Assembly: GCF_000214825.1 (NCBI RefSeq)
Contig: NC_015581.1
Span: 1,798,001-1,862,000 of the forward strand
Source of the DNA: Thiomicrospira cyclica ALM1
GTDB taxonomy: Bacteria; Pseudomonadota; Gammaproteobacteria; Thiomicrospirales; Thiomicrospiraceae
Direction: 5' to 3'
Length of the DNA: 64,000 bases
The position numbers were made by a program, and so were the translations under genes. The stretch's first letter is position 1. The number at the start of each line of letters is the position of its first letter. Positions 1-64,000 of this stretch are shown piece after piece. The notes under the pieces were generated by a model that did no database searches, was not told where the DNA came from, and saw nothing but the letters and a program-made list of their open reading frames with translations.

Positions 1-218
1 AAGCCTAACACCATAGCCCAAAAAATAGATTTAAACGCCAAACCAATCTCAGCGTTCGCTAACTCAGCACCGCCCTTAAGGCCTATTGCAATTAATAGGT
101 AGATGGATAAGCCTTTGCCCAATCCATCAGGAAATTTCAAATCTGACTTAATAACTTTTGCAAAAACGCCTAGCGCGAAAAACAAAATAGCTGGAATTAA
201 AATTGCATCTAAACCCAT
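1..218 (-). CDS. sbtA: SbtA-type bicarbonate transporter, N-terminal part
   Basis: The first about 72 residues read MGLDAILIPAILFFALGVF and continue into a second hydrophobic segment ending in an IGLKGG motif. This resembles the start of the SbtA family of sodium-dependent bicarbonate symporters of the inner membrane. The gene runs off the left edge, so most of it is unseen. The ATG at 216-218 has a good ribosome binding site (TAGGAG) just upstream. It follows sulP and the carboxysome operon on the same strand, which fits a role in supplying bicarbonate to carboxysomes. The family call rests on the N-terminus and context only. Confidence 0.72.
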   Translation of the reverse strand, partial: MGLDAILIPAILFFALGVFAKVIKSDLKFPDGLGKGLSIYLLIAIGLKGGAELANAEIGLAFKSIFWAMVLG

Positions 219-345
219 TGTAGACACTCCTAATTAAAATCAAATGTCATGATAGGGCAAAAAAATTTTAAAATTAAATCGGAATTTCCTTCCTTACCCA
301 TAGATCTAACTCTATGAATTAAGCGTTATCTGATTGAATGCTTTG

Positions 346-1665
346 TTAATTAAGACCATCTTGCTCTTTAAATTTCTTAAGGTAGTTGCGGACAATATCA
401 TGCGTACCGATGTTGTCCCGCTCTTTAAAAATAACAAAATTGATAAATGCGTGTATTGCTAGTGCAATCAACAGCCCTTCAAATATACCGACCCAGTAGA
501 CCAGTAACCCACACAGAATGGCTAATAACATGGCATAACGTCCAAAATTAGCGACATGCAACAGGCCCAAAATCATTTTGATGCCAACAAATATCATGAT
601 AATACCCAGAGCAAACTTGGGTAAAAACTCTAAATATTGAATGTTGATAACAAAGAAAGTGATCACAAGCGCTATAACTAAAACTGAAAACTTAGTAAAG
701 GCACCTGCTAGTCGATTCGTTGAGCTCTTGGCAAGACCATCTAAGTTTGTCATGCCACCAAAAAAACTTGATCCCATATTCGAAACCCAAATAGACAGCA
801 GGCTATTATTACTATTACATTTACGTTTCAGTGGATCTATTTTTTCAATCGCAGCATTGCTCATAACCTGCTCTATAACATCAATAATCGCCAACATAAG
901 CGCAAAGCCAATCGCGTAAGCCCAAAGACTTACTGAGTTGAAATCTGGTATGGGTAAAGCAAGAGCAAGCTCGGCATCTTCAACCTGCAACATCGACAAG
1001 GGTAAAAACAAGGAAACTAAAATTCCGAATACAATAAGTGCAAAATAGGGTACCGCAGGCTGGCGATCCTTAAATAATTTAAACAACACCAAGAACAGTA
1101 TCGCACCAACCAATGATAAACCAATCATTAACAGACGCTCCGTTGTAAAAAAACCATCTGCGGTTACAACTGACTCTGGAACCTCATAGGTGAAAACCAA
1201 AAAGGCCAGGACAATTTTTAAACCAATACCCGCCAATAGACCCTCAACTAAATAGGTCGGCACTAACTGCAATATGTAACGCTGCCAATTGAACTTCCAT
1301 ATAAGAGCCTGGAATGCGGCCGTTAGGAATATGATAAATGCCATATTCGAAATACCGAATATCGATACCCCCATGGCCAAAATAGGTGCCAAGCCTGCTG
1401 CTATACCAGGCGCTCCAATAAAATTACCAGGGCGAAACCAAGCAAACATCCAACCAATAAATGAGGCGAAAGCAACTGTAGCAAGGCCTACCTGAATAGG
1501 ATAATCCGACATGATAGCAATACCGATAGACAAAGGTATTGCCATAGCAGCGGTAATAATACCGGCCTGAATATCACGTGTAACATATTGCTTCTGAAAA
1601 GCCGCACAGCTCTTAGTTTCGCACTGTACGTCCTGTGAGGAATTTGAATTTGCTGTGTTAGACAT
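346..1665 (-). CDS. SulP family anion (likely bicarbonate) transporter
   Basis: A 439-residue polytopic membrane protein with SulP features: an N-terminal proline-rich membrane motif, the GAPGIAAGLAPI stretch near residue 80-90, and the FFGGMTNLDGLAKSSTN motif around residue 300 that matches the SulP consensus region before the C-terminal helices. It ends about 20 residues after the last helix, so it lacks the cytoplasmic STAS domain of many SulP proteins. I chose ATG 1663-1665; an upstream in-frame GTG at 1761 would add 32 poorly conserved residues. SulP members, including cyanobacterial BicA, can take up bicarbonate, and the position between the carboxysome operon and sbtA supports that substrate. 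Sulfate or another anion remains possible. Confidence 0.8.
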   Translation of the reverse strand: MSNTANSNSSQDVQCETKSCAAFQKQYVTRDIQAGIITAAMAIPLSIGIAIMSDYPIQVGLATVAFASFIGWMFAWFRPGNFIGAPGIAAGLAPILAMGVSIFGISNMAFIIFLTAAFQALIWKFNWQRYILQLVPTYLVEGLLAGIGLKIVLAFLVFTYEVPESVVTADGFFTTERLLMIGLSLVGAILFLVLFKLFKDRQPAVPYFALIVFGILVSLFLPLSMLQVEDAELALALPIPDFNSVSLWAYAIGFALMLAIIDVIEQVMSNAAIEKIDPLKRKCNSNNSLLSIWVSNMGSSFFGGMTNLDGLAKSSTNRLAGAFTKFSVLVIALVITFFVINIQYLEFLPKFALGIIMIFVGIKMILGLLHVANFGRYAMLLAILCGLLVYWVGIFEGLLIALAIHAFINFVIFKERDNIGTHDIVRNYLKKFKEQDGLN

Positions 1666-1833
1666 AAAAAAATACTTTCGTTTAGGGCTCAATACAAGAT
1701 CCATCAAACCAATTAAGAACCTACGTTCTGCTGAAACGACATTAATCAAAGCTTTTGGCACAAAAGACTAATGAATAACAATTGCATTAAGAAACATAGA
1801 GGTACGACATCTTTTAAACATCCCTCTACTCAT

Positions 1834-1861
1834 AAAAAAAAAGGCTGGATAACCAGCCTTT
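1834..1861 (-). terminator. Rho-independent terminator of the carboxysome operon
   Basis: On the minus strand a perfect 9-bp stem AAAGGCTGG/CCAGCCTTT with a 4-base loop is followed by a run of T. It lies just after the acRAF stop and before sulP, so it separates the carboxysome operon from the transporter genes or reduces read-through into them. Confidence 0.85.
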
Positions 1862-1879
1862 CATAAAAAACAAATCGCT

Positions 1880-2125
1880 TTATTTTTTGTATACGCGTTG
1901 TATATCTTCAGCTAGTTTGTATTCATCTGCTGACAGGTTATCACCAGCAGCGTAGATAATTAAACTCGCAAAATCACGCCCAAAGCTGATGTTAGGATAT
2001 AGATTAGCATCTTCTGTGATACTGGCTACATCGTCTAAAAAATCACGCAAGGCTGTATAATTCTCAAACAAGAATTTTGCTTCAAGGGTCGTAGAGTTTT
2101 TGTTTTCACGCCAACTCTCACTCAT
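1880..2125 (-). CDS. Alpha-carboxysome RuBisCO assembly factor (acRAF), PCD-like
   Basis: An 81-residue protein of the pterin-4a-carbinolamine dehydratase-like fold found at the end of many cso operons. The family member in alpha-carboxysome bacteria acts as a RuBisCO assembly chaperone rather than a pterin dehydratase. Visible family features are the FENYTALRDFLDDVASITEDANLYPNI segment and the later SADEYKLAEDIQRVY helix. The start overlaps the stop of the ferritin-like gene by an ATGA arrangement, which suggests translational coupling. It is the last gene before the operon terminator. The assignment depends on both similarity and position. Confidence 0.8.
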   Translation of the reverse strand: MSESWRENKNSTTLEAKFLFENYTALRDFLDDVASITEDANLYPNISFGRDFASLIIYAAGDNLSADEYKLAEDIQRVYKK

Positions 2126-2664
2126 AAAAATCCTCTGCTCATTTGCTGAGTTCTTGATTGTGCAATGTAGTCAGCCGACCACTGACGAATTCTCATCAAC
2201 TGATCCTGCTCTTCTTCATATAAACGACCAAAAAGCTCGGCATCCTGAATTGCACCAAGATTAGCGCTAAAGTTATAAGCCTGTTCATATAAATTTATTA
2301 ACTGCACTTCATGCAATTCACAAATAGACAAAGCTTCTATAACATCAAAGGACGGCTTTGAAGGCGTAAGAATTGATCCTGCCGGCAATGCGCCATGATC
2401 AACCATGCGTTCGGTCAATTCAGAAGCATGACGAAGTTCTTCGTTAGCTAACTGTACAAACTGTTCCGCAAACGCATCTTCAGAGCGTTTTTGAGACAGT
2501 GCTGCATGAGCGAGATACTGCTGAGCAGCAGAGAACTCAAGACTCATAGCACGACCCAAAAAACCAAGTATTTGAGGATTCATGCCGTTAGCGCTGCGTA
2601 ACTCACGGCGAGTAAGCTGACCTACTCCTGCCATTACACTTCTGCTGTTAGTACGATAAGGCAT
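2122..2664 (-). CDS. Ferritin-like (bacterioferritin-type) carboxysome-operon protein
   Basis: A 180-residue predicted four-helix protein. Helix signatures include SLEFSAAQQYLAHAALSQ and a later ANEELRHASELTERM stretch, which carry the E...E..H pattern expected of a di-iron ferritin-like centre. Genes of this type are regular passengers in cso operons, where their role is not settled; iron handling or oxidative protection are proposed. It has a good ribosome binding site (TTAGGAG) and is coupled to acRAF downstream by an ATGA overlap. The first 30 residues are basic and lie before the helical core. Confidence 0.75.
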   Translation of the reverse strand: MPYRTNSRSVMAGVGQLTRRELRSANGMNPQILGFLGRAMSLEFSAAQQYLAHAALSQKRSEDAFAEQFVQLANEELRHASELTERMVDHGALPAGSILTPSKPSFDVIEALSICELHEVQLINLYEQAYNFSANLGAIQDAELFGRLYEEEQDQLMRIRQWSADYIAQSRTQQMSRGFL

Positions 2665-2713
2665 TTAATACTCCTAATTTAGAGGTAACCAGTACCTCTA
2701 AATAAACACTTAA

Positions 2714-3022
2714 TTACAGACGTGCTGCTGGGTTAAGACCCGCAACCAGTACTGGCTCAACTTCTTTATGAGGACGTGCAATAATGTGAGCCGCTACAAG
2801 GCCATCACCAACACGTTCACAAGCGTCAGCACCAGCACGAACCGCTGCGTTTACCGCACCAGTTTCGCCACGAACCATAACAGTTACATAACCACCACCA
2901 ACAAACTCACGTGTAATTAAACGTACTTCCGCTGCTTTTGTCATCGCATCAGCTGCTTCGATAGCAGGAACTAGACCGCGAGTTTCAATCATTCCTAAGG
3001 CAATACCGTATTCATTGCTCAT
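2714..3022 (-). CDS. csoS1: Carboxysome shell hexamer CsoS1, second copy
   Basis: A 102-residue single BMC-domain protein that forms hexameric facet tiles of the carboxysome shell. It starts with SNEYGIALGMIETRGLVPA and holds the KAAEVRL and GDGLVAAHIIARPH motifs of CsoS1 proteins. It is nearly identical to the copy at 3098-3397 except for the C-terminal tail, which here ends LVAGLNPAARL. The duplication extends into the leader: both copies have the 12-mer described at 3064-3075 about 42 bases before the start. Two close CsoS1 paralogs are usual; I cannot assign the A, B or C letter from sequence alone. Confidence 0.95.
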   Translation of the reverse strand: MSNEYGIALGMIETRGLVPAIEAADAMTKAAEVRLITREFVGGGYVTVMVRGETGAVNAAVRAGADACERVGDGLVAAHIIARPHKEVEPVLVAGLNPAARL

Positions 3023-3063
3023 TGTTTATAACTCCATTCTGACTTTAATCACTGTTAATTGTT

Positions 3064-3075
3064 TGAGTTCGTAAC
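3064..3075 (+). repeat. 12-mer TGAGTTCGTAAC before csoS1 second copy
   Basis: TGAGTTCGTAAC lies on the plus strand, so the csoS1 transcript carries its complement GTTACGAACTCA 42 bases before the ATG. A second copy precedes the other csoS1, and an inverted copy sits in the cbbL leader. Confidence 0.7.
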
Positions 3076-3097
3076 AGGGTTAAATTCAATTAATAAA

Positions 3098-3397
3098 TTA
3101 AGCTTGCTGAAGAGTTGAAGTTAGTACAGGTTCAACTTCTTTGTGCGGACGTGCAATAATGTGAGCCGCTACAAGGCCATCACCAACACGTTCACAAGCG
3201 TCAGCACCAGCACGGACCGCTGCGTTTACCGCACCAGTTTCGCCACGAACCATAACGGTTACATAACCACCACCAACAAAATCACGAGATACTAAACGTA
3301 CTTCGGCTGCTTTAGTCATCGCATCAGCTGCTTCAATTGCTGGAACAAGACCACGAGTTTCAATCATACCTAGAGCGATACCATATTCAGTTGACAT
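3098..3397 (-). CDS. csoS1: Carboxysome shell hexamer CsoS1, first copy
   Basis: A 99-residue BMC-domain shell protein, first of two tandem CsoS1 paralogs. It differs from the downstream copy at a few positions (for example LVSRDF against LITREF) and in its tail, which ends LTSTLQQA. A strong ribosome binding site (TTTAGGAGAA) precedes ATG 3395-3397. The 118-base gap after csoS4B carries two hairpins, which could allow separate expression, as shell hexamers are needed in far higher amounts than the CsoS4 pentamers encoded just upstream. Confidence 0.95.
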   Translation of the reverse strand: MSTEYGIALGMIETRGLVPAIEAADAMTKAAEVRLVSRDFVGGGYVTVMVRGETGAVNAAVRAGADACERVGDGLVAAHIIARPHKEVEPVLTSTLQQA

Positions 3398-3437
3398 AAC
3401 TTTCTCCTAAAATAAAAAATTCAACAATTAACTAATT

Positions 3438-3449
3438 TGAGTTCGTAAC
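3438..3449 (+). repeat. 12-mer TGAGTTCGTAAC before csoS1 first copy
   Basis: The same 12-mer as at 3064-3075, here 41 bases before the ATG of the first csoS1. The near-identical spacing suggests that gene and leader were duplicated together or that the motif is functional. Confidence 0.7.
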
Positions 3450-3462
3450 TGTTAAAAATTCT

Positions 3463-3517
3463 GTAAAAACAAATGTTTTTACTGACTCTACCAATAAATC
3501 TTCTCAACAAGAAGATT
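3463..3517 (-). promoter_or_regulatory. Two stem-loops between csoS4B and csoS1
   Basis: Hairpin 1 (3497-3517) pairs AATCTTCT with AGAAGATT across 5 bases and overlaps the csoS4B stop codon. Hairpin 2 (3463-3482) pairs GTAAAAACA with TGTTTTTAC across 2 bases. Neither has a long U-run, so partial attenuation, mRNA processing or protection of the downstream csoS1 message are more likely than full termination. The function is inferred. Confidence 0.55.
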
Positions 3518-3776
3518 AATCCTTATCAACGTCCAGTGGCCAATTATCAATAATGCCACTAATCGTTAAATCTGTTAAAAAACGGTCATCACCTGATGCC
3601 GTTCTTGCAGCTGAGTTTGCGATGGTAAAAACCCATTCACCAACCTTGCACCCAATCGGGTCTAGAGCTACAGCTGTGCCTCCTGAGACACTTTTTAATA
3701 CCTTAACCGGTAGATGACCAAGGTCTTCTAATCGACTTGTAAGTATTAGCTGATGTGTTACTTGATGGATTTCCAT
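3516..3776 (-). CDS. csoS4B: Carboxysome vertex pentamer CsoS4B
   Basis: An 86-residue bacterial microcompartment vertex protein (CcmL/EutN family, BMC-P) that caps the corners of the shell. Family motifs are ALDPIGCKVGEWVFTIANSAAR and LTDLTISGIIDNW. I chose ATG 3774-3776, which overlaps the csoS4A stop as TGATG and gives the MEIHQV start expected from known CsoS4B proteins; an in-frame TTG at 3788 would add four residues. It is translationally coupled to csoS4A, its usual partner. Confidence 0.93.
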   Translation of the reverse strand: MEIHQVTHQLILTSRLEDLGHLPVKVLKSVSGGTAVALDPIGCKVGEWVFTIANSAARTASGDDRFLTDLTISGIIDNWPLDVDKD

Positions 3777-4024
3777 CAACCTTCCCAATTATCTATAATA
3801 CCAACTATAGTAAGGTCACTAGGGTAGGCTTTTGTACCTGTTGCGTCACGTGCAGCAGAGCTGCCCACACAAAGCACCCAGTCACCAGGCTTACATCCAA
3901 CAGCATCGACTGCAACCATCGGTGTTCCATCAGCCCTTTCTCTCACTAAAAGCAATGGTTTATGATCCATGCTCGCAATTCGATTGGTTGACACTATGGC
4001 TCTATCTACTTGGTATATCTTCAT
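3776..4024 (-). CDS. csoS4A: Carboxysome vertex pentamer CsoS4A
   Basis: An 82-residue BMC-P vertex protein. It begins MKIYQVDRAIVSTNRI and has the VDAVGCKPGDWVLCVGSSAAR and SDLTIVGIIDNW motifs that define CsoS4A. Its ATG overlaps the stop of the preceding 258-codon gene by ATGA, and its own stop overlaps the csoS4B start. In reference alpha-carboxysome operons the gene directly before csoS4A is csoSCA, so the identity of this gene marks the site where CsoSCA is missing. Confidence 0.95.
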   Translation of the reverse strand: MKIYQVDRAIVSTNRIASMDHKPLLLVRERADGTPMVAVDAVGCKPGDWVLCVGSSAARDATGTKAYPSDLTIVGIIDNWEG

Positions 4025-4797
4025 TGGCCAACATTCCCAATCTTAGGCGACAGTATTACGACTGCCATAAACAAAATAACGCTTAACAATATCCGACTTG
4101 ATCGCGTAATAACGAGATTTGATTTAAACAAAACATCGTTTAGATAAAGTCTTATTAACTGAAGGCCAAGGTTTATATCTACTTTAGCCACAATCTTATC
4201 AATTGTATTAATACTAACACTGTAAATTTGCCCATCAGTCTTAATTTCAAGACCGGAACTCATCGTGGAGCTGTTAAGAGAGAGTCTTACCTCTATAGCA
4301 CTATCAGGCACTATATAAGAACTAATTGCGTTCTTAAATCCATTAATCGCTCGTCTGTCAAGACCACTTTCCATATCATCAAGGTCAAACTTAAAAGTAG
4401 GCTTTATATTAAATTCATGCACTATTGGAACGCTTAATAAACGAACTGTTAAATAATAATAGAAGAGATCCCACTGAGTCTTCGTCCTAAGACTTAGCCC
4501 CCTTAGCCACAGGTTATCGGGAACATGGCCATAATCTCTATAAAGTTCGTTTTTAACCGTTTCAATAAAACACGGGTCCATCCTAGATGTAAATAAACGT
4601 GAAATACGCCTATTTAAACCTGCAACATCTACCTCCATTAAATATGGAGAAATAGCTGGTAAAAGAGTCGATGACTTAGGCTTAGCACCGATTCTATTAC
4701 CAGAATCATTAACTGAGTTTTTGTTGCTATATTGCACTGCAATATAGTTATTTGTTATCACTCGCCCGTTTGGGGCTCTAATAACTTCACTCTGCAT
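4021..4797 (-). CDS. Unrecognised 258-aa protein in the csoSCA slot, C-terminal membrane anchor
   Basis: I do not recognise this protein. It starts 3 bases after the csoS2 stop and overlaps csoS4A by ATGA, so it is firmly inside the carboxysome operon, exactly where csoSCA normally sits. CsoSCA is about 500 residues with a Cys/His/Cys zinc site; this protein has 258 residues and a single cysteine (about residue 77), so it cannot be that enzyme. Residues 1-45 are polar. Residues about 55-105 (around the YGHVPDNLWLRGLSL stretch) faintly recall the N-terminal domain of CsoSCA, which is only a suspicion. Residues about 235-252 form one hydrophobic helix. The gene looks more AT-rich than its neighbours by eye. 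It could be a CsoSCA remnant or a new component. Confidence 0.85.
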   Translation of the reverse strand: MQSEVIRAPNGRVITNNYIAVQYSNKNSVNDSGNRIGAKPKSSTLLPAISPYLMEVDVAGLNRRISRLFTSRMDPCFIETVKNELYRDYGHVPDNLWLRGLSLRTKTQWDLFYYYLTVRLLSVPIVHEFNIKPTFKFDLDDMESGLDRRAINGFKNAISSYIVPDSAIEVRLSLNSSTMSSGLEIKTDGQIYSVSINTIDKIVAKVDINLGLQLIRLYLNDVLFKSNLVITRSSRILLSVILFMAVVILSPKIGNVGQ

Positions 4798-4800
4798 ATC

Positions 4801-6954
4801 TTAGGCTCTGGCACCACCAGAAACGGTAACACTTGCGCCATGTTTAGTATTACCGGAAGAACCAGTAATTGGACTTTCGGCTACCTGCGGATTTGTTTCT
4901 GGTCTAAAGTCGCGAGCAAGATTTTGAGGCTTTGAAGAATTACCCTTCATACTCACGTTACGACCTTTAGCCCACCGGCCTTCAGTGCCAGTCACGCTAT
5001 TTCCACGTCCCCAAGAATCTCCAGTAATAGAGAATCCACTATCTGCGCCATGGCCCGTTAATCGAGAAGGCGAACCTTCAACAATTTGGGGTTCAGACAT
5101 AGCCATTGATGGTGATGGCATAGACATCATCATCGGCTGTGCCATCACGTGCATATTTGCTGGATTCATCAAGACTGGAAAGTCAGACTCACCAGGAACT
5201 GATGCAACACTGTTCTGACACATAGAAGACGTCTGATCAACACCCTGATATGGCGTACCACTTACATTACTACAAACCCCCTGTTGCGCACCAGTCAGCC
5301 CCATTGGGCCTGGCTGTGTTCCCGTGGTTGGCTTTGCATAAAAGCCAGGCCTGTTCATATAATCTGGTTTTACCTTTTCAATTGGTAAATCACACTCTTC
5401 AGCTGCATCAAGGCTTTGATAGTTTGACCCTGTTACACTTTTGCAGCGACCCGCCCCAGCACCGGTAATTTTACCGCCTAAGCCAGCTCTATCACCCGTG
5501 ACTTTATGCCCTGCAAATGTTTTTGATTCCGCAACTTTGGTAGCAGCAGGTTGCAAAGTATCTCCACAGCGAGCAGTTCGTGCTTCGCGTGATTGATATT
5601 CGCTTCCAGAAACTGTTTTACAAAAACCCGCTTCATCGCCTGTAACAGGCTTATAAAAATTTACGTTAGTGCCCGATACACGATTTCCAGATGACGTTTC
5701 AGAAACATCAACTTTTGTTGGCACTGACATAATGCCTGGCCTTGCCTGACGTGACGGCTCTTTTGTCAAATTTGCGCTACTAGATAGATACTGTGTACCC
5801 GTAATAGAACGCTCCTGACCAGCCTCCAAACCCGTCATTGTTTCGCGAGGTAACATTGAAGGGCCAGAAATAATCTGGTTTTTTGCAGTACGTGATTGGC
5901 TCACTTTGCTTGGACCAGACGCTGGCTTACTTCCACAAAACATTTCCCCCTGATCAGCCGGGAGATATTCAGTACCAGTTACACCACGGCATTGCCCTGG
6001 TTCTGTACCAGTAACCTTTTCAGACAAACCAACTTCAGTACCACTTACATGGCGACCTGATGCTGTCTGTGTCATGGCCACTTTTCGTGGATTAGCTTCA
6101 GGTTTAAAACTACATTTAGCCTGAAATTCATTTGGACTTGTATATTCAGTGCCGCTTATTACTCGACATGAACCGGCCTCTGATCCTGTCATCTTTTTCG
6201 TATCAGATACCATTGTTCCACTCACTGTCTGGTCATAACCAGTCTGAGAAAACCCAACTTTTGCAGGATATGGTTCAGATGTTGCTGGTTTACGTGTGAT
6301 CTTACCGGTTGGACGACAAACACCTGATGATGTTTTGCCTTGTGTACAACGTTGCTGCCTCACTTCACGAGCAATCTGACGCCCACTTGCGTCTGGGTTT
6401 GCCATTTTTGCAATACTTGATACAGAGCTTGAACCTGAAAGCTTTGCTTTCAATGCCGCCTTACCTTCAGACTGCGCTTTACGGTAAGTACGTGCAACTA
6501 AACGGCCTTTAGGCATAACTGTGCCCATAGGTTTAACACCTGTTGCTTTACTTTTAACTTCCTGACGTGAACGCTCAACACCTACTGGTGCAGCATGCTC
6601 AACGGATTTGTTATCAGTTATTATTGCTTCAACAACGGGCTTTTGTCTTGGTTGACGTGCTGGCTGAGATTTCGCTTTGTATCCACTGCCTTTGACAAGC
6701 TGTTTACGGCGTTCAACAGCTGCCTTACGACCCTCGTTAACAACGGGGGCTGCTGTGGCAACCGTGTTTCTTGAACGTGCTGGCGTAGCGATAACTTCAC
6801 TACGCACAGACTCCGAACTCTTGACAGATGCAGAGGTATTCACAATAGGCTGATGAGCTTTAGGAGCAACTGACGCTCCCTTGCCCTTCGTTTGAGCTTG
6901 ACGGCGAGCTCTTGCGAGATCGCGACCAGTTAGCCCTTGTGTATTTGAACTCAT
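4801..6954 (-). CDS. csoS2: Carboxysome scaffold protein CsoS2
   Basis: A 717-residue largely disordered scaffold that links RuBisCO to the shell. The N-terminal region (about 1-220) has basic motifs such as RDLARARRQAQ, TYRKAQSEGKAALK and REVRQQR, the type that binds RuBisCO. The middle (about 235-560) has five repeats with alternating [V/I]SG or TG motifs and paired cysteines; the third lacks its cysteines (GLEAGQERSITG). The C-terminal region carries further GTxxG-type motifs and ends VSGGARA. The ribosome binding site AGGAGG precedes ATG 6952-6954. A candidate -1 frameshift signal lies at 5638-5662 and would give a 434-residue short form, like the CsoS2A known in Halothiobacillus. One CAGGCCTG palindrome occurs at 5346. 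Confidence 0.95.
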   Translation of the reverse strand: MSSNTQGLTGRDLARARRQAQTKGKGASVAPKAHQPIVNTSASVKSSESVRSEVIATPARSRNTVATAAPVVNEGRKAAVERRKQLVKGSGYKAKSQPARQPRQKPVVEAIITDNKSVEHAAPVGVERSRQEVKSKATGVKPMGTVMPKGRLVARTYRKAQSEGKAALKAKLSGSSSVSSIAKMANPDASGRQIAREVRQQRCTQGKTSSGVCRPTGKITRKPATSEPYPAKVGFSQTGYDQTVSGTMVSDTKKMTGSEAGSCRVISGTEYTSPNEFQAKCSFKPEANPRKVAMTQTASGRHVSGTEVGLSEKVTGTEPGQCRGVTGTEYLPADQGEMFCGSKPASGPSKVSQSRTAKNQIISGPSMLPRETMTGLEAGQERSITGTQYLSSSANLTKEPSRQARPGIMSVPTKVDVSETSSGNRVSGTNVNFYKPVTGDEAGFCKTVSGSEYQSREARTARCGDTLQPAATKVAESKTFAGHKVTGDRAGLGGKITGAGAGRCKSVTGSNYQSLDAAEECDLPIEKVKPDYMNRPGFYAKPTTGTQPGPMGLTGAQQGVCSNVSGTPYQGVDQTSSMCQNSVASVPGESDFPVLMNPANMHVMAQPMMMSMPSPSMAMSEPQIVEGSPSRLTGHGADSGFSITGDSWGRGNSVTGTEGRWAKGRNVSMKGNSSKPQNLARDFRPETNPQVAESPITGSSGNTKHGASVTVSGGARA
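5638..5662 (-). promoter_or_regulatory. Candidate -1 programmed frameshift signal in csoS2
   Basis: In the csoS2 reading frame the heptamer A AAT TTT (5656-5662) is followed after exactly 5 bases by a hairpin GCCTG-TTA-CAGGC (5638-5650). Slipping back one base gives AAA TTT TTA TAA, a stop almost at once, after about residue 434. Slippery heptamer, spacing and hairpin match the known pattern, and csoS2 frameshifting is established in related bacteria. The 5-bp stem is short, so efficiency is uncertain. Confidence 0.55.
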
Positions 6955-6987
6955 GCATAGCCTCCTAAGAGCTGGCTGATTTATAGA

Positions 6988-7332
6988 TTATAGACCGCGT
7001 GGACGATAAACTACGAATTCATGCCCTTTACACTGAGTATAATTGTCATAACCAACCATACGGATCAAATGATCAGGATATGCGCGCTTACACTCTTCTA
7101 GCTCTGCAAGTACTTGATCTGGGTTGCGCATACCGAAAAATGGTAGCTTCCACATACCCCAATAATGCTCAGATGCATTTTGCGGTGCTTCATGCTCAAG
7201 TGCTGGAGTCCAGCCTTGGTTAATGATGTATACGATTTGATCGTAGATTTCGTCCTGACTCAAAGGCGGCAAAAACGAAAAAGTTTCATAGGTGCGCGTA
7301 GTGCGGAAATCACCTGAACTCATTACTGACAT
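6988..7332 (-). CDS. cbbS: RuBisCO small subunit, form IA carboxysomal
   Basis: A 114-residue RuBisCO small subunit. The [20 protein letters not shown] start, the [26 protein letters not shown] core and the [11 protein letters not shown] end are characteristic. Eight copies cap the L8S8 enzyme in the carboxysome. It lies 35 bases after cbbL and 33 bases before csoS2 on the same strand, so the three are almost certainly co-transcribed. ATG 7330-7332 follows a good GGAGAATT ribosome binding site. Confidence 0.97.
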
Positions 7333-7367
7333 AGAATTCTCCTTAAACTAATTGGGCAAGTCTGAAA

Positions 7368-8780
7368 TTAAGCGTCAAGCTTATCAACAGTGTCAAATTC
7401 AAACTTGATTTCTTTCCAAGTTTCTAGTGCAACGGCTAGTTCTGGGCTATGACGCGCTGCATCACGAAGAATGTCACCACCTTCACGCTCTAGATCACGA
7501 CCTTCGTTACGTGCTTTAACACAGGCTTCCAAAGCAACACGGTTAGCTGCGGCGCCGGCTGCGTTACCACCTGGGTGACCTTGTGTACCACCACCGAACT
7601 GAAGAACTGAGTCATCACCGAAGATTGTAACCAATGCTGGCATGTGCCATACGTGGATACCACCTGAAGCAACCGCCATAACACCTGGCATTGAACCCCA
7701 GTCTTGATCGAAGAATACACCACGTGAGCGATCTTCTGGAACAAATGCTTCACGCAACTGATCTACGAAACCTAGTGTAGAGGCACGATCACCTTCCAAC
7801 TTACCAACAACGGTACCAGTATGTAGATGGTCGCCACCTGACAAACGTAAGCACTTAGCTAATACACGGAAGTGAATACCGTGGTTAGGGTTACGGTCGA
7901 TTACAGCGTGCATGGCGCGGTGGATGTGTAACAACATACCGTTTTTGCGACACCAATTTGCTAACGACGTGTTAGCAGTAAAACCACCAGTTAAGAAATC
8001 ATGCATAACGATACGCACACCTAACTCTTTTGCATATTCAGCACGTTCCATCATGTCTTCACAGGTTGCAGCTGTTACGTTTAGGTAGTGACCTTTAACT
8101 TCGCCAGTTTCTGCTTCTGCTTTATTGATTGCATCAGCAACGAATGAGAAACGATCTCTCCAACGCTGAAATGGCTGAGAGTTAATGTTTTCGTCGTCTT
8201 TGGTTAAGTCCAAACCACCACGCAAACACTCATATACAGCACGACCGTAGTTCTTAGCAGACAAGCCTAACTTTGGCTTGATAGTACAACCCAGCATTGG
8301 GCGACCATATTTGTTTAATTTATCACGCTCAACCTGGATACCGCTTGGTGGACCACCGCAAGTTTTGATGAATGCAACTGGGAAACGAATGTCTTCAAGA
8401 CGGAGTGAACGAACAGCCTTGAAACCGAATACGTTACCAACCAGCGAGGTTAGTACGTTAACAACAGAACCTTCTTCGAAGAGATCCAATGGATAAGCGA
8501 TAAATGCGTAGAACGCATCTTTGTTACCTGGAACGTCTTCGATTCTATAGCAACGACCTTTGTAGAATTCCATGTCGGTCAATAGGTCGGTCCATACAGT
8601 GGTCCAAGTACCTGTTGATGACTCAGCTGCAACAGCTGCCGCTGCTTCTTCACGTGGAACACCCGCCTGTGGTATTACTTTGAAACACGCCAAAAGGTCA
8701 GTGTCAAGCGGAGTGTAATCTGGCGTCCAATAGGTCAGTTTATAATCCTGAACACCAGCGTTAAATGTTTGATTTGCCAT
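7368..8780 (-). CDS. cbbL: RuBisCO large subunit, form IA carboxysomal
   Basis: A 470-residue ribulose-1,5-bisphosphate carboxylase large subunit that carries out CO2 fixation in the Calvin cycle. Catalytic motifs are complete: TIKPKLGLS (first active-site lysine, near residue 170), [10 protein letters not shown] (carbamylated lysine), [10 protein letters not shown] (histidine) and [13 protein letters not shown] (loop 6 lysine). Form IA and the adjacent cso genes mark the carboxysomal enzyme. The start at 8778-8780 has a GAGGTGA ribosome binding site that overlaps the stop of a 12-codon leader ORF. No cbbR regulator gene lies in the window. Confidence 0.98.
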
Positions 8781-8787
8781 ACTACTA

Positions 8788-8826
8788 TCACCTCAAATTA
8801 AAGGTTGTTACGAACTCACCGAACAT
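8788..8826 (-). CDS. Candidate 12-codon leader peptide upstream of cbbL
   Basis: The reading frame [12 protein letters not shown] starts at ATG 8824-8826 with its own ribosome binding site (TTTGAGGT, 7 bases before the ATG). Its TGA stop is built from the same bases as the cbbL ribosome binding site, so translation of the leader could couple to cbbL. The two sites look like a small duplication (TTTGAGGTAATTATTATG against TTTGAGGTGATAGTAGTATG). The codons for EFVT contain the 12-mer whose complement precedes both csoS1 genes. Short ORFs with good sites also arise by chance. Confidence 0.45.
8807..8818 (-). repeat. Inverted copy of the csoS1 leader 12-mer in the cbbL leader
   Basis: The minus-strand transcript reads TGAGTTCGTAAC here, the exact complement of the GTTACGAACTCA carried before each csoS1 start on the same transcript. 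Confidence 0.7.
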
Positions 8827-8867
8827 AATAATTACCTCAAACCATAATGACTAATTGGAAAATCTAA

Positions 8868-8962
8868 TGCTTTGTATAGACAATTATCAATACACGGTGC
8901 CAATTTATAATATTTTTTTATGCTTTGTGAAAATTTTGTGCTAAAAACCCAGTACCAATACC
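8868..8962 (-). promoter_or_regulatory. Probable cbbL promoter region
   Basis: AT-rich DNA between the sirB2-like gene and the cbbL leader. A possible sigma-70 promoter is TTGGCA (8898-8903), 17 bases, TCTATA (8875-8880); the -35 is good and the -10 is weak. TTAT and ATAA half-sites flank the -35, which could suit a LysR-type activator such as CbbR. This reading is by eye only. Confidence 0.35.
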
Positions 8963-9334
8963 CTAGAAAGGCCACACCTGCTTTTCTACGGTCACTGCAA
9001 CTAGGAAAAACAATACCGCTAAATTTAATACCCAAAATAGTGCACGCTGGGTTCGCGATTTGGCTATTTTAAAAACCACCACACTCAAACCCACATAAAC
9101 GAATATACCTATTAGTTTTAACAAAATCCATGGATCGCTAAATGCAAATGGCGTAACTATCACAATACCTATAGCACTGGCTATGAGCAGTGTGTCAACA
9201 ATATGCGGCACAATTTTAACCGGCTTGAGCTTAACCCATTCACGATCATATATCACACCCAAACCACGCACGAAAAAGACTGCAATGCTAGTCAGCACGG
9301 CTAATTTATGCAACAACAGCAAACTCGCATACAT
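8963..9334 (-). CDS. SirB2-family inner-membrane protein
   Basis: A 123-residue protein with four predicted membrane helices and almost no soluble part. The order MYASLLLLHKLAVLTSIAVFFVRG, then PHIVDTLLIASAIGI, then the KLIGIFVYVGLSVV segment, matches the SirB family (PF04247), small membrane proteins of unclear function named for a Salmonella regulator locus. It is 19 bases downstream of bioC and probably co-transcribed with bioH-bioC, in the place where bioD stands in many gammaproteobacteria. Confidence 0.65.
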   Translation of the reverse strand: MYASLLLLHKLAVLTSIAVFFVRGLGVIYDREWVKLKPVKIVPHIVDTLLIASAIGIVIVTPFAFSDPWILLKLIGIFVYVGLSVVVFKIAKSRTQRALFWVLNLAVLFFLVAVTVEKQVWPF

Positions 9335-9353
9335 AGTAGAACCCCTAATTTAC

Positions 9354-10286
9354 TTAATTATTGTTACGACTGTTTTTTAATTGTACCGACAACTCATCAA
9401 GCGTAATGTTAATTACTCCAGACTTATCTCTGTTTGGACCCTTCATTATTTCTTGAGCCGCCCAAGCGTGGCCCTGCACAACCTCATAAGTCGCTGTCAC
9501 CTGATGCTTGATTGAAGACTGCGCTTCATAAAACGCCTCAACGGCCTTTAATGTATCACGACGCAGCAGACCTTTTGGAGCATTTACACTTTTAGCATTC
9601 GTTGCACCCATAGCTTTAAGGTCGCGCATAACATCCATCGCGTTTTTATAAACAATCCGCACCTGCTCAACATCCATTACCGGCTGACCAAAACCTGAGC
9701 GAATAAGGGCATCCCCTATATCATGCATGTCAATAAAATCATTAAACCGCTGATGCGCCGCATCACCCTCTACGGCTAACCAGGCCTGGCGCAATTCCTT
9801 TAAGGTATCAGGCCCGAACGTGCTAAATAACAGTGCCCCACCTGGTTTAGTAACACGACGAACTTCAGCAAAGACAGCATCCAGATCATGACACCACTGC
9901 AACATAAAGTTACTCACCACCAAGTCGAAGGATGCATCTGCAAATGGCAACGAAAAAGCATCGGCTTGAATCAATTTAACCGGTAATGTTTTCCTAGACC
10001 AGAACTGCCAAGAAGGCGGCTTGGCCATCAGTCTAGCCTTAGCCTGCTGCAACATATTATCAGCAAAATCGACCGCATAAATATCCGCCTTAGGATAATG
10101 CTGATAAAGCTGCTCGGTTAACAAACCGGTACCACAACCAAGCTCGAGAATTGAATGCTTATCACTGGTTAATAGCAAAGTGCGTTCTGCCATATCCTCC
10201 GCAGTTCGACGCTGCACTACGGCCGCCTCATCATAGGTATCTGCCGCTTTTGAAAAATGTTGTCTAACACGCAGGCGATTAATCAA
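9354..10286 (-). CDS. bioC: Malonyl-ACP O-methyltransferase BioC
   Basis: A 310-residue SAM-dependent methyltransferase. The glycine-rich SAM site reads ILELGCGTGLLTEQL near residue 45, followed by the acidic VDFADNM and the LVVSNFMLQWCHD motif typical of BioC. It methylates malonyl-ACP so that fatty-acid synthesis can build the pimeloyl chain of biotin. It overlaps bioH by 8 bases. Its C-terminal part (ATYEVVQGHAWA) also matches BioC. One CCAGGCCTGG palindrome lies at 9780 within the gene. Confidence 0.92.
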   Translation of the reverse strand: MINRLRVRQHFSKAADTYDEAAVVQRRTAEDMAERTLLLTSDKHSILELGCGTGLLTEQLYQHYPKADIYAVDFADNMLQQAKARLMAKPPSWQFWSRKTLPVKLIQADAFSLPFADASFDLVVSNFMLQWCHDLDAVFAEVRRVTKPGGALLFSTFGPDTLKELRQAWLAVEGDAAHQRFNDFIDMHDIGDALIRSGFGQPVMDVEQVRIVYKNAMDVMRDLKAMGATNAKSVNAPKGLLRRDTLKAVEAFYEAQSSIKHQVTATYEVVQGHAWAAQEIMKGPNRDKSGVINITLDELSVQLKNSRNNN

Positions 10287-11073
10287 ATGACTTCCCAGTA
10301 TTTATAAAATTAGTTATATATTTGCTGGTTAATTCGGGGTGCGATAGAAATGGAATATGCGCAGCACCCTCTAAAACCTTAACTTGCCCCGCTTCCGCTT
10401 GCTCAACCCAGACCTGCAGGCCTAACGCAGAAACTAATGGATCATTTTCACCCAGCAGCCACAAACAAGGTCGTTTATTGTGGCTCATTTTCTCTCGCAG
10501 GTCTAGTGACTGCAGTAGCTGTAGGCCCTGGTAAAGCCCTTTAAAAGTGGCAAGTTTTCGACCTAAATATTGCTCTCGAAGTTGTTTAGTAAATACTCGT
10601 GCCTGATCACCACCTTGGCACTGCAATGCATAAAACTTATGCAGTAGCGCTTTACCATCTTCTTGCAACGCATGAATAAAATCTATCATGAGCGTTGGTG
10701 CCACGCCATAACGCCACCCCTGTGCTTGCTGAAAACAGGGGGTGGATGCCAAATTCACTACACCCAAAATACGCTCCGGGTTCTGTAAAAATATTTGCTG
10801 AGCCATCAAACCACCCAAAGACCAACCCAGTAACCAAGTCGGTTGATCGGGTAATCTGGCGACCAAGTCTGCCAACCAGGCCTGGTTCACTTGACCTGCT
10901 GTTGCACTTAACGATAAAGCTATTTCCGCCTGCTCACCAAACCCAGGTAATTCAATAAAATGCAATTTAAAGAGTTCTGCCAAGTATTTTTCTGCCCAAG
11001 CCTGCCAAACCTGATTATCAGCTCCCCAGCCATGAATTAGGACTAAACTAGGCCTATCTCGCTCTACTGCCAT
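10279..11073 (-). CDS. bioH: Pimeloyl-ACP methyl ester carboxylesterase BioH
   Basis: A 264-residue alpha/beta hydrolase. The oxyanion motif LIHGWGADNQVW and the nucleophile elbow GWSLGG are clear; AAHIPFLSHPE supplies the catalytic histidine. BioH removes the methyl group from pimeloyl-ACP methyl ester, ending BioC-dependent pimelate synthesis. I chose ATG 11071-11073, which has a GGGAG site 7 bases upstream; an alternative start at 11100 adds nine residues. A CCAGGCCTGG at 10876 codes for the residues QAW. Confidence 0.9.
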   Translation of the reverse strand: MAVERDRPSLVLIHGWGADNQVWQAWAEKYLAELFKLHFIELPGFGEQAEIALSLSATAGQVNQAWLADLVARLPDQPTWLLGWSLGGLMAQQIFLQNPERILGVVNLASTPCFQQAQGWRYGVAPTLMIDFIHALQEDGKALLHKFYALQCQGGDQARVFTKQLREQYLGRKLATFKGLYQGLQLLQSLDLREKMSHNKRPCLWLLGENDPLVSALGLQVWVEQAEAGQVKVLEGAAHIPFLSHPELTSKYITNFINTGKSFD

Positions 11074-11276
11074 TAAACTCTCCCAACAAAGCCTGAACAA
11101 GTGGTTATAAATTAGGCAAAAATAGCCACTAAATTTGAAAAAAACAAGTTTTAATAAAAAAAAACATAAAAAACACCTAAGTTTTGAAAACTAAGTAGTC
11201 TTTTAGAAAAATACTGTGGTAGGATTAACTCACGTCATCAAATCCGATGATGAATTTTTTGTATTTTGAGGTAGTT

Positions 11277-11486
11277 ATGTCAGATTTAGTTACAGGCACC
11301 GTTAAATGGTTTAACGATGAAAAAGGTTTCGGTTTCCTAGCACAAGAAAATGGTCCAGATGTATTTGTCCATTTCCGCGCAATCAATGGTAGTGGCCGTA
11401 GAACTTTAGTTGAAGGTCAAGCTGTGACGTTCAACATCACTGAAAGTGATAAAGGTTTACAAGCGGATAACGTTACCGCGCTGTAA
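11277..11486 (+). CDS. Cold-shock domain protein
   Basis: A 69-residue cold-shock protein with both RNA-binding motifs, KGFGFL (RNP1) and VFVHF (RNP2). The start at 11277-11279 has the site TTGAGGTAG; an in-frame ATG at 11247 lacks one. The leader of more than 100 bases is AT-rich, as is usual for thermosensing csp leaders. It is transcribed against the flanking bio genes and ends in its own terminator. Such proteins bind single-stranded RNA and act as RNA chaperones. Confidence 0.95.
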
Positions 11487-11521
11487 ATTTAATTGCACTA
11501 AACCTTGTGTTAATGCAATCG

Positions 11522-11554
11522 AAACCGTGAAGTTTTCAACTCCACGGTTTTTTT
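11522..11554 (+). terminator. Rho-independent terminator after the cold-shock gene
   Basis: A 13-bp stem with one mismatch (AAACCGTGAAGTT with AACTCCACGGTTT), a 3-base loop, then a T-run ending at 11554. Confidence 0.88.
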
Positions 11555-11593
11555 ATACCCATAAAATATATAAGATACATGAAGGAGCATTCC

Positions 11594-12088
11594 ATGGCAC
11601 GCTTAACCCGTTTTGTATTGCCGATGATGATTTTTCTTGGACTCGCGATGCCGATTCAAGCCCAAACCCTCAAACCCGTTCCAGAAATCCAAGGCCCAAC
11701 GCAAGACCGCTTCCCGGGCGACCCCGCCACGCACAAAGTCGTCTATATGTTTAATCAGGCAGATAATGACTATCAAACATCGATTCTTAATTCTATTCAA
11801 GCCATGCTAAGAATGTATGACGACGATGTCGAGATTGCGGTGGTGGTGATCGGTCCAGGAATTCACGTGTTAGCGAAAGAACCACAGCGTGAAGTCGATC
11901 CTTTAATTTACGAACGGGTTGAAAGTTTTGCCAATGACTATAACGTACGCTGGATTGCTTGCGGCAACACTATGAACTCTATTGGTTGGCAACACGACGA
12001 TATGCGCCCATTTGCTGAATATGTTGAAGTGGGTGCATCGGCCCTAATGGAGCTACAAGCCAATGGCTTTGCATTTATTGCTTGGTAA
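11594..12088 (+). CDS. Exported DsrE-family protein
   Basis: A 164-residue protein with an N-terminal signal peptide (basic RLTR, a hydrophobic stretch, AxA-type cleavage near IQAQ) followed by a DsrE/DsrF-like domain. Domain signs are KVVYMFNQADNDYQ, the central VEIAVVVIGPGIHVL strand and an IACGNTM motif with the single conserved cysteine. Periplasmic members of this family are common in sulfur oxidisers and may carry sulfur on the cysteine, but the role is not established. ATG 11594 follows the site GAAGGAG. The end overlaps bioF convergently by 14 bases. Confidence 0.75.
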   Translation: MARLTRFVLPMMIFLGLAMPIQAQTLKPVPEIQGPTQDRFPGDPATHKVVYMFNQADNDYQTSILNSIQAMLRMYDDDVEIAVVVIGPGIHVLAKEPQREVDPLIYERVESFANDYNVRWIACGNTMNSIGWQHDDMRPFAEYVEVGASALMELQANGFAFIAW

Positions 12089-13238
12089 TATCAGCAAAGG
12101 CCTCAATCAAACGAGCAATCTGCTCAGGATGATGTTCGGCACTGAGCGTAATTCGTAAACGTGCTTGCGCTACTGTGGGTGGTCGGATGGCGGCCACCCA
12201 AAAACCTTGGTGTTTTAATTGCTCACTCCAGGCTAACGCCTGTTCGGAACTCGCACACAACACCGGTTGAATCGCACTTTGCGAGGCGGTCAAATCTAAT
12301 CCTAGCGCACTTAAACCGCTGCGCAATTGGGCAATATTAGCATTCAACTGGGCTCTAAGATCATCTCCCTCCATTACAAGCTCTAAGGCTTTCAGCGTTG
12401 CTAAGGCGTTTAATGGTGACATCGCCGTGGTGTAGATAAACGGTCTTGCAAACTGAATCAAACTCTCAATAAGCACCTCACTCCCGGCTACAAACGCACC
12501 ACTGGTGCCAAACGCTTTACCAAAGGTACCCATCAATACGTGATCCGCCGCAGGGGTCAGCCCAAAGTAACTGAAGCTGCCGCGCCCCTGCTCACCCAAT
12601 ACACCCATCGCATGCGCATCATCAACCAGTAACCAGGCCTGGTGCTCATGGGCTAATTTCGCCAAAGCCACAATATCCGCTAAGTCACCATCCATGCTGA
12701 ACACGCTATCGGTCACAATCATCGACTGACCTTCCGCCCGTTCCAGCCGCCGCGCCAAAGCCTGATAATCCAAATGAGGGTAACGTTTAAACGCGGCCGC
12801 TGATGCCAGCGCCCCATCGATTAAGGAGGCATGATTCAGCTTATCGCCTACAATTAGGTCGCCGGCCTGCAACAGGGTTTGTTGAACCGCCAAATTGGCC
12901 ATATAACCGGTAGAAAATAGCAACGCCCGCTCGACACCTAACCATTCGGCCAACGCCAGCTCAAGTTGATGGTGATACTCATGGTGCCCAGTGACCAGAT
13001 GCGCGGCACCCGAGCCCCATCCCGCTGTTGAGTCTGCCGCTAACACCTGCTTGATCGCTGCATGACTCGCCAGCCCCAAGTAATCATTGGCGCAAAAATT
13101 AATATAGGGCTGGCCATTGACAACCATCGTTACACCCTGAGGGCTCGATACAATAGGCCGCTGTCGATACAAGGCTTGCGCTCGACGCTCCGCTAAACGC
13201 GGACCAAACCTTTGTGCGATAGAGCCGGTCATCGTCAC
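12075..13238 (-). CDS. bioF: 8-amino-7-oxononanoate synthase BioF
   Basis: A 387-residue PLP enzyme of the alpha-oxoamine synthase family, joining pimeloyl-ACP and alanine in biotin synthesis. Motifs are INFCANDYLGLASH near the start, FSTGYMANLAV, the substrate loop DDAHAMGVLGEQGRG, and MGTFGKAFGTSGAFV with the PLP lysine. It lies 14 bases after bioB on the same strand. The biotin genes bioH and bioC follow only after an interruption by two plus-strand genes. A palindrome copy at 12633 codes for HQAWL. Confidence 0.95.
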   Translation of the reverse strand: MTMTGSIAQRFGPRLAERRAQALYRQRPIVSSPQGVTMVVNGQPYINFCANDYLGLASHAAIKQVLAADSTAGWGSGAAHLVTGHHEYHHQLELALAEWLGVERALLFSTGYMANLAVQQTLLQAGDLIVGDKLNHASLIDGALASAAAFKRYPHLDYQALARRLERAEGQSMIVTDSVFSMDGDLADIVALAKLAHEHQAWLLVDDAHAMGVLGEQGRGSFSYFGLTPAADHVLMGTFGKAFGTSGAFVAGSEVLIESLIQFARPFIYTTAMSPLNALATLKALELVMEGDDLRAQLNANIAQLRSGLSALGLDLTASQSAIQPVLCASSEQALAWSEQLKHQGFWVAAIRPPTVAQARLRITLSAEHHPEQIARLIEAFADITKQ

Positions 13239-13252
13239 CTATCCCTCTTAGG

Positions 13253-14257
13253 CTAAGCAGACACAGCCGCAGTCGACACAGCCATCTCCGCCTTGGCTGT
13301 CAAATGAACATTAATTCCCAATTTTTTAAACAACTGGTGATCGTGATCCGCTTCAGGATTATCGGTGGTCAGCAACTTATCACCATAAAAAATTGAATTC
13401 GCGCCGGCAAAAAAGCACCAGGCCTGCGCCTGTTCATTCAACGACATCCGCCCCGCCGATAAACGCACATACGACTTAGGCATTAAAATTCGCGCCGTCG
13501 CAATCACCCGAATAAAATCAAACGGATCGGTTTTATCCCGCATCTCGGCTAACGGCGTACCATCAATCGGCACCAATAGATTAATCGGTACCGAATCTGG
13601 ATGATGACTCATATTGGCAAAGGTTTTTAGCAACTCGGCCCGATCCTGCTGGGCTTCACCCATCCCAATAATGCCACCAGAGCAGACATTAATCCCCGCA
13701 TCACGCACTTTATCAATAGTATCTAAACGATCCTGAAACGAGCGCGTGGTAATCACCTGCGGATAATAGGCTTCAGAGGTATCCAAATTATGATTGTAAT
13801 AATCCAGGCCTGCTTCTTTTAGCTGTTGTACTTGCTCATCATCCAACATACCAAGGGTCATACAGGTTTCCATGCCCAAATCACGCACTACCTTCACCAT
13901 TTCCAGCACCACTGGAAAATCTTTTTTATTCGGGTTGCGCCAAGCCGCACCCATACACAAACGCGTGGCGCCTTGTGCTTTCGCCTGCATGGCTTTGTCT
14001 AACACCTCTTGTACCGCCAGCATTTTTTGCTTTTCTAGGCCGGTGTCATAACGTGCACTTTGCGAGCAATAAGCACAGTCCTCAGCACAACCGCCTGATT
14101 TTATGTTAACCAACGTACTCACCTGAACCTCAGATGGGTTAAAATACTTACGATGAATACCGTGAGCCTGAAACATAAGATCATGAAAAGGTTGCGCCAT
14201 AATGGCCCGAATTTCAGCGACCGACCAATCATGACGTAGCGAATCAACTTGCTGCAT
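13253..14257 (-). CDS. bioB: Biotin synthase BioB
   Basis: A 334-residue radical SAM enzyme that inserts sulfur into dethiobiotin. The [13 protein letters not shown] motif carries the three cysteines of the radical SAM cluster, and later conserved cysteines and arginine (SAGRMSL) support the second cluster. I chose ATG 14255-14257 ([11 protein letters not shown]); an upstream in-frame start would overlap comF and lacks homology. The gene is divergent from comF with a short gap. Neither bioA nor bioD is seen in the window. Confidence 0.95.
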
Positions 14258-14303
14258 AGCGACACCTAAACCTAAAAATAAAGGCTTATTATAGCCCAAG
14301 CAC

Positions 14304-15002
14304 ATGGAGATGCCGATGCATTGGCTAGAGAAATGGTTATTTCCGCCCTGTTGTGTTGTAACTAGCGCACCAACGGATAGGCTTGACCTCGACCCTAGAT
14401 TTATTCAACAGTGGCAACGCTATGGTGACGCTTGCCCCTGCTGTGCGGCGCTAAGTCCACAAGGCAAAATCTGCGCTCAATGCCAAAATACAACGCCTCG
14501 ATTAATCAATTACACCCAAGTTGCTTTTGCTTTTCGGGGTGAGCTTCGCAAACTGGTACACCAGTTTAAATACATGGAACAACTGCACTTAAGCCGACTA
14601 TTTGCCACACTGATGCAACAACAACTCAGACTAGAGCCGGTCGATGCACTCGTACCCATTCCATTACACCCGCGCCGACTCACTCAACGTGGCTATAACC
14701 AAGCCTATGAAATCGCTCGTGTTTTAAGTAAAAACCTCCAGATTCCAATCTACAGCGGTCTCGTTCGCCAACAAGCCACCTCGAGTCAAACCTTACTCAA
14801 CCGCAGCCAGCGCCAACAAAATCTCGTCAATGCCTTTGCTATCAAACCCAATCAGCAAGCCGAACTGCTTAAGCTCCAGCGCATCGCCCTTATTGATGAT
14901 GTCATTACCACCGGAGCTACCCTGCAGGCCGCCGCCCAACAGCTTAAAAAACACCATCCTCGCTTAGAAATTCATGCCTGGGCTTTGGCAAAAACACGTT
15001 AA
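14304..15002 (+). CDS. comF: ComF family phosphoribosyltransferase-like protein
   Basis: A 232-residue ComF/GntX-type protein. The N-terminal half has two cysteine pairs ([17 protein letters not shown]) that suit a zinc finger, and the C-terminal half has a phosphoribosyltransferase PRPP-binding motif [14 protein letters not shown]. Family members are needed for DNA uptake in naturally competent bacteria such as Haemophilus, but the gene is also kept in bacteria not known to be competent. It is of interest here because of the repeated palindrome across the window. Confidence 0.88.
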
Positions 15003-15057
15003 ATCATCAAGTTAGCTATGCTAGTATGATAAAAAAGATTAGTCAGAGAGTTCCCCT

Positions 15058-16191
15058 ATGCCGCGCATCTTAATTGCACCCGATAGCTTTAAAGGCTCGT
15101 TATCTGCCGTCGATTTTTGCCGCATCAGCCAACAATTAATTCAGCAACATTGGCCGGAAGTCGCGGTCATTTCTCGACCACTCTCAGATGGGGGTGAAGG
15201 TTTTGTTGATGCCTTCTGCTATGCCGGCTTGGCACAAAGCCAGTCGGTTGAAACACAAGATCCTCTGGGTCGAAACGTCACTGCGCACTATGCTTGGCAG
15301 GCGAGCACCCAAACCGCCATTGTTGAAATGGCCCAAGCATCTGGTCTGCCCAGATTAGCGCCTAACGAACGCAACCCACTGCACACCAGTAGTTATGGCG
15401 CTGGCTTAATTATCAAAGCGGCCATTGAACGAGGCGCTCAGCGGATTATTTTAGGACTTGGCGGCAGTGCCACCAACGACGGCGGCGTTGGCGCTTTGCA
15501 GGCGTTAGGGATTCCCTGTTTAGATAAACAGGGACGAGCGATTTCACAAGGTGGTGGCGCACTACAGCATTTAGCCAGCATTGGAGAGATTCCACCCCAC
15601 TTACAAAAGATAGAATGGCTAATAGCCTGCGATGTCACTAACCCGCTGACAGGACCACAAGGCGCAACGGCCGTCTATGGCCCACAAAAGGGGCTACAAC
15701 CGGAACAATTTACCATCTTAGAAAACGGACTAGCCCACTTTGCGGATTTGGTGAAACAGCAATTTAGTCGTGCGATATTAACCCAACCTGGAGCGGGTGC
15801 GGCTGGCGGCATGGCGGGTGGATTTATTGGCATACTCGGCGCACAGACTCAGAATGGTTTTGATCTTTTGGCCGAAGCAACCGAATTTAAACAGTTATTT
15901 GAGCAACCGAATCAGCCAATAGACCTAGTGATTACCGGCGAAGGTAAGCTTGATGCCCAGACACGCCATGGCAAACTCCCAATGCGAGTCGCGCAATTAG
16001 CTCAACAGCACCAAGTTCCTACCCTCGCACTCTGTGGTCAATTAGCCGTTGCGCCCCATGAGCTCAATGAGTTTTTAGCTATTTTTAGCTTAGTACCAGG
16101 CCTGGTTACGGAAACTCATGCGCTAGACAATGCACCGGCTTGGCTAGAACAACGCCTCTACTCAGCGCTCAAACTTTTCTATCGCGGCTGA
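15058..16191 (+). CDS. Glycerate kinase
   Basis: A 377-residue glycerate kinase of the GlxK/GarK family. It starts RILIAPDSFKGSLSA and shows SRPLSDGGEGF, LGLGGSATNDGGVGAL and the VITGEGKLDAQT motif near residue 290. These kinases usually make 2-phosphoglycerate from D-glycerate. It converges on the phosphorylase gene at 16224, and together with the glucosylglycerate genes it could return glycerate released from glucosylglycerate to glycolysis. A palindrome copy at 16096 codes for VPGLVTE. Confidence 0.92.
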   Translation: MPRILIAPDSFKGSLSAVDFCRISQQLIQQHWPEVAVISRPLSDGGEGFVDAFCYAGLAQSQSVETQDPLGRNVTAHYAWQASTQTAIVEMAQASGLPRLAPNERNPLHTSSYGAGLIIKAAIERGAQRIILGLGGSATNDGGVGALQALGIPCLDKQGRAISQGGGALQHLASIGEIPPHLQKIEWLIACDVTNPLTGPQGATAVYGPQKGLQPEQFTILENGLAHFADLVKQQFSRAILTQPGAGAAGGMAGGFIGILGAQTQNGFDLLAEATEFKQLFEQPNQPIDLVITGEGKLDAQTRHGKLPMRVAQLAQQHQVPTLALCGQLAVAPHELNEFLAIFSLVPGLVTETHALDNAPAWLEQRLYSALKLFYRG

Positions 16192-16223
16192 ATCGGCTCG
16201 CTAATCTGCTGGTAATCACCCCA

Positions 16224-18044
16224 CTAATCCGTCTGCATCGCCCAAAGCGGATTCACATCATCAATCTGCGCTGGCATCAACCAGAGCACTTGATAAGGCG
16301 CCATTAACAGTTGATTCTCGGCGGTATCATAGGTCTGTTGATCCAATAAATTCACCCACTGATCATTTTGCGATGCAACCATAGGTAAATCGGCTAGCTG
16401 ATGAACTAAATCAAAATTCTGAAAGTCATTGGTTAAGTTAAACACCGCCAACAGAGGAAACTTCAGCTCCTCCAAACCTCGCCATAGCGCAAAAAATGCC
16501 GGCCCTAAATCAAGCACCTGCTGTCTAGTGTCCGGATGAAAGGCGCGATGTTTTTTACGTCGTTTTAAAACCGCGACTAAGCGCTTTAAAACCTTGGCAT
16601 TTGGCGAATGCTCACGCGCCAATAACGCCTCCAGATAAGGTCGCTCCCATTTGCGTCGATTAATCGAACGCGTGCGCCCCGTGCGCTCAACACCCTCTTG
16701 ATCATTCACCGTGGCCAGCAAGCTATGAATATAGAGCGCAGGTATCCCTTGCAAACTCAACATAATCAACTGAGAACAAATAAAACGGTCAACTTGCCAT
16801 TGATCTGGCCCTAAGCCATGACAGGTTTCTCGAAATGCGCTAAATAATGAAATATTAATTTCATAGGGTGACTGAGTGCCATCTGGACGACTGCGCATTG
16901 ACACATAGCCGCCTTGCCGATGCATACCGGCAATAAGGTCTTCGATTTCACGTTCTGGCAATAAACCTTCGACGGGACGCAAACCGATACCGTCATGCGA
17001 TGCGGTAAAGTTTAAATAATTACAGCCTGGCGGGGGCGCGGCTAAATCCTGCGCCCAAGCCGTCAGATAGTTGCCATCCCCACGATACAGCGCGTGCAAC
17101 ACCAATGGAGCCAGGCTGAACTGATAGACTAGATGCGCTTCATCCCCGGCCCCAAAATACGAAACATTTTCTTGATGCGGCACATTCGTTTCAGTCAGTA
17201 CCAAACTATTTGGGCTCACCCAGGCCATCACATCACGAATCATCTTTACCACCTCATGGGTTTGTGGCAGATGAATCGACGGAGTACCCAATACTTTCCA
17301 TAAAAACGCCACCGCATCCAAACGAACGATTTCCGCACCCTGCTCAATATAAAACAGTAACACCTCCAGCATCTTAAGCAACACCGCCGGATTCTCAAAG
17401 TTGAGATCGATTTGGTCGGCACTAAAGGTAGCCCAAACCCATTTGCGCCCAGCATGAGTATAAGCTGGCACTAGCAACGGGGTATTGCGTGGCCGCACGA
17501 CCATCGACACATCGGTACTTGGGTCTACCTCAATAAAAAACTGATTAAACGGCGCTACATTTGCTTTGAAGTCAGTAAACCATAAGCTTTCCCGCGATAC
17601 ATGATTCAGCACATAATCAAACATCAATTTATAGCGTTTATGCAAAGCGGCGATATCCGCCCAGTCACCCAAATCGGGATCGACTTGCAAATAATCAATC
17701 ACGGAAAACCCATCATCGGAACTATAGGGAAAGAAGGGCAGCAGATGCACGTGACTAATCGCATCCTGTACATGCTTTTGCAAAAACGCATCTAATACCT
17801 GCAGTGGCATCCCCGCGCTGGCATCGTAAATGCTGTCGCCATAACTAATCAGCACGACATCCTGCTGCGACCAGCTCGGTGATGACTGTTGCACTTGCTC
17901 CGAGTTATCTGACGTGGCTAATCGACTCCGCGACGTTTGCATGGCATTACAAAGCTGCTCAAAACACGCATGAGCTTGCTCCATTGGATACAATCGCTGC
18001 AAACGGGCCAGTATTTGGGCTAAATGGGGGTCTAAGCTTGACAT
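16224..18044 (-). CDS. GH13 sucrose-phosphorylase-like enzyme, likely glucosylglycerate phosphorylase
   Basis: A 606-residue enzyme of the GH13 sucrose phosphorylase subfamily. Catalytic regions are clear: IVRLDAVAFLWK (nucleophile aspartate), LVLTETNVPH (acid/base glutamate) and FTASHDGIGLRP (third acid). The subfamily includes sucrose, sucrose-6'-phosphate and glucosylglycerate phosphorylases. Because gpgS and a sugar-phosphoglycerate phosphatase lie directly upstream on the same strand, and a glycerate kinase lies downstream, phosphorolysis of glucosylglycerate to glucose-1-phosphate and glycerate is the best guess. The substrate is inferred, not read from sequence. Confidence 0.85.
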   Translation of the reverse strand: MSSLDPHLAQILARLQRLYPMEQAHACFEQLCNAMQTSRSRLATSDNSEQVQQSSPSWSQQDVVLISYGDSIYDASAGMPLQVLDAFLQKHVQDAISHVHLLPFFPYSSDDGFSVIDYLQVDPDLGDWADIAALHKRYKLMFDYVLNHVSRESLWFTDFKANVAPFNQFFIEVDPSTDVSMVVRPRNTPLLVPAYTHAGRKWVWATFSADQIDLNFENPAVLLKMLEVLLFYIEQGAEIVRLDAVAFLWKVLGTPSIHLPQTHEVVKMIRDVMAWVSPNSLVLTETNVPHQENVSYFGAGDEAHLVYQFSLAPLVLHALYRGDGNYLTAWAQDLAAPPPGCNYLNFTASHDGIGLRPVEGLLPEREIEDLIAGMHRQGGYVSMRSRPDGTQSPYEINISLFSAFRETCHGLGPDQWQVDRFICSQLIMLSLQGIPALYIHSLLATVNDQEGVERTGRTRSINRRKWERPYLEALLAREHSPNAKVLKRLVAVLKRRKKHRAFHPDTRQQVLDLGPAFFALWRGLEELKFPLLAVFNLTNDFQNFDLVHQLADLPMVASQNDQWVNLLDQQTYDTAENQLLMAPYQVLWLMPAQIDDVNPLWAMQTD

Positions 18045-18059
18045 ATTTCACTCCAAACG

Positions 18060-19271
18060 TTAGCTATTATCTCGTTCAACGGCTTCACGCAACTCTTGCA
18101 AAATACTCGGTCGGGCACTAATTACCCGGTTCCAGTTAGGCACAAAAGGCTGCTCATCGACCATCGCAATAAACGCATCACCGGCGCTAATAATATTGTC
18201 CGCAAACAGTTCCACCACGCGCTCTTCCTCATGACGATCAAGTGTCAGACCGTTCATTTCAGCATCAAAGGCATAGGATTCTAACTGGTCCAACGCGGTT
18301 CGATGATAGACCGCACGAATCGAGCGCAAGGTCGCCCGTGAAAACTGATGTCCGCTGGTCGCTAATTTACGGTACAAGGATTTTGCAATGTCCTGACTCA
18401 TCCGCGATAAGCCACCGTTGGCATCATCAAACGAAACCTGTTGATGTTTATGATCATAGCGATCCGCAATCTCTACCTGACAAACGCGACGATTCGAAAA
18501 ATTACGCCGAATTTCCGCCAATATCCCAATTTCCAGTCCCCAGTCGCTTGGAATACGAACATCACGCAAGGCATTCACTTCAAGCGCAAACTCACCGGCT
18601 AAGGGATATCGAAAGGAATCCAAATAGGCTAATAAGTCATCTGGCCCTAACACGGTTTCCAAAGCGCGTAATAAGGGTGTGACCAATAAACGCGCCACCC
18701 GACCATTAAGCTTGCCATCGGCATGACGCGCATAGTAGCCCTTTGAAAACACGAAGTTAAAGGTTGGGTGCGCCACAGGGTAGAATAAGCGCGCCAACAT
18801 CTCACGCTCATAGGTAATAACATCGCAATCATGCAACGCGACAACTTGCGCCCGCTGCGAGGCCAACACATAACCAAAACAACCCCAAACGTTTTTGCCT
18901 TTACCTGGCTCCTGCGGTGCTAAACCCAAATCGACTAAAGGTTGCATTACGCCTTGGATGTTGGGGCCATCGTTCCACAAAATCTTATGGGCTTGCGGTA
19001 AGCGAGCAAAAAACCGTTTGGCAAAATCAAACTCTTGCTGATTGGCACGGTCTAGGCCAATCACAATTTCGGTCAAATAAGGCACTTGCGCCAGCTCATC
19101 AACAATTTTGCTCAAGGCGGCGCCAGATAACTCACTGAATAACGAGGGCAAAATTAATGTCATTGGACGCGACTGGCTAAACTGCATCAAGTCTTTTTCT
19201 AATGCTTCAACCGAACGCTGGGTTAAATTATGAAACGTGGTTACCGTGCCATTTTGAAAAAAATCGCTCAT
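18060..19271 (-). CDS. gpgS: Glucosyl-3-phosphoglycerate synthase-like glycosyltransferase
   Basis: A 403-residue GT-A glycosyltransferase of the GT81/GpgS type. The HDCDVITYEREMLARL segment near residue 135 supplies the metal-binding acidic motif, and KGKNVWGCFGYVLA and FSKGYYARHADGKLNGRVARLL fit the family. GpgS transfers glucose from a nucleotide sugar to 3-phosphoglycerate. The start ATG 19269-19271 overlaps the phosphatase stop by ATGA and has a GGAGG site. A mannosyl product is possible, but the neighbouring phosphorylase favours glucose. Confidence 0.85.
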   Translation of the reverse strand: MSDFFQNGTVTTFHNLTQRSVEALEKDLMQFSQSRPMTLILPSLFSELSGAALSKIVDELAQVPYLTEIVIGLDRANQQEFDFAKRFFARLPQAHKILWNDGPNIQGVMQPLVDLGLAPQEPGKGKNVWGCFGYVLASQRAQVVALHDCDVITYEREMLARLFYPVAHPTFNFVFSKGYYARHADGKLNGRVARLLVTPLLRALETVLGPDDLLAYLDSFRYPLAGEFALEVNALRDVRIPSDWGLEIGILAEIRRNFSNRRVCQVEIADRYDHKHQQVSFDDANGGLSRMSQDIAKSLYRKLATSGHQFSRATLRSIRAVYHRTALDQLESYAFDAEMNGLTLDRHEEERVVELFADNIISAGDAFIAMVDEQPFVPNWNRVISARPSILQELREAVERDNS

Positions 19272-20050
19272 ATTGCCTCCTGAAAAATACGCTGAATAAC
19301 TGCCTGAATCCAACCGTTAGGTGCTGCCAGTGGACTATAAATGACCTCATAACCAGGCCTGGTCGCAAGTTTGAGATAAGAACCGTCTGGCTTGGGCATC
19401 ACCACCGCCACATCAGCCGCCATCAACATGGCTCGGTCGTTTTCACCATCACCTAGGGCTAAAACTTTATAAGTTGCGGTTGGCAACCCGCTGTGTGGGT
19501 CGGCCAGTAAGTGCTGTAATGCTGTCGACTTCGAATGGTGTCCCATCAGATGATAAAATCGACCACCGGCCACACATTGCAACCCCAGTGAGGCAATAAA
19601 AGTTTGAAATTGTTTCAACAGCGCCTCAGTGCCCAACCACTGAATCGGTTCCGTTACCCAGCGAGTTTTGGCTAGACGGGCTTCCTCCACAGACAACCCA
19701 GTTGCTTTCGCCACCTCGGCCACTGACCAATCGCTAAAACCCACAAAGCTAGCCTCCTCCTGTTGGTCACGCCAATGGTGTAATTTCGGTAAAAAATCTG
19801 TCAACAAGGCGCCGTAACAAGTCGTGGCATGATGTGCGACAACGCCGCCATTTTCAGCAATAACCGGTGAGGATAAATTTAATTGATGGCGCCAAGCAGA
19901 CAGCTCAGCCAGAGTTTTTGAGGAATTCAGGATAACGGGAATATGCTGGCTTTGCAGGCGCTCAATAATCTCGGCAATTCCCGAGACATCATACGTATGA
20001 TGATTGAGCAGCGTACCGTCTAGATCCGTCGTGATCAACCAATCAATCAT
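19268..20050 (-). CDS. HAD phosphatase for glucosyl- (or mannosyl-) 3-phosphoglycerate
   Basis: A 260-residue HAD-IIB phosphatase. TTDLDGTLLNHHTYD gives the nucleophile aspartates, and VLALGDGENDRAML near residue 205 gives the motif with the final acidic pair. It resembles mannosyl-3-phosphoglycerate phosphatase (MpgP) and the glucosyl enzyme GpgP. It should dephosphorylate the product of the adjacent GpgS to the free compatible solute. It is the first gene of the three-gene unit, coupled to gpgS. A palindrome copy lies at 19353. Confidence 0.85.
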   Translation of the reverse strand: MIDWLITTDLDGTLLNHHTYDVSGIAEIIERLQSQHIPVILNSSKTLAELSAWRHQLNLSSPVIAENGGVVAHHATTCYGALLTDFLPKLHHWRDQQEEASFVGFSDWSVAEVAKATGLSVEEARLAKTRWVTEPIQWLGTEALLKQFQTFIASLGLQCVAGGRFYHLMGHHSKSTALQHLLADPHSGLPTATYKVLALGDGENDRAMLMAADVAVVMPKPDGSYLKLATRPGYEVIYSPLAAPNGWIQAVIQRIFQEAI

Positions 20051-20129
20051 GGTGATCCCCCGCGCTTAGTAATAAGTTATTTTTATTAAATCATACTTTT
20101 TCGGGATCACCAAATCACACAGATATCGA

Positions 20130-22310
20130 CTAGGCGGGAGTTAAATTCGCATAGGCCATCACCAACCACTTTACACCGGCATGCTTAAACGACACTTGAA
20201 TACGGGTATGATCGCCACTGCCTTCCGTGGCCATTACCACCCCCTGACCAAACTTTTGATGGAATACAGCTTGGCCTAAAGATAACCCCGTCTCATTCGT
20301 GGCGGCGTTTTGTGTCGAGGCTTCATTACCCCAAGCACGAGTGGGTTGCACGCGCCCAGACATGCGCACCCAGTTCACCGCATCTTCGGGTAACTCACGC
20401 AAAAATCGCGATGGCTGGCTGTAAATCTCATTGCCATGTAACCGACGGCGTTGCGCAGCACACATAAACAAACGTTGCTCCGCCCGGGTAATGCCCACAT
20501 AAGCCAACCGCCGCTCTTCCTCAAGGCGCGAAGGATCGTCTTGTGACGACTGTGACGGAAACAGCCCTTCCTCCATACCCACCATAAAGACTAAGGGAAA
20601 TTCCAAGCCTTTTGCAGCGTGCAACGTCATCAACTGAATAGCCGACTCCCCAGCACTTGCTTGATTATCGCCTGCTTCCAAGGTCGCTTGCGCTAAGAAA
20701 TTGAGCAGACTATTGTCGTTATCGGTATCCGCCTGCAGATCTTGGCGTTTTTCAAAACTCGCCGCCGCGTTAACCAGCTCGTCTAAGTTTTCTAATTTGG
20801 ATTGACCTTGCTCGGAGCGATCTTTTTCGTAATGTGCCTGTAACCCCGAATCCTGCATCACCTGCAATACAAAATCCGCTAAAGCCAAACTCGGTTGCAA
20901 GCTTGCCAACTCGGTAATTAAATTCAAAAAGCCTTGCAACGCACCTTTAGCTCTTGCAGCTAATCCACCTTGGTTAAGCAGTAACTCACTCGCTTGCCAC
21001 ATTGAGCAGGCCTGGTCACGCGCCAAATCACGCACCTGTTGCATGGTTTTATCACCCAAGCCACGAGTTGGCAGATTGTAAACTCGCTCAAAAGCGGCAT
21101 CATCCGCCGAGTTCATAATCAAGCGTAAATAGGCCAACACATCTTTAATTTCAGCACGGTCATAAAAGCGCAAACCACCATAAATACGATAGGGCATCTC
21201 CGCTTGCAGTAAACCCTGTTCAAACACCCGCGATTGCGAATTAGAGCGATACAAAATGGCAACCTGTTCCCGTGTACCACCCTCACGCAACCAGCCCTGG
21301 ATTTGCTCAATAACATATTGACACTCATCCAAATCATTAAAAGCCTCATAGATGAGTATCGGCTCACCCGGCTCGCCGTCACTCCACAGATTTTTGCCCA
21401 TCCGCTCGGTGTTGTGTGAAATTAAATGATTGGCGGCCAGCAAAATGCGATTAGTCGACCGATAGTTTTGCTCAAGGCGCACCAAGGCCACCTCGGCAAA
21501 CTGCTGCTCAAATAAGCGGATATTTTCGACCTTGGCACCCCGCCAGCCGTAAATCGACTGATCATCATCACCTACGACAAACAAACGCCCGCGACCACCA
21601 GCAAGCACACGCAACCAAGCATATTGCAAACTATTGGTATCTTGAAACTCATCCACCAAAATGTGCTGATAACGCTGTTGATAAAAGGCCAACACCTCGG
21701 GGGAGCGCAACCAAAGTTCGTGCGCACGCAATAACAATTCGGCAAAATCAACCAGGCCTGCTTGTTGGCACTGTTGTTCATAAGATTCATAAACCGCTAC
21801 CAGGGTTTTTAAATAGGGGTTATGACCCGCATCAACGTGTTTAGCACGTCGTCCCTCTTCTTTTTCACTATTAATAAATCCGACCACCTGCTTGACTGGC
21901 CACTGGGTTTCATCAAGATTCATGGCTTTTAATAAGCGTTTAACCATCCGCTTTTGATCGTCACTATCTAAAATCTGAAAGGCTTGCGGCAGGCCTGCTG
22001 CTTGATAGTGCTGGCGTAGGAGCTGATAAGCAATACCATGAAAAGTGCCCATGGTGACACTTTTAGCCGCCGGCCCCATCAGTGCTTCCATGCGTCCGCG
22101 CATTTCGCGTGCGGCTTTATTGGTAAACGTCACCGCCAACACATTGTAGGGGCTGGCGCCTAGCACTTCGACCACCCAGGCAATTCGATGCACCAATACA
22201 CGGGTTTTTCCCGAACCGGCACCAGCCAACACCAAGCCATGGCCTGTTTCTAGTGTGACCGCTTGGCGCTGCGCATCATTTAAACCATCCAAAATATAAT
22301 TTACATCCAT
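20130..22310 (-). CDS. uvrD: DNA helicase II UvrD
   Basis: A 726-residue superfamily 1 3'-5' helicase for nucleotide excision and mismatch repair. The Walker A is AGAGSGKTRVL near residue 30, Walker B is LVDEFQDTNSLQY, and VGDDDQSIYGWRGA, VRLEQNYRS and LMTLHAAKGLEFP are the further SF1 motifs. The C-terminal end (VSFKHAGVKWLVMAYANL) is the UvrD-type tail. Three CAGGCCTG copies lie inside the gene (21007, 21753, 21990). Confidence 0.95.
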   Translation of the reverse strand: MDVNYILDGLNDAQRQAVTLETGHGLVLAGAGSGKTRVLVHRIAWVVEVLGASPYNVLAVTFTNKAAREMRGRMEALMGPAAKSVTMGTFHGIAYQLLRQHYQAAGLPQAFQILDSDDQKRMVKRLLKAMNLDETQWPVKQVVGFINSEKEEGRRAKHVDAGHNPYLKTLVAVYESYEQQCQQAGLVDFAELLLRAHELWLRSPEVLAFYQQRYQHILVDEFQDTNSLQYAWLRVLAGGRGRLFVVGDDDQSIYGWRGAKVENIRLFEQQFAEVALVRLEQNYRSTNRILLAANHLISHNTERMGKNLWSDGEPGEPILIYEAFNDLDECQYVIEQIQGWLREGGTREQVAILYRSNSQSRVFEQGLLQAEMPYRIYGGLRFYDRAEIKDVLAYLRLIMNSADDAAFERVYNLPTRGLGDKTMQQVRDLARDQACSMWQASELLLNQGGLAARAKGALQGFLNLITELASLQPSLALADFVLQVMQDSGLQAHYEKDRSEQGQSKLENLDELVNAAASFEKRQDLQADTDNDNSLLNFLAQATLEAGDNQASAGESAIQLMTLHAAKGLEFPLVFMVGMEEGLFPSQSSQDDPSRLEEERRLAYVGITRAEQRLFMCAAQRRRLHGNEIYSQPSRFLRELPEDAVNWVRMSGRVQPTRAWGNEASTQNAATNETGLSLGQAVFHQKFGQGVVMATEGSGDHTRIQVSFKHAGVKWLVMAYANLTPA

Positions 22311-22611
22311 ATTCTATCTCTACTCAACCGACTAAATTCGCTACTATGCTAGGCGAATTTGAACCAAAAGTGAAAAAACCCTGTTTATAAGTTTTTTTTT
22401 ATGATAAAGCTTGCAACATTAAACCCTTTGGTGTAAAAATGCTCTCTTAGTTTTAGACTATACAGATCCCCCGCTTAAGTTAATATGCTTACAAAGAAAT
22501 TTTTAATTTAAGCAATCTGCCATATTCCGTACGAACGCCTCTAATTCCCTTAAATATTACAAATATTTAGGGTAGTCGTACCCAAATAAAATAATAATAA
22601 GGAGTTACCTT
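22311..22611 (+). promoter_or_regulatory. Intergenic leader of trxA with nested inverted repeats
   Basis: About 300 bases without a gene between divergent uvrD and trxA. The last 90 bases hold a nested structure: outer arms GTACGA (22529-22534) and TCGTAC (22576-22581) enclose CCCTTAAATATT (22547-22558) and AATATTTAGGG (22562-22572), which pair with one bulge. The start of trxA follows 30 bases later. A weak sigma-70-like pair lies further upstream (TTGCAA, 17 bases, TAAAAA). Nothing else is visible in the stretch. Confidence 0.5.
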
Positions 22612-22938
22612 ATGAGTGACAAAATTTTTGTAACCTCAGATGCCAATTTTGAAGCGGAAGTATTAAATTCAAGCTTACCTGTACTTGTTGACTTTTGGGC
22701 AGAATGGTGTGGCCCATGTAAAATGATTGCCCCTATTCTTGACGACATTGCTACCGAATATGCGGGCAAAGTTAAAGTGGTTAAATTAAATATTGATGAA
22801 AACCCATCAACACCACCGCAATATGGTGTTCGTGGCATTCCAACACTTATGTTATTTAAGAATGGTGAAGTAGATGCGACTCAGGTTGGCGCGCTTTCTA
22901 AATCGCAGCTTTGCACCTTCTTAGATAACAATTTGTAA
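22612..22938 (+). CDS. trxA: Thioredoxin
   Basis: A 108-residue thioredoxin with the active site WCGPC at residues 32-36, VDFWAEW before it and the cis-proline GIPTL near residue 75. It reduces protein disulfides in the cytoplasm. A good site (AAGGAG) precedes the ATG. It has an extra cysteine near residue 101 (SQLCTFLD), outside the active site. It lies upstream of rho, as in many gammaproteobacteria, but with a terminator between them. Confidence 0.95.
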
Positions 22939-22950
22939 TACACACGTTAT

Positions 22951-22976
22951 TTGGGCCCCAAAGGCCCTTTTTTTAT
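22951..22976 (+). terminator. Terminator after trxA
   Basis: Stem GGGCC/GGCCC with loop CCAAA (22953-22967), then seven or more T residues. It separates trxA from rho. Confidence 0.85.
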
Positions 22977-23050
22977 TTAGCCTCAGCTCACAACGCTTAA
23001 TTCCTTTTGACTCACCTTATTCCAACACTTATATGTGATACCAACTGATT

Positions 23051-24307
23051 ATGAATCTAACAGATCTAAAAAAACTTTCTGCCGCATCGCTACTTGATAT
23101 GGCCAACGACATGGGGCTTGATAACCTAGCTCGTCAACGTAAACAAGACATTATTTTTGCCATTCTTAAGGGTCACGCTCAAAAGGGCGAAGACATTTTT
23201 GGCGAAGGCGTTCTTGAAATTTTGCCCGACGGCTTCGGTTTCTTGCGCTCCGGTGATGGCTCTTACCTTGCCGGTCCCGATGACCTCTATGTATCACCCT
23301 CTCAAATCCGTCGATTCGGTTTACGCACAGGCGATACTGTTCAAGGCAAAATTCGCCCACCAAAAGAGGGCGAACGTTACTTTGCTTTACTAAAAGTTGA
23401 TAGAATCAATTTCGAAGACCCAGATGTTGCTCGTAAAAAAATCGCCTTCGAAAACCTAACCCCGCTCCATGCTGAGCAACGCCTCAAAATGGAAATTGGT
23501 AACGGTAGCACCGAAGACATCACTCCTCGTATCATTGATCTAGCTTCGCCGATTGGTAAGGGTCAGCGCGGCTTGATTGTCGCACCGCCTAAATCAGGTA
23601 AAACGGTAATATTACAAAGCCTGGCGCAATCAATTGCGGAAAACCATCCAGAATGTTATTTGATTGTGCTACTCATTGACGAGCGCCCAGAAGAGGTCAC
23701 CGAAATGCAGCGCACCGTTAAGGGTGAGGTGATTGCTTCAACCTTTGACGAACCTGCCACTCGCCATGTGCAAGTAGCAGAAATGGTCATTGAAAAGGCC
23801 AAACGCCTAGTGGAACACAAAACCGACGTGGTCATTTTACTTGACTCGATTACTCGTTTAGCACGTGCCTACAACACCGTGGTGCCGGCATCAGGTAAAA
23901 TCTTAACCGGTGGTGTAGATGCCAATGCGCTACACCGTCCAAAGCGTTTCTTTGGTGCGGCACGTAATATTGAAGAAGGCGGTTCACTGACGATCATTGC
24001 TACCGCGTTGGTAGATACCGGTTCTAAAATGGATGAGGTCATCTTTGAGGAATTTAAAGGTACCGGTAACATGGAATTGCACTTATCACGTGCGATTGCT
24101 GAGAAACGTACCTTCCCTGCCATTAATCTGACCAAATCTGGCACACGTAAAGAAGAATTGCTAACCACACCTGAAGAGTTGCAGAACATTTGGATTCTGC
24201 GTCGCTTCTTACATACCATGAATGAAATTGAAGCCATTGAAACGTTGATTGACCAAATGAAGGTCAGCAAAACCAATGCGCAACTCTTTACATCCATGAA
24301 ACGTTAA
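23051..24307 (+). CDS. rho: Transcription termination factor Rho
   Basis: A 418-residue hexameric RNA-dependent ATPase. The N-terminal RNA-binding region ([23 protein letters not shown]) is followed by the Walker [15 protein letters not shown], Walker [18 protein letters not shown], and the Q-loop region [17 protein letters not shown]. The length equals that of typical gammaproteobacterial Rho, with no insertion. It ends MKR and is followed by the L31 gene. Confidence 0.97.
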
Positions 24308-24396
24308 AAAACGCTTTGAAGGCTTGAAATAACAAATCTTTCTGTTAGAATCACGTCTTCAAAATTTTTATCCACATTTTAATTTGGACCGTCACT

Positions 24397-24648
24397 ATGA
24401 AAGCAGACATTCATCCAGAATACAACGAAGTGGTCTTCCAAGACATTTCAACCGGTGAGACGTTTAAAACACGTTCTACCATTAAAACTTCTGGTGATAC
24501 TATCACCCTAGACGGTAAAGATTACCCTTTAGTTCGTGTAGAAGTTTCAAGTGCTTCGCACCCATTCTACACTGGCAAGCAAACTTTGGTTGACACCGAA
24601 GGTCGCGTTGAGAAGTTCCGTCAAAAATACGGTTCACTTCGTCGCTAA
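24397..24648 (+). CDS. rpmE2: 50S ribosomal protein L31 type B
   Basis: An 83-residue L31. It starts [16 protein letters not shown] and has [23 protein letters not shown], but lacks all four zinc-binding cysteines of type A L31, so it is the cysteine-free B form. In many bacteria the B form is a zinc-starvation duplicate; here it sits beside rho, the common place of the primary gene, so it may be the only L31. Its own terminator follows. Confidence 0.93.
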
Positions 24649-24663
24649 GCGAATCTTTATCTT

Positions 24664-24704
24664 AAAAAAACCGGCCGTGCTATTTTTAGCCTGCCGGTTT
24701 TTTT
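24664..24704 (+). terminator. Terminator after L31
   Basis: A long stem AAAAAAACCGGC/GCCGGTTTTTTT with a 17-base loop; the right arm doubles as the T-run. Confidence 0.87.
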
Positions 24705-24840
24705 ATTTTCACCACACAATCTTGTTTTCAATAACCGATTAGCTGAGCACAAGCTTAACCGCTATCGCGCAGTCTTACCGTGACAGTGGATTGAAATAAA
24801 GCTAGAATATTGCTTTTGAATTTTTATAAAGGCAGCCCCA

Positions 24841-25902
24841 ATGTCTGGATTGCAAAATGATCGTTTTCTTCGCGCCCTGCTTCGTCAACCAGTAGATCGC
24901 ACACCTGTATGGATGATGCGTCAGGCTGGACGTTATTTGCCAGAATATCGCGCAACCCGTGCCCAAGCAGGGTCGTTTATGGATTTATGCCGTAATGCTG
25001 AATTGGCTTGCGAAGTCACCCTGCAGCCGCTAGAGCGTTTCCCGCTGGACGCCGCTATTTTGTTCTCCGACATTCTCACAATTCCTGATGCGATGGGCTT
25101 AGGCTTACGTTTTGCACAAGGCGAAGGTCCGATTTTTGACAAACCCGTGCGCTCGATGGCGGATGCCAAAAAACTCTATGTACCTGACATGGGTTCCGAT
25201 TTAGGTTATGTGATGAATGCGGTCAGCACGATTCGCAAGGCACTCAATGGCCGTGTACCCTTAATTGGATTTTCAGGTAGTCCGTGGACACTCGCCACCT
25301 ATATGGTAGAAGGCGGATCAAGCAAAACCTTCTCGATTGTCAAGGCCATGATGTATGATCAACCCGCTACCCTTCATCATATCTTAGATGTGTTGGCGGA
25401 TTCCGTCATTGCCTACCTTAATGCCCAAATTGAAGCCGGCGCTCAAGCGGTGCAAGTATTCGATACCTGGGGTGGCGTATTAACACCACGCGATTACAAA
25501 GAATTTTCACTTAACTATATGGCGAAGATTGTTGATGGCTTAAAGCGTGAACATAACGGTCAGAAAATTCCGGTGATTTTGTTTACCAAAGGTGGCGGCC
25601 AGTGGTTGGAAGCCCTAGCTGATACTGGTGCTGATGCGCTCGGATTAGATTGGACCACCGATATTAGTGAGGCGCGTCGTCGCGTTGGTGATCGCGTCGC
25701 CCTGCAAGGCAATATGGATCCAAGTATGCTTTATGCCAGCCCAGCACGTATTCGTGAAGAAGTCGCCAGTATTTTATCTCAATACGGTCACGGCTCTGGT
25801 CATGTGTTTAATTTGGGACACGGCATTCATCCAGAAGTCGATCCAGAACATGCTCGTGCCTTCATTGAAGCCGTGGTGGCTTTAAGTCCTGCCTACCATT
25901 AA
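24841..25902 (+). CDS. hemE: Uroporphyrinogen decarboxylase
   Basis: A 353-residue HemE, converting uroporphyrinogen III to coproporphyrinogen III in haem synthesis. The signature [16 protein letters not shown] lies near residue 20, followed by [30 protein letters not shown] and the C-terminal [15 protein letters not shown]. Length matches the family. It is transcribed alone and ends facing yggX across a strong hairpin. Confidence 0.97.
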
Positions 25903-25921
25903 GCTTAATCCGCTGGCAGGT

Positions 25922-25956
25922 CTAGGTAGGTCTGGTTAACCACCAGACCTACCTAG
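25922..25956. terminator. Perfect 15-bp hairpin between convergent hemE and yggX
   Basis: CTAGGTAGGTCTGGT pairs perfectly with ACCAGACCTACCTAG across a 5-base loop. It is the only structure in the 67-base gap between convergent genes, so it is probably a two-way terminator, although there is no clear U-run on either side. Confidence 0.6.
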
Positions 25957-25969
25957 CTATACAACACGC

Positions 25970-26239
25970 TCAAACCGGATTAAATTCTTTTGGTAATTCA
26001 ACCTCTTGATCGCTAAATAAAAACTTCTGCATTTCTTCCTGTAAAAAGCTGCGCGCTTTCGGATCTAAACTCGATAAACGATACTCGTTAATCAAAATCG
26101 TCTGCTGACCCAACCATTGCTTCCAGGCTTCTTTGGATACATTATCAAACACCTTCTGGCCCAACTCACCTGGAAATGGTGCAAAATCCAAACCATCCAT
26201 CTCTTGCTTCAACTTGACACACTGTACTCGTCTAGCCAT
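25970..26239 (-). CDS. yggX: Fe(2+)-trafficking protein YggX
   Basis: An 89-residue YggX. The [25 protein letters not shown] start with one conserved cysteine, the ISKEAWxxWLxxQT-like [23 protein letters not shown] and the C-terminal EEMQKFLF are family marks. It protects iron-sulfur clusters from oxidants. It follows mutY by 24 bases on the same strand, the common mutY-yggX pair. Confidence 0.95.
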
Positions 26240-26263
26240 GGTTACTCCCCTTCATTAAATTCT

Positions 26264-27388
26264 TTACGCTTCGCGTGCTTGTAGCTGTTCAATCAACTGT
26301 CTAATGGGCGCGGGTAAACCCAGTTCTAAGGCATCCGGTAGGTTAAACCAACTGCCTGTTGCATCCAGTGCTGCCGCATAATTAGGCACCCCTTCACAGA
26401 CCTGATCCTTTTGGATTGCTATCGAATCACCCAGCGTCACGTCTAGCATCACTTCTACTGGATACATCATCAAATGATAATGACTAAAGCTATGTTTAAG
26501 ACTAGGCCATTCTACCAAAGACTCAACCGCTGACTCAAACATCGCAAGATTAAGTTCCTCTGGGTCAGCCAAAGGCGTTTCAGGCAAACTATACAAACCA
26601 CCCCAAATCCCTTGCCCAGGCCGAGGTTGCAACCATAACTGGCCTTGTTTATTACGCAGAAGCCAACAGCAGGTCTGCTTGGTAGGTCGCGTTTTTTTAG
26701 GTTTCGTACTCGGCAAGCTAGCCACTTGAACGGTTTGCCAGGCCTGGCAAGTCGCTTGTACCGGGCACTGCTGGCAGCGCGGCTTGGAGCGTGTACAAAG
26801 CGTAGCACCTAAGTCCATTTGCGCTTGGGTATAGTCTGCCAATCGATGTGTTGGTACCTCGCTTAAAAGTTGCTCGGCCTGTTGCCATAACTGCTGTTGA
26901 ACCCCTGTAGTGCCGGGCCAACCCGCAATCGCAAAATAACGCGCTAATACTCGTTTAACATTGCCATCTAAAATAGCATAGGGCTGATTAAAAGCCTGGG
27001 CTAGAATCGCGCCTGCAGTTGACCGCCCGACCCCAGGCAAGGCTAAAATCGCCGCAAAATCTTGCGGAAACTTGCCATCATGCTGATTGATAATCTGCTG
27101 TGCCGCCTGGTGCAAATTGCGACCGCGAGCATAGTAGCCTAAACCCGACCAGTGCGCTAAAACCTCATCTTGACTTGCCGCCGCCAAACTGGCCACATCA
27201 GGAAAACGCTGCATAAACCGTTGATAATAAGGAATAACGGTTTGCACCTGAGTTTGTTGCAGCATAATTTCTGACACCCAAACATGATAAGCGGTGCGTG
27301 GCTGGTGCCACGGCAAATCATGACGACCATGGTCATCAAACCAGGCTAATAAAGGCGCAACAAAACTCACTCTACCCTCCAAGGACAA
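26264..27388 (-). CDS. mutY: Adenine DNA glycosylase MutY
   Basis: A 374-residue glycosylase that removes adenine opposite 8-oxoguanine. It has the [19 protein letters not shown] catalytic region, the helix-hairpin-helix [13 protein letters not shown] with its catalytic aspartate soon after ([12 protein letters not shown]), the four-cysteine cluster motif [17 protein letters not shown], and a C-terminal NUDIX-like domain (WGGLYSLPE). The palindrome copy at 26738 forms a perfect 16-base palindrome and codes for CQAWQ. Confidence 0.95.
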
Positions 27389-27445
27389 GCTTTCCTAAGT
27401 CGGTTATACTATCAAACTTTTCAATGGCTGCTAAAGAAGCGTAAC

Positions 27446-28195
27446 ATGACTGAACATTCTGCCCAGACCCCCAACCTTTCTACTGAAGCATTAAACACCT
27501 CAAACCAAGGCGAGCCAACCGGTTTAGCGCGACGGATTAAAAGCTTTGTACTGCGCCAAGGCCGCATGTCCAAAGCGCAACAAGGCGCATTAGAACGCCT
27601 TTGGCCAGTGTATGGCTTAGAACCGGCAGGGGCGAGCTTGGATTTAATGGCTTTGTTTGGTCGTGATGCCGACACCTATGTCGAAATCGGTTTTGGGATG
27701 GGTACGAGCTTGGCGCAAATGGCAGCGGATAACCCTGATCGCAACTACATTGGTATTGAAGTCCATCGTCCCGGCGTCGGCGCGTTATGCAAACTGATTG
27801 AAGAACAGGGATTAACCAATATTCGAATTTTTAATCACGACGCGATTGACGTGTTGGAAAAACGCATTCCGCTGAACAGTCTGGCGGGCGTGTACTTGTT
27901 TTTCCCCGATCCTTGGCACAAAGCGCGTCATAAAAAACGCCGCATTGTACAACCTGAATTTGCCGCCAAACTGGCGCAACATCTGAAAATAGGCGGCGAA
28001 TTTCACATGGCCACCGACTGGGAAGATTATGCGTTGCACATGATGGAAGTCATGAGCGCCGCGCCCGATTATCGCAATGCCGCCGGTGACGGTCAATTTA
28101 CCCCACGCCCCGCCTATCGCCCACTCACCAAATTCGAACAGCGCGGCCATCGTTTAGGGCATGGCGTATGGGATTTGATATTTAATAAACAATAG
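27446..28195 (+). CDS. trmB: tRNA (guanine-N7-)-methyltransferase TrmB
   Basis: A 249-residue TrmB. The SAM site is [15 protein letters not shown], followed by [15 protein letters not shown] and the tRNA-contact motif [23 protein letters not shown]. It makes m7G46 in tRNA. It is divergent from mutY across a 57-base gap. The first about 35 residues are poorly conserved, so a later start cannot be excluded. Confidence 0.94.
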
Positions 28196-28276
28196 TTTGC
28201 CGAATCCCAGTCAGAGCCTGATGCTCATCAAACATTAGGCTATTAATTAAGTTTTGTATGTTGAAAAGGGTTTCTT

Positions 28277-31084
28277 ATGACGCACACCGATTCTGCTCCA
28301 ATTATTCTTGTTGATGGTTCGTCGTATTTATTCCGCGCCTTTCATGCGATGCCGCCTTTGACCAATCGCGAAGGCCATCCGACCGGTGCGATTTATGGTG
28401 TGACCAATATGATTGGCAAGCTGTTGGAAACCTATCAGCCGGAACAGATCGCGGTGGTGTTTGATGCCAAGGGTAAAACCTTTCGCAATGATTTATACGC
28501 TGACTACAAGGCCCATCGCCCACCGATGCCGGATGAATTGCGGGTGCAAATTGCGCCGATTCATGAGATTGTCAAAGCACTGGGGTTGCCGCTGCTGGTG
28601 ATAGAGGGCGTGGAGGCGGACGATGTGATCGGTACGCTGGCTGTGCAAGCAACCCAGGCCAAAAAGGATGCATTGATTTCGACCGGCGATAAAGACATGG
28701 CGCAACTGGTGAATGAACATATCACCTTGATTAATACCATGACCGATACGCTAATGACACCCGACAAGGTGGTGGAAAAATTCGGCATTCGACCTGATCA
28801 AATTATTGATTATCTGGCGCTGATGGGCGACACCTCCGACAATATTCCAGGGATTCCAAAATGTGGGCCAAAAACCGCGGTAAAGTGGCTGACCGCTTAC
28901 GACACCATGGATAATCTGATCGCGCATGCGAATGAGATCAAAGGAAAAATTGGTGACACCCTGCGTGAGCATATTCCGCATTTAGCCTTGTCGCGTCAGT
29001 TGACCACCATTCGCACTGATTGCGATTTGCCGATTAATCTGCCGGATTTAACCCGCCAAGCACCAGATATCGACGCGCTAAAAACCCTGCTTGCGGAATA
29101 TGAGTTTAAAAACTGGCTAAAACAGTTAGAAGACGGGCAGTTGCCGTTTAGTCGCCAACAAAACCACCACGCCAAACCGGCCGCCAAAAACACGACGAGC
29201 AGCACCCAAGAAAGCGCTCAACAAGGTCTGGTGAGTGACGAACAAGCCGCCTTGCAAATCAACTCAGCCGATTACGAAACCATTTTGACCCAAGCGCAGT
29301 TTGACACCTGGCTGACCAAGCTTCAGCAAGCCGAACTGTTTGCGCTGGACACCGAAACCACCTCACTTGAACCCCTGCACGCGCAGTTGGTCGGATTGAG
29401 TTTTGCGGTCGAGTCAGCAACAGGCCTGGTGGAAGCGGCGTATTTACCGCTGAAACATGACTATGACGGCGCTCCGACCCAACTGGATTTTGAAACCACC
29501 CTCGCCAATCTGAAACCGCTGTTGGAATCCGAACAACCGCAGAAAGTCGGTCAAAACCTGAAATACGATTGGCACGTGTTGGCCAACCACGGCATTCAAT
29601 TACGCGGAATGGCGTTTGATACCATGCTGGAATCCTATGTGCTGAACTCGGTTGCGACTCGGCATAATATGGACGATCTAGCACAGCATTACCTCAATAA
29701 AACCACGATTACCTTTGAAGACATTGCCGGCAAAGGTAAGGCGCAAAAAACCTTTAACCAGATTGACCTTGCACAGGCTGCGCCCTATGCCGCAGAAGAT
29801 GCGGATATAACCCTGCAACTCCATCAAACCCTGTATCCACAACTGACCGAAAAAGCCGATCTCGCGCAGGTTTTAAACGAGATTGAAATGCCACTGATGC
29901 CGGTGCTGGCGAAAATGGAACGCCACGGCATGTTAATCGACAAGGATCTGCTGAAGATTCAAAGCGGCGAATTGGCCAAAAAAATCACCACGCTGGAAAA
30001 CGAGGCCTATCGCATTGCGGGGCAAGAATTTAACCTCGGCTCACCCAAGCAACTGCAAGAGATTCTGTTTGAACAACTCGGACTGCCGGTGATAAAAAAA
30101 ACCCCGAAAGGCGTGCCCTCTACCGCTGAACCGGTTTTGGCGGAACTAGCAGAACAAGGCCACGAACTGCCGAAGGTGATTACCCAGCATCGCAGTTTGG
30201 CCAAACTCAAGTCCACTTATACTGATGCCTTGCCCAAGCAAATCAACCTGCAAACCGGACGGGTGCACACCTCTTACCAACAAGCGGTGGCCTCGACCGG
30301 ACGCTTGTCGTCAACCGAGCCGAATCTGCAAAATATACCGATTCGTACCGCCGAAGGTCGTCGTATTCGTCAAGCCTTTATCGCCAGGTCGGGCTATCAA
30401 CTCCTCGCCGCCGACTACTCGCAAATTGAGTTGCGGATTATGGCGCATTTAAGCGAAGATCCAGGCCTAGTGCAAGCCTTTGCCGAAGGCAAGGATATTC
30501 ACCAAGCGACCGCAGCTGAGATTTTTGATATGCCGTTGAACGAGGTGACCAGCGAACAACGCCGCAGCGCCAAAGCAGTGAACTTTGGCTTAATTTATGG
30601 CATGTCGGCATTTGGCTTGGCCAACCAACTGGGAATTGACCGAGGCTTGGCACAAGCCTATATCGACCGTTATTTTGATCGCTATCCGGGTGTAAAAGCC
30701 TATATGAACACCACCAAGGCCGATGCCGAATACTACGGTTATGTCGAAACCCTCGCTGGGCGACGTTTTTATCTGCCTGATATTAAAGCCCGTGGCCCAC
30801 GCAAACAACATGCCGAACGCACCGCAATTAATGCGCCGATGCAAGGCACGGCAGCGGATATTATTAAAAAAGCGATGATAGGGCTTGATCGCTGGATTGA
30901 ACAAAGTGACTTAGATATTCGGATGCTGATGCAGGTACACGATGAATTGGTGTTTGAAGTCAAAACTGAACAGCTGGAACAGATCAAACCTGAAATCAAA
31001 CGCCTGATGGAAAGCGCCATGCCGCTGAATGTGCCGCTGATTGTGGAAATCGGTCAGGGCGATAACTGGGACCAGGCGCATTAA
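28277..31084 (+). CDS. polA: DNA polymerase I
   Basis: A 935-residue polymerase I with all three domains. The 5'-3' exonuclease spans about 1-290 (LVDGSSYLFRAFHAMPPL start, GDKDMAQL). The 3'-5' exonuclease spans about 330-520 and keeps the acidic pair in ALDTETTSLEP, so proofreading is probably intact. The polymerase domain fills the rest, with LLAADYSQIELRIMAHLS and QVHDELVFEV carrying the catalytic aspartates. The gene is richer in GC than the regulatory flanks. A CAGGCCTGG lies at 29421 and a one-base variant at 30471. Confidence 0.97.
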   Translation: MTHTDSAPIILVDGSSYLFRAFHAMPPLTNREGHPTGAIYGVTNMIGKLLETYQPEQIAVVFDAKGKTFRNDLYADYKAHRPPMPDELRVQIAPIHEIVKALGLPLLVIEGVEADDVIGTLAVQATQAKKDALISTGDKDMAQLVNEHITLINTMTDTLMTPDKVVEKFGIRPDQIIDYLALMGDTSDNIPGIPKCGPKTAVKWLTAYDTMDNLIAHANEIKGKIGDTLREHIPHLALSRQLTTIRTDCDLPINLPDLTRQAPDIDALKTLLAEYEFKNWLKQLEDGQLPFSRQQNHHAKPAAKNTTSSTQESAQQGLVSDEQAALQINSADYETILTQAQFDTWLTKLQQAELFALDTETTSLEPLHAQLVGLSFAVESATGLVEAAYLPLKHDYDGAPTQLDFETTLANLKPLLESEQPQKVGQNLKYDWHVLANHGIQLRGMAFDTMLESYVLNSVATRHNMDDLAQHYLNKTTITFEDIAGKGKAQKTFNQIDLAQAAPYAAEDADITLQLHQTLYPQLTEKADLAQVLNEIEMPLMPVLAKMERHGMLIDKDLLKIQSGELAKKITTLENEAYRIAGQEFNLGSPKQLQEILFEQLGLPVIKKTPKGVPSTAEPVLAELAEQGHELPKVITQHRSLAKLKSTYTDALPKQINLQTGRVHTSYQQAVASTGRLSSTEPNLQNIPIRTAEGRRIRQAFIARSGYQLLAADYSQIELRIMAHLSEDPGLVQAFAEGKDIHQATAAEIFDMPLNEVTSEQRRSAKAVNFGLIYGMSAFGLANQLGIDRGLAQAYIDRYFDRYPGVKAYMNTTKADAEYYGYVETLAGRRFYLPDIKARGPRKQHAERTAINAPMQGTAADIIKKAMIGLDRWIEQSDLDIRMLMQVHDELVFEVKTEQLEQIKPEIKRLMESAMPLNVPLIVEIGQGDNWDQAH

Positions 31085-31090
31085 GAAACG

Positions 31091-31106
31091 ACCTCTAGAG
31101 GTTTTA
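31091..31106 (+). terminator. Possible short terminator after polA
   Basis: The palindrome ACCTCTAGAGGT is followed by TTT seven bases after the polA stop. The stem has no loop bases unless the centre opens, so it is weak. Confidence 0.35.
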
Positions 31107-31154
31107 AAGCGACTAGGGCCGTTGTTTTATGATTGTTAAATTCTCAAAGCGCGA

Positions 31155-31820
31155 TTAAGCACGACGGAAAAGAGCTACTAAGTCATCACGTAAATCTACA
31201 CGACCCATTTCTTCAAGCTTAACGTCTGTTCCTGTTACGGTCACCTTTTGTAATGCTGCTTGCGAATTAGGAATATCAAGAGTAATCGCAGCTAATTTTG
31301 CACTCGCTAAATAACTCGCAACCTTAGCGTTATTTTTCAAAATATCCTGCGGCTGCTGTTGTGCCCAGGTGGTCGCATGAAACACAACAGTGCCTTGGTA
31401 ATTCGCATCAGCAAGTGCAACTAAAGTTTGCTCAAGTATTTCAACATTATCATCACGCAGGAATTCACCGCCAAACGCTAGAAAAACGGCCTCTTGATCC
31501 ATAATTCGTGCAACAGCAATTTTAGCGTCTTCGTCTGTTGCAACAGACTCAAAAACTAAATTAGCATCACCTTTTTTGGTTAAATAACCACCACCAATAC
31601 CGCCTACTAGGGTTCCACAAATACGAGAACGATTACTGATAATGCCCAGATTATTTACATTCATAGCGCCCTGCAAAACTTGACCGATAGTAGCGCCAGC
31701 CATGATACGAATTGTTTGGGCTTCACCTGCCGTCAAAGGTTTTTTTGCTTCTGCATAAACAACCATTGAGCTCATTCCCATTAAACCGAATAACACACCA
31801 CTTAAAATTGACTTATGCAT
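31155..31820 (-). CDS. Exported protein of unknown function (221 aa)
   Basis: I do not recognise this family. Residues 1-24 form a signal peptide (basic HK, hydrophobic VLFGLMGMSSMVV, AEA cleavage). A glycine-rich stretch LVGGIGGGYLTKKG near residue 70-85 follows one cysteine (RICGTL). The rest is mixed alpha/beta, with repeated hydrophobic strands such as TVVFHATTWAQQQPQDIL. It is a single-gene unit facing polA and has a 100-base upstream gap before lpxL. It may be a periplasmic or envelope protein; no function can be named. Confidence 0.75.
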   Translation of the reverse strand: MHKSILSGVLFGLMGMSSMVVYAEAKKPLTAGEAQTIRIMAGATIGQVLQGAMNVNNLGIISNRSRICGTLVGGIGGGYLTKKGDANLVFESVATDEDAKIAVARIMDQEAVFLAFGGEFLRDDNVEILEQTLVALADANYQGTVVFHATTWAQQQPQDILKNNAKVASYLASAKLAAITLDIPNSQAALQKVTVTGTDVKLEEMGRVDLRDDLVALFRRA

Positions 31821-31925
31821 TGCTAAACTCCCGATTAAAAATAAACTTCACTAGCAGATGTTAATTTAAGCTAGACAAAAGACTATGTCTAAATCAAGGA
31901 AGTTTTATAAAAGCTTATAGCCATA

Positions 31926-32834
31926 TCAATATATTTTTTGACCGGGTACGTTTTTGAAGCGCTTATAAGACCATTGATATTGCGCTGGACATAAGCTCAG
32001 AGCTTGCTCAACCCCTTTATTTAATGCTGCTGCTGCCTCAATATCATCGGTACTGCTAACTAAATCAGTCGCTGGAATCACGTGAACACGGTAGCCATCA
32101 GCACCGGCTAAGCGCTCCGTAAAGGTATAAAAAACCGGACACTGTGCCTTTTGCGCTAATTTAGCCACTAACAACATGGTATTCGCTGGCTGCGCAAAAA
32201 ATGGCGCAATCACACCGCCACTGGCACCAGGATCCTGGTCGGGAAGAATGCCAACCATTTGCTGGTCTTTAAGTGCGCGTCGCAAAGCCTTTACACCGCT
32301 CATATCTGTGGGTACAAGATCGGCACCACCCCGCTCACGCACGGCACGCATAAAAGTTTCAATAGACGCCATCCGCGGCGGCCGATACAAACTGGTAATG
32401 CCATATTTAACCGACCAATACCAGCCCATCAATTCCCAAGCGCCCAAATGCGGCGACAACACGATCACGCCTCGTTGCTTTGCCAGACCTGCTTCGAGTT
32501 GCTCTAAACCACGCACCTCTTTTACCAAGGGTAATAATTTCTCTTTTGGCCAGAGCCATAAAGGCCCTAATTCCGTAACGGTTTTGCCTAACTCGACCAA
32601 ACTTTGCTTGGCCATTTGATCACGCCAGGCCTGGTCGTGTTGAGGATAGGCAATAGCCAAATTGATCAAGGTAATGCGTTTAGCCTTATTAGGCAGACGC
32701 CACAGCAACCAGCCTAACCCCTGCCCCAATCGACGATTCAATCCCAAAGGCAATTTAGAAAAGCCCCAAATTAAACCTTTAAACAATACGCCTGCAATAG
32801 GATGACGGTCACTCGAAGCCAGCGTTTTACTCAT
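31926..32834 (-). CDS. lpxL: Lipid A biosynthesis acyltransferase (LpxL/HtrB family)
   Basis: A 302-residue inner-membrane acyltransferase adding a secondary fatty acid to lipid A. The catalytic H(x4)E motif is in LSPHLGAWELMGWY, followed by SLYRPPRM and the LPDQDPGASGG motif. The start at 32834 overlaps the ttcA stop by 8 bases; MLMSK at 32840 is an alternative. LpxL and LpxM cannot be told apart with certainty here. A palindrome copy at 32625 lies in the gene. Confidence 0.87.
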   Translation of the reverse strand: MSKTLASSDRHPIAGVLFKGLIWGFSKLPLGLNRRLGQGLGWLLWRLPNKAKRITLINLAIAYPQHDQAWRDQMAKQSLVELGKTVTELGPLWLWPKEKLLPLVKEVRGLEQLEAGLAKQRGVIVLSPHLGAWELMGWYWSVKYGITSLYRPPRMASIETFMRAVRERGGADLVPTDMSGVKALRRALKDQQMVGILPDQDPGASGGVIAPFFAQPANTMLLVAKLAQKAQCPVFYTFTERLAGADGYRVHVIPATDLVSSTDDIEAAAALNKGVEQALSLCPAQYQWSYKRFKNVPGQKIY

Positions 32835-33603
32835 CAACATCCTCCGTGACCAGGCCTGCTAAACCCGCATGATTGTCATCACCAATAAGGGGTTGCATGG
32901 CCGTCCATAAATTCGCATAGAGGTGTTTATTACGTTGTTCTTCTGCCAGCAAAAGGTCTTTAAAATGCTGACGGGCTTGCGGCTTGGCAAAACACGCGGG
33001 ACAGTTATCCGGAATCACCGGCAGGCCTGCTGATGCCGCAAAATCACGGGTTTGATTTTCGCGCACCCGCACAAACGGACGAATTATGCGAATGTCTTTT
33101 TCGTTATTAAGATAGTGCGCTTTCATGGTGCGCAACTGACCGGCATTAAACGCCGACATCACAAAGCTTTCAGTCAAATCGTCGAGATGCTGTGCTAGGG
33201 CCAACACGTTATAGCCCTCACGACGACAGACGGTGTAAAGCTTGCCGCGCTTATGCCGTGAACAAAAACTACAAAATGAATCGCCTTTCATATATTGATT
33301 AGCCAGCGCAACCAAATCTTCCGATTCATAAAAATACGGCACGTCAAGATCGGCCAAAAAAGCCTTCAGTGGTGATGGGTCAAAGCCGGGTATTTCTGGG
33401 TCAATGGTACAGGCTGCTAACTCAAATTTAATCGGGGCATGGCGTTGCAAATGTTTTAACACCATCAACAGCGCCAGGGAGTCTTTGCCACCGGATAAGC
33501 CTAACAGTACGCGATCACCGTCGCGCAACATTTTGTATTGCGCGATAGCGCGCCCAACCGATTGGAGGATTTTTTTAGGAGGTTTGATTTTCATAACACA
33601 CAT
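32827..33603 (-). CDS. ttcA: tRNA 2-thiocytidine synthetase TtcA
   Basis: A 258-residue PP-loop enzyme. LGLSGGKDSLALLMVL is the ATP-binding loop. The CSFCSRHKRG pair and the later CPACF pair bind the iron-sulfur cluster. It thiolates cytidine 32 of some tRNAs. The N-terminal KPPKKILQSVGRAIAQYKML and the LAQHLDDLTESF motif fit TtcA. Two CAGGCCTG copies occur at 32851 and 33022. It is the first gene of the ttcA-lpxL pair. Confidence 0.93.
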   Translation of the reverse strand: MCVMKIKPPKKILQSVGRAIAQYKMLRDGDRVLLGLSGGKDSLALLMVLKHLQRHAPIKFELAACTIDPEIPGFDPSPLKAFLADLDVPYFYESEDLVALANQYMKGDSFCSFCSRHKRGKLYTVCRREGYNVLALAQHLDDLTESFVMSAFNAGQLRTMKAHYLNNEKDIRIIRPFVRVRENQTRDFAASAGLPVIPDNCPACFAKPQARQHFKDLLLAEEQRNKHLYANLWTAMQPLIGDDNHAGLAGLVTEDVDE

Positions 33604-33675
33604 TAACGTGAAAAGAACAACAGTATAAACAAGCCACTAACAAAAATCTCATTTTAAATAATGACGGATATACAC

Positions 33676-34776
33676 CTACGCCTTGCGTCTTAACCAGACG
33701 CCAGACTCAATATGATGACTATAGGGAAATTGATCAAACAGCGCGGCCGAGACAAGGTCATGAGTGGTTAACAAGGTGTCTAGATCATGCGCAAGCGTTT
33801 CTGGGTTGCAGGAAATATATAAAATGTTATCGTGGTATGTCGCCATCCCTCGAGTCAGATCATCAAGCCCTGAGCGCGGTGGATCAACAAAAATAGTTTT
33901 GAAGTTGTAGCGATTTAAATCGACATCGGCCATGCGATTAAACGCTTTCCCCGCAAGCGCCTGCGCCACTTCCTCCGCTGCCATTTTAACCACCGTTACA
34001 TTAGCAATGGCGTTTTGAGCCAGGTTGAACTGGGCCGATTTCACCGAGGTTTTGGAAATTTCAGTGGCCAACACGCTTGAATAAATATCGGCTAAGGCAA
34101 TCGAAAAATGGCCATTACCACAATAGAGCTCTAACAAATCACTCGGCTGCTGCGCCACAATTTGACGACTTTGTTCGCGCGCCCATGCGAGCATATTTTG
34201 CGCCATTTCAGCATTCGGCTGGGTAAAACTGTTTTCGATTTGTTGGAATAACCAGGCCTGGTTATCGGTCGCTAAACGCTCAATAACAAAATCCTGATCT
34301 AGTAGAATTTTTTGTTTGCGGCTACGACCTATCAGGTGATTAATCGGCAAGGTTTCGCGCAATTTTTGAGCAGCTAAGGACCAGACCTGCTCATCGATTT
34401 TTTTTCGATAAATGAGCGTAACCAGCATTTCGCCACTCAAGGTCGCTAAGAAATCGATTTCAAACAGACCGTTTTTGAGCGTGTCACTGTCACTGATTGC
34501 CGCCAACAGCGGTTGCATCAACTGATCAATTGCTTCACATGCCATCGGGCAGGATGTAATTTCTATCGGCTGTTTTGGATTGGCTGAGTCGAACATCGCA
34601 TAAAACAAACGCTCCGGCGTATGCCAAATCCGAAACTCTGCGCGTTGACGATAATGTTTGGGGGGTGACGCGTAAACCTGCAACGAGTCCGCTATACTAG
34701 GCACCAAATCAAGCAAACGCTGCTGTTTATCGGCCAACTGTTGTTGATATTGTTGCGGAAAAACCTGACACAGCAT
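33676..34776 (-). CDS. trmA: tRNA (uracil-5-)-methyltransferase TrmA
   Basis: A 366-residue TrmA that makes T54 in tRNA. It has [16 protein letters not shown] (SAM site), [11 protein letters not shown], and the catalytic cysteine in [15 protein letters not shown] near residue 320. Like TrmA and unlike RlmC/RlmD it lacks an N-terminal TRAM domain or iron-sulfur cysteines. Its length equals that of E. coli TrmA. A palindrome copy at 34252 (16-base perfect) codes for NQAWL. Confidence 0.94.
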
Positions 34777-34969
34777 GCCACCACCCTCTTACTAAAAACT
34801 TGGCGGGCATTATATCGCGCCTGGCGAACAAAGCCTAACATCTCACCTTTACACCTTGATTTAGACTCCAAACTGCCTGTCATCAATTAACTCAATCGAC
34901 TTTGATAACAAAACAACCAGGCCTGGTTGTGAAATGCTTTGGAATTGTCGGCTTGGTTTGAATTTGCGC
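34777..34969. other. Intergenic region with an 18-base perfect palindrome
   Basis: This gap between trmA and the acyltransferase remnant holds ACAACCAGGCCTGGTTGT (34913-34930), the longest perfect form of the repeated palindrome in the window. No gene or other signal is visible in it. Confidence 0.7.
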
Positions 34970-36952
34970 CTAGTCTTTTGCCAACTGATCGCGGAACACC
35001 TGCTCAAACATCGGCAGGAGATATTTATTGCCGTATTCGCTGAGGTGGTCATCGTCATAGTAAAGCGGGCGACCGTTGCGGGAGCCATAGCAATATTGAT
35101 CGTCACACAAATACGGCAATGGATCGAGGATTTTTACCCCGCATTGTTCTACCGCTTGGTCTTGTGCTTCCCATACCAATTTATGGCGCTGGTCATATTC
35201 CTCAAGCGTGATTTTGATGTCGTCATTGCCGCGGCTAAACATCAAATTTCTAGCTAGTTGGTTTGGAACATGAACACCCAATTCGGGTACTGGTCTGACC
35301 AAATACACCTGATTAATTTTTTGAAGCTCACATGCAGTCTTTTTATACGCATCTTGAAACCTAGACCAGTAGATAGGGTTTTCTAATTCAGTAAAAGGCT
35401 TGTCAAAATATGCAATGGGCTCAGGCTATTGTTCGTTGTGCCATTTTGTATATACACTTGTTCGGCTTATTAACACTAAAGGAGGAACAGAGTTTTTGTT
35501 TGGGATAAGATCATCAAGCAACCAGTTATTGAACGAATAGCAACGACCTTCATCGTTAGTTCTTTTGATTCCACGTATAGTTGCACAACCACTTAGTCCA
35601 TAAAAAAGTACAGAATTTTTGTAATTCGATGCTGACGTTTCTGCTGCTGTAATAGCTGAAGCAGCATGACTATCTCCCAACAAAATTGCGCCAACAGCAC
35701 CTTCTCCATAAACACATCCCGGTGAACTATTGCCTGCTGCAGATTCAAAACACTCTTTGCGCCTTGGATCTTTATTATTTGCCGCCGCTGCGGCTAATTC
35801 AACCGCTGGTGGCAAGCGGTTTTCAAAGGTAAGCACTCTGACGCTTACCGCTGCTAAGCCGATTACCAGGCCTGCCAAGGCGATGGCGAAGATTTCTTTG
35901 CGGAGGCTGGATGCCGATAGATAAGATCGGGTTGGCACTTCGACTAGATGGTAAAATAAGTGCGCTAAAACCAAACTCAAAGCAATCGCGCCACTGACCC
36001 ACAGCCAATCGTTTTGTAATCCCGCAAAATACAACGCCACCACCAACAGCCAGTGCCATAAATACAACGAATACGAACGGTCGCCAAGCCATTGCGCGAG
36101 CGGATTCACCGTTAATTTAGCTTGTGTTCCTTGGGTTTGATTGGCGAGAATAATCAATACCGTGCCCAGCACCGGCAAGAGCGCCCAACCGCTTGGCCAC
36201 GCATAAGTGCTATCGAGCAATAACATCGCTATTGCCCATAATCCAAATCCACTCCATAACAGCGGTTTGCTGTATTTTTGTAAACTGAACATTTCGCGGC
36301 CAATTAAAAATGCTAAGCCACCGGCGGCGAGTTCCCAGCCGCGTGTCGGTAATAAATAAAACGCGGCCGTTGGTTTCCATTCACTTGCGACTATACTCAA
36401 AACCAGTGAAGCGACAAACACCAAACCCAACCCCCAAAACAGGGTTTTAAGCTGCGGTTTAATTTTCCATAGAATGATTAAAAAGATGGGGAACAACAAA
36501 TAAAACTGGGCTTCCACCGCTAACGACCAAGTATGCAACAACCACTTTTCATGCGCGGCAGCATCAAAATAACCGGTTGAACGCCAGAAATGAATATTAG
36601 ATAAAAACGACAGCGAATAAGCCGACTGTGCACCCAAAGTTTGATAATCCGGCGCGGGCAAGAAAAACCAACCTAAAACCAGTAACACCGCAATCACCAA
36701 CATCAATGCCGGCAAAATGCGTCGCGCACGCGCCATATAAAACTTCCAAATCGAAAAGTTATTGCGCTCTAAGCCTTTAACAATAATCGCGGTCATTAAA
36801 AAACCGGAAATCACAAAGAAAATATCCACCCCAAGAAAACCGGCTTACAGGCCTGGTAGTTGGAAATGGAATAACAATACGGCAATCACAGCTTAGGCAC
36901 GCAGGCCGTTAATGTCTTCGCGGTAGAGTACGGGAGAAGGTAGGTGGTTCAT
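34970..36952 (-). pseudogene. Acyltransferase_3-SGNH (OatA-type) protein with three in-frame stops
   Basis: One reading frame of 660 codons runs from ATG 36950-36952 to the stop at 34970 with no frameshift, but is broken by TAA (36893-36895, codon 20), TAA (36845-36847, codon 36) and TAG (35426-35428). The read-through product is a typical O-antigen or peptidoglycan O-acetyltransferase: ten or so membrane helices after VDIFFVISGFLM, then a periplasmic SGNH domain with GDSHAAS and a terminal DDDHLSEYG motif. All the domain motifs are intact around the stops. It lies between trmA and a TA-like region. A recent pseudogene is most likely. Confidence 0.85.
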
Positions 36953-36981
36953 ATTACTTAGGCATTAGAAATAAAACCCGA

Positions 36982-37046
36982 AGTTTAACAAAAATTAACT
37001 AGTTAGTTAATTTTAAGTTAACTACTAGTTAATTAACTTCAGTGTT
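36982..37046. promoter_or_regulatory. Cluster of AGTTAA/TTAACT inverted repeats
   Basis: The gap between the acyltransferase remnant and the HTH gene holds AATTAACTA-GT-TAGTTAATT (perfect arms), then AAGTTAACT and AGTTAATTAACT (perfect). Several overlapping dyads of one hexamer close to a regulator gene suggest an operator for that regulator. Binding is inferred. Confidence 0.55.
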
Positions 37047-37066
37047 TTAATTTAACTTTTTGTTAC

Positions 37067-37462
37067 ATGAATGAAGCCCAAATGTTTAGTCTACGCCTAC
37101 AAGAAGCCATGCAGAATCATGGCTATGAATTACGCCCAATCGTAATTGAACGCGAGTTTAATCAACGCTATTGGGGTAAATCGATTTCCTTCCAAGCTGC
37201 ACGTCGTTGGTTGCATGGTGAAGCAGTTCCTACACAAGACCGCCTACAAGTCCTCGCTGAATGGTTAAATGTCGATCCGCATTGGTTGCGGTTTGGGGAG
37301 AAATTATCCGGCTCGGTGCAACAACAGCGCAAACGCTGGGATGCGAATATGACCCCGCAAGAACGCCAGGTGGTGGAAACCTTTATGAGCCTGCCGGCGG
37401 AGAAACGCAAAATGGTCGGTGAAATCGTATTCGCCTTTGCTCAAGCTCAAACCAAATCTTGA
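37067..37462 (+). CDS. Helix-turn-helix regulator (XRE/CI-like)
   Basis: A 131-residue protein. Residues about 5-70 hold a putative helix-turn-helix: FSLRLQEAMQNHG, then SISFQAARRWLHGEAVPTQDRLQVLAEWLNVDPHWLRFGE, where the SFQAARRWLHG segment looks like the recognition part. Residues 85-131 are helical and polar. The repeats just upstream suggest autoregulation. It stands before ParDE and may come from a phage or mobile element, but no integrase is seen. Confidence 0.72.
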   Translation: MNEAQMFSLRLQEAMQNHGYELRPIVIEREFNQRYWGKSISFQAARRWLHGEAVPTQDRLQVLAEWLNVDPHWLRFGEKLSGSVQQQRKRWDANMTPQERQVVETFMSLPAEKRKMVGEIVFAFAQAQTKS

Positions 37463-37517
37463 CCTATGGCAAAGATTGCCATAATCTAGAATCATCGAAA
37501 TTAATCGGAGTAATATT

Positions 37518-37748
37518 ATGGCGACTATGAATATTTCGTTACCGGATAAAATGAAAGACTGGGTTGAAGAGTCGGTGCAAACAGGGCTTTATGCCAATGC
37601 ATCGGATTATGTTCGTGACCTAATTCGTCAGGATCATCAAAAAATGGCGGCGTTACGCCAAGCGTTAATCGAAGGTGAAAAGTCCGGTTTTGCATGTGAA
37701 TTTGATATCGAGGCGTTTATCAACACTAAAAAACAAGCTGCGCAATGA
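37518..37748 (+). CDS. parD: ParD-type antitoxin
   Basis: A 76-residue ribbon-helix-helix antitoxin of the ParD/CopG group. MATMNISLPDKMKDWVEESV is the beta-strand and first helix, and YANASDYVRDLIRQDH the second. The C-terminal tail binds the toxin. It ends in ATGA overlap with the toxin gene, the standard coupled order. A GGAG site precedes the ATG. Confidence 0.92.
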   Translation: MATMNISLPDKMKDWVEESVQTGLYANASDYVRDLIRQDHQKMAALRQALIEGEKSGFACEFDIEAFINTKKQAAQ

Positions 37749-38044
37749 AGATTGAACTATCACCCAAAGCGCAAGAAGATTTAAGTTATATTTGGGACTA
37801 CACCTACCACCAATGGGGCACAATGCAAGCTGAAACCTACGTTCGCAACATTTGGCATGCTATTGAAAGTTTAAAATCCAGTTACAACTCTTCACAAAGT
37901 ATCGATTTTGTTAGAGCGGGTTACCGCAAAATACAAACCGGTTCACATGTCATCTTTTTTAAACAAGCTTCAGACACTATCACCGTCATTCGTATTCTTC
38001 ATCAGCAAATGGATATTTCCAGACACCTCTCCACCGATTTGTAG
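37745..38044 (+). CDS. parE: ParE-type toxin
   Basis: A 99-residue ParE/RelE-fold toxin. MKIELSPKAQEDLSYIWDYTYHQWG opens with the usual strand and helix, and YRKIQTGSHVIFFKQASDTITVIRILHQQMD is the strand region with conserved RILH. ParE toxins poison DNA gyrase. Length and order with parD are normal, so the pair looks functional. Confidence 0.92.
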   Translation: MKIELSPKAQEDLSYIWDYTYHQWGTMQAETYVRNIWHAIESLKSSYNSSQSIDFVRAGYRKIQTGSHVIFFKQASDTITVIRILHQQMDISRHLSTDL

Positions 38045-38117
38045 ATTTCACCTGTTAAACCGCCCATCACCAGGCCTGGTGCTTGACAATTTTGCCCGGC
38101 TTGTTTAACCTGCATGA

Positions 38118-38208
38118 TATCTCTCGGGGTGCGCGTTTGCGCTGAGATGGTCGAATGACCGAACCCGCTGAACTTGAACTGGTTAGAACCAGCGTAGGGA
38201 AGAGAATC
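38118..38208 (+). ncRNA. TPP riboswitch (THI element) upstream of thiC
   Basis: The conserved parts are present in order: CTCTCGGGGTGC, GCTGAGA, the GACCGAACCC region, CTGAACTTGAACTGG and the 3' CAGCGTAGGGAAGAGA. It senses thiamine diphosphate and should reduce thiC expression when thiamine is plentiful. About 290 bases separate it from the thiC start. Confidence 0.95.
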
Positions 38209-40378
<2,170 letters not shown>

Positions 40379-40391
40379 GGGGCTTAAAGCA

Positions 40392-41435
40392 ATGAAACGT
40401 TGGTCAGAAATGCATTCCATCGGGATTGCCGGAGCAGGCCTGGTGGGTCGGGTTTTGGCGTTGAATTTAATTCAGCGCGGCATCCAAGTTACGCTCTATG
40501 AAAAAGATAGCGCCATCACCCCACCTAATGCGGCTGGCTATACGGCGGCAGGTATGCTGTCACCCTATGCTGAACTGGAACTGATGGATGCCGAACTTTT
40601 TCAGCTTGGTGTGCGCTCGATTGAACTTTGGCCAGGCCTGGTGCAATGGATGGCCGAACAGGATTGCGCGGTCGATTTTCAACAACGCGGCAGTCTGATT
40701 TTAGCGCACCCTAATGATCGTGCCGACCTGCAACATTTTATGCGTCAACTGCAGCATAAACTACCGGCGGGCTATCGGGTTGAACAACTCAATAATGCAC
40801 GTATTACTGAACTCGAACCGGAACTCGCCCATCACCACCAGGCCTGGTTATTACCCAACGAAGGTCAGGTGGATTCGATGCAATTTTTTACCCAAAGCGA
40901 ACGGCTGCTGAAAAATCATCCGCTGGTTGAGTGGAGAGAAAACCAGCCTGTTGAGAAGGTCGAAAACCATCAAATTGACGGTCAAGCATTCGACTGGGTG
41001 TTTGACTGTCGTGGTTTAGGCGCGAAAGCGGCTATTCCGGATTTACGCGGTGTGCGTGGCGAGGTGTTTTGGCTGGATGCGCCCGAAGTTAAACTTTCGC
41101 GGCCAGTGCGCTTAATGCACCCGCGTTATCGCATTTATATCGTGCCGCGCGCTAATGGGCGTTATGTGATTGGCGCGAGTGAAATCGAAAGCGAAGACCG
41201 CAGTCCGATGTCGGTGCGCTCCAGCTTGGAGTTATTATCGGCGGCCTATAGCGTACATCCAGGTTTTGCCGAAGCGCGAATTGTCAATCAGTTGACTAAT
41301 TGCCGCCCGGCGTTGGGCGATAATTTACCGCGTATCGAGCAACAAGACGGCGTGACACGCATTAACGGCTTATATCGCCACGGCTATTTGTTTTCGCCCG
41401 CGAGTGTTGAAAAAGCTTTGGCGCAGCTTGCTTGA
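40392..41435 (+). CDS. thiO: Glycine oxidase ThiO
   Basis: A 347-residue FAD enzyme of the DAO family. The FAD motif is IGIAGAGLVGRVLALNLIQRG, then AGYTAAGMLSPYAELE near residue 50 and a C-terminal INGLYRHGYLFSPA. ThiO makes the iminoacetate used to build the thiazole ring. I chose ATG 40392, 13 bases after the thiC stop, rather than a long upstream in-frame extension inside thiC. Three CAGGCCTG copies lie in it (40435, 40633, 40849), coding for AGLV, PGLV and QAWL in different frames. Confidence 0.92.
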   Translation: MKRWSEMHSIGIAGAGLVGRVLALNLIQRGIQVTLYEKDSAITPPNAAGYTAAGMLSPYAELELMDAELFQLGVRSIELWPGLVQWMAEQDCAVDFQQRGSLILAHPNDRADLQHFMRQLQHKLPAGYRVEQLNNARITELEPELAHHHQAWLLPNEGQVDSMQFFTQSERLLKNHPLVEWRENQPVEKVENHQIDGQAFDWVFDCRGLGAKAAIPDLRGVRGEVFWLDAPEVKLSRPVRLMHPRYRIYIVPRANGRYVIGASEIESEDRSPMSVRSSLELLSAAYSVHPGFAEARIVNQLTNCRPALGDNLPRIEQQDGVTRINGLYRHGYLFSPASVEKALAQLA

Positions 41436-41448
41436 ACGCGCTTTCGCT

Positions 41449-41510
41449 CTTGTGTGCTAGTGACGCCTCTTTTTGCGCAGCAAAAAGCCGAAGGAGCAAG
41501 TACACAAGGC
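41449..41510 (+). repeat. 62-base hairpin repeat, copy 2
   Basis: One mismatch to copy 1. It fills most of the gap between thiO and thiS. The bases before it (CGCTTTCGC) mirror those after copy 1 (GCGAAAGCG), so the full element may be longer. Confidence 0.85.
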
Positions 41511-41552
41511 TACGCGCTACCTACTATCAAGCAACTAAAACAGGATTAAAAA

Positions 41553-41747
41553 ATGATCGTCATCATTAATGGTGAACCAACTGACACAATTTCCACCAAC
41601 CTAGCAGGCCTGGTGGCAAAGCTGAATATTGAGGGCGCATTTGCGTTGGCGCTTAATGAAAACTTTGTACCCAAAAGCCAATATGCCGATACACCCATAG
41701 CGGAAAACGACCGCATAGAGATCGTCGCCCCAATGCAAGGCGGTTAA
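41553..41747 (+). CDS. thiS: Sulfur carrier protein ThiS
   Basis: A 64-residue ubiquitin-like protein ending in the obligatory GG (MQGG), which is adenylated and thiocarboxylated to give sulfur to the thiazole ring. VPKSQYADTPIAENDRIEIVAPMQGG matches the family end. A CAGGCCTGG lies at 41605 (coding LAGLVAKL). A 159-base gap to thiG shows no clear signal. Confidence 0.95.
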   Translation: MIVIINGEPTDTISTNLAGLVAKLNIEGAFALALNENFVPKSQYADTPIAENDRIEIVAPMQGG

Positions 41748-41906
41748 TTTCTAGTGGTGAGTGTTTCGTTTTGAATATTGAATCAAGCGGGCGGTATTGC
41801 AGGTGAAGCGAGTTGTGCCAAGCCAAAAGGCAAGCTTTAGTTTTACCCCGATTCTGCAACAGGAGCAAATCCTGCAATAGCCATACATAGTTAAGGTAGA
41901 AAATAT

Positions 41907-42716
41907 ATGAACAACCATACCCCTACGGGCATAAAAACCTGGTTAATCGATGATAAGGAAATTAACAGCCGTTTACTGATTGGCTCTGCGCTTTATCCGT
42001 CACCGGATATTATGCGTCAAGCGATTGAAGCCAGTGGCAGCCAAGTGGTCACGGTGTCGATTCGCCGCCAAAACCCAGGTGATCAAAGTGGGCAAGCCTT
42101 TTGGCAAATTATCCAATCGCTGGGTTGTCATATTCTGCCGAATACCGCCGGTTGTCGAAATGCCAAAGAAGCCATTACCACCGCGCAAATGGCGCGTGAA
42201 ATCTTTGGTACAAATTGGATTAAACTCGAAGTGATCGGCGATGATTACACCTTACAACCCGATCCGTTTGATTTGGTCAAAGCGGCGCAAGCCTTAATTG
42301 AAGACGGCTTTGAAGTCTTCCCTTACGCCAGCGATGATCTTGTTTTATGTCAGCGTTTAGTCGATGTCGGTTGCCGCATCGTCATGCCCTGGGCATCCCC
42401 TATTGGTTCGGGCAAAGGCATAATGAATCCCTACAATATGGAATTAATTCGCCAACGACTGCCTGACACGACTCTGATTGTCGATGCCGGTATCGGTAAA
42501 CCGTCGCACGCGGCGCAAGCCTTGGAAATGGGATTTGATGGCGTATTACTTAATTCCGCCGTCGCCCTCGCCAATGATCCAGTAAAAATGGCCAGCGCCT
42601 TTAAATACGCAATTGACGCCGGGCGGTTGGGCTATGAAGCCGGTGCTATGCCACAACGCAATTTCGCCAGTGCCTCCACTCCCACCCTCGGCACCCCGTT
42701 TTGGCATCAAGATTAA
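41907..42716 (+). CDS. thiG: Thiazole synthase ThiG
   Basis: A 269-residue TIM-barrel enzyme that makes thiazole phosphate from DXP, ThiS thiocarboxylate and iminoacetate. [16 protein letters not shown] carries the Schiff-base lysine. [13 protein letters not shown] and [31 protein letters not shown] match the family. The usual TGKY near residue 28 is replaced by GSALY ([11 protein letters not shown]). thiE and thiD are not in the window. Confidence 0.95.
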
Positions 42717-42799
42717 TCGCGCCAGAATCCACAATTTCGGTTAGAATCAATATTATTTACCTAAAATTCGCGAAATTTTGTCTTAGTTAAGAGGCCTCT

Positions 42800-43432
42800 A
42801 TGATCATTCAAATCGGCAATATTAAAGGCGGTTGCGGTAAAAGTACCGTCAGTGTGAATTTAGCCGCACTGCTTGCTAACCTAGGGAAAGATGTCATCAT
42901 TATTGATGCCGACCGCCAGGCCACCTCATCGAACTGGGTGCTAGACCGTAATGAAACCGGTTTACCTCGCGTTAATCATGTGCAGGTATTTGACAATATC
43001 CGCGATACCGTTAAGGATCTCGGCAAACGCTATGAGTACGTGATTGTTGATTCAGCAGGTCAAGACGGGCGCGAATTACGCACCGGTTTAACAGCAGTCG
43101 ATAGATTATTAGTTCCTTTTCGACCCTCACAGCCAGATTTAGATGTCTTACCGCAACTACAAGAGGTGATTCAGCTCTCCAAAGACTTCAATCCTAACCT
43201 ACAGGTGAGCGCCATTCTAACTCTGGCACCGACCAATCCATCGATCCGTGAAATCGAGGAAGCTCAGGACTATATCAGTGATTATCGAGACATTAAGCTG
43301 TTAAGCAGTATAATAAGAGATCGTAAAGTCTACCGTGACGCCATGGGCCTGGGTAAAGGCGTGGTTGAAATGGACAATGACAAAGCTAAATTTGAAATTA
43401 ATCAATTATGGGAGGAACTCCATGGTCACTAA
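42800..43432 (+). CDS. mcdA: ParA-type ATPase, probable carboxysome-positioning McdA
   Basis: A 210-residue ParA/MinD ATPase with the deviant Walker A KGGCGKST near residue 10, DADRQATSSNW and VIVDSAGQDGRE. Such short ParA proteins paired with a small disordered partner form the McdAB system that spaces carboxysomes on the nucleoid. The partner gene overlaps this one by 11 bases. Its own ribosome binding site sits in the palindrome AGAGGCCTCT. In many bacteria mcdAB lies next to cso genes; here it is about 34 kb away, so the call depends on the partner. The chromosomal ParA is separate, at 55670. Confidence 0.72.
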   Translation: MIIQIGNIKGGCGKSTVSVNLAALLANLGKDVIIIDADRQATSSNWVLDRNETGLPRVNHVQVFDNIRDTVKDLGKRYEYVIVDSAGQDGRELRTGLTAVDRLLVPFRPSQPDLDVLPQLQEVIQLSKDFNPNLQVSAILTLAPTNPSIREIEEAQDYISDYRDIKLLSSIIRDRKVYRDAMGLGKGVVEMDNDKAKFEINQLWEELHGH

Positions 43433-43685
43433 ACGTACCCCACGCACACGCCAAACATCAGCGCGTAATACCGCTACTGCTGCAAAACCCACCGAAGAGA
43501 AAACGGTAACCACAACAACCGTTGAAGAAACGGCTACCGCTCCAGAACCTAAAAGCAACGCTGCTGTAAAACCAGCCGCTAAAACCGCACCAAAAGCGGA
43601 TGCAAAAACCGCACCAACTGCGGAACTCAAAAAAGAGGAAGAACCTCGCCGTATTTTCTCATCACGCCGTGTATGGCCTGATTAA
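43422..43685 (+). CDS. mcdB: Disordered small protein, probable McdB
   Basis: An 87-residue low-complexity protein. The N-terminus is basic (VTKRTPRTRQTSARN), the middle is rich in A, T, K, E and P, and the end RRIFSSRRVWPD carries the only tryptophan, at residue 85. Alpha-type McdB proteins are disordered and have an invariant C-terminal tryptophan, which fits. A GGAGG site lies within mcdA. McdB links carboxysomes to McdA. A longer upstream start (43335) lies inside mcdA and looks spurious. Confidence 0.68.
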   Translation: MVTKRTPRTRQTSARNTATAAKPTEEKTVTTTTVEETATAPEPKSNAAVKPAAKTAPKADAKTAPTAELKKEEEPRRIFSSRRVWPD

Positions 43686-43720
43686 ATATTGATTCAACCC
43701 ACTTATTATGGAGTTGCAGT

Positions 43721-44224
43721 ATGGCTAAAATCACTCTAAAAGGTAACCCTATCAATACCGTAGGCGAACTTCCTTCACAAGGAAGCACTGTGGCTGATTT
43801 TTGTTTGGTAGCCGCTGATTTATCAGAAACCTGTTTCGCAAGCGGTAAAGCCTTACTCCTGAATGTTTTTCCAAGCATCGATACCGGTGTATGTGCCGAA
43901 TCGGTGCGCCAGTTCAATGCCTTAGCCGCTCAAATCGGTGATGCCGAAGTCTGGTGTATTTCTGCCGATCTACCCTTTGCGCAACAACGGTTTTGTGGTG
44001 CCGAAGGTTTAGATAAGGTTAAAACCTTGTCGAGCTTTCGCAATGCCGATTTTGGCAACCACTATGGTCTAACTATTGTTGATGGCCCATTAGCAGGCCT
44101 ACTGGCGCGTGCGGTGATTATTATTGATGCCAAGGGAAAAATTGCCTATACCGAGTTGGTGCCTGAAATTGCCCAAGAGCCAAATTATGATGCAGCCTTA
44201 GCGGCGCTAAAAGCACTCGCCTGA
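43721..44224 (+). CDS. tpx: Thiol peroxidase Tpx
   Basis: A 167-residue atypical 2-Cys peroxiredoxin. The peroxidatic cysteine is in FPSIDTGVCAESVRQFN (the usual DTPVC proline is replaced by glycine), and the resolving cysteine in QQRFCGAEGL. It reduces peroxides using thioredoxin. The end HYGLTIVDGPLAGLLARAVIIID is typical. Its own terminator follows. Confidence 0.94.
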   Translation: MAKITLKGNPINTVGELPSQGSTVADFCLVAADLSETCFASGKALLLNVFPSIDTGVCAESVRQFNALAAQIGDAEVWCISADLPFAQQRFCGAEGLDKVKTLSSFRNADFGNHYGLTIVDGPLAGLLARAVIIIDAKGKIAYTELVPEIAQEPNYDAALAALKALA

Positions 44225-44255
44225 ACCGAGCGATTTTAAAACCAGGACATAAACC

Positions 44256-44287
44256 AACCCCAGTTGATCGTATCACTGGGGTTTTTT
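44256..44287 (+). terminator. Terminator after tpx
   Basis: AACCCCAGT pairs with ACTGGGGTT across 10 bases, then TTTT. Confidence 0.9.
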
Positions 44288-44305
44288 ATGAGCTAAGATT
44301 TCTGT

Positions 44306-44740
44306 ATGGAAAAAGTATTTTGTCAAATAGGCTATTTTATCCATGACGAAACGAATGCCGCTAATGAGAAGGTTGTGGTGCGTATTGATACCCGTAGCGT
44401 CAACTCGAATCACGGCGAGCGCGATGATCACCTACGCAGTGATGATTTTTTGAATGTCGAGCAACATCCACAGGCTGAATTTGTGAGTACGAGTGTCACT
44501 AACCAACCCGATGGCACGAAACTTATTAAAGGTAACTTTACCCTTAATGGTGTCACTAAGCCGATTAAAATTGTCGCCAACAAAATTGGTGAAGGTACCG
44601 ATCCATGGGGCGGCTATCGTGCCGGTTTTGAAGGTCGTGCCGAATTTAAAATGGCCGACTTTAATTTTAAGATGGATTTAGGGCCAACCTCCTCAACCGT
44701 GTATTTAGATTTACACGTTGAAGGGATTAAACGTGATTAA
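44306..44740 (+). CDS. YceI-family protein lacking its N-terminus
   Basis: A 144-residue protein matching the C-terminal three quarters of YceI lipocalin-like proteins: SVNSNHGERDDHLRSDDFLNVEQHPQAEF, NFTLNGVTKPI and GTDPWGGYRAGFEGRAEF. A normal YceI has about 190 residues, with a signal peptide and the first beta-strands; these about 50 residues are missing. The tpx terminator lies 18 bases upstream, leaving no room for the missing part or a normal promoter. The remnant is otherwise well kept. It may be a pseudogene or a cytoplasmic variant. Confidence 0.8.
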   Translation: MEKVFCQIGYFIHDETNAANEKVVVRIDTRSVNSNHGERDDHLRSDDFLNVEQHPQAEFVSTSVTNQPDGTKLIKGNFTLNGVTKPIKIVANKIGEGTDPWGGYRAGFEGRAEFKMADFNFKMDLGPTSSTVYLDLHVEGIKRD

Positions 44741-44744
44741 TGGC

Positions 44745-45611
44745 CTAGGCCAAATCAATTATTAGGCCAATTAAAATAACTAAGCCGACCCAGTGATTTT
44801 GCTTGAATGCTTTAAAGCAAGCCTGCGGATCACGGTGTCGGCTTTGCCATAATTGCGAGCTAAACAAAGCCACCACCACCGCCAAACTTATCCAAAAAGC
44901 CATGCCTAGCTGAAGCCAATAGCCCAGCACGACCAGCAATAACACCATCAGACTTTGTAGCAATCCGATAATCACCAAATCATAGCGTCCAAATAGAATC
45001 GCTGTCGATTTAATGCCCACTTTTAAATCATCGTCACGATCGGTAATAGCGTAAAACGTGTCATAGATTAAGGTCCAAATCAAGGTAATGGCAAACACCA
45101 ACCAGGCCTGGTAAGGCACACTGCCCAACACAGCCGCATAACCCATAGGCACCGCCCATGCAAATGCCGCACCTAAAAACATTTGTGGCCAATGGGTATA
45201 ACGCTTGGTGAAAGGATAGAGAGTCGCCAAAACTAAAGCACCCAGCGACAAGAGAATGGTTAACGGATTTAATAACAAGACCAGTCCAAAACCTACCAAG
45301 CACAAGCCGGCAAATAGTAGCAGTGCGTCTCTAGGCGTAATCGCCCCTGTTGCCAATGGGCGTGAAGCGGTTCGCGCAACGTCACCGTCCCAATGACGAT
45401 CAGCATAGTCATTAATTACGCAGCCGGCCGAGCGCATCACAATCGCACCCAAAATAAACACGACCAGCACCAGGCCTGGTGGCGTACCTTCCGCTGCAAG
45501 CCATAATGCCCATAATGCCGGCCAAAGCACCAGATAAATCCCAACGGGCTTGTCTAAACGCATTAACTGAATATAGGACCAGAACTTGGTTTGCATCAAA
45601 GGCTTACTCAA
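44745..45611 (-). CDS. ubiA: 4-hydroxybenzoate polyprenyltransferase UbiA
   Basis: A 288-residue polytopic prenyltransferase of ubiquinone synthesis. The first acidic motif is NDYADRHWDGDVART and the second is DTFYAITDRDDDLKVG, as the family needs for magnesium-diphosphate binding. The start MSKPLMQTKFWSY is 8 bases inside the preceding small gene. ubiC is not seen. Two palindrome copies lie at 45112 and 45470. Confidence 0.95.
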   Translation of the reverse strand: MSKPLMQTKFWSYIQLMRLDKPVGIYLVLWPALWALWLAAEGTPPGLVLVVFILGAIVMRSAGCVINDYADRHWDGDVARTASRPLATGAITPRDALLLFAGLCLVGFGLVLLLNPLTILLSLGALVLATLYPFTKRYTHWPQMFLGAAFAWAVPMGYAAVLGSVPYQAWLVFAITLIWTLIYDTFYAITDRDDDLKVGIKSTAILFGRYDLVIIGLLQSLMVLLLVVLGYWLQLGMAFWISLAVVVALFSSQLWQSRHRDPQACFKAFKQNHWVGLVILIGLIIDLA

Positions 45612-45849
45612 AAATATGCCCCCAACCCTGTTCGCGCAACCATTTTAGCCCAAGGGGATTCGCCTCGGCTTCAAAGGTGACTTCATTATAACGTTCACTA
45701 TGATGCAAGGTAATTTTGGCCGCATCCTGCACCCAAACCGAACGCACTGTCCAGCCCATAAGATGGCTTTGACCACCATCAAATTCGACACGCTCCCAGC
45801 CCTGGCTAGGTAATAAACTGCTAAGTTGATCATAGTCTTGTTGCGTCAT
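45604..45849 (-). CDS. Small protein of unknown function (81 aa)
   Basis: I do not recognise this family. It is a soluble, acidic 81-residue protein rich in tryptophan (MGWTVRSVWVQ, LKWLREQGWGHIFE). It lies 12 bases after glmU and overlaps ubiA by 8 bases, so it seems a real coupled gene of the glmU-orf-ubiA unit. No signal peptide or membrane segment is visible. Confidence 0.7.
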   Translation of the reverse strand: MTQQDYDQLSSLLPSQGWERVEFDGGQSHLMGWTVRSVWVQDAAKITLHHSERYNEVTFEAEANPLGLKWLREQGWGHIFE

Positions 45850-45861
45850 GCGAAAGCCTCC

Positions 45862-47247
45862 TTATTTCACCTGCTCGTTTTTTTGAAGCCTAGTCGGTTT
45901 TTGCCAGCCTGCTAGGGTCAGTTGTTTGGCACGGCTCAAGGTCAGCTGTCCAGCCGGTGCCGTCTTAGTGATGGTAGATCCGGCACCGATAGTCGCATCA
46001 CTTTCAACTCTAACCGGAGCAATTAACTGAGTATCAGAACCCACAAACACCCGATCACCAATCAGGGTTTGATGTTTATTTACGCCATCGTAATTACAGG
46101 TAATCGTGCCAGCACCAATATTACACTGCTCGCCCATTACCGTATCACCAATATAGCTCAGGTGATTCACCTTCGAACCCTGTGCGATTTTTGCCTGCTT
46201 GGTTTCCACAAAATTACCAATCCGAACCTTGTCCGCTAACTCGGTACCCGGACGTAATCGCGCATAGGGTCCAATCGACACCTCACTACCAATCTGACAG
46301 CCGTCCAGATGACTAAACGGATGAATCACCGTATGATCCGCAATCACCACTTTTTTTAACACACAGTTTGCGCCAATCTTTACATGATTACCTAATTGAA
46401 CCTGACCTTCAAAAATAACATTAGCATCAATCTCAACATCCTGGCCTACCAGTAATTCGCCACGGATATCAATACGAGATGGATCTAGCAAAGTGACACC
46501 CCGGTGCATCAGTGAATTCGCCAGGCTCTGCTGATACTGGCGCTCTAGAGCGGCAAGTTGTAATTTATCATTAACACCTAGCACTTCCATTTCGCTGGCT
46601 GGCTGAGTGGTTTGGACGGCAAAACCGTCGGCTACCGCCATCGCAATGATATCGGTTAAATAAAACTCGCCCTGAGCATTATTTGACTGCAACCTTGCTA
46701 GCCACTGTTTCAGTTGCTTGCCCTGAGTTGCCAAGATACCGGTATTTACCTCTGTAACTGTCAATTGTTGGGCTGTGGCATCTTTCTGTTCAACGATGGC
46801 CGTCACCTGATGATGTTGGTCACGCAAAATTCGACCATAACCGGTTGGGTTGGCTAAATTAAGCGTGAGCAGTGCGAGCGGATGCTGGTCGGTAACCAGG
46901 CTTAATAAATCGTCTAGGGTAGATTTCGCCGTCAAGGGTACATCACCATAAAGAACCAACACAGTATCATCATCCTTAATAAAAGGTGACACCTGTTGCA
47001 CAGCGTGGCCTGTACCTAATTGTTGTGCTTGTAAAACAAAGTCAATATCCTGACCTGCCATAGCGTCTTCTACCAAGTGCGACTGATGACCTACAACCGT
47101 AAAAATATGAGCCGCGTTTAGTTGCTTCGCTCGATTAATTACATGCTGCAACAACGGTTGACCCGCCAACGGCTGTAAAACCTTAGGCAAGGATGAGCGC
47201 ATGCGCGTACCCTTTCCAGCGGCAAGAATAACAACATTAAGAGACAT
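45862..47247 (-). CDS. glmU: Bifunctional GlcNAc-1-phosphate uridyltransferase / acetyltransferase GlmU
   Basis: A 461-residue enzyme making UDP-GlcNAc. The N-terminal uridyltransferase starts VVILAAGKGTRMRSSLPKVLQPL; the C-terminal left-handed beta-helix shows hexapeptide repeats (IGANCVLKKVVIADHT, IGAGTITCNYDGVNKH). Length is normal. It follows the ATP synthase operon after a terminator, the common gammaproteobacterial order. Confidence 0.97.
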   Translation of the reverse strand: MSLNVVILAAGKGTRMRSSLPKVLQPLAGQPLLQHVINRAKQLNAAHIFTVVGHQSHLVEDAMAGQDIDFVLQAQQLGTGHAVQQVSPFIKDDDTVLVLYGDVPLTAKSTLDDLLSLVTDQHPLALLTLNLANPTGYGRILRDQHHQVTAIVEQKDATAQQLTVTEVNTGILATQGKQLKQWLARLQSNNAQGEFYLTDIIAMAVADGFAVQTTQPASEMEVLGVNDKLQLAALERQYQQSLANSLMHRGVTLLDPSRIDIRGELLVGQDVEIDANVIFEGQVQLGNHVKIGANCVLKKVVIADHTVIHPFSHLDGCQIGSEVSIGPYARLRPGTELADKVRIGNFVETKQAKIAQGSKVNHLSYIGDTVMGEQCNIGAGTITCNYDGVNKHQTLIGDRVFVGSDTQLIAPVRVESDATIGAGSTITKTAPAGQLTLSRAKQLTLAGWQKPTRLQKNEQVK

Positions 47248-47332
47248 GATTTACACTCCTGATACATTTATTAATCGTGTTGCAACTGTGATAAAACACT
47301 ATTAATAAATATATATTCTAAAATTCTGACAT

Positions 47333-47357
47333 AAAAAAAGCGCCCGAAGGCGCTTCT
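47333..47357 (-). terminator. Terminator of the ATP synthase operon
   Basis: On the minus strand GAAGCGCC pairs with GGCGCTTT across a TTCG-type loop, then a run of seven T. It lies 20 bases after atpC. Confidence 0.9.
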
Positions 47358-47378
47358 TTTCGTTTTTGCGAAACAGCC

Positions 47379-47813
47379 TTAAGCCATCCCAGTTTTTTGC
47401 AAACGTTCACGTAATTTAGTGATCGTTTGAATTTGAGCAACGGCTTCTGCAAGCTCAACCTGAGCACGCGCAACGTCAACTTCTGATTTTGCGTTTTCCA
47501 TCGCATCCTCAGCACGCTGTTTGGCTTGAAGAGCTTGCGCTTCATCAAGGTCACGCGAACGAATACACGTATCAGCAAGAATAGTTACAACATGAGGCTG
47601 AACCTCAATGGTGCCACTATTAATGTAATAAGTGTCTTCCTCATCACCGCTTTTTACGCGGACTTCGCCAGGTTTTAGCTGACTCAAAAACTGGGTGTGG
47701 AAAGGTAGGATACCCACCTCTCCGTTGGCAGCCTGTGCGAAAAGCATATCAGCCTTTCCAGAGAAAATCTCACCTTCCGCACTAACGATATCTACTTGCA
47801 TAGAGACTGCCAT
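47379..47813 (-). CDS. atpC: ATP synthase epsilon subunit
   Basis: A 144-residue F1 epsilon subunit. Residues 1-85 form the beta-sandwich (VDIVSAEGEIFSGKADMLF, GEVGILPFHTQFLSQL), and the rest the helical hairpin. It couples the rotor and can inhibit hydrolysis. It is the last gene of the atp operon, 6 bases after atpD. Confidence 0.96.
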   Translation of the reverse strand: MAVSMQVDIVSAEGEIFSGKADMLFAQAANGEVGILPFHTQFLSQLKPGEVRVKSGDEEDTYYINSGTIEVQPHVVTILADTCIRSRDLDEAQALQAKQRAEDAMENAKSEVDVARAQVELAEAVAQIQTITKLRERLQKTGMA

Positions 47814-47819
47814 GACACA

Positions 47820-50097
<2,278 letters not shown>

Positions 50098-50109
50098 GGT
50101 CAAACCCCC

Positions 50110-51651
50110 TTAGTAAACGCCGGTTGTTTTGAAAGACTCAATTGCGGCTTTAACACCAGCAATAATTTCGTCATTCCAATCACCCTTAGCGTTGATTTTT
50201 GCTACAAGGTCAGCACAATCAGAGTTAATGTAGGCATGAAGAGCGGCTTCAAATGAACCGATTTTCTCTACATCAACATCATCTAAGAAGCCTTCGTTAG
50301 CAGCATAAAGAGAAGTTGCCATTTCAGCAATAGATAACGGTGAATACTGCTTTTGCTTCATCAGCTCAGTTACGCGCTTACCGCGTTCTAGCTGTGCTTT
50401 AGTTGCCGCATCAAGATCAGATGCAAACTGAGCAAATGCCGCCAATTCACGGTACTGTGCCAAATCAAGACGAATACCACCACCTAGCTTCTTAATCGCT
50501 TTAGTCTGTGCCGCACCACCAACACGTGATACAGATAAACCTGCGTTAATAGCTGGGCGAATACCTTTAGCAAATAAACCTGTTTCAAGGAAGATCTGAC
50601 CATCAGTAATTGAGATAACGTTCGTCGGAACAAATGCCGATACGTCACCCGCCTGAGTCTCAATAATTGGTAGCGCCGTTAATGAACCGGTTTTACCTTT
50701 AACTTCGCCATTCGTGAACTTTTCAACATACTCTTCGCTTACACGAGCAGCACGCTCAAGTAGACGTGAATGTAGATAGAATACATCACCTGGGAAGGCT
50801 TCACGACCTGGTGGGCGACGTAATAACAATGAAATTTGACGGTAAGCTTGCGCTTGCTTGGTCAAATCATCATAAATTATTAACGCATCTTCACCACGAT
50901 CACGGAAATATTCACCCATCGCACAACCCGCATAAGCAGCAAGGAACACTAATGACGCAGGGTCAGAAGCATTTGCAGCAACAACAACAGTGTTTTCCAT
51001 TGCGCCATACTGCTCAAGCTTACGAACAATGTTGTTTACTGTTGAAGCCTTCTGGCCCATTGCAACGTAAACACACTTAATACCAGTGTCTTTTTGGCTG
51101 ATTACCGCGTCAATAGCGATAGCTGTCTTACCTGTTTGGCGGTCACCGATTATCAACTCACGCTGACCACGACCAACTGGAATCATCGAGTCAATAGACT
51201 TGATGCCCGTCATCATTGGCTGATCAACAGATTTACGATCGATTACACCAGGAGCAATACGCTCGATAGGTGAAGATAATTTCGTGTTAATTGGACCTTT
51301 GCCATCGATTGGACGACCTAAACCGTCAACAACGCGACCTAGCATTTCTGGACCAACTGGTACTTCAAGGATACGACCTGTACAGGTCACCTTGTCACCT
51401 TCAGAGATATGTTCATACTCACCTAGGATTACAACACCAACTGAGTCACGCTCAAGGTTAAGTGCCATACCAAAGGTTTGTTCATCAAACTGAACCATCT
51501 CACCATACATTACATCTGACACGCCATGAATAAGCGCAATACCGTCAGCAATACTGACGACTGTGCCTTCACTGCCAGACTCTGCAGTCACTTTAAAGCC
51601 TGCGATGCGGTCTTTAATTAAGTCACTGATTTCAGAGGGATTCAATTGCAT
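50110..51651 (-). CDS. atpA: ATP synthase alpha subunit
   Basis: A 513-residue F1 subunit. Its non-catalytic P-loop is [14 protein letters not shown], and the [17 protein letters not shown] signature lies near residue 370. I chose ATG 51649-51651 ([13 protein letters not shown]); the five-residue upstream extension lacks support. Confidence 0.98.
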
Positions 51652-51666
51652 GTGTCTTCCTCTCAA

Positions 51667-52206
51667 TTAATGGGCGATTGCTGCGCCAAGTTTCTGGATC
51701 TGTGTGACTGCGGTGTTTTCTACCACCCAGTCACCCACTTTAATTCGTACGCCGGCAATTAATGCACTGTCAGTGGTATATTCCACATCAACATCAACGC
51801 CAAATTTAGAATTTAGAGCAGCACTTAATTTACTTTTTTGTTCGTCGTTTAATTCCATTGCAGACGCAATGGACGCTTTGATACGCTTTTCTTCTGCTGC
51901 TTTTAACTCTTCAAAAAGCTTAGAAACAAATGAAAGTGCACTTAAGCGCCCCTGCTCAGCTAGCGCGATAAGAAAGTTCTTAACCGCATCTGTTACACTC
52001 GCCGCACCCAATAGACTCAAAAACATATCCAGTTTTTGCTCTTTAGAGTGTGAAGGATTGGCTAAAAATTTAGTCATATCTTCATTTTCGGAGATTGCAG
52101 CTAAATCTGCCAATACGTCAGACCAGCTTTGCAATGCATTTTGCTCTTTAGCATAACTAAAGGCGGCTTCTGCATAGGGACGAGCGATGGTGATTAATTC
52201 TGCCAT
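51667..52206 (-). CDS. atpH: ATP synthase delta subunit
   Basis: A 179-residue stalk subunit (OSCP type). MAELITIARPYAEAAFSYAKEQ is the N-terminal domain start, and DSALIAGVRIKVGDWVVENTAVTQIQKL is the conserved C-terminal signature. It joins F1 to the b-subunits. Confidence 0.96.
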   Translation of the reverse strand: MAELITIARPYAEAAFSYAKEQNALQSWSDVLADLAAISENEDMTKFLANPSHSKEQKLDMFLSLLGAASVTDAVKNFLIALAEQGRLSALSFVSKLFEELKAAEEKRIKASIASAMELNDEQKSKLSAALNSKFGVDVDVEYTTDSALIAGVRIKVGDWVVENTAVTQIQKLGAAIAH

Positions 52207-52218
52207 ATCAAATTTCCC

Positions 52219-52689
52219 TTAGATTTGCTTTACTAAGGCGTCAAGCATCTCATTGTGAGCTTTTGCATCGACTTCCTTGTGCAAGATTTTCTCTGCACCT
52301 GTAACTACTAAGGCCGCAACTTCTTTACGGAGTTGCTCTCTGGCACGGCTAATTTCTTGCTCGATATCGGCTTGGGCGGCCGCTTTAATGCGTTCGGCTT
52401 CTTCTGCTGCCTTCACCTTAGCGTCTTCGACGATTTCGGTGCTGCGCTTTTCAGCTTGACTTAACACATTTTGAGCTTGTAACTTAGCATCTTTTAACAC
52501 GTCTTTAGCGCGTTTTTCAGCTAGTTCAAGTTCATGCTTGCCTTTTTCTGCCGCTGAAAGACCGTCTGCAATACGCTTTTGACGATCTTCTAGTAGCTTA
52601 GACATTGGCCCCCACAGCACCTTATTCACAAACCAAATCAATAACACGAAGGAAATGATTTGAATGATTACGGTTGCATTAATATTCAC
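52219..52689 (-). CDS. atpF: ATP synthase b subunit
   Basis: A 156-residue peripheral stalk subunit. One N-terminal membrane helix ([20 protein letters not shown]) is followed by a long charged coiled coil. Length matches the family. Confidence 0.96.
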
Positions 52690-52739
52690 AGTGGTTACCT
52701 CGTCATTCGTTGATAATAATTACAATTAAGCTCGGTACA

Positions 52740-53030
52740 TTAAGCGCCGATTGCTGCTTGCATTGCACCAACGAATGGGTTAGCGAATAAGAACCACATC
52801 GCGAATGCTAGGATGATGAATGGGAATGACTCCATCAAACCAGCGAAAATAAACATGTTCGTCATTAATGCTGGACGCATTTCTGGTTGACGTGCAATGC
52901 CTTCTAGGGTTTTAGAACAAATAAGACCCCAACCGATTGCTGAACCCAGACCTGCTGCTGCCAAAATAACCCCAACACCAATTGCAGTGGCGGCGTAAAT
53001 GTCGGCAATCATCATTGCTGTTACTTCCAT
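52740..53030 (-). CDS. atpE: ATP synthase c subunit
   Basis: A 96-residue rotor subunit with two membrane helices and a polar loop (IARQPEM). The ion-binding acid of helix 2 is glutamate (GLMESFPF). In helix 1 the position that is glutamine in sodium-type c subunits is tryptophan (AIGWGLICSK), so proton use is more likely. I chose ATG 53028-53030; the longer upstream extension lies in the 110-base atpB-atpE gap and is not homologous. Confidence 0.96.
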   Translation of the reverse strand: MEVTAMMIADIYAATAIGVGVILAAAGLGSAIGWGLICSKTLEGIARQPEMRPALMTNMFIFAGLMESFPFIILAFAMWFLFANPFVGAMQAAIGA

Positions 53031-53140
53031 TGACTTTCTCCTAAGTTTTTTACAGTTAAAGTTAAAAAAGCTTTTTACCAGTTGGTAGGTGCGCTTAAAC
53101 CTTGAGGAGTCATAGACCCCGACTTCTTTACCTATCGCCC

Positions 53141-54322
<1,182 letters not shown>

Positions 54323-54330
<8 letters not shown>

Positions 54331-54604
54331 TATTAACATCTTTGGTGGATTGTTTATCCATTCTGCTGACCATGTGCTGCACTTTTTGTGCCCCACCGAT
54401 CATCCCAAGCACACCACAAATGAGCATAAAAATCGGTGTTGTGCTTAGCAGGTAATCAATAAAGTAGCCAACAATAAAACCAGAAATAATCATTGCAGTA
54501 AACATTTGGCCCGAGCCAATCATCAAAAAATTGAAACCCTGCTTGGTCTTTTCTTTGTTTACCTGTGCTCTATTAGATACCGCGTTTTGCTCTTGATCAT
54601 TCAT
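54323..54604 (-). CDS. AtpZ-like small membrane protein of the ATP synthase operon
   Basis: A 93-residue protein with two membrane helices (FTAMIISGFIVGYFIDYLL and FMLICGVLGMIGGAQKV) and polar ends, matching the AtpZ/AtpI-type family (PF09527 fold). It is the first gene of the operon. I chose MNDQEQ at 54604 over an ATG five codons upstream. A role in c-ring assembly or magnesium/calcium uptake has been proposed for the family. Confidence 0.75.
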
Positions 54605-54784
54605 GCACTTTATTTTCACTGGTTATTGGCAAAGCCTGCACATATTAAACCTTTCAGGCTCTAATTGCTAGTATTTCATCACTGTAAAGTGGCGCTATTT
54701 TGCTGGCTTTTCAATATTATGCGTTTTATTTCACGGTGACTACTACTTGTAGTAGAAACGAGCGTTTTTAACAGGGGGAAAATT
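54605..54784 (-). promoter_or_regulatory. Gap between parB and the atp operon with a 7-bp dyad
   Basis: CTACTAC-TT-GTAGTAG (54740-54755) is a perfect dyad without a U-run. This gap must hold the atp operon promoter, but no clear -35/-10 pair stands out. Confidence 0.4.
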
Positions 54785-55657
54785 TTATTTTATTCGGGAA
54801 AGTAACTGCTGCAACTCCTCTAGGTCACTATAATTAACTTCGATCTTGCCTCGTCCTGTCGCATGGTGTTTAATTTTAACCTTGGCACCCAGCTGCTCAG
54901 CAAGCTGTTGCTCCAAAGCACGGATATTAGGATCTTTGTCAGCAGCTGGATTGGCGGTTGTTAATGAATCTGATGTTTGCGATTGTTGCAGTTGAATAGC
55001 TTGCTCGATCTGCCGTACCGACCATGCTTCATCAATCGCTTGCTGGGCTAATTGAATCTGCACAGAGTCCTCAGCTGTCAACAAGGCACGCACATGTCCC
55101 ATACTTAACAAGCCATCTTGCAACCAGTCCTGCAACAACTCGGGAAGTTTCAATAAACGCAGCAAATTTGTTACGGCACTGCGTGAGCGCCCGATGGCTT
55201 CGGCCACCTCTTGATGCGTCAGCTCAAACTCAGTTAAAAGCCGTGCCAAGGCCTTTGCCTCCTCTAGTGGATTTAAATCTTTGCGCTGAATGTTTTCAAT
55301 CAACGCCATTGCAAGAGCTTGCTGGTCTTCCAGCTCACGAATAACTGCCGGAACCTGAGTTAAGCCGGCCATTTGAGCCGCACGCCAACGACGCTCTCCG
55401 GCAATCAGCTCATATTGCTGTTCACCAATCATTCGCACAATCACCGGTTGTACGAGGCCTTGCGCTTTAATAGAGTCTGCCAGTTCTTGCAATGCATCTT
55501 CGGCAAAGTCTTGGCGCGGTTGGTAGCGCCCTGCTGCAATACTCGTCACATCGAGTAGCGCCATATCCCAATCTTTTGTTTTCTTAGGTCCGAGTGGCTT
55601 AGTCGCCATCAACACATCTAAGCCTTTACCTAATCCAGAATGTCGCTTCGCCGCCAT
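54785..55657 (-). CDS. parB: Chromosome partitioning protein ParB
   Basis: A 290-residue ParB. GLGKGLDVLM opens it; GRYQPRQDF, the CTPase motif ELIAGERRWRAAQMAGL, ENIQRKDLNPLEEA and a helix-turn-helix (TLSHQEVAEAIGRSRSAVTNLLRLL type) follow. It binds parS near the origin and works with ParA upstream. No parS site was found in the window by eye. Confidence 0.96.
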   Translation of the reverse strand: MAAKRHSGLGKGLDVLMATKPLGPKKTKDWDMALLDVTSIAAGRYQPRQDFAEDALQELADSIKAQGLVQPVIVRMIGEQQYELIAGERRWRAAQMAGLTQVPAVIRELEDQQALAMALIENIQRKDLNPLEEAKALARLLTEFELTHQEVAEAIGRSRSAVTNLLRLLKLPELLQDWLQDGLLSMGHVRALLTAEDSVQIQLAQQAIDEAWSVRQIEQAIQLQQSQTSDSLTTANPAADKDPNIRALEQQLAEQLGAKVKIKHHATGRGKIEVNYSDLEELQQLLSRIK

Positions 55658-55669
55658 ACATCTGTTCCT

Positions 55670-56437
55670 CTAAAACTTCAGTTTCCTAACCAGCTCATTA
55701 GCCAAGGCTAAATAAGCCATGGCACCTGTTGAATTAACATCATAGTCTAAAATGGACTCGCCATAACTTGGCGCCTCTGCCAGTCGAATATTGCGTGGAA
55801 TAATGGTTTGCAAAACTTTTAAACCAAAATGCGCGACCAGTTGATTTGACACATCATTAGCTAGGTTATTGCGCCGGTCATGCATGGTTCGCAATAAGCC
55901 ATCAATGACCAGATCGGGGTTCAAGTCGGCCTGAACTCGCTGAACGGTATTCATCAGAGCGCTCAAACCCTCTAGTGCAAAATATTCGCACTGAACAGGC
56001 ACCAATAAGCCATTTGCCGCCGCCAAACCGCTTAGGGTTAACATATTCAAGCTTGGTGGGCAATCAATCAACACAACATCATAATCGCCTAAACAGGGCG
56101 TTAGTGCGTTTTTTAAAGCCAAGGCCCCTTGGTCTTGGTTGATTAATTCAATCTCTGCCGCCGTTAAATCGCCATTGGCCGGAATCACATCTAAACGGGC
56201 CTGCTCAGCTCGAACGCGTACGTCAATACAAGACACCTCACCCATCAATAGGTCATAAGCGGTATACTCGGTCTCATTTCGTTCAATACCGAGTGCTACC
56301 GTTGCATTGCCTTGCGGATCTAAATCAATCATCAACACACGTTTTTTTAATTTTGCCAGGCCTGCGGCTAAATTGACGCTGGTAGTGGTTTTGCCCACCC
56401 CGCCTTTTTGATTAACTACTGCGATGACTCTTGTCAT
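55670..56437 (-). CDS. parA: Chromosome partitioning ATPase ParA (Soj)
   Basis: A 255-residue ParA with the deviant Walker A KGGVGKTTTSVNLA, DLDPQGNATVALG and VLIDCPPSLN. It drives origin segregation with ParB. It overlaps rsmG by one base and is the ordinary chromosomal ParA, distinct from the McdA-like protein at 42800. A CAGGCCTG copy lies at 56357. Confidence 0.97.
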   Translation of the reverse strand: MTRVIAVVNQKGGVGKTTTSVNLAAGLAKLKKRVLMIDLDPQGNATVALGIERNETEYTAYDLLMGEVSCIDVRVRAEQARLDVIPANGDLTAAEIELINQDQGALALKNALTPCLGDYDVVLIDCPPSLNMLTLSGLAAANGLLVPVQCEYFALEGLSALMNTVQRVQADLNPDLVIDGLLRTMHDRRNNLANDVSNQLVAHFGLKVLQTIIPRNIRLAEAPSYGESILDYDVNSTGAMAYLALANELVRKLKF

Positions 56438-57069
56438 TAATGTGCTTCCTGCTTGGTTAATCGAACGAGATATCGCGCAGCGTCTAATTCAGGTACCAAT
56501 AGAGACCAGGCCCGGTGTGCGTAACCTGCCGGCACCTCCTGCAATTCATCTTGTAAGGCTTGCGACTTCATCGCCCACAGATGACCCTTTGGCGCCAGCA
56601 ACGAATGGGTAAGTTCTGTAAAATTACCCAAGGCCGTAAAAGCTCTGGAGATAATGGCGGAATAGTGCTGCTGATGATTTTCAATGCGCTGATTAGATAC
56701 CGTCACATTTTTTAAGCCCAAATGCCCCATGGCCTGAACCAAAAAACGGGTTTTTTTATGATTGCTATCTAACAGGGTAATCGGTAAATCGGGCATCACA
56801 ATCGCCAAAGGAATTCCTGGCAAGCCAGCCCCCGTGCCAACGTCCAATAAATCCGTTAACCCCTGGGTCAATAAAATCGGAGCCACTGCCAGACTATCAA
56901 ATACATGCTTCACCAGCATATCATCGGGGTCGCGAATGGCGCTGAGATTATAAACCCGATTCCACTTATCCATCAGCGCCACATAGGCCAACAGCTGTTG
57001 CTGCATCTGAGGTGTCAGCGACAAATCCAGTGCGACAGCTGCCTGAGCCAAACGTTGCTCAGCGCTCAT
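56437..57069 (-). CDS. rsmG: 16S rRNA (guanine-527-N7) methyltransferase RsmG
   Basis: A 210-residue RsmG (GidB). [17 protein letters not shown] is the SAM site and [12 protein letters not shown] the next motif. [26 protein letters not shown] is the family N-terminal part. It is coupled to mnmG by a 4-base overlap. A near-palindrome variant (CAGGCCCG) lies at 56507. Confidence 0.96.
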
Positions 57070-58994
57070 TCCATCTCCGCCAATGCCGCCGATTTAGAAG
57101 CCGAGTTAGCCGCCGCTTCGGCACGGTGTTTTTTCATAAAAATCAACAGCAGTGAAATCGCGGCTGGGGTAATCCCTGAAATCCGTGAGGCCATGCCAAT
57201 AGTGGCCGGCTTATGCAAGCGCAGTTTTTGTTTCACCTCATTTGACAAGCCCGAAATGCGATCTAGGTCGAGGTCTTCCGGAATGGGCGTATTTTGCTCG
57301 CGACTGGTTTTTTCAATTTCTTGTAATTGGCGGTCGATATAACCGGCATATTTGGCTTCGATTTCAATCTGCTCGACCACGTCCGCCGCGACAGGCTGAG
57401 CACCAAACACTGCTAACTCGGCCAGCGCTTGATAGGTCACTCCAGGGCGACGCAATAAATCAAACAGCGTATGCTCTTTACTCAAGGGTAAATTCATAAG
57501 GGCTTCGGCTTGTTTCGCTTCTGGATGTGCGGGATGAATCCAAACCTCTTTTAACCGCTGGGTTTCCAGTTCTAATGCGTTCAACTTTTGCTCATAAGCC
57601 GCCCAACGCACATCATCCACCAGACCAAACGCGCGACCAATTTCAGTTAAACGCTGGTCCGCATTGTCTTCTCGTAATAACAGGCGATATTCGGCGCGCG
57701 ACGTAAACATCCGATAAGGTTCTTGCGTACCCAGGGTAATTAAATCATCGACTAACACCCCTAAATACGCCTGATCACGACGCGGATACCACAGGGCTTT
57801 ACCCTGAGCCCCTAAGCCAGCATTGAGGCCTGCTAATAAACCCTGCGCCGCAGCTTCTTCGTAACCGGTGGTGCCATTAATTTGTCCGGCAAAAAACAAG
57901 CCTTTAATCGCTTGAGTTTCGAGGGTCGGTTTTAAGCCACGTGGATCAAAATAATCGTATTCAATGGCATAGCCGGGACGCATAATCAGCGCATTTTCCA
58001 AACCAACCATCGAACGGACGATTTTCACCTGGGTTTCATAGGGTAAACTGGTCGAAATGCCATTCGGATACAACTCAGTGGTGGTTAGGCCTTCTGGCTC
58101 AATAAACACCTGGTGTGATGATTTGTCTGCAAAACGCATCACCTTATCTTCAATCGACGGGCAATAACGTGGTCCCACCCCCTCAATCACCCCAGCGTAC
58201 ATCGGCGATTGGTCTAAGGAGCCGCGAATCACATCATGGGTGCGTTCGTTGGTATGGGTAATGTAGCAAGGAATTTGTTTGGGATGCATCGCCCGCGATC
58301 CCAAATAGGAAAACACCGGGGCTGGGTCATCACCAGCCTGCACCTGTAACTGACTAAAATCAACCGTTCGTGCATCAATACGTGGTGGTGTGCCGGTTTT
58401 CAAGCGCCCAACCGGCAAGTTCAGTTCACGCAACTTAGCCGCCAAACGATTCGCCGGCGCATCGCCAGCGCGACCGCCTTCGTAATTTTGTAAACCAATA
58501 TGAATGCGACCGGCTAAAAAGGTTCCAGCCGTTAAGACCACCTGACGGGCGTAAAAATTCAGATTCATTTTGGTGACAACACCGACCACCTGCTCGCCTT
58601 CGAGCAATAAATCCTCCACTGGCTGCTGAAACAAGGTCAAATTGGGTTGCTGCTGAAGTCGGGTCAAAATGGCCTGCTTATAGAGTAAGCGGTCTGCTTG
58701 TGCGCGAGTTGCACGCACCGCAGGGCCTTTTGAAGAGTTTAAGGTGCGAAATTGAATACCGCCTTCGTCAATCGCCAACGCCATCGCACCGCCCAGCGCA
58801 TCAATTTCTTTAACTAAATGCCCCTTGCCAATGCCACCTATCGCCGGGTTACAGGACATGGCGCCGAGGGTGTCGATATTGTGAGTGAGCAACAGGGTTT
58901 TAACGCCCATACGTGCCGCGGCAAGGGCGGCTTCCGTACCGGCATGCCCGCCGCCAACTACAATTACATCAAAGTGCGTCATTGCCTTGTCCAT
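57066..58994 (-). CDS. mnmG: tRNA uridine 5-carboxymethylaminomethyl modification enzyme MnmG
   Basis: A 642-residue FAD protein (GidA). [23 protein letters not shown] is the FAD site, [23 protein letters not shown] follows, and [21 protein letters not shown] lies near residue 370. With MnmE it modifies wobble uridine. The first Met at 58994 or MTHFD at 58982 could be the start. It heads the mnmG-rsmG-parA-parB run usual beside origins. Confidence 0.97.
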
Positions 58995-59177
58995 TTACCC
59001 ACTCACTTATAGCATCACGCTAGTATTCGATTAAAACCGATATTTTATCACAAAGGAGGCGAGACCCAAGTTTTGGATGTCACTGTCAAAGTTTGTTAAT
59101 TTTTAATAACTTAAACCATGCTAATCTTAGGATTAACAAATCATATTTAGACTATGTTGGAAATACTCGGAGTCGCT
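58995..59177. other. Divergent gap upstream of mnmG
   Basis: An AT-rich stretch between mnmG and a lipoprotein gene, which must hold both promoters. I see no convincing DnaA boxes, so an origin cannot be supported here. Confidence 0.4.
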
Positions 59178-59723
59178 ATGCCTCATGCAAAAATTACCTT
59201 CGCGCTTGGGTTTGCTATCGCAACACTAACCGGCTGCCAGCTGGTAGACACGCCGAAAAACTATCCAGCGCAAGCCCCATTACAATTCACCCTGCATCAC
59301 GATCTAACCTTTGCCCCCGGGACGCTTCGGTTTGTCTTTCAAGAGGGTGAAGGTTATAAGGGTAGCGCCATAAATCAGTGGCGAGAACACTGCCGAATTG
59401 AATTGCGTTATTTGGCAGATGCACCACAAACCTTACCGGCGGGGCGCTACAGCATCGACCGAATTCAATTTGGCACTGAGTTGATTGCACAAACCCCGCA
59501 ACCAGGCCTGGTTAACTGGTTAAAAACCAGTGATGGTGACGCCGATTATGCCGCCCCGATCATGGAGTTGGTGCATTTTTATAGCGCAGCCCCTGATGCT
59601 TTTTATCGCCTAACCTGCGCCAGTGCCCCTAGTGATGGCGGTACCGCCGACTATCCCTACTTTATGCGCCCAAGTCCGGCACGGATTGCCGAAATTTTAG
59701 GTGATTGGGCGCGACTTGATTGA
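59178..59723 (+). CDS. Putative lipoprotein of unknown function
   Basis: A 181-residue protein with a lipoprotein signal: KITFALGFAIATLTGCQLVD, with lipobox LTGC and cysteine near residue 20. The start ATG 59178 has a GGAG site. The mature part is mostly beta-strand by eye, with one cysteine pair candidate (HCRIELRY and LTCASAP). I do not recognise the family. It converges on hrpB with a 27-base overlap. A palindrome copy at 59502 codes for QPGLVNWL. Confidence 0.75.
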   Translation: MPHAKITFALGFAIATLTGCQLVDTPKNYPAQAPLQFTLHHDLTFAPGTLRFVFQEGEGYKGSAINQWREHCRIELRYLADAPQTLPAGRYSIDRIQFGTELIAQTPQPGLVNWLKTSDGDADYAAPIMELVHFYSAAPDAFYRLTCASAPSDGGTADYPYFMRPSPARIAEILGDWARLD

Positions 59724-62222
59724 ACGCCCCGGCTTTTCATCGAGTGGTTTATCCGGCCAGCGGTGTTTGGGGTAGCGACCTTTCATCTCTTTGATCACCT
59801 CAAAATAGGAACTGCGCCAAAAGTGAGCTAAATCGGCGGTGGTTTGAATGGGACGGCGCGCCGGTGACAACAATTCAAACGTCAGGCTGACCTGCCCCCA
59901 GGCGAGCTGTGGTGAATGCAATTCGCCAAACACCTCCTGCAACGGCAAGGAGACCTTGGCGACACCTGGCTGGCTATAGTCGATTTTCACCCTTCGATCG
60001 CTAGGGGCATGATAATAGGCGGGCGCTTCACGATTCAAAATCTGTTGCTGGTCATAATCCAACAAACTTTGCAGCATCGCTAACATATCGAGTTTTTGCA
60101 GGTCTTTAATGCGCGTGATACCCGATAAATAGGGTGCCAACCAGGTTTCGATATTATCCGACAACCAGGCCTGGTTATAACTTGGCCAATCGGCATTAAA
60201 CTCGGCTAACCAACGCAGACGTTGCAAATAAGCCTCTGCGGCATCATTCCAAGGCAATAAATCCAAATTGTTTGCCAGCACCTCCAACAACGCAGCTTGA
60301 AATTGCGCAGGCGAAATCGCGTCGGTCGATTTTTCGCCTAACACTAACTTGCCCAACCGGCGTCGTTCACTGGCGACCAATTCGCGTTTTTTAGTATCAA
60401 AATCTAACCCGATGCGAGTTTCTATCTGCTCGCTAAACGTCTGCTCTAAACTTGCAACATCCACAGGCGCCGCCAGATAAATGCGCCCTTCTTGACGCTG
60501 ACCGTCTAAATTCGCAATCGCTAACCAGGCCTGGTTACGCAACGAGTCATCATTTTTTAACAGCGCACCTTTGCCATTGCTCAATAGATAACGCGGCTCA
60601 TCGCCTTTGCGCCGCTGCGCAATGCGATCCGGGAAGGCTAATGCAACCAACACGCCACTTTCGGTTTGCATCTGCGCCAAACTGAACGCTATCGGCTGGG
60701 AAAAACCCAATTGACGCCGCCAATTGTCGGCATTTTTTAATGCTTGTTCGATGGCTTGGCGCTGAATATCGAAATCCTGCTTGGCCTGTTGAGGATTGTT
60801 GCGATACGCCTGCAACGCGATTAGGCGTTTGACCAAATCTGCCGACGGCTCGTTGGGTAAAATATCGCCTTCGGCCAATAAGGCGGCTAAATCTAACGCC
60901 AACGTTTGCTGGACAGCCGATTGGTGTTGCACACTTAATAACATCCGCGCTAAGCGCGCATTTAAACCCAAGCCTTGAGCGGCCTTGCCTGTTTCGGTCA
61001 AACCGCCATTTGCACTCAACAGCCCCAGTTGCTGCAATAGACTTTTTGCCGCCTGATAATGTGCCAACGGTGGCGCGGTCAGCCAAGATAATTCATCCAA
61101 CGAACTCACGCCCCATTGCGCCAATTCTAAACACAGATCAGTCAAATCAGTTTGGGTGATTTCTTCGGCATCAAACGCGGCCATTTGCTGGTGCTGACAT
61201 TGCGACCATAGCCGATAACACACCCCGGCCATCAATCGTCCGGAACGGCCTTTACGTTGTTCGGCAGCAGCTTGCGAAATGCGCTGCGTCACTAAACGCG
61301 TCATACCGCTGGACACATCATACACAGCTTTACGCGCCCAACCCGAATCCACCACGGCGTCAACGCCCTCAATGGTTACACTGGTTTCGGCAATATTGGT
61401 GGCTAAAATAATTTTGCGCCGTCCTTGCGAGTCGGGCAGCAAAGCGATGTCTTGTTGCTCTGGAGATAATTGACCGTATAACGGACACACCACCAGGCCT
61501 GGTGCTAGGGTTTCTTGTAAAAGATTTTGAGCACGTTTGATTTCCGCCTGTCCTGGCAAAAACACCAACACATCTTGCTTGGCAGTTTTTAAGGCTTGGC
61601 TAATCGATTGCTTTAATAACGGCAACCAATCATTTGGATGGGTCGAGGTTAAAGGCTGGGGTAAATAATGAGTATCGACTGGAAAACAGCGGCCTTCAGA
61701 GCGAATCACCGGCGCATGATGTAAAAACCCACTCACCGCTTGCGTATCCATGGTCGCGGACATGACCAGCAACTTTAAATCCTCACGCAAAGACGACTGC
61801 ACTTCTAAGCACAAGGTTAAGGCTAAATCGGCGTGAATGGAACGTTCGTGAAACTCATCAAATATCACCAACGCCACATCAGACAAGGACGGATCCGCTT
61901 GCAAACGCCGGGTTACAATGCCCTCGGTAACAATTTCCAACCGCGTTGACGCCGACACCTTACGCTCATGCCGGATTTGATAGCCAATGGTTTGGCCAAC
62001 TTGTTCACCCAACTGACGGGCTAGATACTGGGCAATCGAACGCACCGCTAACCGACGCGGTTCGAGCATAATGATTTTTTTACCCGCCAACCAGTCGGCC
62101 TTTAGCAAAGCCAGCGGCACGGCGGTCGATTTGCCAGCACCTGGTTCGGCCTGCAGCACCAGGCCTGGTGACTGTGCCAGCGTTGCAATAATGTCAGGTA
62201 ATAGCGGGGTTATCGGTAACAG
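59697..62222 (-). CDS. hrpB: ATP-dependent helicase HrpB
   Basis: An about 841-residue DEAH helicase of the HrpB group. Walker A is AEPGAGKSTAVPL, the DEAH box is IFDEFHERSIHADLAL (here DEFH), SATMDTQ is motif III, and QRISQAAAEQRKGRSGR is motif VI. The only standard start codon before the Walker A is GTG 62157-62159, four codons before it, but the frame stays open upstream and codes for LLPITPLLPDIIATLAQSPG, which matches HrpB N-termini. A CTG at 62220-62222 with AGGGG before it is therefore a better start. The gene holds four palindrome copies. Confidence 0.85.
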   Translation of the reverse strand: MLPITPLLPDIIATLAQSPGLVLQAEPGAGKSTAVPLALLKADWLAGKKIIMLEPRRLAVRSIAQYLARQLGEQVGQTIGYQIRHERKVSASTRLEIVTEGIVTRRLQADPSLSDVALVIFDEFHERSIHADLALTLCLEVQSSLREDLKLLVMSATMDTQAVSGFLHHAPVIRSEGRCFPVDTHYLPQPLTSTHPNDWLPLLKQSISQALKTAKQDVLVFLPGQAEIKRAQNLLQETLAPGLVVCPLYGQLSPEQQDIALLPDSQGRRKIILATNIAETSVTIEGVDAVVDSGWARKAVYDVSSGMTRLVTQRISQAAAEQRKGRSGRLMAGVCYRLWSQCQHQQMAAFDAEEITQTDLTDLCLELAQWGVSSLDELSWLTAPPLAHYQAAKSLLQQLGLLSANGGLTETGKAAQGLGLNARLARMLLSVQHQSAVQQTLALDLAALLAEGDILPNEPSADLVKRLIALQAYRNNPQQAKQDFDIQRQAIEQALKNADNWRRQLGFSQPIAFSLAQMQTESGVLVALAFPDRIAQRRKGDEPRYLLSNGKGALLKNDDSLRNQAWLAIANLDGQRQEGRIYLAAPVDVASLEQTFSEQIETRIGLDFDTKKRELVASERRRLGKLVLGEKSTDAISPAQFQAALLEVLANNLDLLPWNDAAEAYLQRLRWLAEFNADWPSYNQAWLSDNIETWLAPYLSGITRIKDLQKLDMLAMLQSLLDYDQQQILNREAPAYYHAPSDRRVKIDYSQPGVAKVSLPLQEVFGELHSPQLAWGQVSLTFELLSPARRPIQTTADLAHFWRSSYFEVIKEMKGRYPKHRWPDKPLDEKPGRSIKSRPIT

Positions 62223-62223
62223 C

Positions 62224-64000
62224 TTATTCCCCTACGCCTATCTCAGAAAAACGCAGTTCTACATCAGCGGTCGAATCGGAATGCAAGCCCACCCAAATGG
62301 CATAATTTCCCGTTAACGGCTGATTAAACACCACCGCCGGATCCAATGCCAATCCAGGGTAATCATCATTACAATGCCATTGCCCGTTCGGATCACGAAT
62401 AATCAGGGTGGTATCGGTTAACCCACCTTGCACATAAATTGATAAATCAAATTGACCGGCACGATAATTTAGCGTGACATCTGGAAGACTGGCATTTACA
62501 TAGCCCAAACATTGCCACTGGGTTAGTAGACTCACATCTTGGTCACCACCCGCTTGAAGCGGCACAATGATGGGATCGGGAGTAAAGTCGGCGGACAATT
62601 CCAAATACTCGTAAAGTGGTGACGCGGCATAGTTCAGCAGGCCTGCTAACCCGGTAGCATCCGGTGTTGCTTGGTTCGTCGCCTGTTCCTCTTCCGCTAT
62701 GGCCCAACCTAACAAATTAGCGGCTAAATCGACTAAAGCAAGCGCATCCGCGACCGGTAAAAAATCGGCATCATTGAGTTTGACCTGACCGGCTTCTATA
62801 CCCATAGCCAAGCTTAAATCAGCGCCCTGTTGAAGCAAATAATTTTGCGCCACCATTTCGGCAATGCTGATGTCCAGTTGCGCTTTAAGGTCGGCTTCAT
62901 CTAAATCAAACGGCCAAAACTCGAGTACGATACGATCCACTAGTGGCCGAGTAATGCCTGCTTGCAATGAGAACAGCGTATTTTGCTCTAACGCCTCACT
63001 CAAATTACTAAATCCGTTCCAATCCAACGCGACCCTGGGCTGATAACCCAACACCATGCTAGCCGTTATATGCTCGGTATCTGTTACTCGGACACGTATG
63101 TCATCTAGATGCAAACTAGGACCACCGGCCAGCAAGCGCTGAAAGGCATCCAACACCACCTGCTCATCCATTTTGTCCAAATCTTGCACGGTCAAAACCA
63201 AATCTTGATAGGCCTGCCAGTCTAAATTACGTAGCGCCATATCAACAGTCGCACCGGCGAATGCAAACTCGACATCATCAAAAACAACATCGGTTTGGCC
63301 TATTTCATAACGCACCTGGGTATCTAATTTATCACTAACAACTTGCGAGTCACCCGCCACAACGAGATTCTGAATAGTGACTTGTTCATCAGCTTCCATA
63401 AAGCGCACTTCGCCGACTTTTGCGGCAATATCGCCCAACCACAAATAGGGAGCCGCACGGCTTAAGTCATGTTCATAACTTAAGTTGTCCAAACGGAAAC
63501 TCAACCCATCCTGTACAAGGTTAATATCAAACGAGGCTAAACTAGCCTCGGCACTCATTTGGGCTAAATCGTCCCGAAAGCGGAGATGTAGTTGACCGCC
63601 TTCCCATGCCAAATTGGCAGACTCTTGCGTATCTGGATCAATGAGTCGCCCGCGGTAATCCACTAAATTCGCCCGAACCGCTAAGTCACCATTTAACGCG
63701 GCGTAGGCTTGGATAGCAATCAATGGCCGCTGACCTGGGTATTGAGGTAAATAGGCACGTGCCGTCGCCGGCAAACCAATGGCATAATCGGCACTGGCCA
63801 AACCGAAACCGGTGGGTGTCACCGACAGACCCAACCAAGGCCCCTGCTTAACCGGCAACTCGCCCTGCAAAACAACGCCCTGACCATCAGGGCGTAGCTC
63901 GGTAAAGAAACTATAAGCGGGCGAATCCAGCGTTGGCTGCCACACCAAATCATAGTGTAACTGGCCACTTATCAGGCCTCGTTGATACTCGAAACGATTA
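62224..64000 (-). CDS. DUF945 (YdgA-like) protein with a C-terminal PPC-like domain, partial
   Basis: The gene enters from the right edge; 591 residues are visible. Most of it resembles the long beta-rich DUF945 proteins of the cell envelope (YQRGLISGQLHYDL near the edge, then strand-rich repeats to about 400). Residues after FTPDPIIVPLQAGGDQDVSLL resemble a pre-peptidase C-terminal (PPC) type beta-sandwich (TDTTLIIRDPNGQWHCNDDYPGL, GNYAIWVGLHS). This combination is unusual. It ends one base before the proposed hrpB CTG start. Confidence 0.7.
   Translation of the reverse strand, partial: NRFEYQRGLISGQLHYDLVWQPTLDSPAYSFFTELRPDGQGVVLQGELPVKQGPWLGLSVTPTGFGLASADYAIGLPATARAYLPQYPGQRPLIAIQAYAALNGDLAVRANLVDYRGRLIDPDTQESANLAWEGGQLHLRFRDDLAQMSAEASLASFDINLVQDGLSFRLDNLSYEHDLSRAAPYLWLGDIAAKVGEVRFMEADEQVTIQNLVVAGDSQVVSDKLDTQVRYEIGQTDVVFDDVEFAFAGATVDMALRNLDWQAYQDLVLTVQDLDKMDEQVVLDAFQRLLAGGPSLHLDDIRVRVTDTEHITASMVLGYQPRVALDWNGFSNLSEALEQNTLFSLQAGITRPLVDRIVLEFWPFDLDEADLKAQLDISIAEMVAQNYLLQQGADLSLAMGIEAGQVKLNDADFLPVADALALVDLAANLLGWAIAEEEQATNQATPDATGLAGLLNYAASPLYEYLELSADFTPDPIIVPLQAGGDQDVSLLTQWQCLGYVNASLPDVTLNYRAGQFDLSIYVQGGLTDTTLIIRDPNGQWHCNDDYPGLALDPAVVFNQPLTGNYAIWVGLHSDSTADVELRFSEIGVGE

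Follow-up and report, generated by a model that had tools for sequence, protein, structure and literature searches.

In 2022, all of the Thiomicrospira examined at that time were reported to lack csoSCA, and to carry in its place what was likely a degraded csoSCA (PMC9164163). That degraded gene was later named csoSX, in a 2025 study that also counts T. cyclica as one of the alkaliphiles of the genus (PMC12628692), and a 2026 review noted that CsoSX retains its N-terminal region (PMC12918739); one passage of that review adds that mutation of csoSX impacts carboxysome formation. A passage of the 2025 study, crediting Wieschollek 2024, further reports an iota-class carbonic anhydrase (iota-CA) as the carboxysomal carbonic anhydrase of Thiomicrospira (PMC12628692). 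Studies of CsoSCA itself demonstrated that an N-terminal peptide of the Halothiobacillus neapolitanus protein binds to Rubisco and is by itself enough for encapsulation (PMC10614612), and that the N- and C-terminal domains of CsoSCA are each able to enter minishells (PMC12646314). The core facts of the system analysed here, that csoSX is a remnant and that an iota-CA was recruited, are therefore already published; what is added is an intermediate within the genus that has CsoSCA and no detectable iota-CA, a set of loci carrying both CsoSCA and iota-CA, and two candidate binding motifs, one in the N-terminus of CsoSX and one in the tail of the iota-CA.

The window, meaning the whole stretch of 64,000 nucleotides that was analysed, spans positions 1,798,001 to 1,862,000 of the complete genome (1,932,455 bases, or 1.93 Mb) of Thiomicrospira cyclica ALM1. 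Its carboxysome operon lies on the minus strand in the order cbbL, cbbS, csoS2, csoSX, csoS4A, csoS4B, two csoS1 genes, a ferritin-like gene and a pterin dehydratase-like gene, followed by a terminator-like hairpin, a SulP-family transporter gene and an SbtA-like transporter gene (Table 1); in T. pelophila, the SulP beside the carboxysome locus has been tested as a transporter of dissolved inorganic carbon (PMC12628692). The csoSX gene begins with an ATG codon located 3 bases past the stop of csoS2, and overlaps the start of csoS4A by 4 bases. A sequence-only reading of the window had described, between csoS2 and csoS4A, a single AT-rich gene of 258 codons whose product has one cysteine and no Cys/His/Cys zinc site, and each element of that description agrees with the present analysis: the coordinates and frame are as given, C76 is the only cysteine, and the GC content of the gene is 36.6%, lower than that of the window (46.5%) and of the surrounding Rubisco and csoS genes (42-49%). 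C76 is not conserved beyond the group of closely related genomes to which the window belongs (T. cyclica, Thiomicrospira sp. ALE5 and genome G007, hereafter the window's group). The low GC content is shared by csoSX in all eight genomes that carry it (33-38%), whereas the csoS2 and csoS4A genes alongside it stand at 43-47%.

Table 1. Features of the carboxysome locus in the window (positions counted from the first base of the window)
Feature	Position	Strand	Remarks
csoSX (X)	4021..4797	-	258 aa, catalytically dead, very probably CsoSCA-derived, in csoSCA slot; PMC9164163, PMC12628692
CsoSX N-terminal 15 residues, MQSEVIRAPNGRVIT	4753..4797	-	best-conserved part of family
CsoSX residues 65-112, putative remnant of CsoSCA N-terminal domain	4462..4605	-	hhalign; CsoSCA_N Pfam in 4/8 members
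CsoSX residues 236-254, C-terminal hydrophobic helix	4036..4092	-	Kyte-Doolittle 2.36
csoS2	4801..6954	-	717 aa; Pfam CsoS2_M E=2.3e-100
cbbS, Rubisco small subunit	6988..7332	-	sequence and operon position
cbbL, Rubisco large subunit	7368..8780	-	sequence and operon position
csoS4A, shell pentamer	3776..4024	-	orthologues in 80 loci of other genomes
csoS4B, shell pentamer	3516..3788	-	Pfam EutN_CcmL E=1.2e-15
csoS1 shell hexamer genes (two)	2714-3022, 3098-3397	-	
ferritin-like (Bfr) carboxysome-locus gene	2122..2664	-	Pfam Ferritin E=1.1e-12
pterin dehydratase-like gene	1880..2125	-	Pfam Pterin_4a E=3e-4, under its cut-off
terminator-like hairpin	1862-1839	-	after pterin dehydratase-like gene
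SulP-family transporter, adjoins carboxysome locus	346..1761	-	Pfam Sulfate_transp E=1.4e-21
SbtA-like bicarbonate transporter, 5' part	3..227	-	gene runs off window

A domain search of the complete genome did not find the C-terminal Pfam domain of CsoSCA, a negative result that is meaningful because the same search recovers that domain from 23 of 57 related genomes, and a search of the genome with the CsoSCA_N profile returned no match. The earlier observation that no other csoSCA-like frame is visible in the window thus holds, and the absence of csoSCA extends to the entire genome. No alpha- or beta-class carbonic anhydrase was found in the source genome either. Apart from the iota-CAs described below, a single carbonic anhydrase-related gene was found there; it encodes a YrdA-like gamma-CA homologue of 185 aa, near position 49,000 (G000 C1:49224-49511; L193 1270-1827).

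The CsoSX protein of the window is difficult to place when considered individually: it matches no Pfam or NCBIfam family, nor any PDB sequence significantly, an AlphaFold2 model of it, made together with two relatives, was unusable (mean pLDDT 38), and a scan of contigs with the protein as query returned nothing (the same scan with CsoS4A recovered the loci). Comparisons at the level of the family are more informative. The Pfam domain CsoSCA_N matches four of the eight CsoSX proteins, one of them above the curated cut-off (28.7 bits against 27.5), with no Pfam match to the proteins of the window and of G007. Alignment of profiles with hhalign against 79 CsoSCAs gave P=6e-6 for the five longer CsoSX proteins, P=1.5e-5 for all eight, and P=0.014 for the window's group of three alone, in which residues 65-112 fell on the CsoSCA N-terminal domain; none of 100 column shuffles was as good in any of these comparisons, and the window's group matched the longer members with P=2e-6. 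Judged from these profiles, the N-terminal region of the CsoSX family is homologous to that of CsoSCA, although the homology is weak for the window's group alone: the direct profile match of the window protein is weak, and its link to CsoSCA runs mainly through its longer relatives and the shared slot. A profile search had been proposed as a check by the sequence-only reading; it failed to assign the window protein to any family, and succeeded for the family as a whole through CsoSCA_N and hhalign. The faint resemblance that the same reading had noted between residues 55-105 and the CsoSCA N-terminal domain accordingly proved real, and its alternative suggestion of a remnant that kept the docking domain holds for part of that N-terminal region.

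The remainder of the protein gave a different result. Neither the catalytic (PF20686) nor the C-terminal (PF08936) domain of CsoSCA was found in the window protein, and hhalign produced no convincing match between these domains and the C-terminal half of X; the best, for the window's group, covered 21 residues with P=0.053 (0 of 60 shuffles as good), and the other groups remained within the range of shuffles. Past residue 130, most of the protein has no detectable counterpart in CsoSCA. Relative to CsoSCA (the epsilon, or divergent beta, class), the window protein therefore shares the operon slot and a partial N-terminal domain, and differs in its half length, its missing Cys/His/Cys zinc site and its lack of a catalytic or C-terminal domain.

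Examination of the same slot in related genomes, another check that had been suggested from the sequence, found the arrangement in most genomes of the genus. While csoS2 is present in all nine of its genomes, eight of them (among them Thiomicrospira sp. ALE5, or G002, and T. microaerophila, or G004) carry an X-type gene of 250-332 aa and no CsoSCA between csoS2 and csoS4A. The ninth, G005 (locus L036; 83% complete), encodes a normal CsoSCA of 515 aa in that slot, together with an alpha-CA and a beta-CA; a tree built from four locus proteins, concatenated, separates it from the other eight as an outer branch (100% support). The window protein thus resembles the CsoSX of T. pelophila, T. thyasirae, T. 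microaerophila and others in genus, in slot and in the absence of active-site residues, and resembles known CsoSX proteins in its N-terminal similarity to CsoSCA and in the iota-CA elsewhere in the locus (PMC9164163, PMC12628692, PMC12918739); it differs from other CsoSX proteins in that its group is the shortest (250-258 aa, versus 307-332 aa) and in that it and the G007 protein are without a Pfam match. Among CsoS4A loci from other genomes, 78 of 80 have a CsoSCA-like match, one of which is the T. microaerophila X protein itself. Two more carboxysome loci, L040 (G009) and L100 (Betaproteobacteria bacterium SCN2), also lack csoSCA at its usual place: there csoS4A directly follows csoS2, with no gene between them.

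Two iota-CA genes lie on the same strand 2-5 kb past the low end of the window (1,795,275-1,795,823 and 1,793,339-1,793,878; 10276-10824 and 8340-8879 of locus L031), further along the same side as the SbtA-like gene, with LysR, Ham1 and csoS1D genes as neighbours. Both encode the CaMKII_AD/SnoaL domain and the HHHSS signature that characterise the class (the (H)HHSS motif being defined in an iota-CA review, PMC8425729), and the first matches structure 3h51, which that iota-CA review discusses as the X. campestris iota-CA, with E=2e-38. These genes are separate from csoSX and unrelated to it, and together with the published report for the genus (PMC12628692) they bear out the suggestion, already raised in the sequence-only reading, that another enzyme was recruited; carbonic anhydrase chemistry is probably provided here by this iota-type enzyme encoded just outside the window. 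An iota-CA gene is found in the locus of all eight X-bearing genomes, in two copies in the three genomes of the window's group and in one copy in the others. None was found in G005, where the interval between LysR and Ham1 contains no recognisable copy; because that genome is 83% complete, the absence is less certain for the genome as a whole than for the locus. Some Thiomicrorhabdus-like genomes have both enzymes beside one locus: in G029 (L177) and G035 (L176) an iota-CA follows a carboxysome locus with intact CsoSCA, and in G016 (L178) the two are encoded within 13 kb. The replacement consequently appears to have been stepwise, which suggests that a two-enzyme intermediate existed before CsoSCA lost its catalytic part.

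Taken with the missing csoSCA, these observations make it very probable that csoSX is a descendant of csoSCA that has lost the enzyme part and partly kept the docking end, while an iota-CA supplies the activity. On this view, csoSX no longer has the zinc site, and neither a catalytic nor a C-terminal domain can be recognised in it; what it retains is its place in the operon, a short conserved tail at the N-terminus and a portion of the helical N-terminal domain of CsoSCA. The protein is most likely still packed into the carboxysome, where it may aid assembly by touching Rubisco, the shell or both, as the N-terminus of CsoSCA does, with activity presumably contributed by the iota-class enzyme at the other end of the locus (in two copies here). 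An unrelated enzyme would then be able to take over from the essential one of a carboxysome, with the old gene persisting minus its catalytic part, an exchange that bears on cargo recruitment by alpha-carboxysomes and on their engineering.

The principal alternative, that csoSX is a decaying pseudogene kept merely through its position in an essential operon, draws on its AT-richness in all eight genomes and on its rapid divergence (46% identity between species where csoS4A retains 89%). It is nonetheless unlikely, given open frames of 250-332 codons intact in eight of eight genomes, the strongly conserved N-terminal motif, the effect of csoSX mutation stated in the passage of the 2026 review cited above (PMC12918739), and dN/dS ratios below 0.5. 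Those ratios (0.25-0.47, against 0.07-0.14 for csoS2, at most 0.07 for csoS4A and at most 0.06 for iota-CA, taken at unsaturated synonymous sites) are rough because synonymous divergence is high throughout, and indicate that csoSX is constrained, but loosely: purifying selection still acts on it, in relaxed form. That an unrelated new gene instead took over the slot would accord with the lack of a family match for the window protein and of a CsoSCA relative for most of its length past residue 130, and is rendered very improbable by the match of the family to the CsoSCA N-terminal domain, the same slot and the consistent placement of the aligned stretch. Least plausible of all is the proposal that CsoSX is itself a new type of carbonic anhydrase: it occupies a carbonic anhydrase slot in a genome without CsoSCA, alpha-CA or beta-CA, but no cysteine is conserved across the family, conservation outside the N-terminus is very low, and the activity is explained by the iota-CA that a passage of the 2025 study reports as carboxysomal in this genus (PMC12628692).

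The sequence-only reading had also called the protein membrane-anchored, on account of a C-terminal hydrophobic helix that is indeed its strongest hydrophobic 19-mer (residues 236-254, Kyte-Doolittle 2.36). Although the 19-mer is hydrophobic in the two closest relatives as well (2.16 and 1.83), such a tether to the cell membrane, whether for carboxysomes or for proteins belonging to them, is very improbable: the stretch in G002 is approximately 15 residues long and ends at the very C-terminus, and the equivalent helix of the five longer members contains charged or polar residues, with the best hydrophobic window elsewhere (1.55-1.63) in four of the five and at the C-terminus in G008 alone (1.89). 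A conserved transmembrane helix was not found across the CsoSX family, strong hydrophobicity being confined to the window's group of three close relatives, and the membrane-anchored label is unsupported as a family trait; for helix 236-254, a role in packing or oligomer formation is likelier.

The first 15 residues of CsoSX, the best-conserved part of the family, show a mean pairwise identity of 59%, versus 12-35% elsewhere in the protein (the second most conserved stretch, residues 76-90 within the CsoSCA-like part, reaching 35%), and R7, P9, G11 and T15 are invariant. The pattern R-[AS]-P-[SN]-G-[RK]-[VA]-[IV]-T is a candidate short linear binding motif; none of the CsoSCA N-termini inspected was found to contain it, and it may therefore have been newly acquired. 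Of 83 CsoS2s, 30 contain a similar element, CRPTGKI, including those of the window's group, and none like it was found in CsoS2 of genomes with longer X proteins, for which reason the likeness was not relied upon. The iota-CAs of X-bearing genomes, in turn, all carry an N-terminal tail of the form [IV][TS]G[TS]xGI...[VI]S, whose resemblance to the shell-binding C-terminal repeats of CsoS2 ([VI][TS]G) is only suggestive (hhalign P=0.015, 2 of 150 shuffles as good), with same-genome pairs mostly not significant and within shuffle noise. One tentative scenario, rather doubtful at present, is that docking was split from catalysis, such that an iota-CA steered by its conserved tail initially joined CsoSCA in the carboxysome as an additional enzyme, and CsoSCA then shed its enzyme part and became a scaffold, CsoSX, with a short binding motif of its own; here the stepwise order agrees with the species pattern, and the idea of a targeting tail comes from the weak tail match. 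Independently of that scenario, an iota-CA-like gene is located approximately 1.5 kb downstream of csoS4A in Thiothrix caldifontis (L141 10263-10763), in a locus that also contains CsoSCA.
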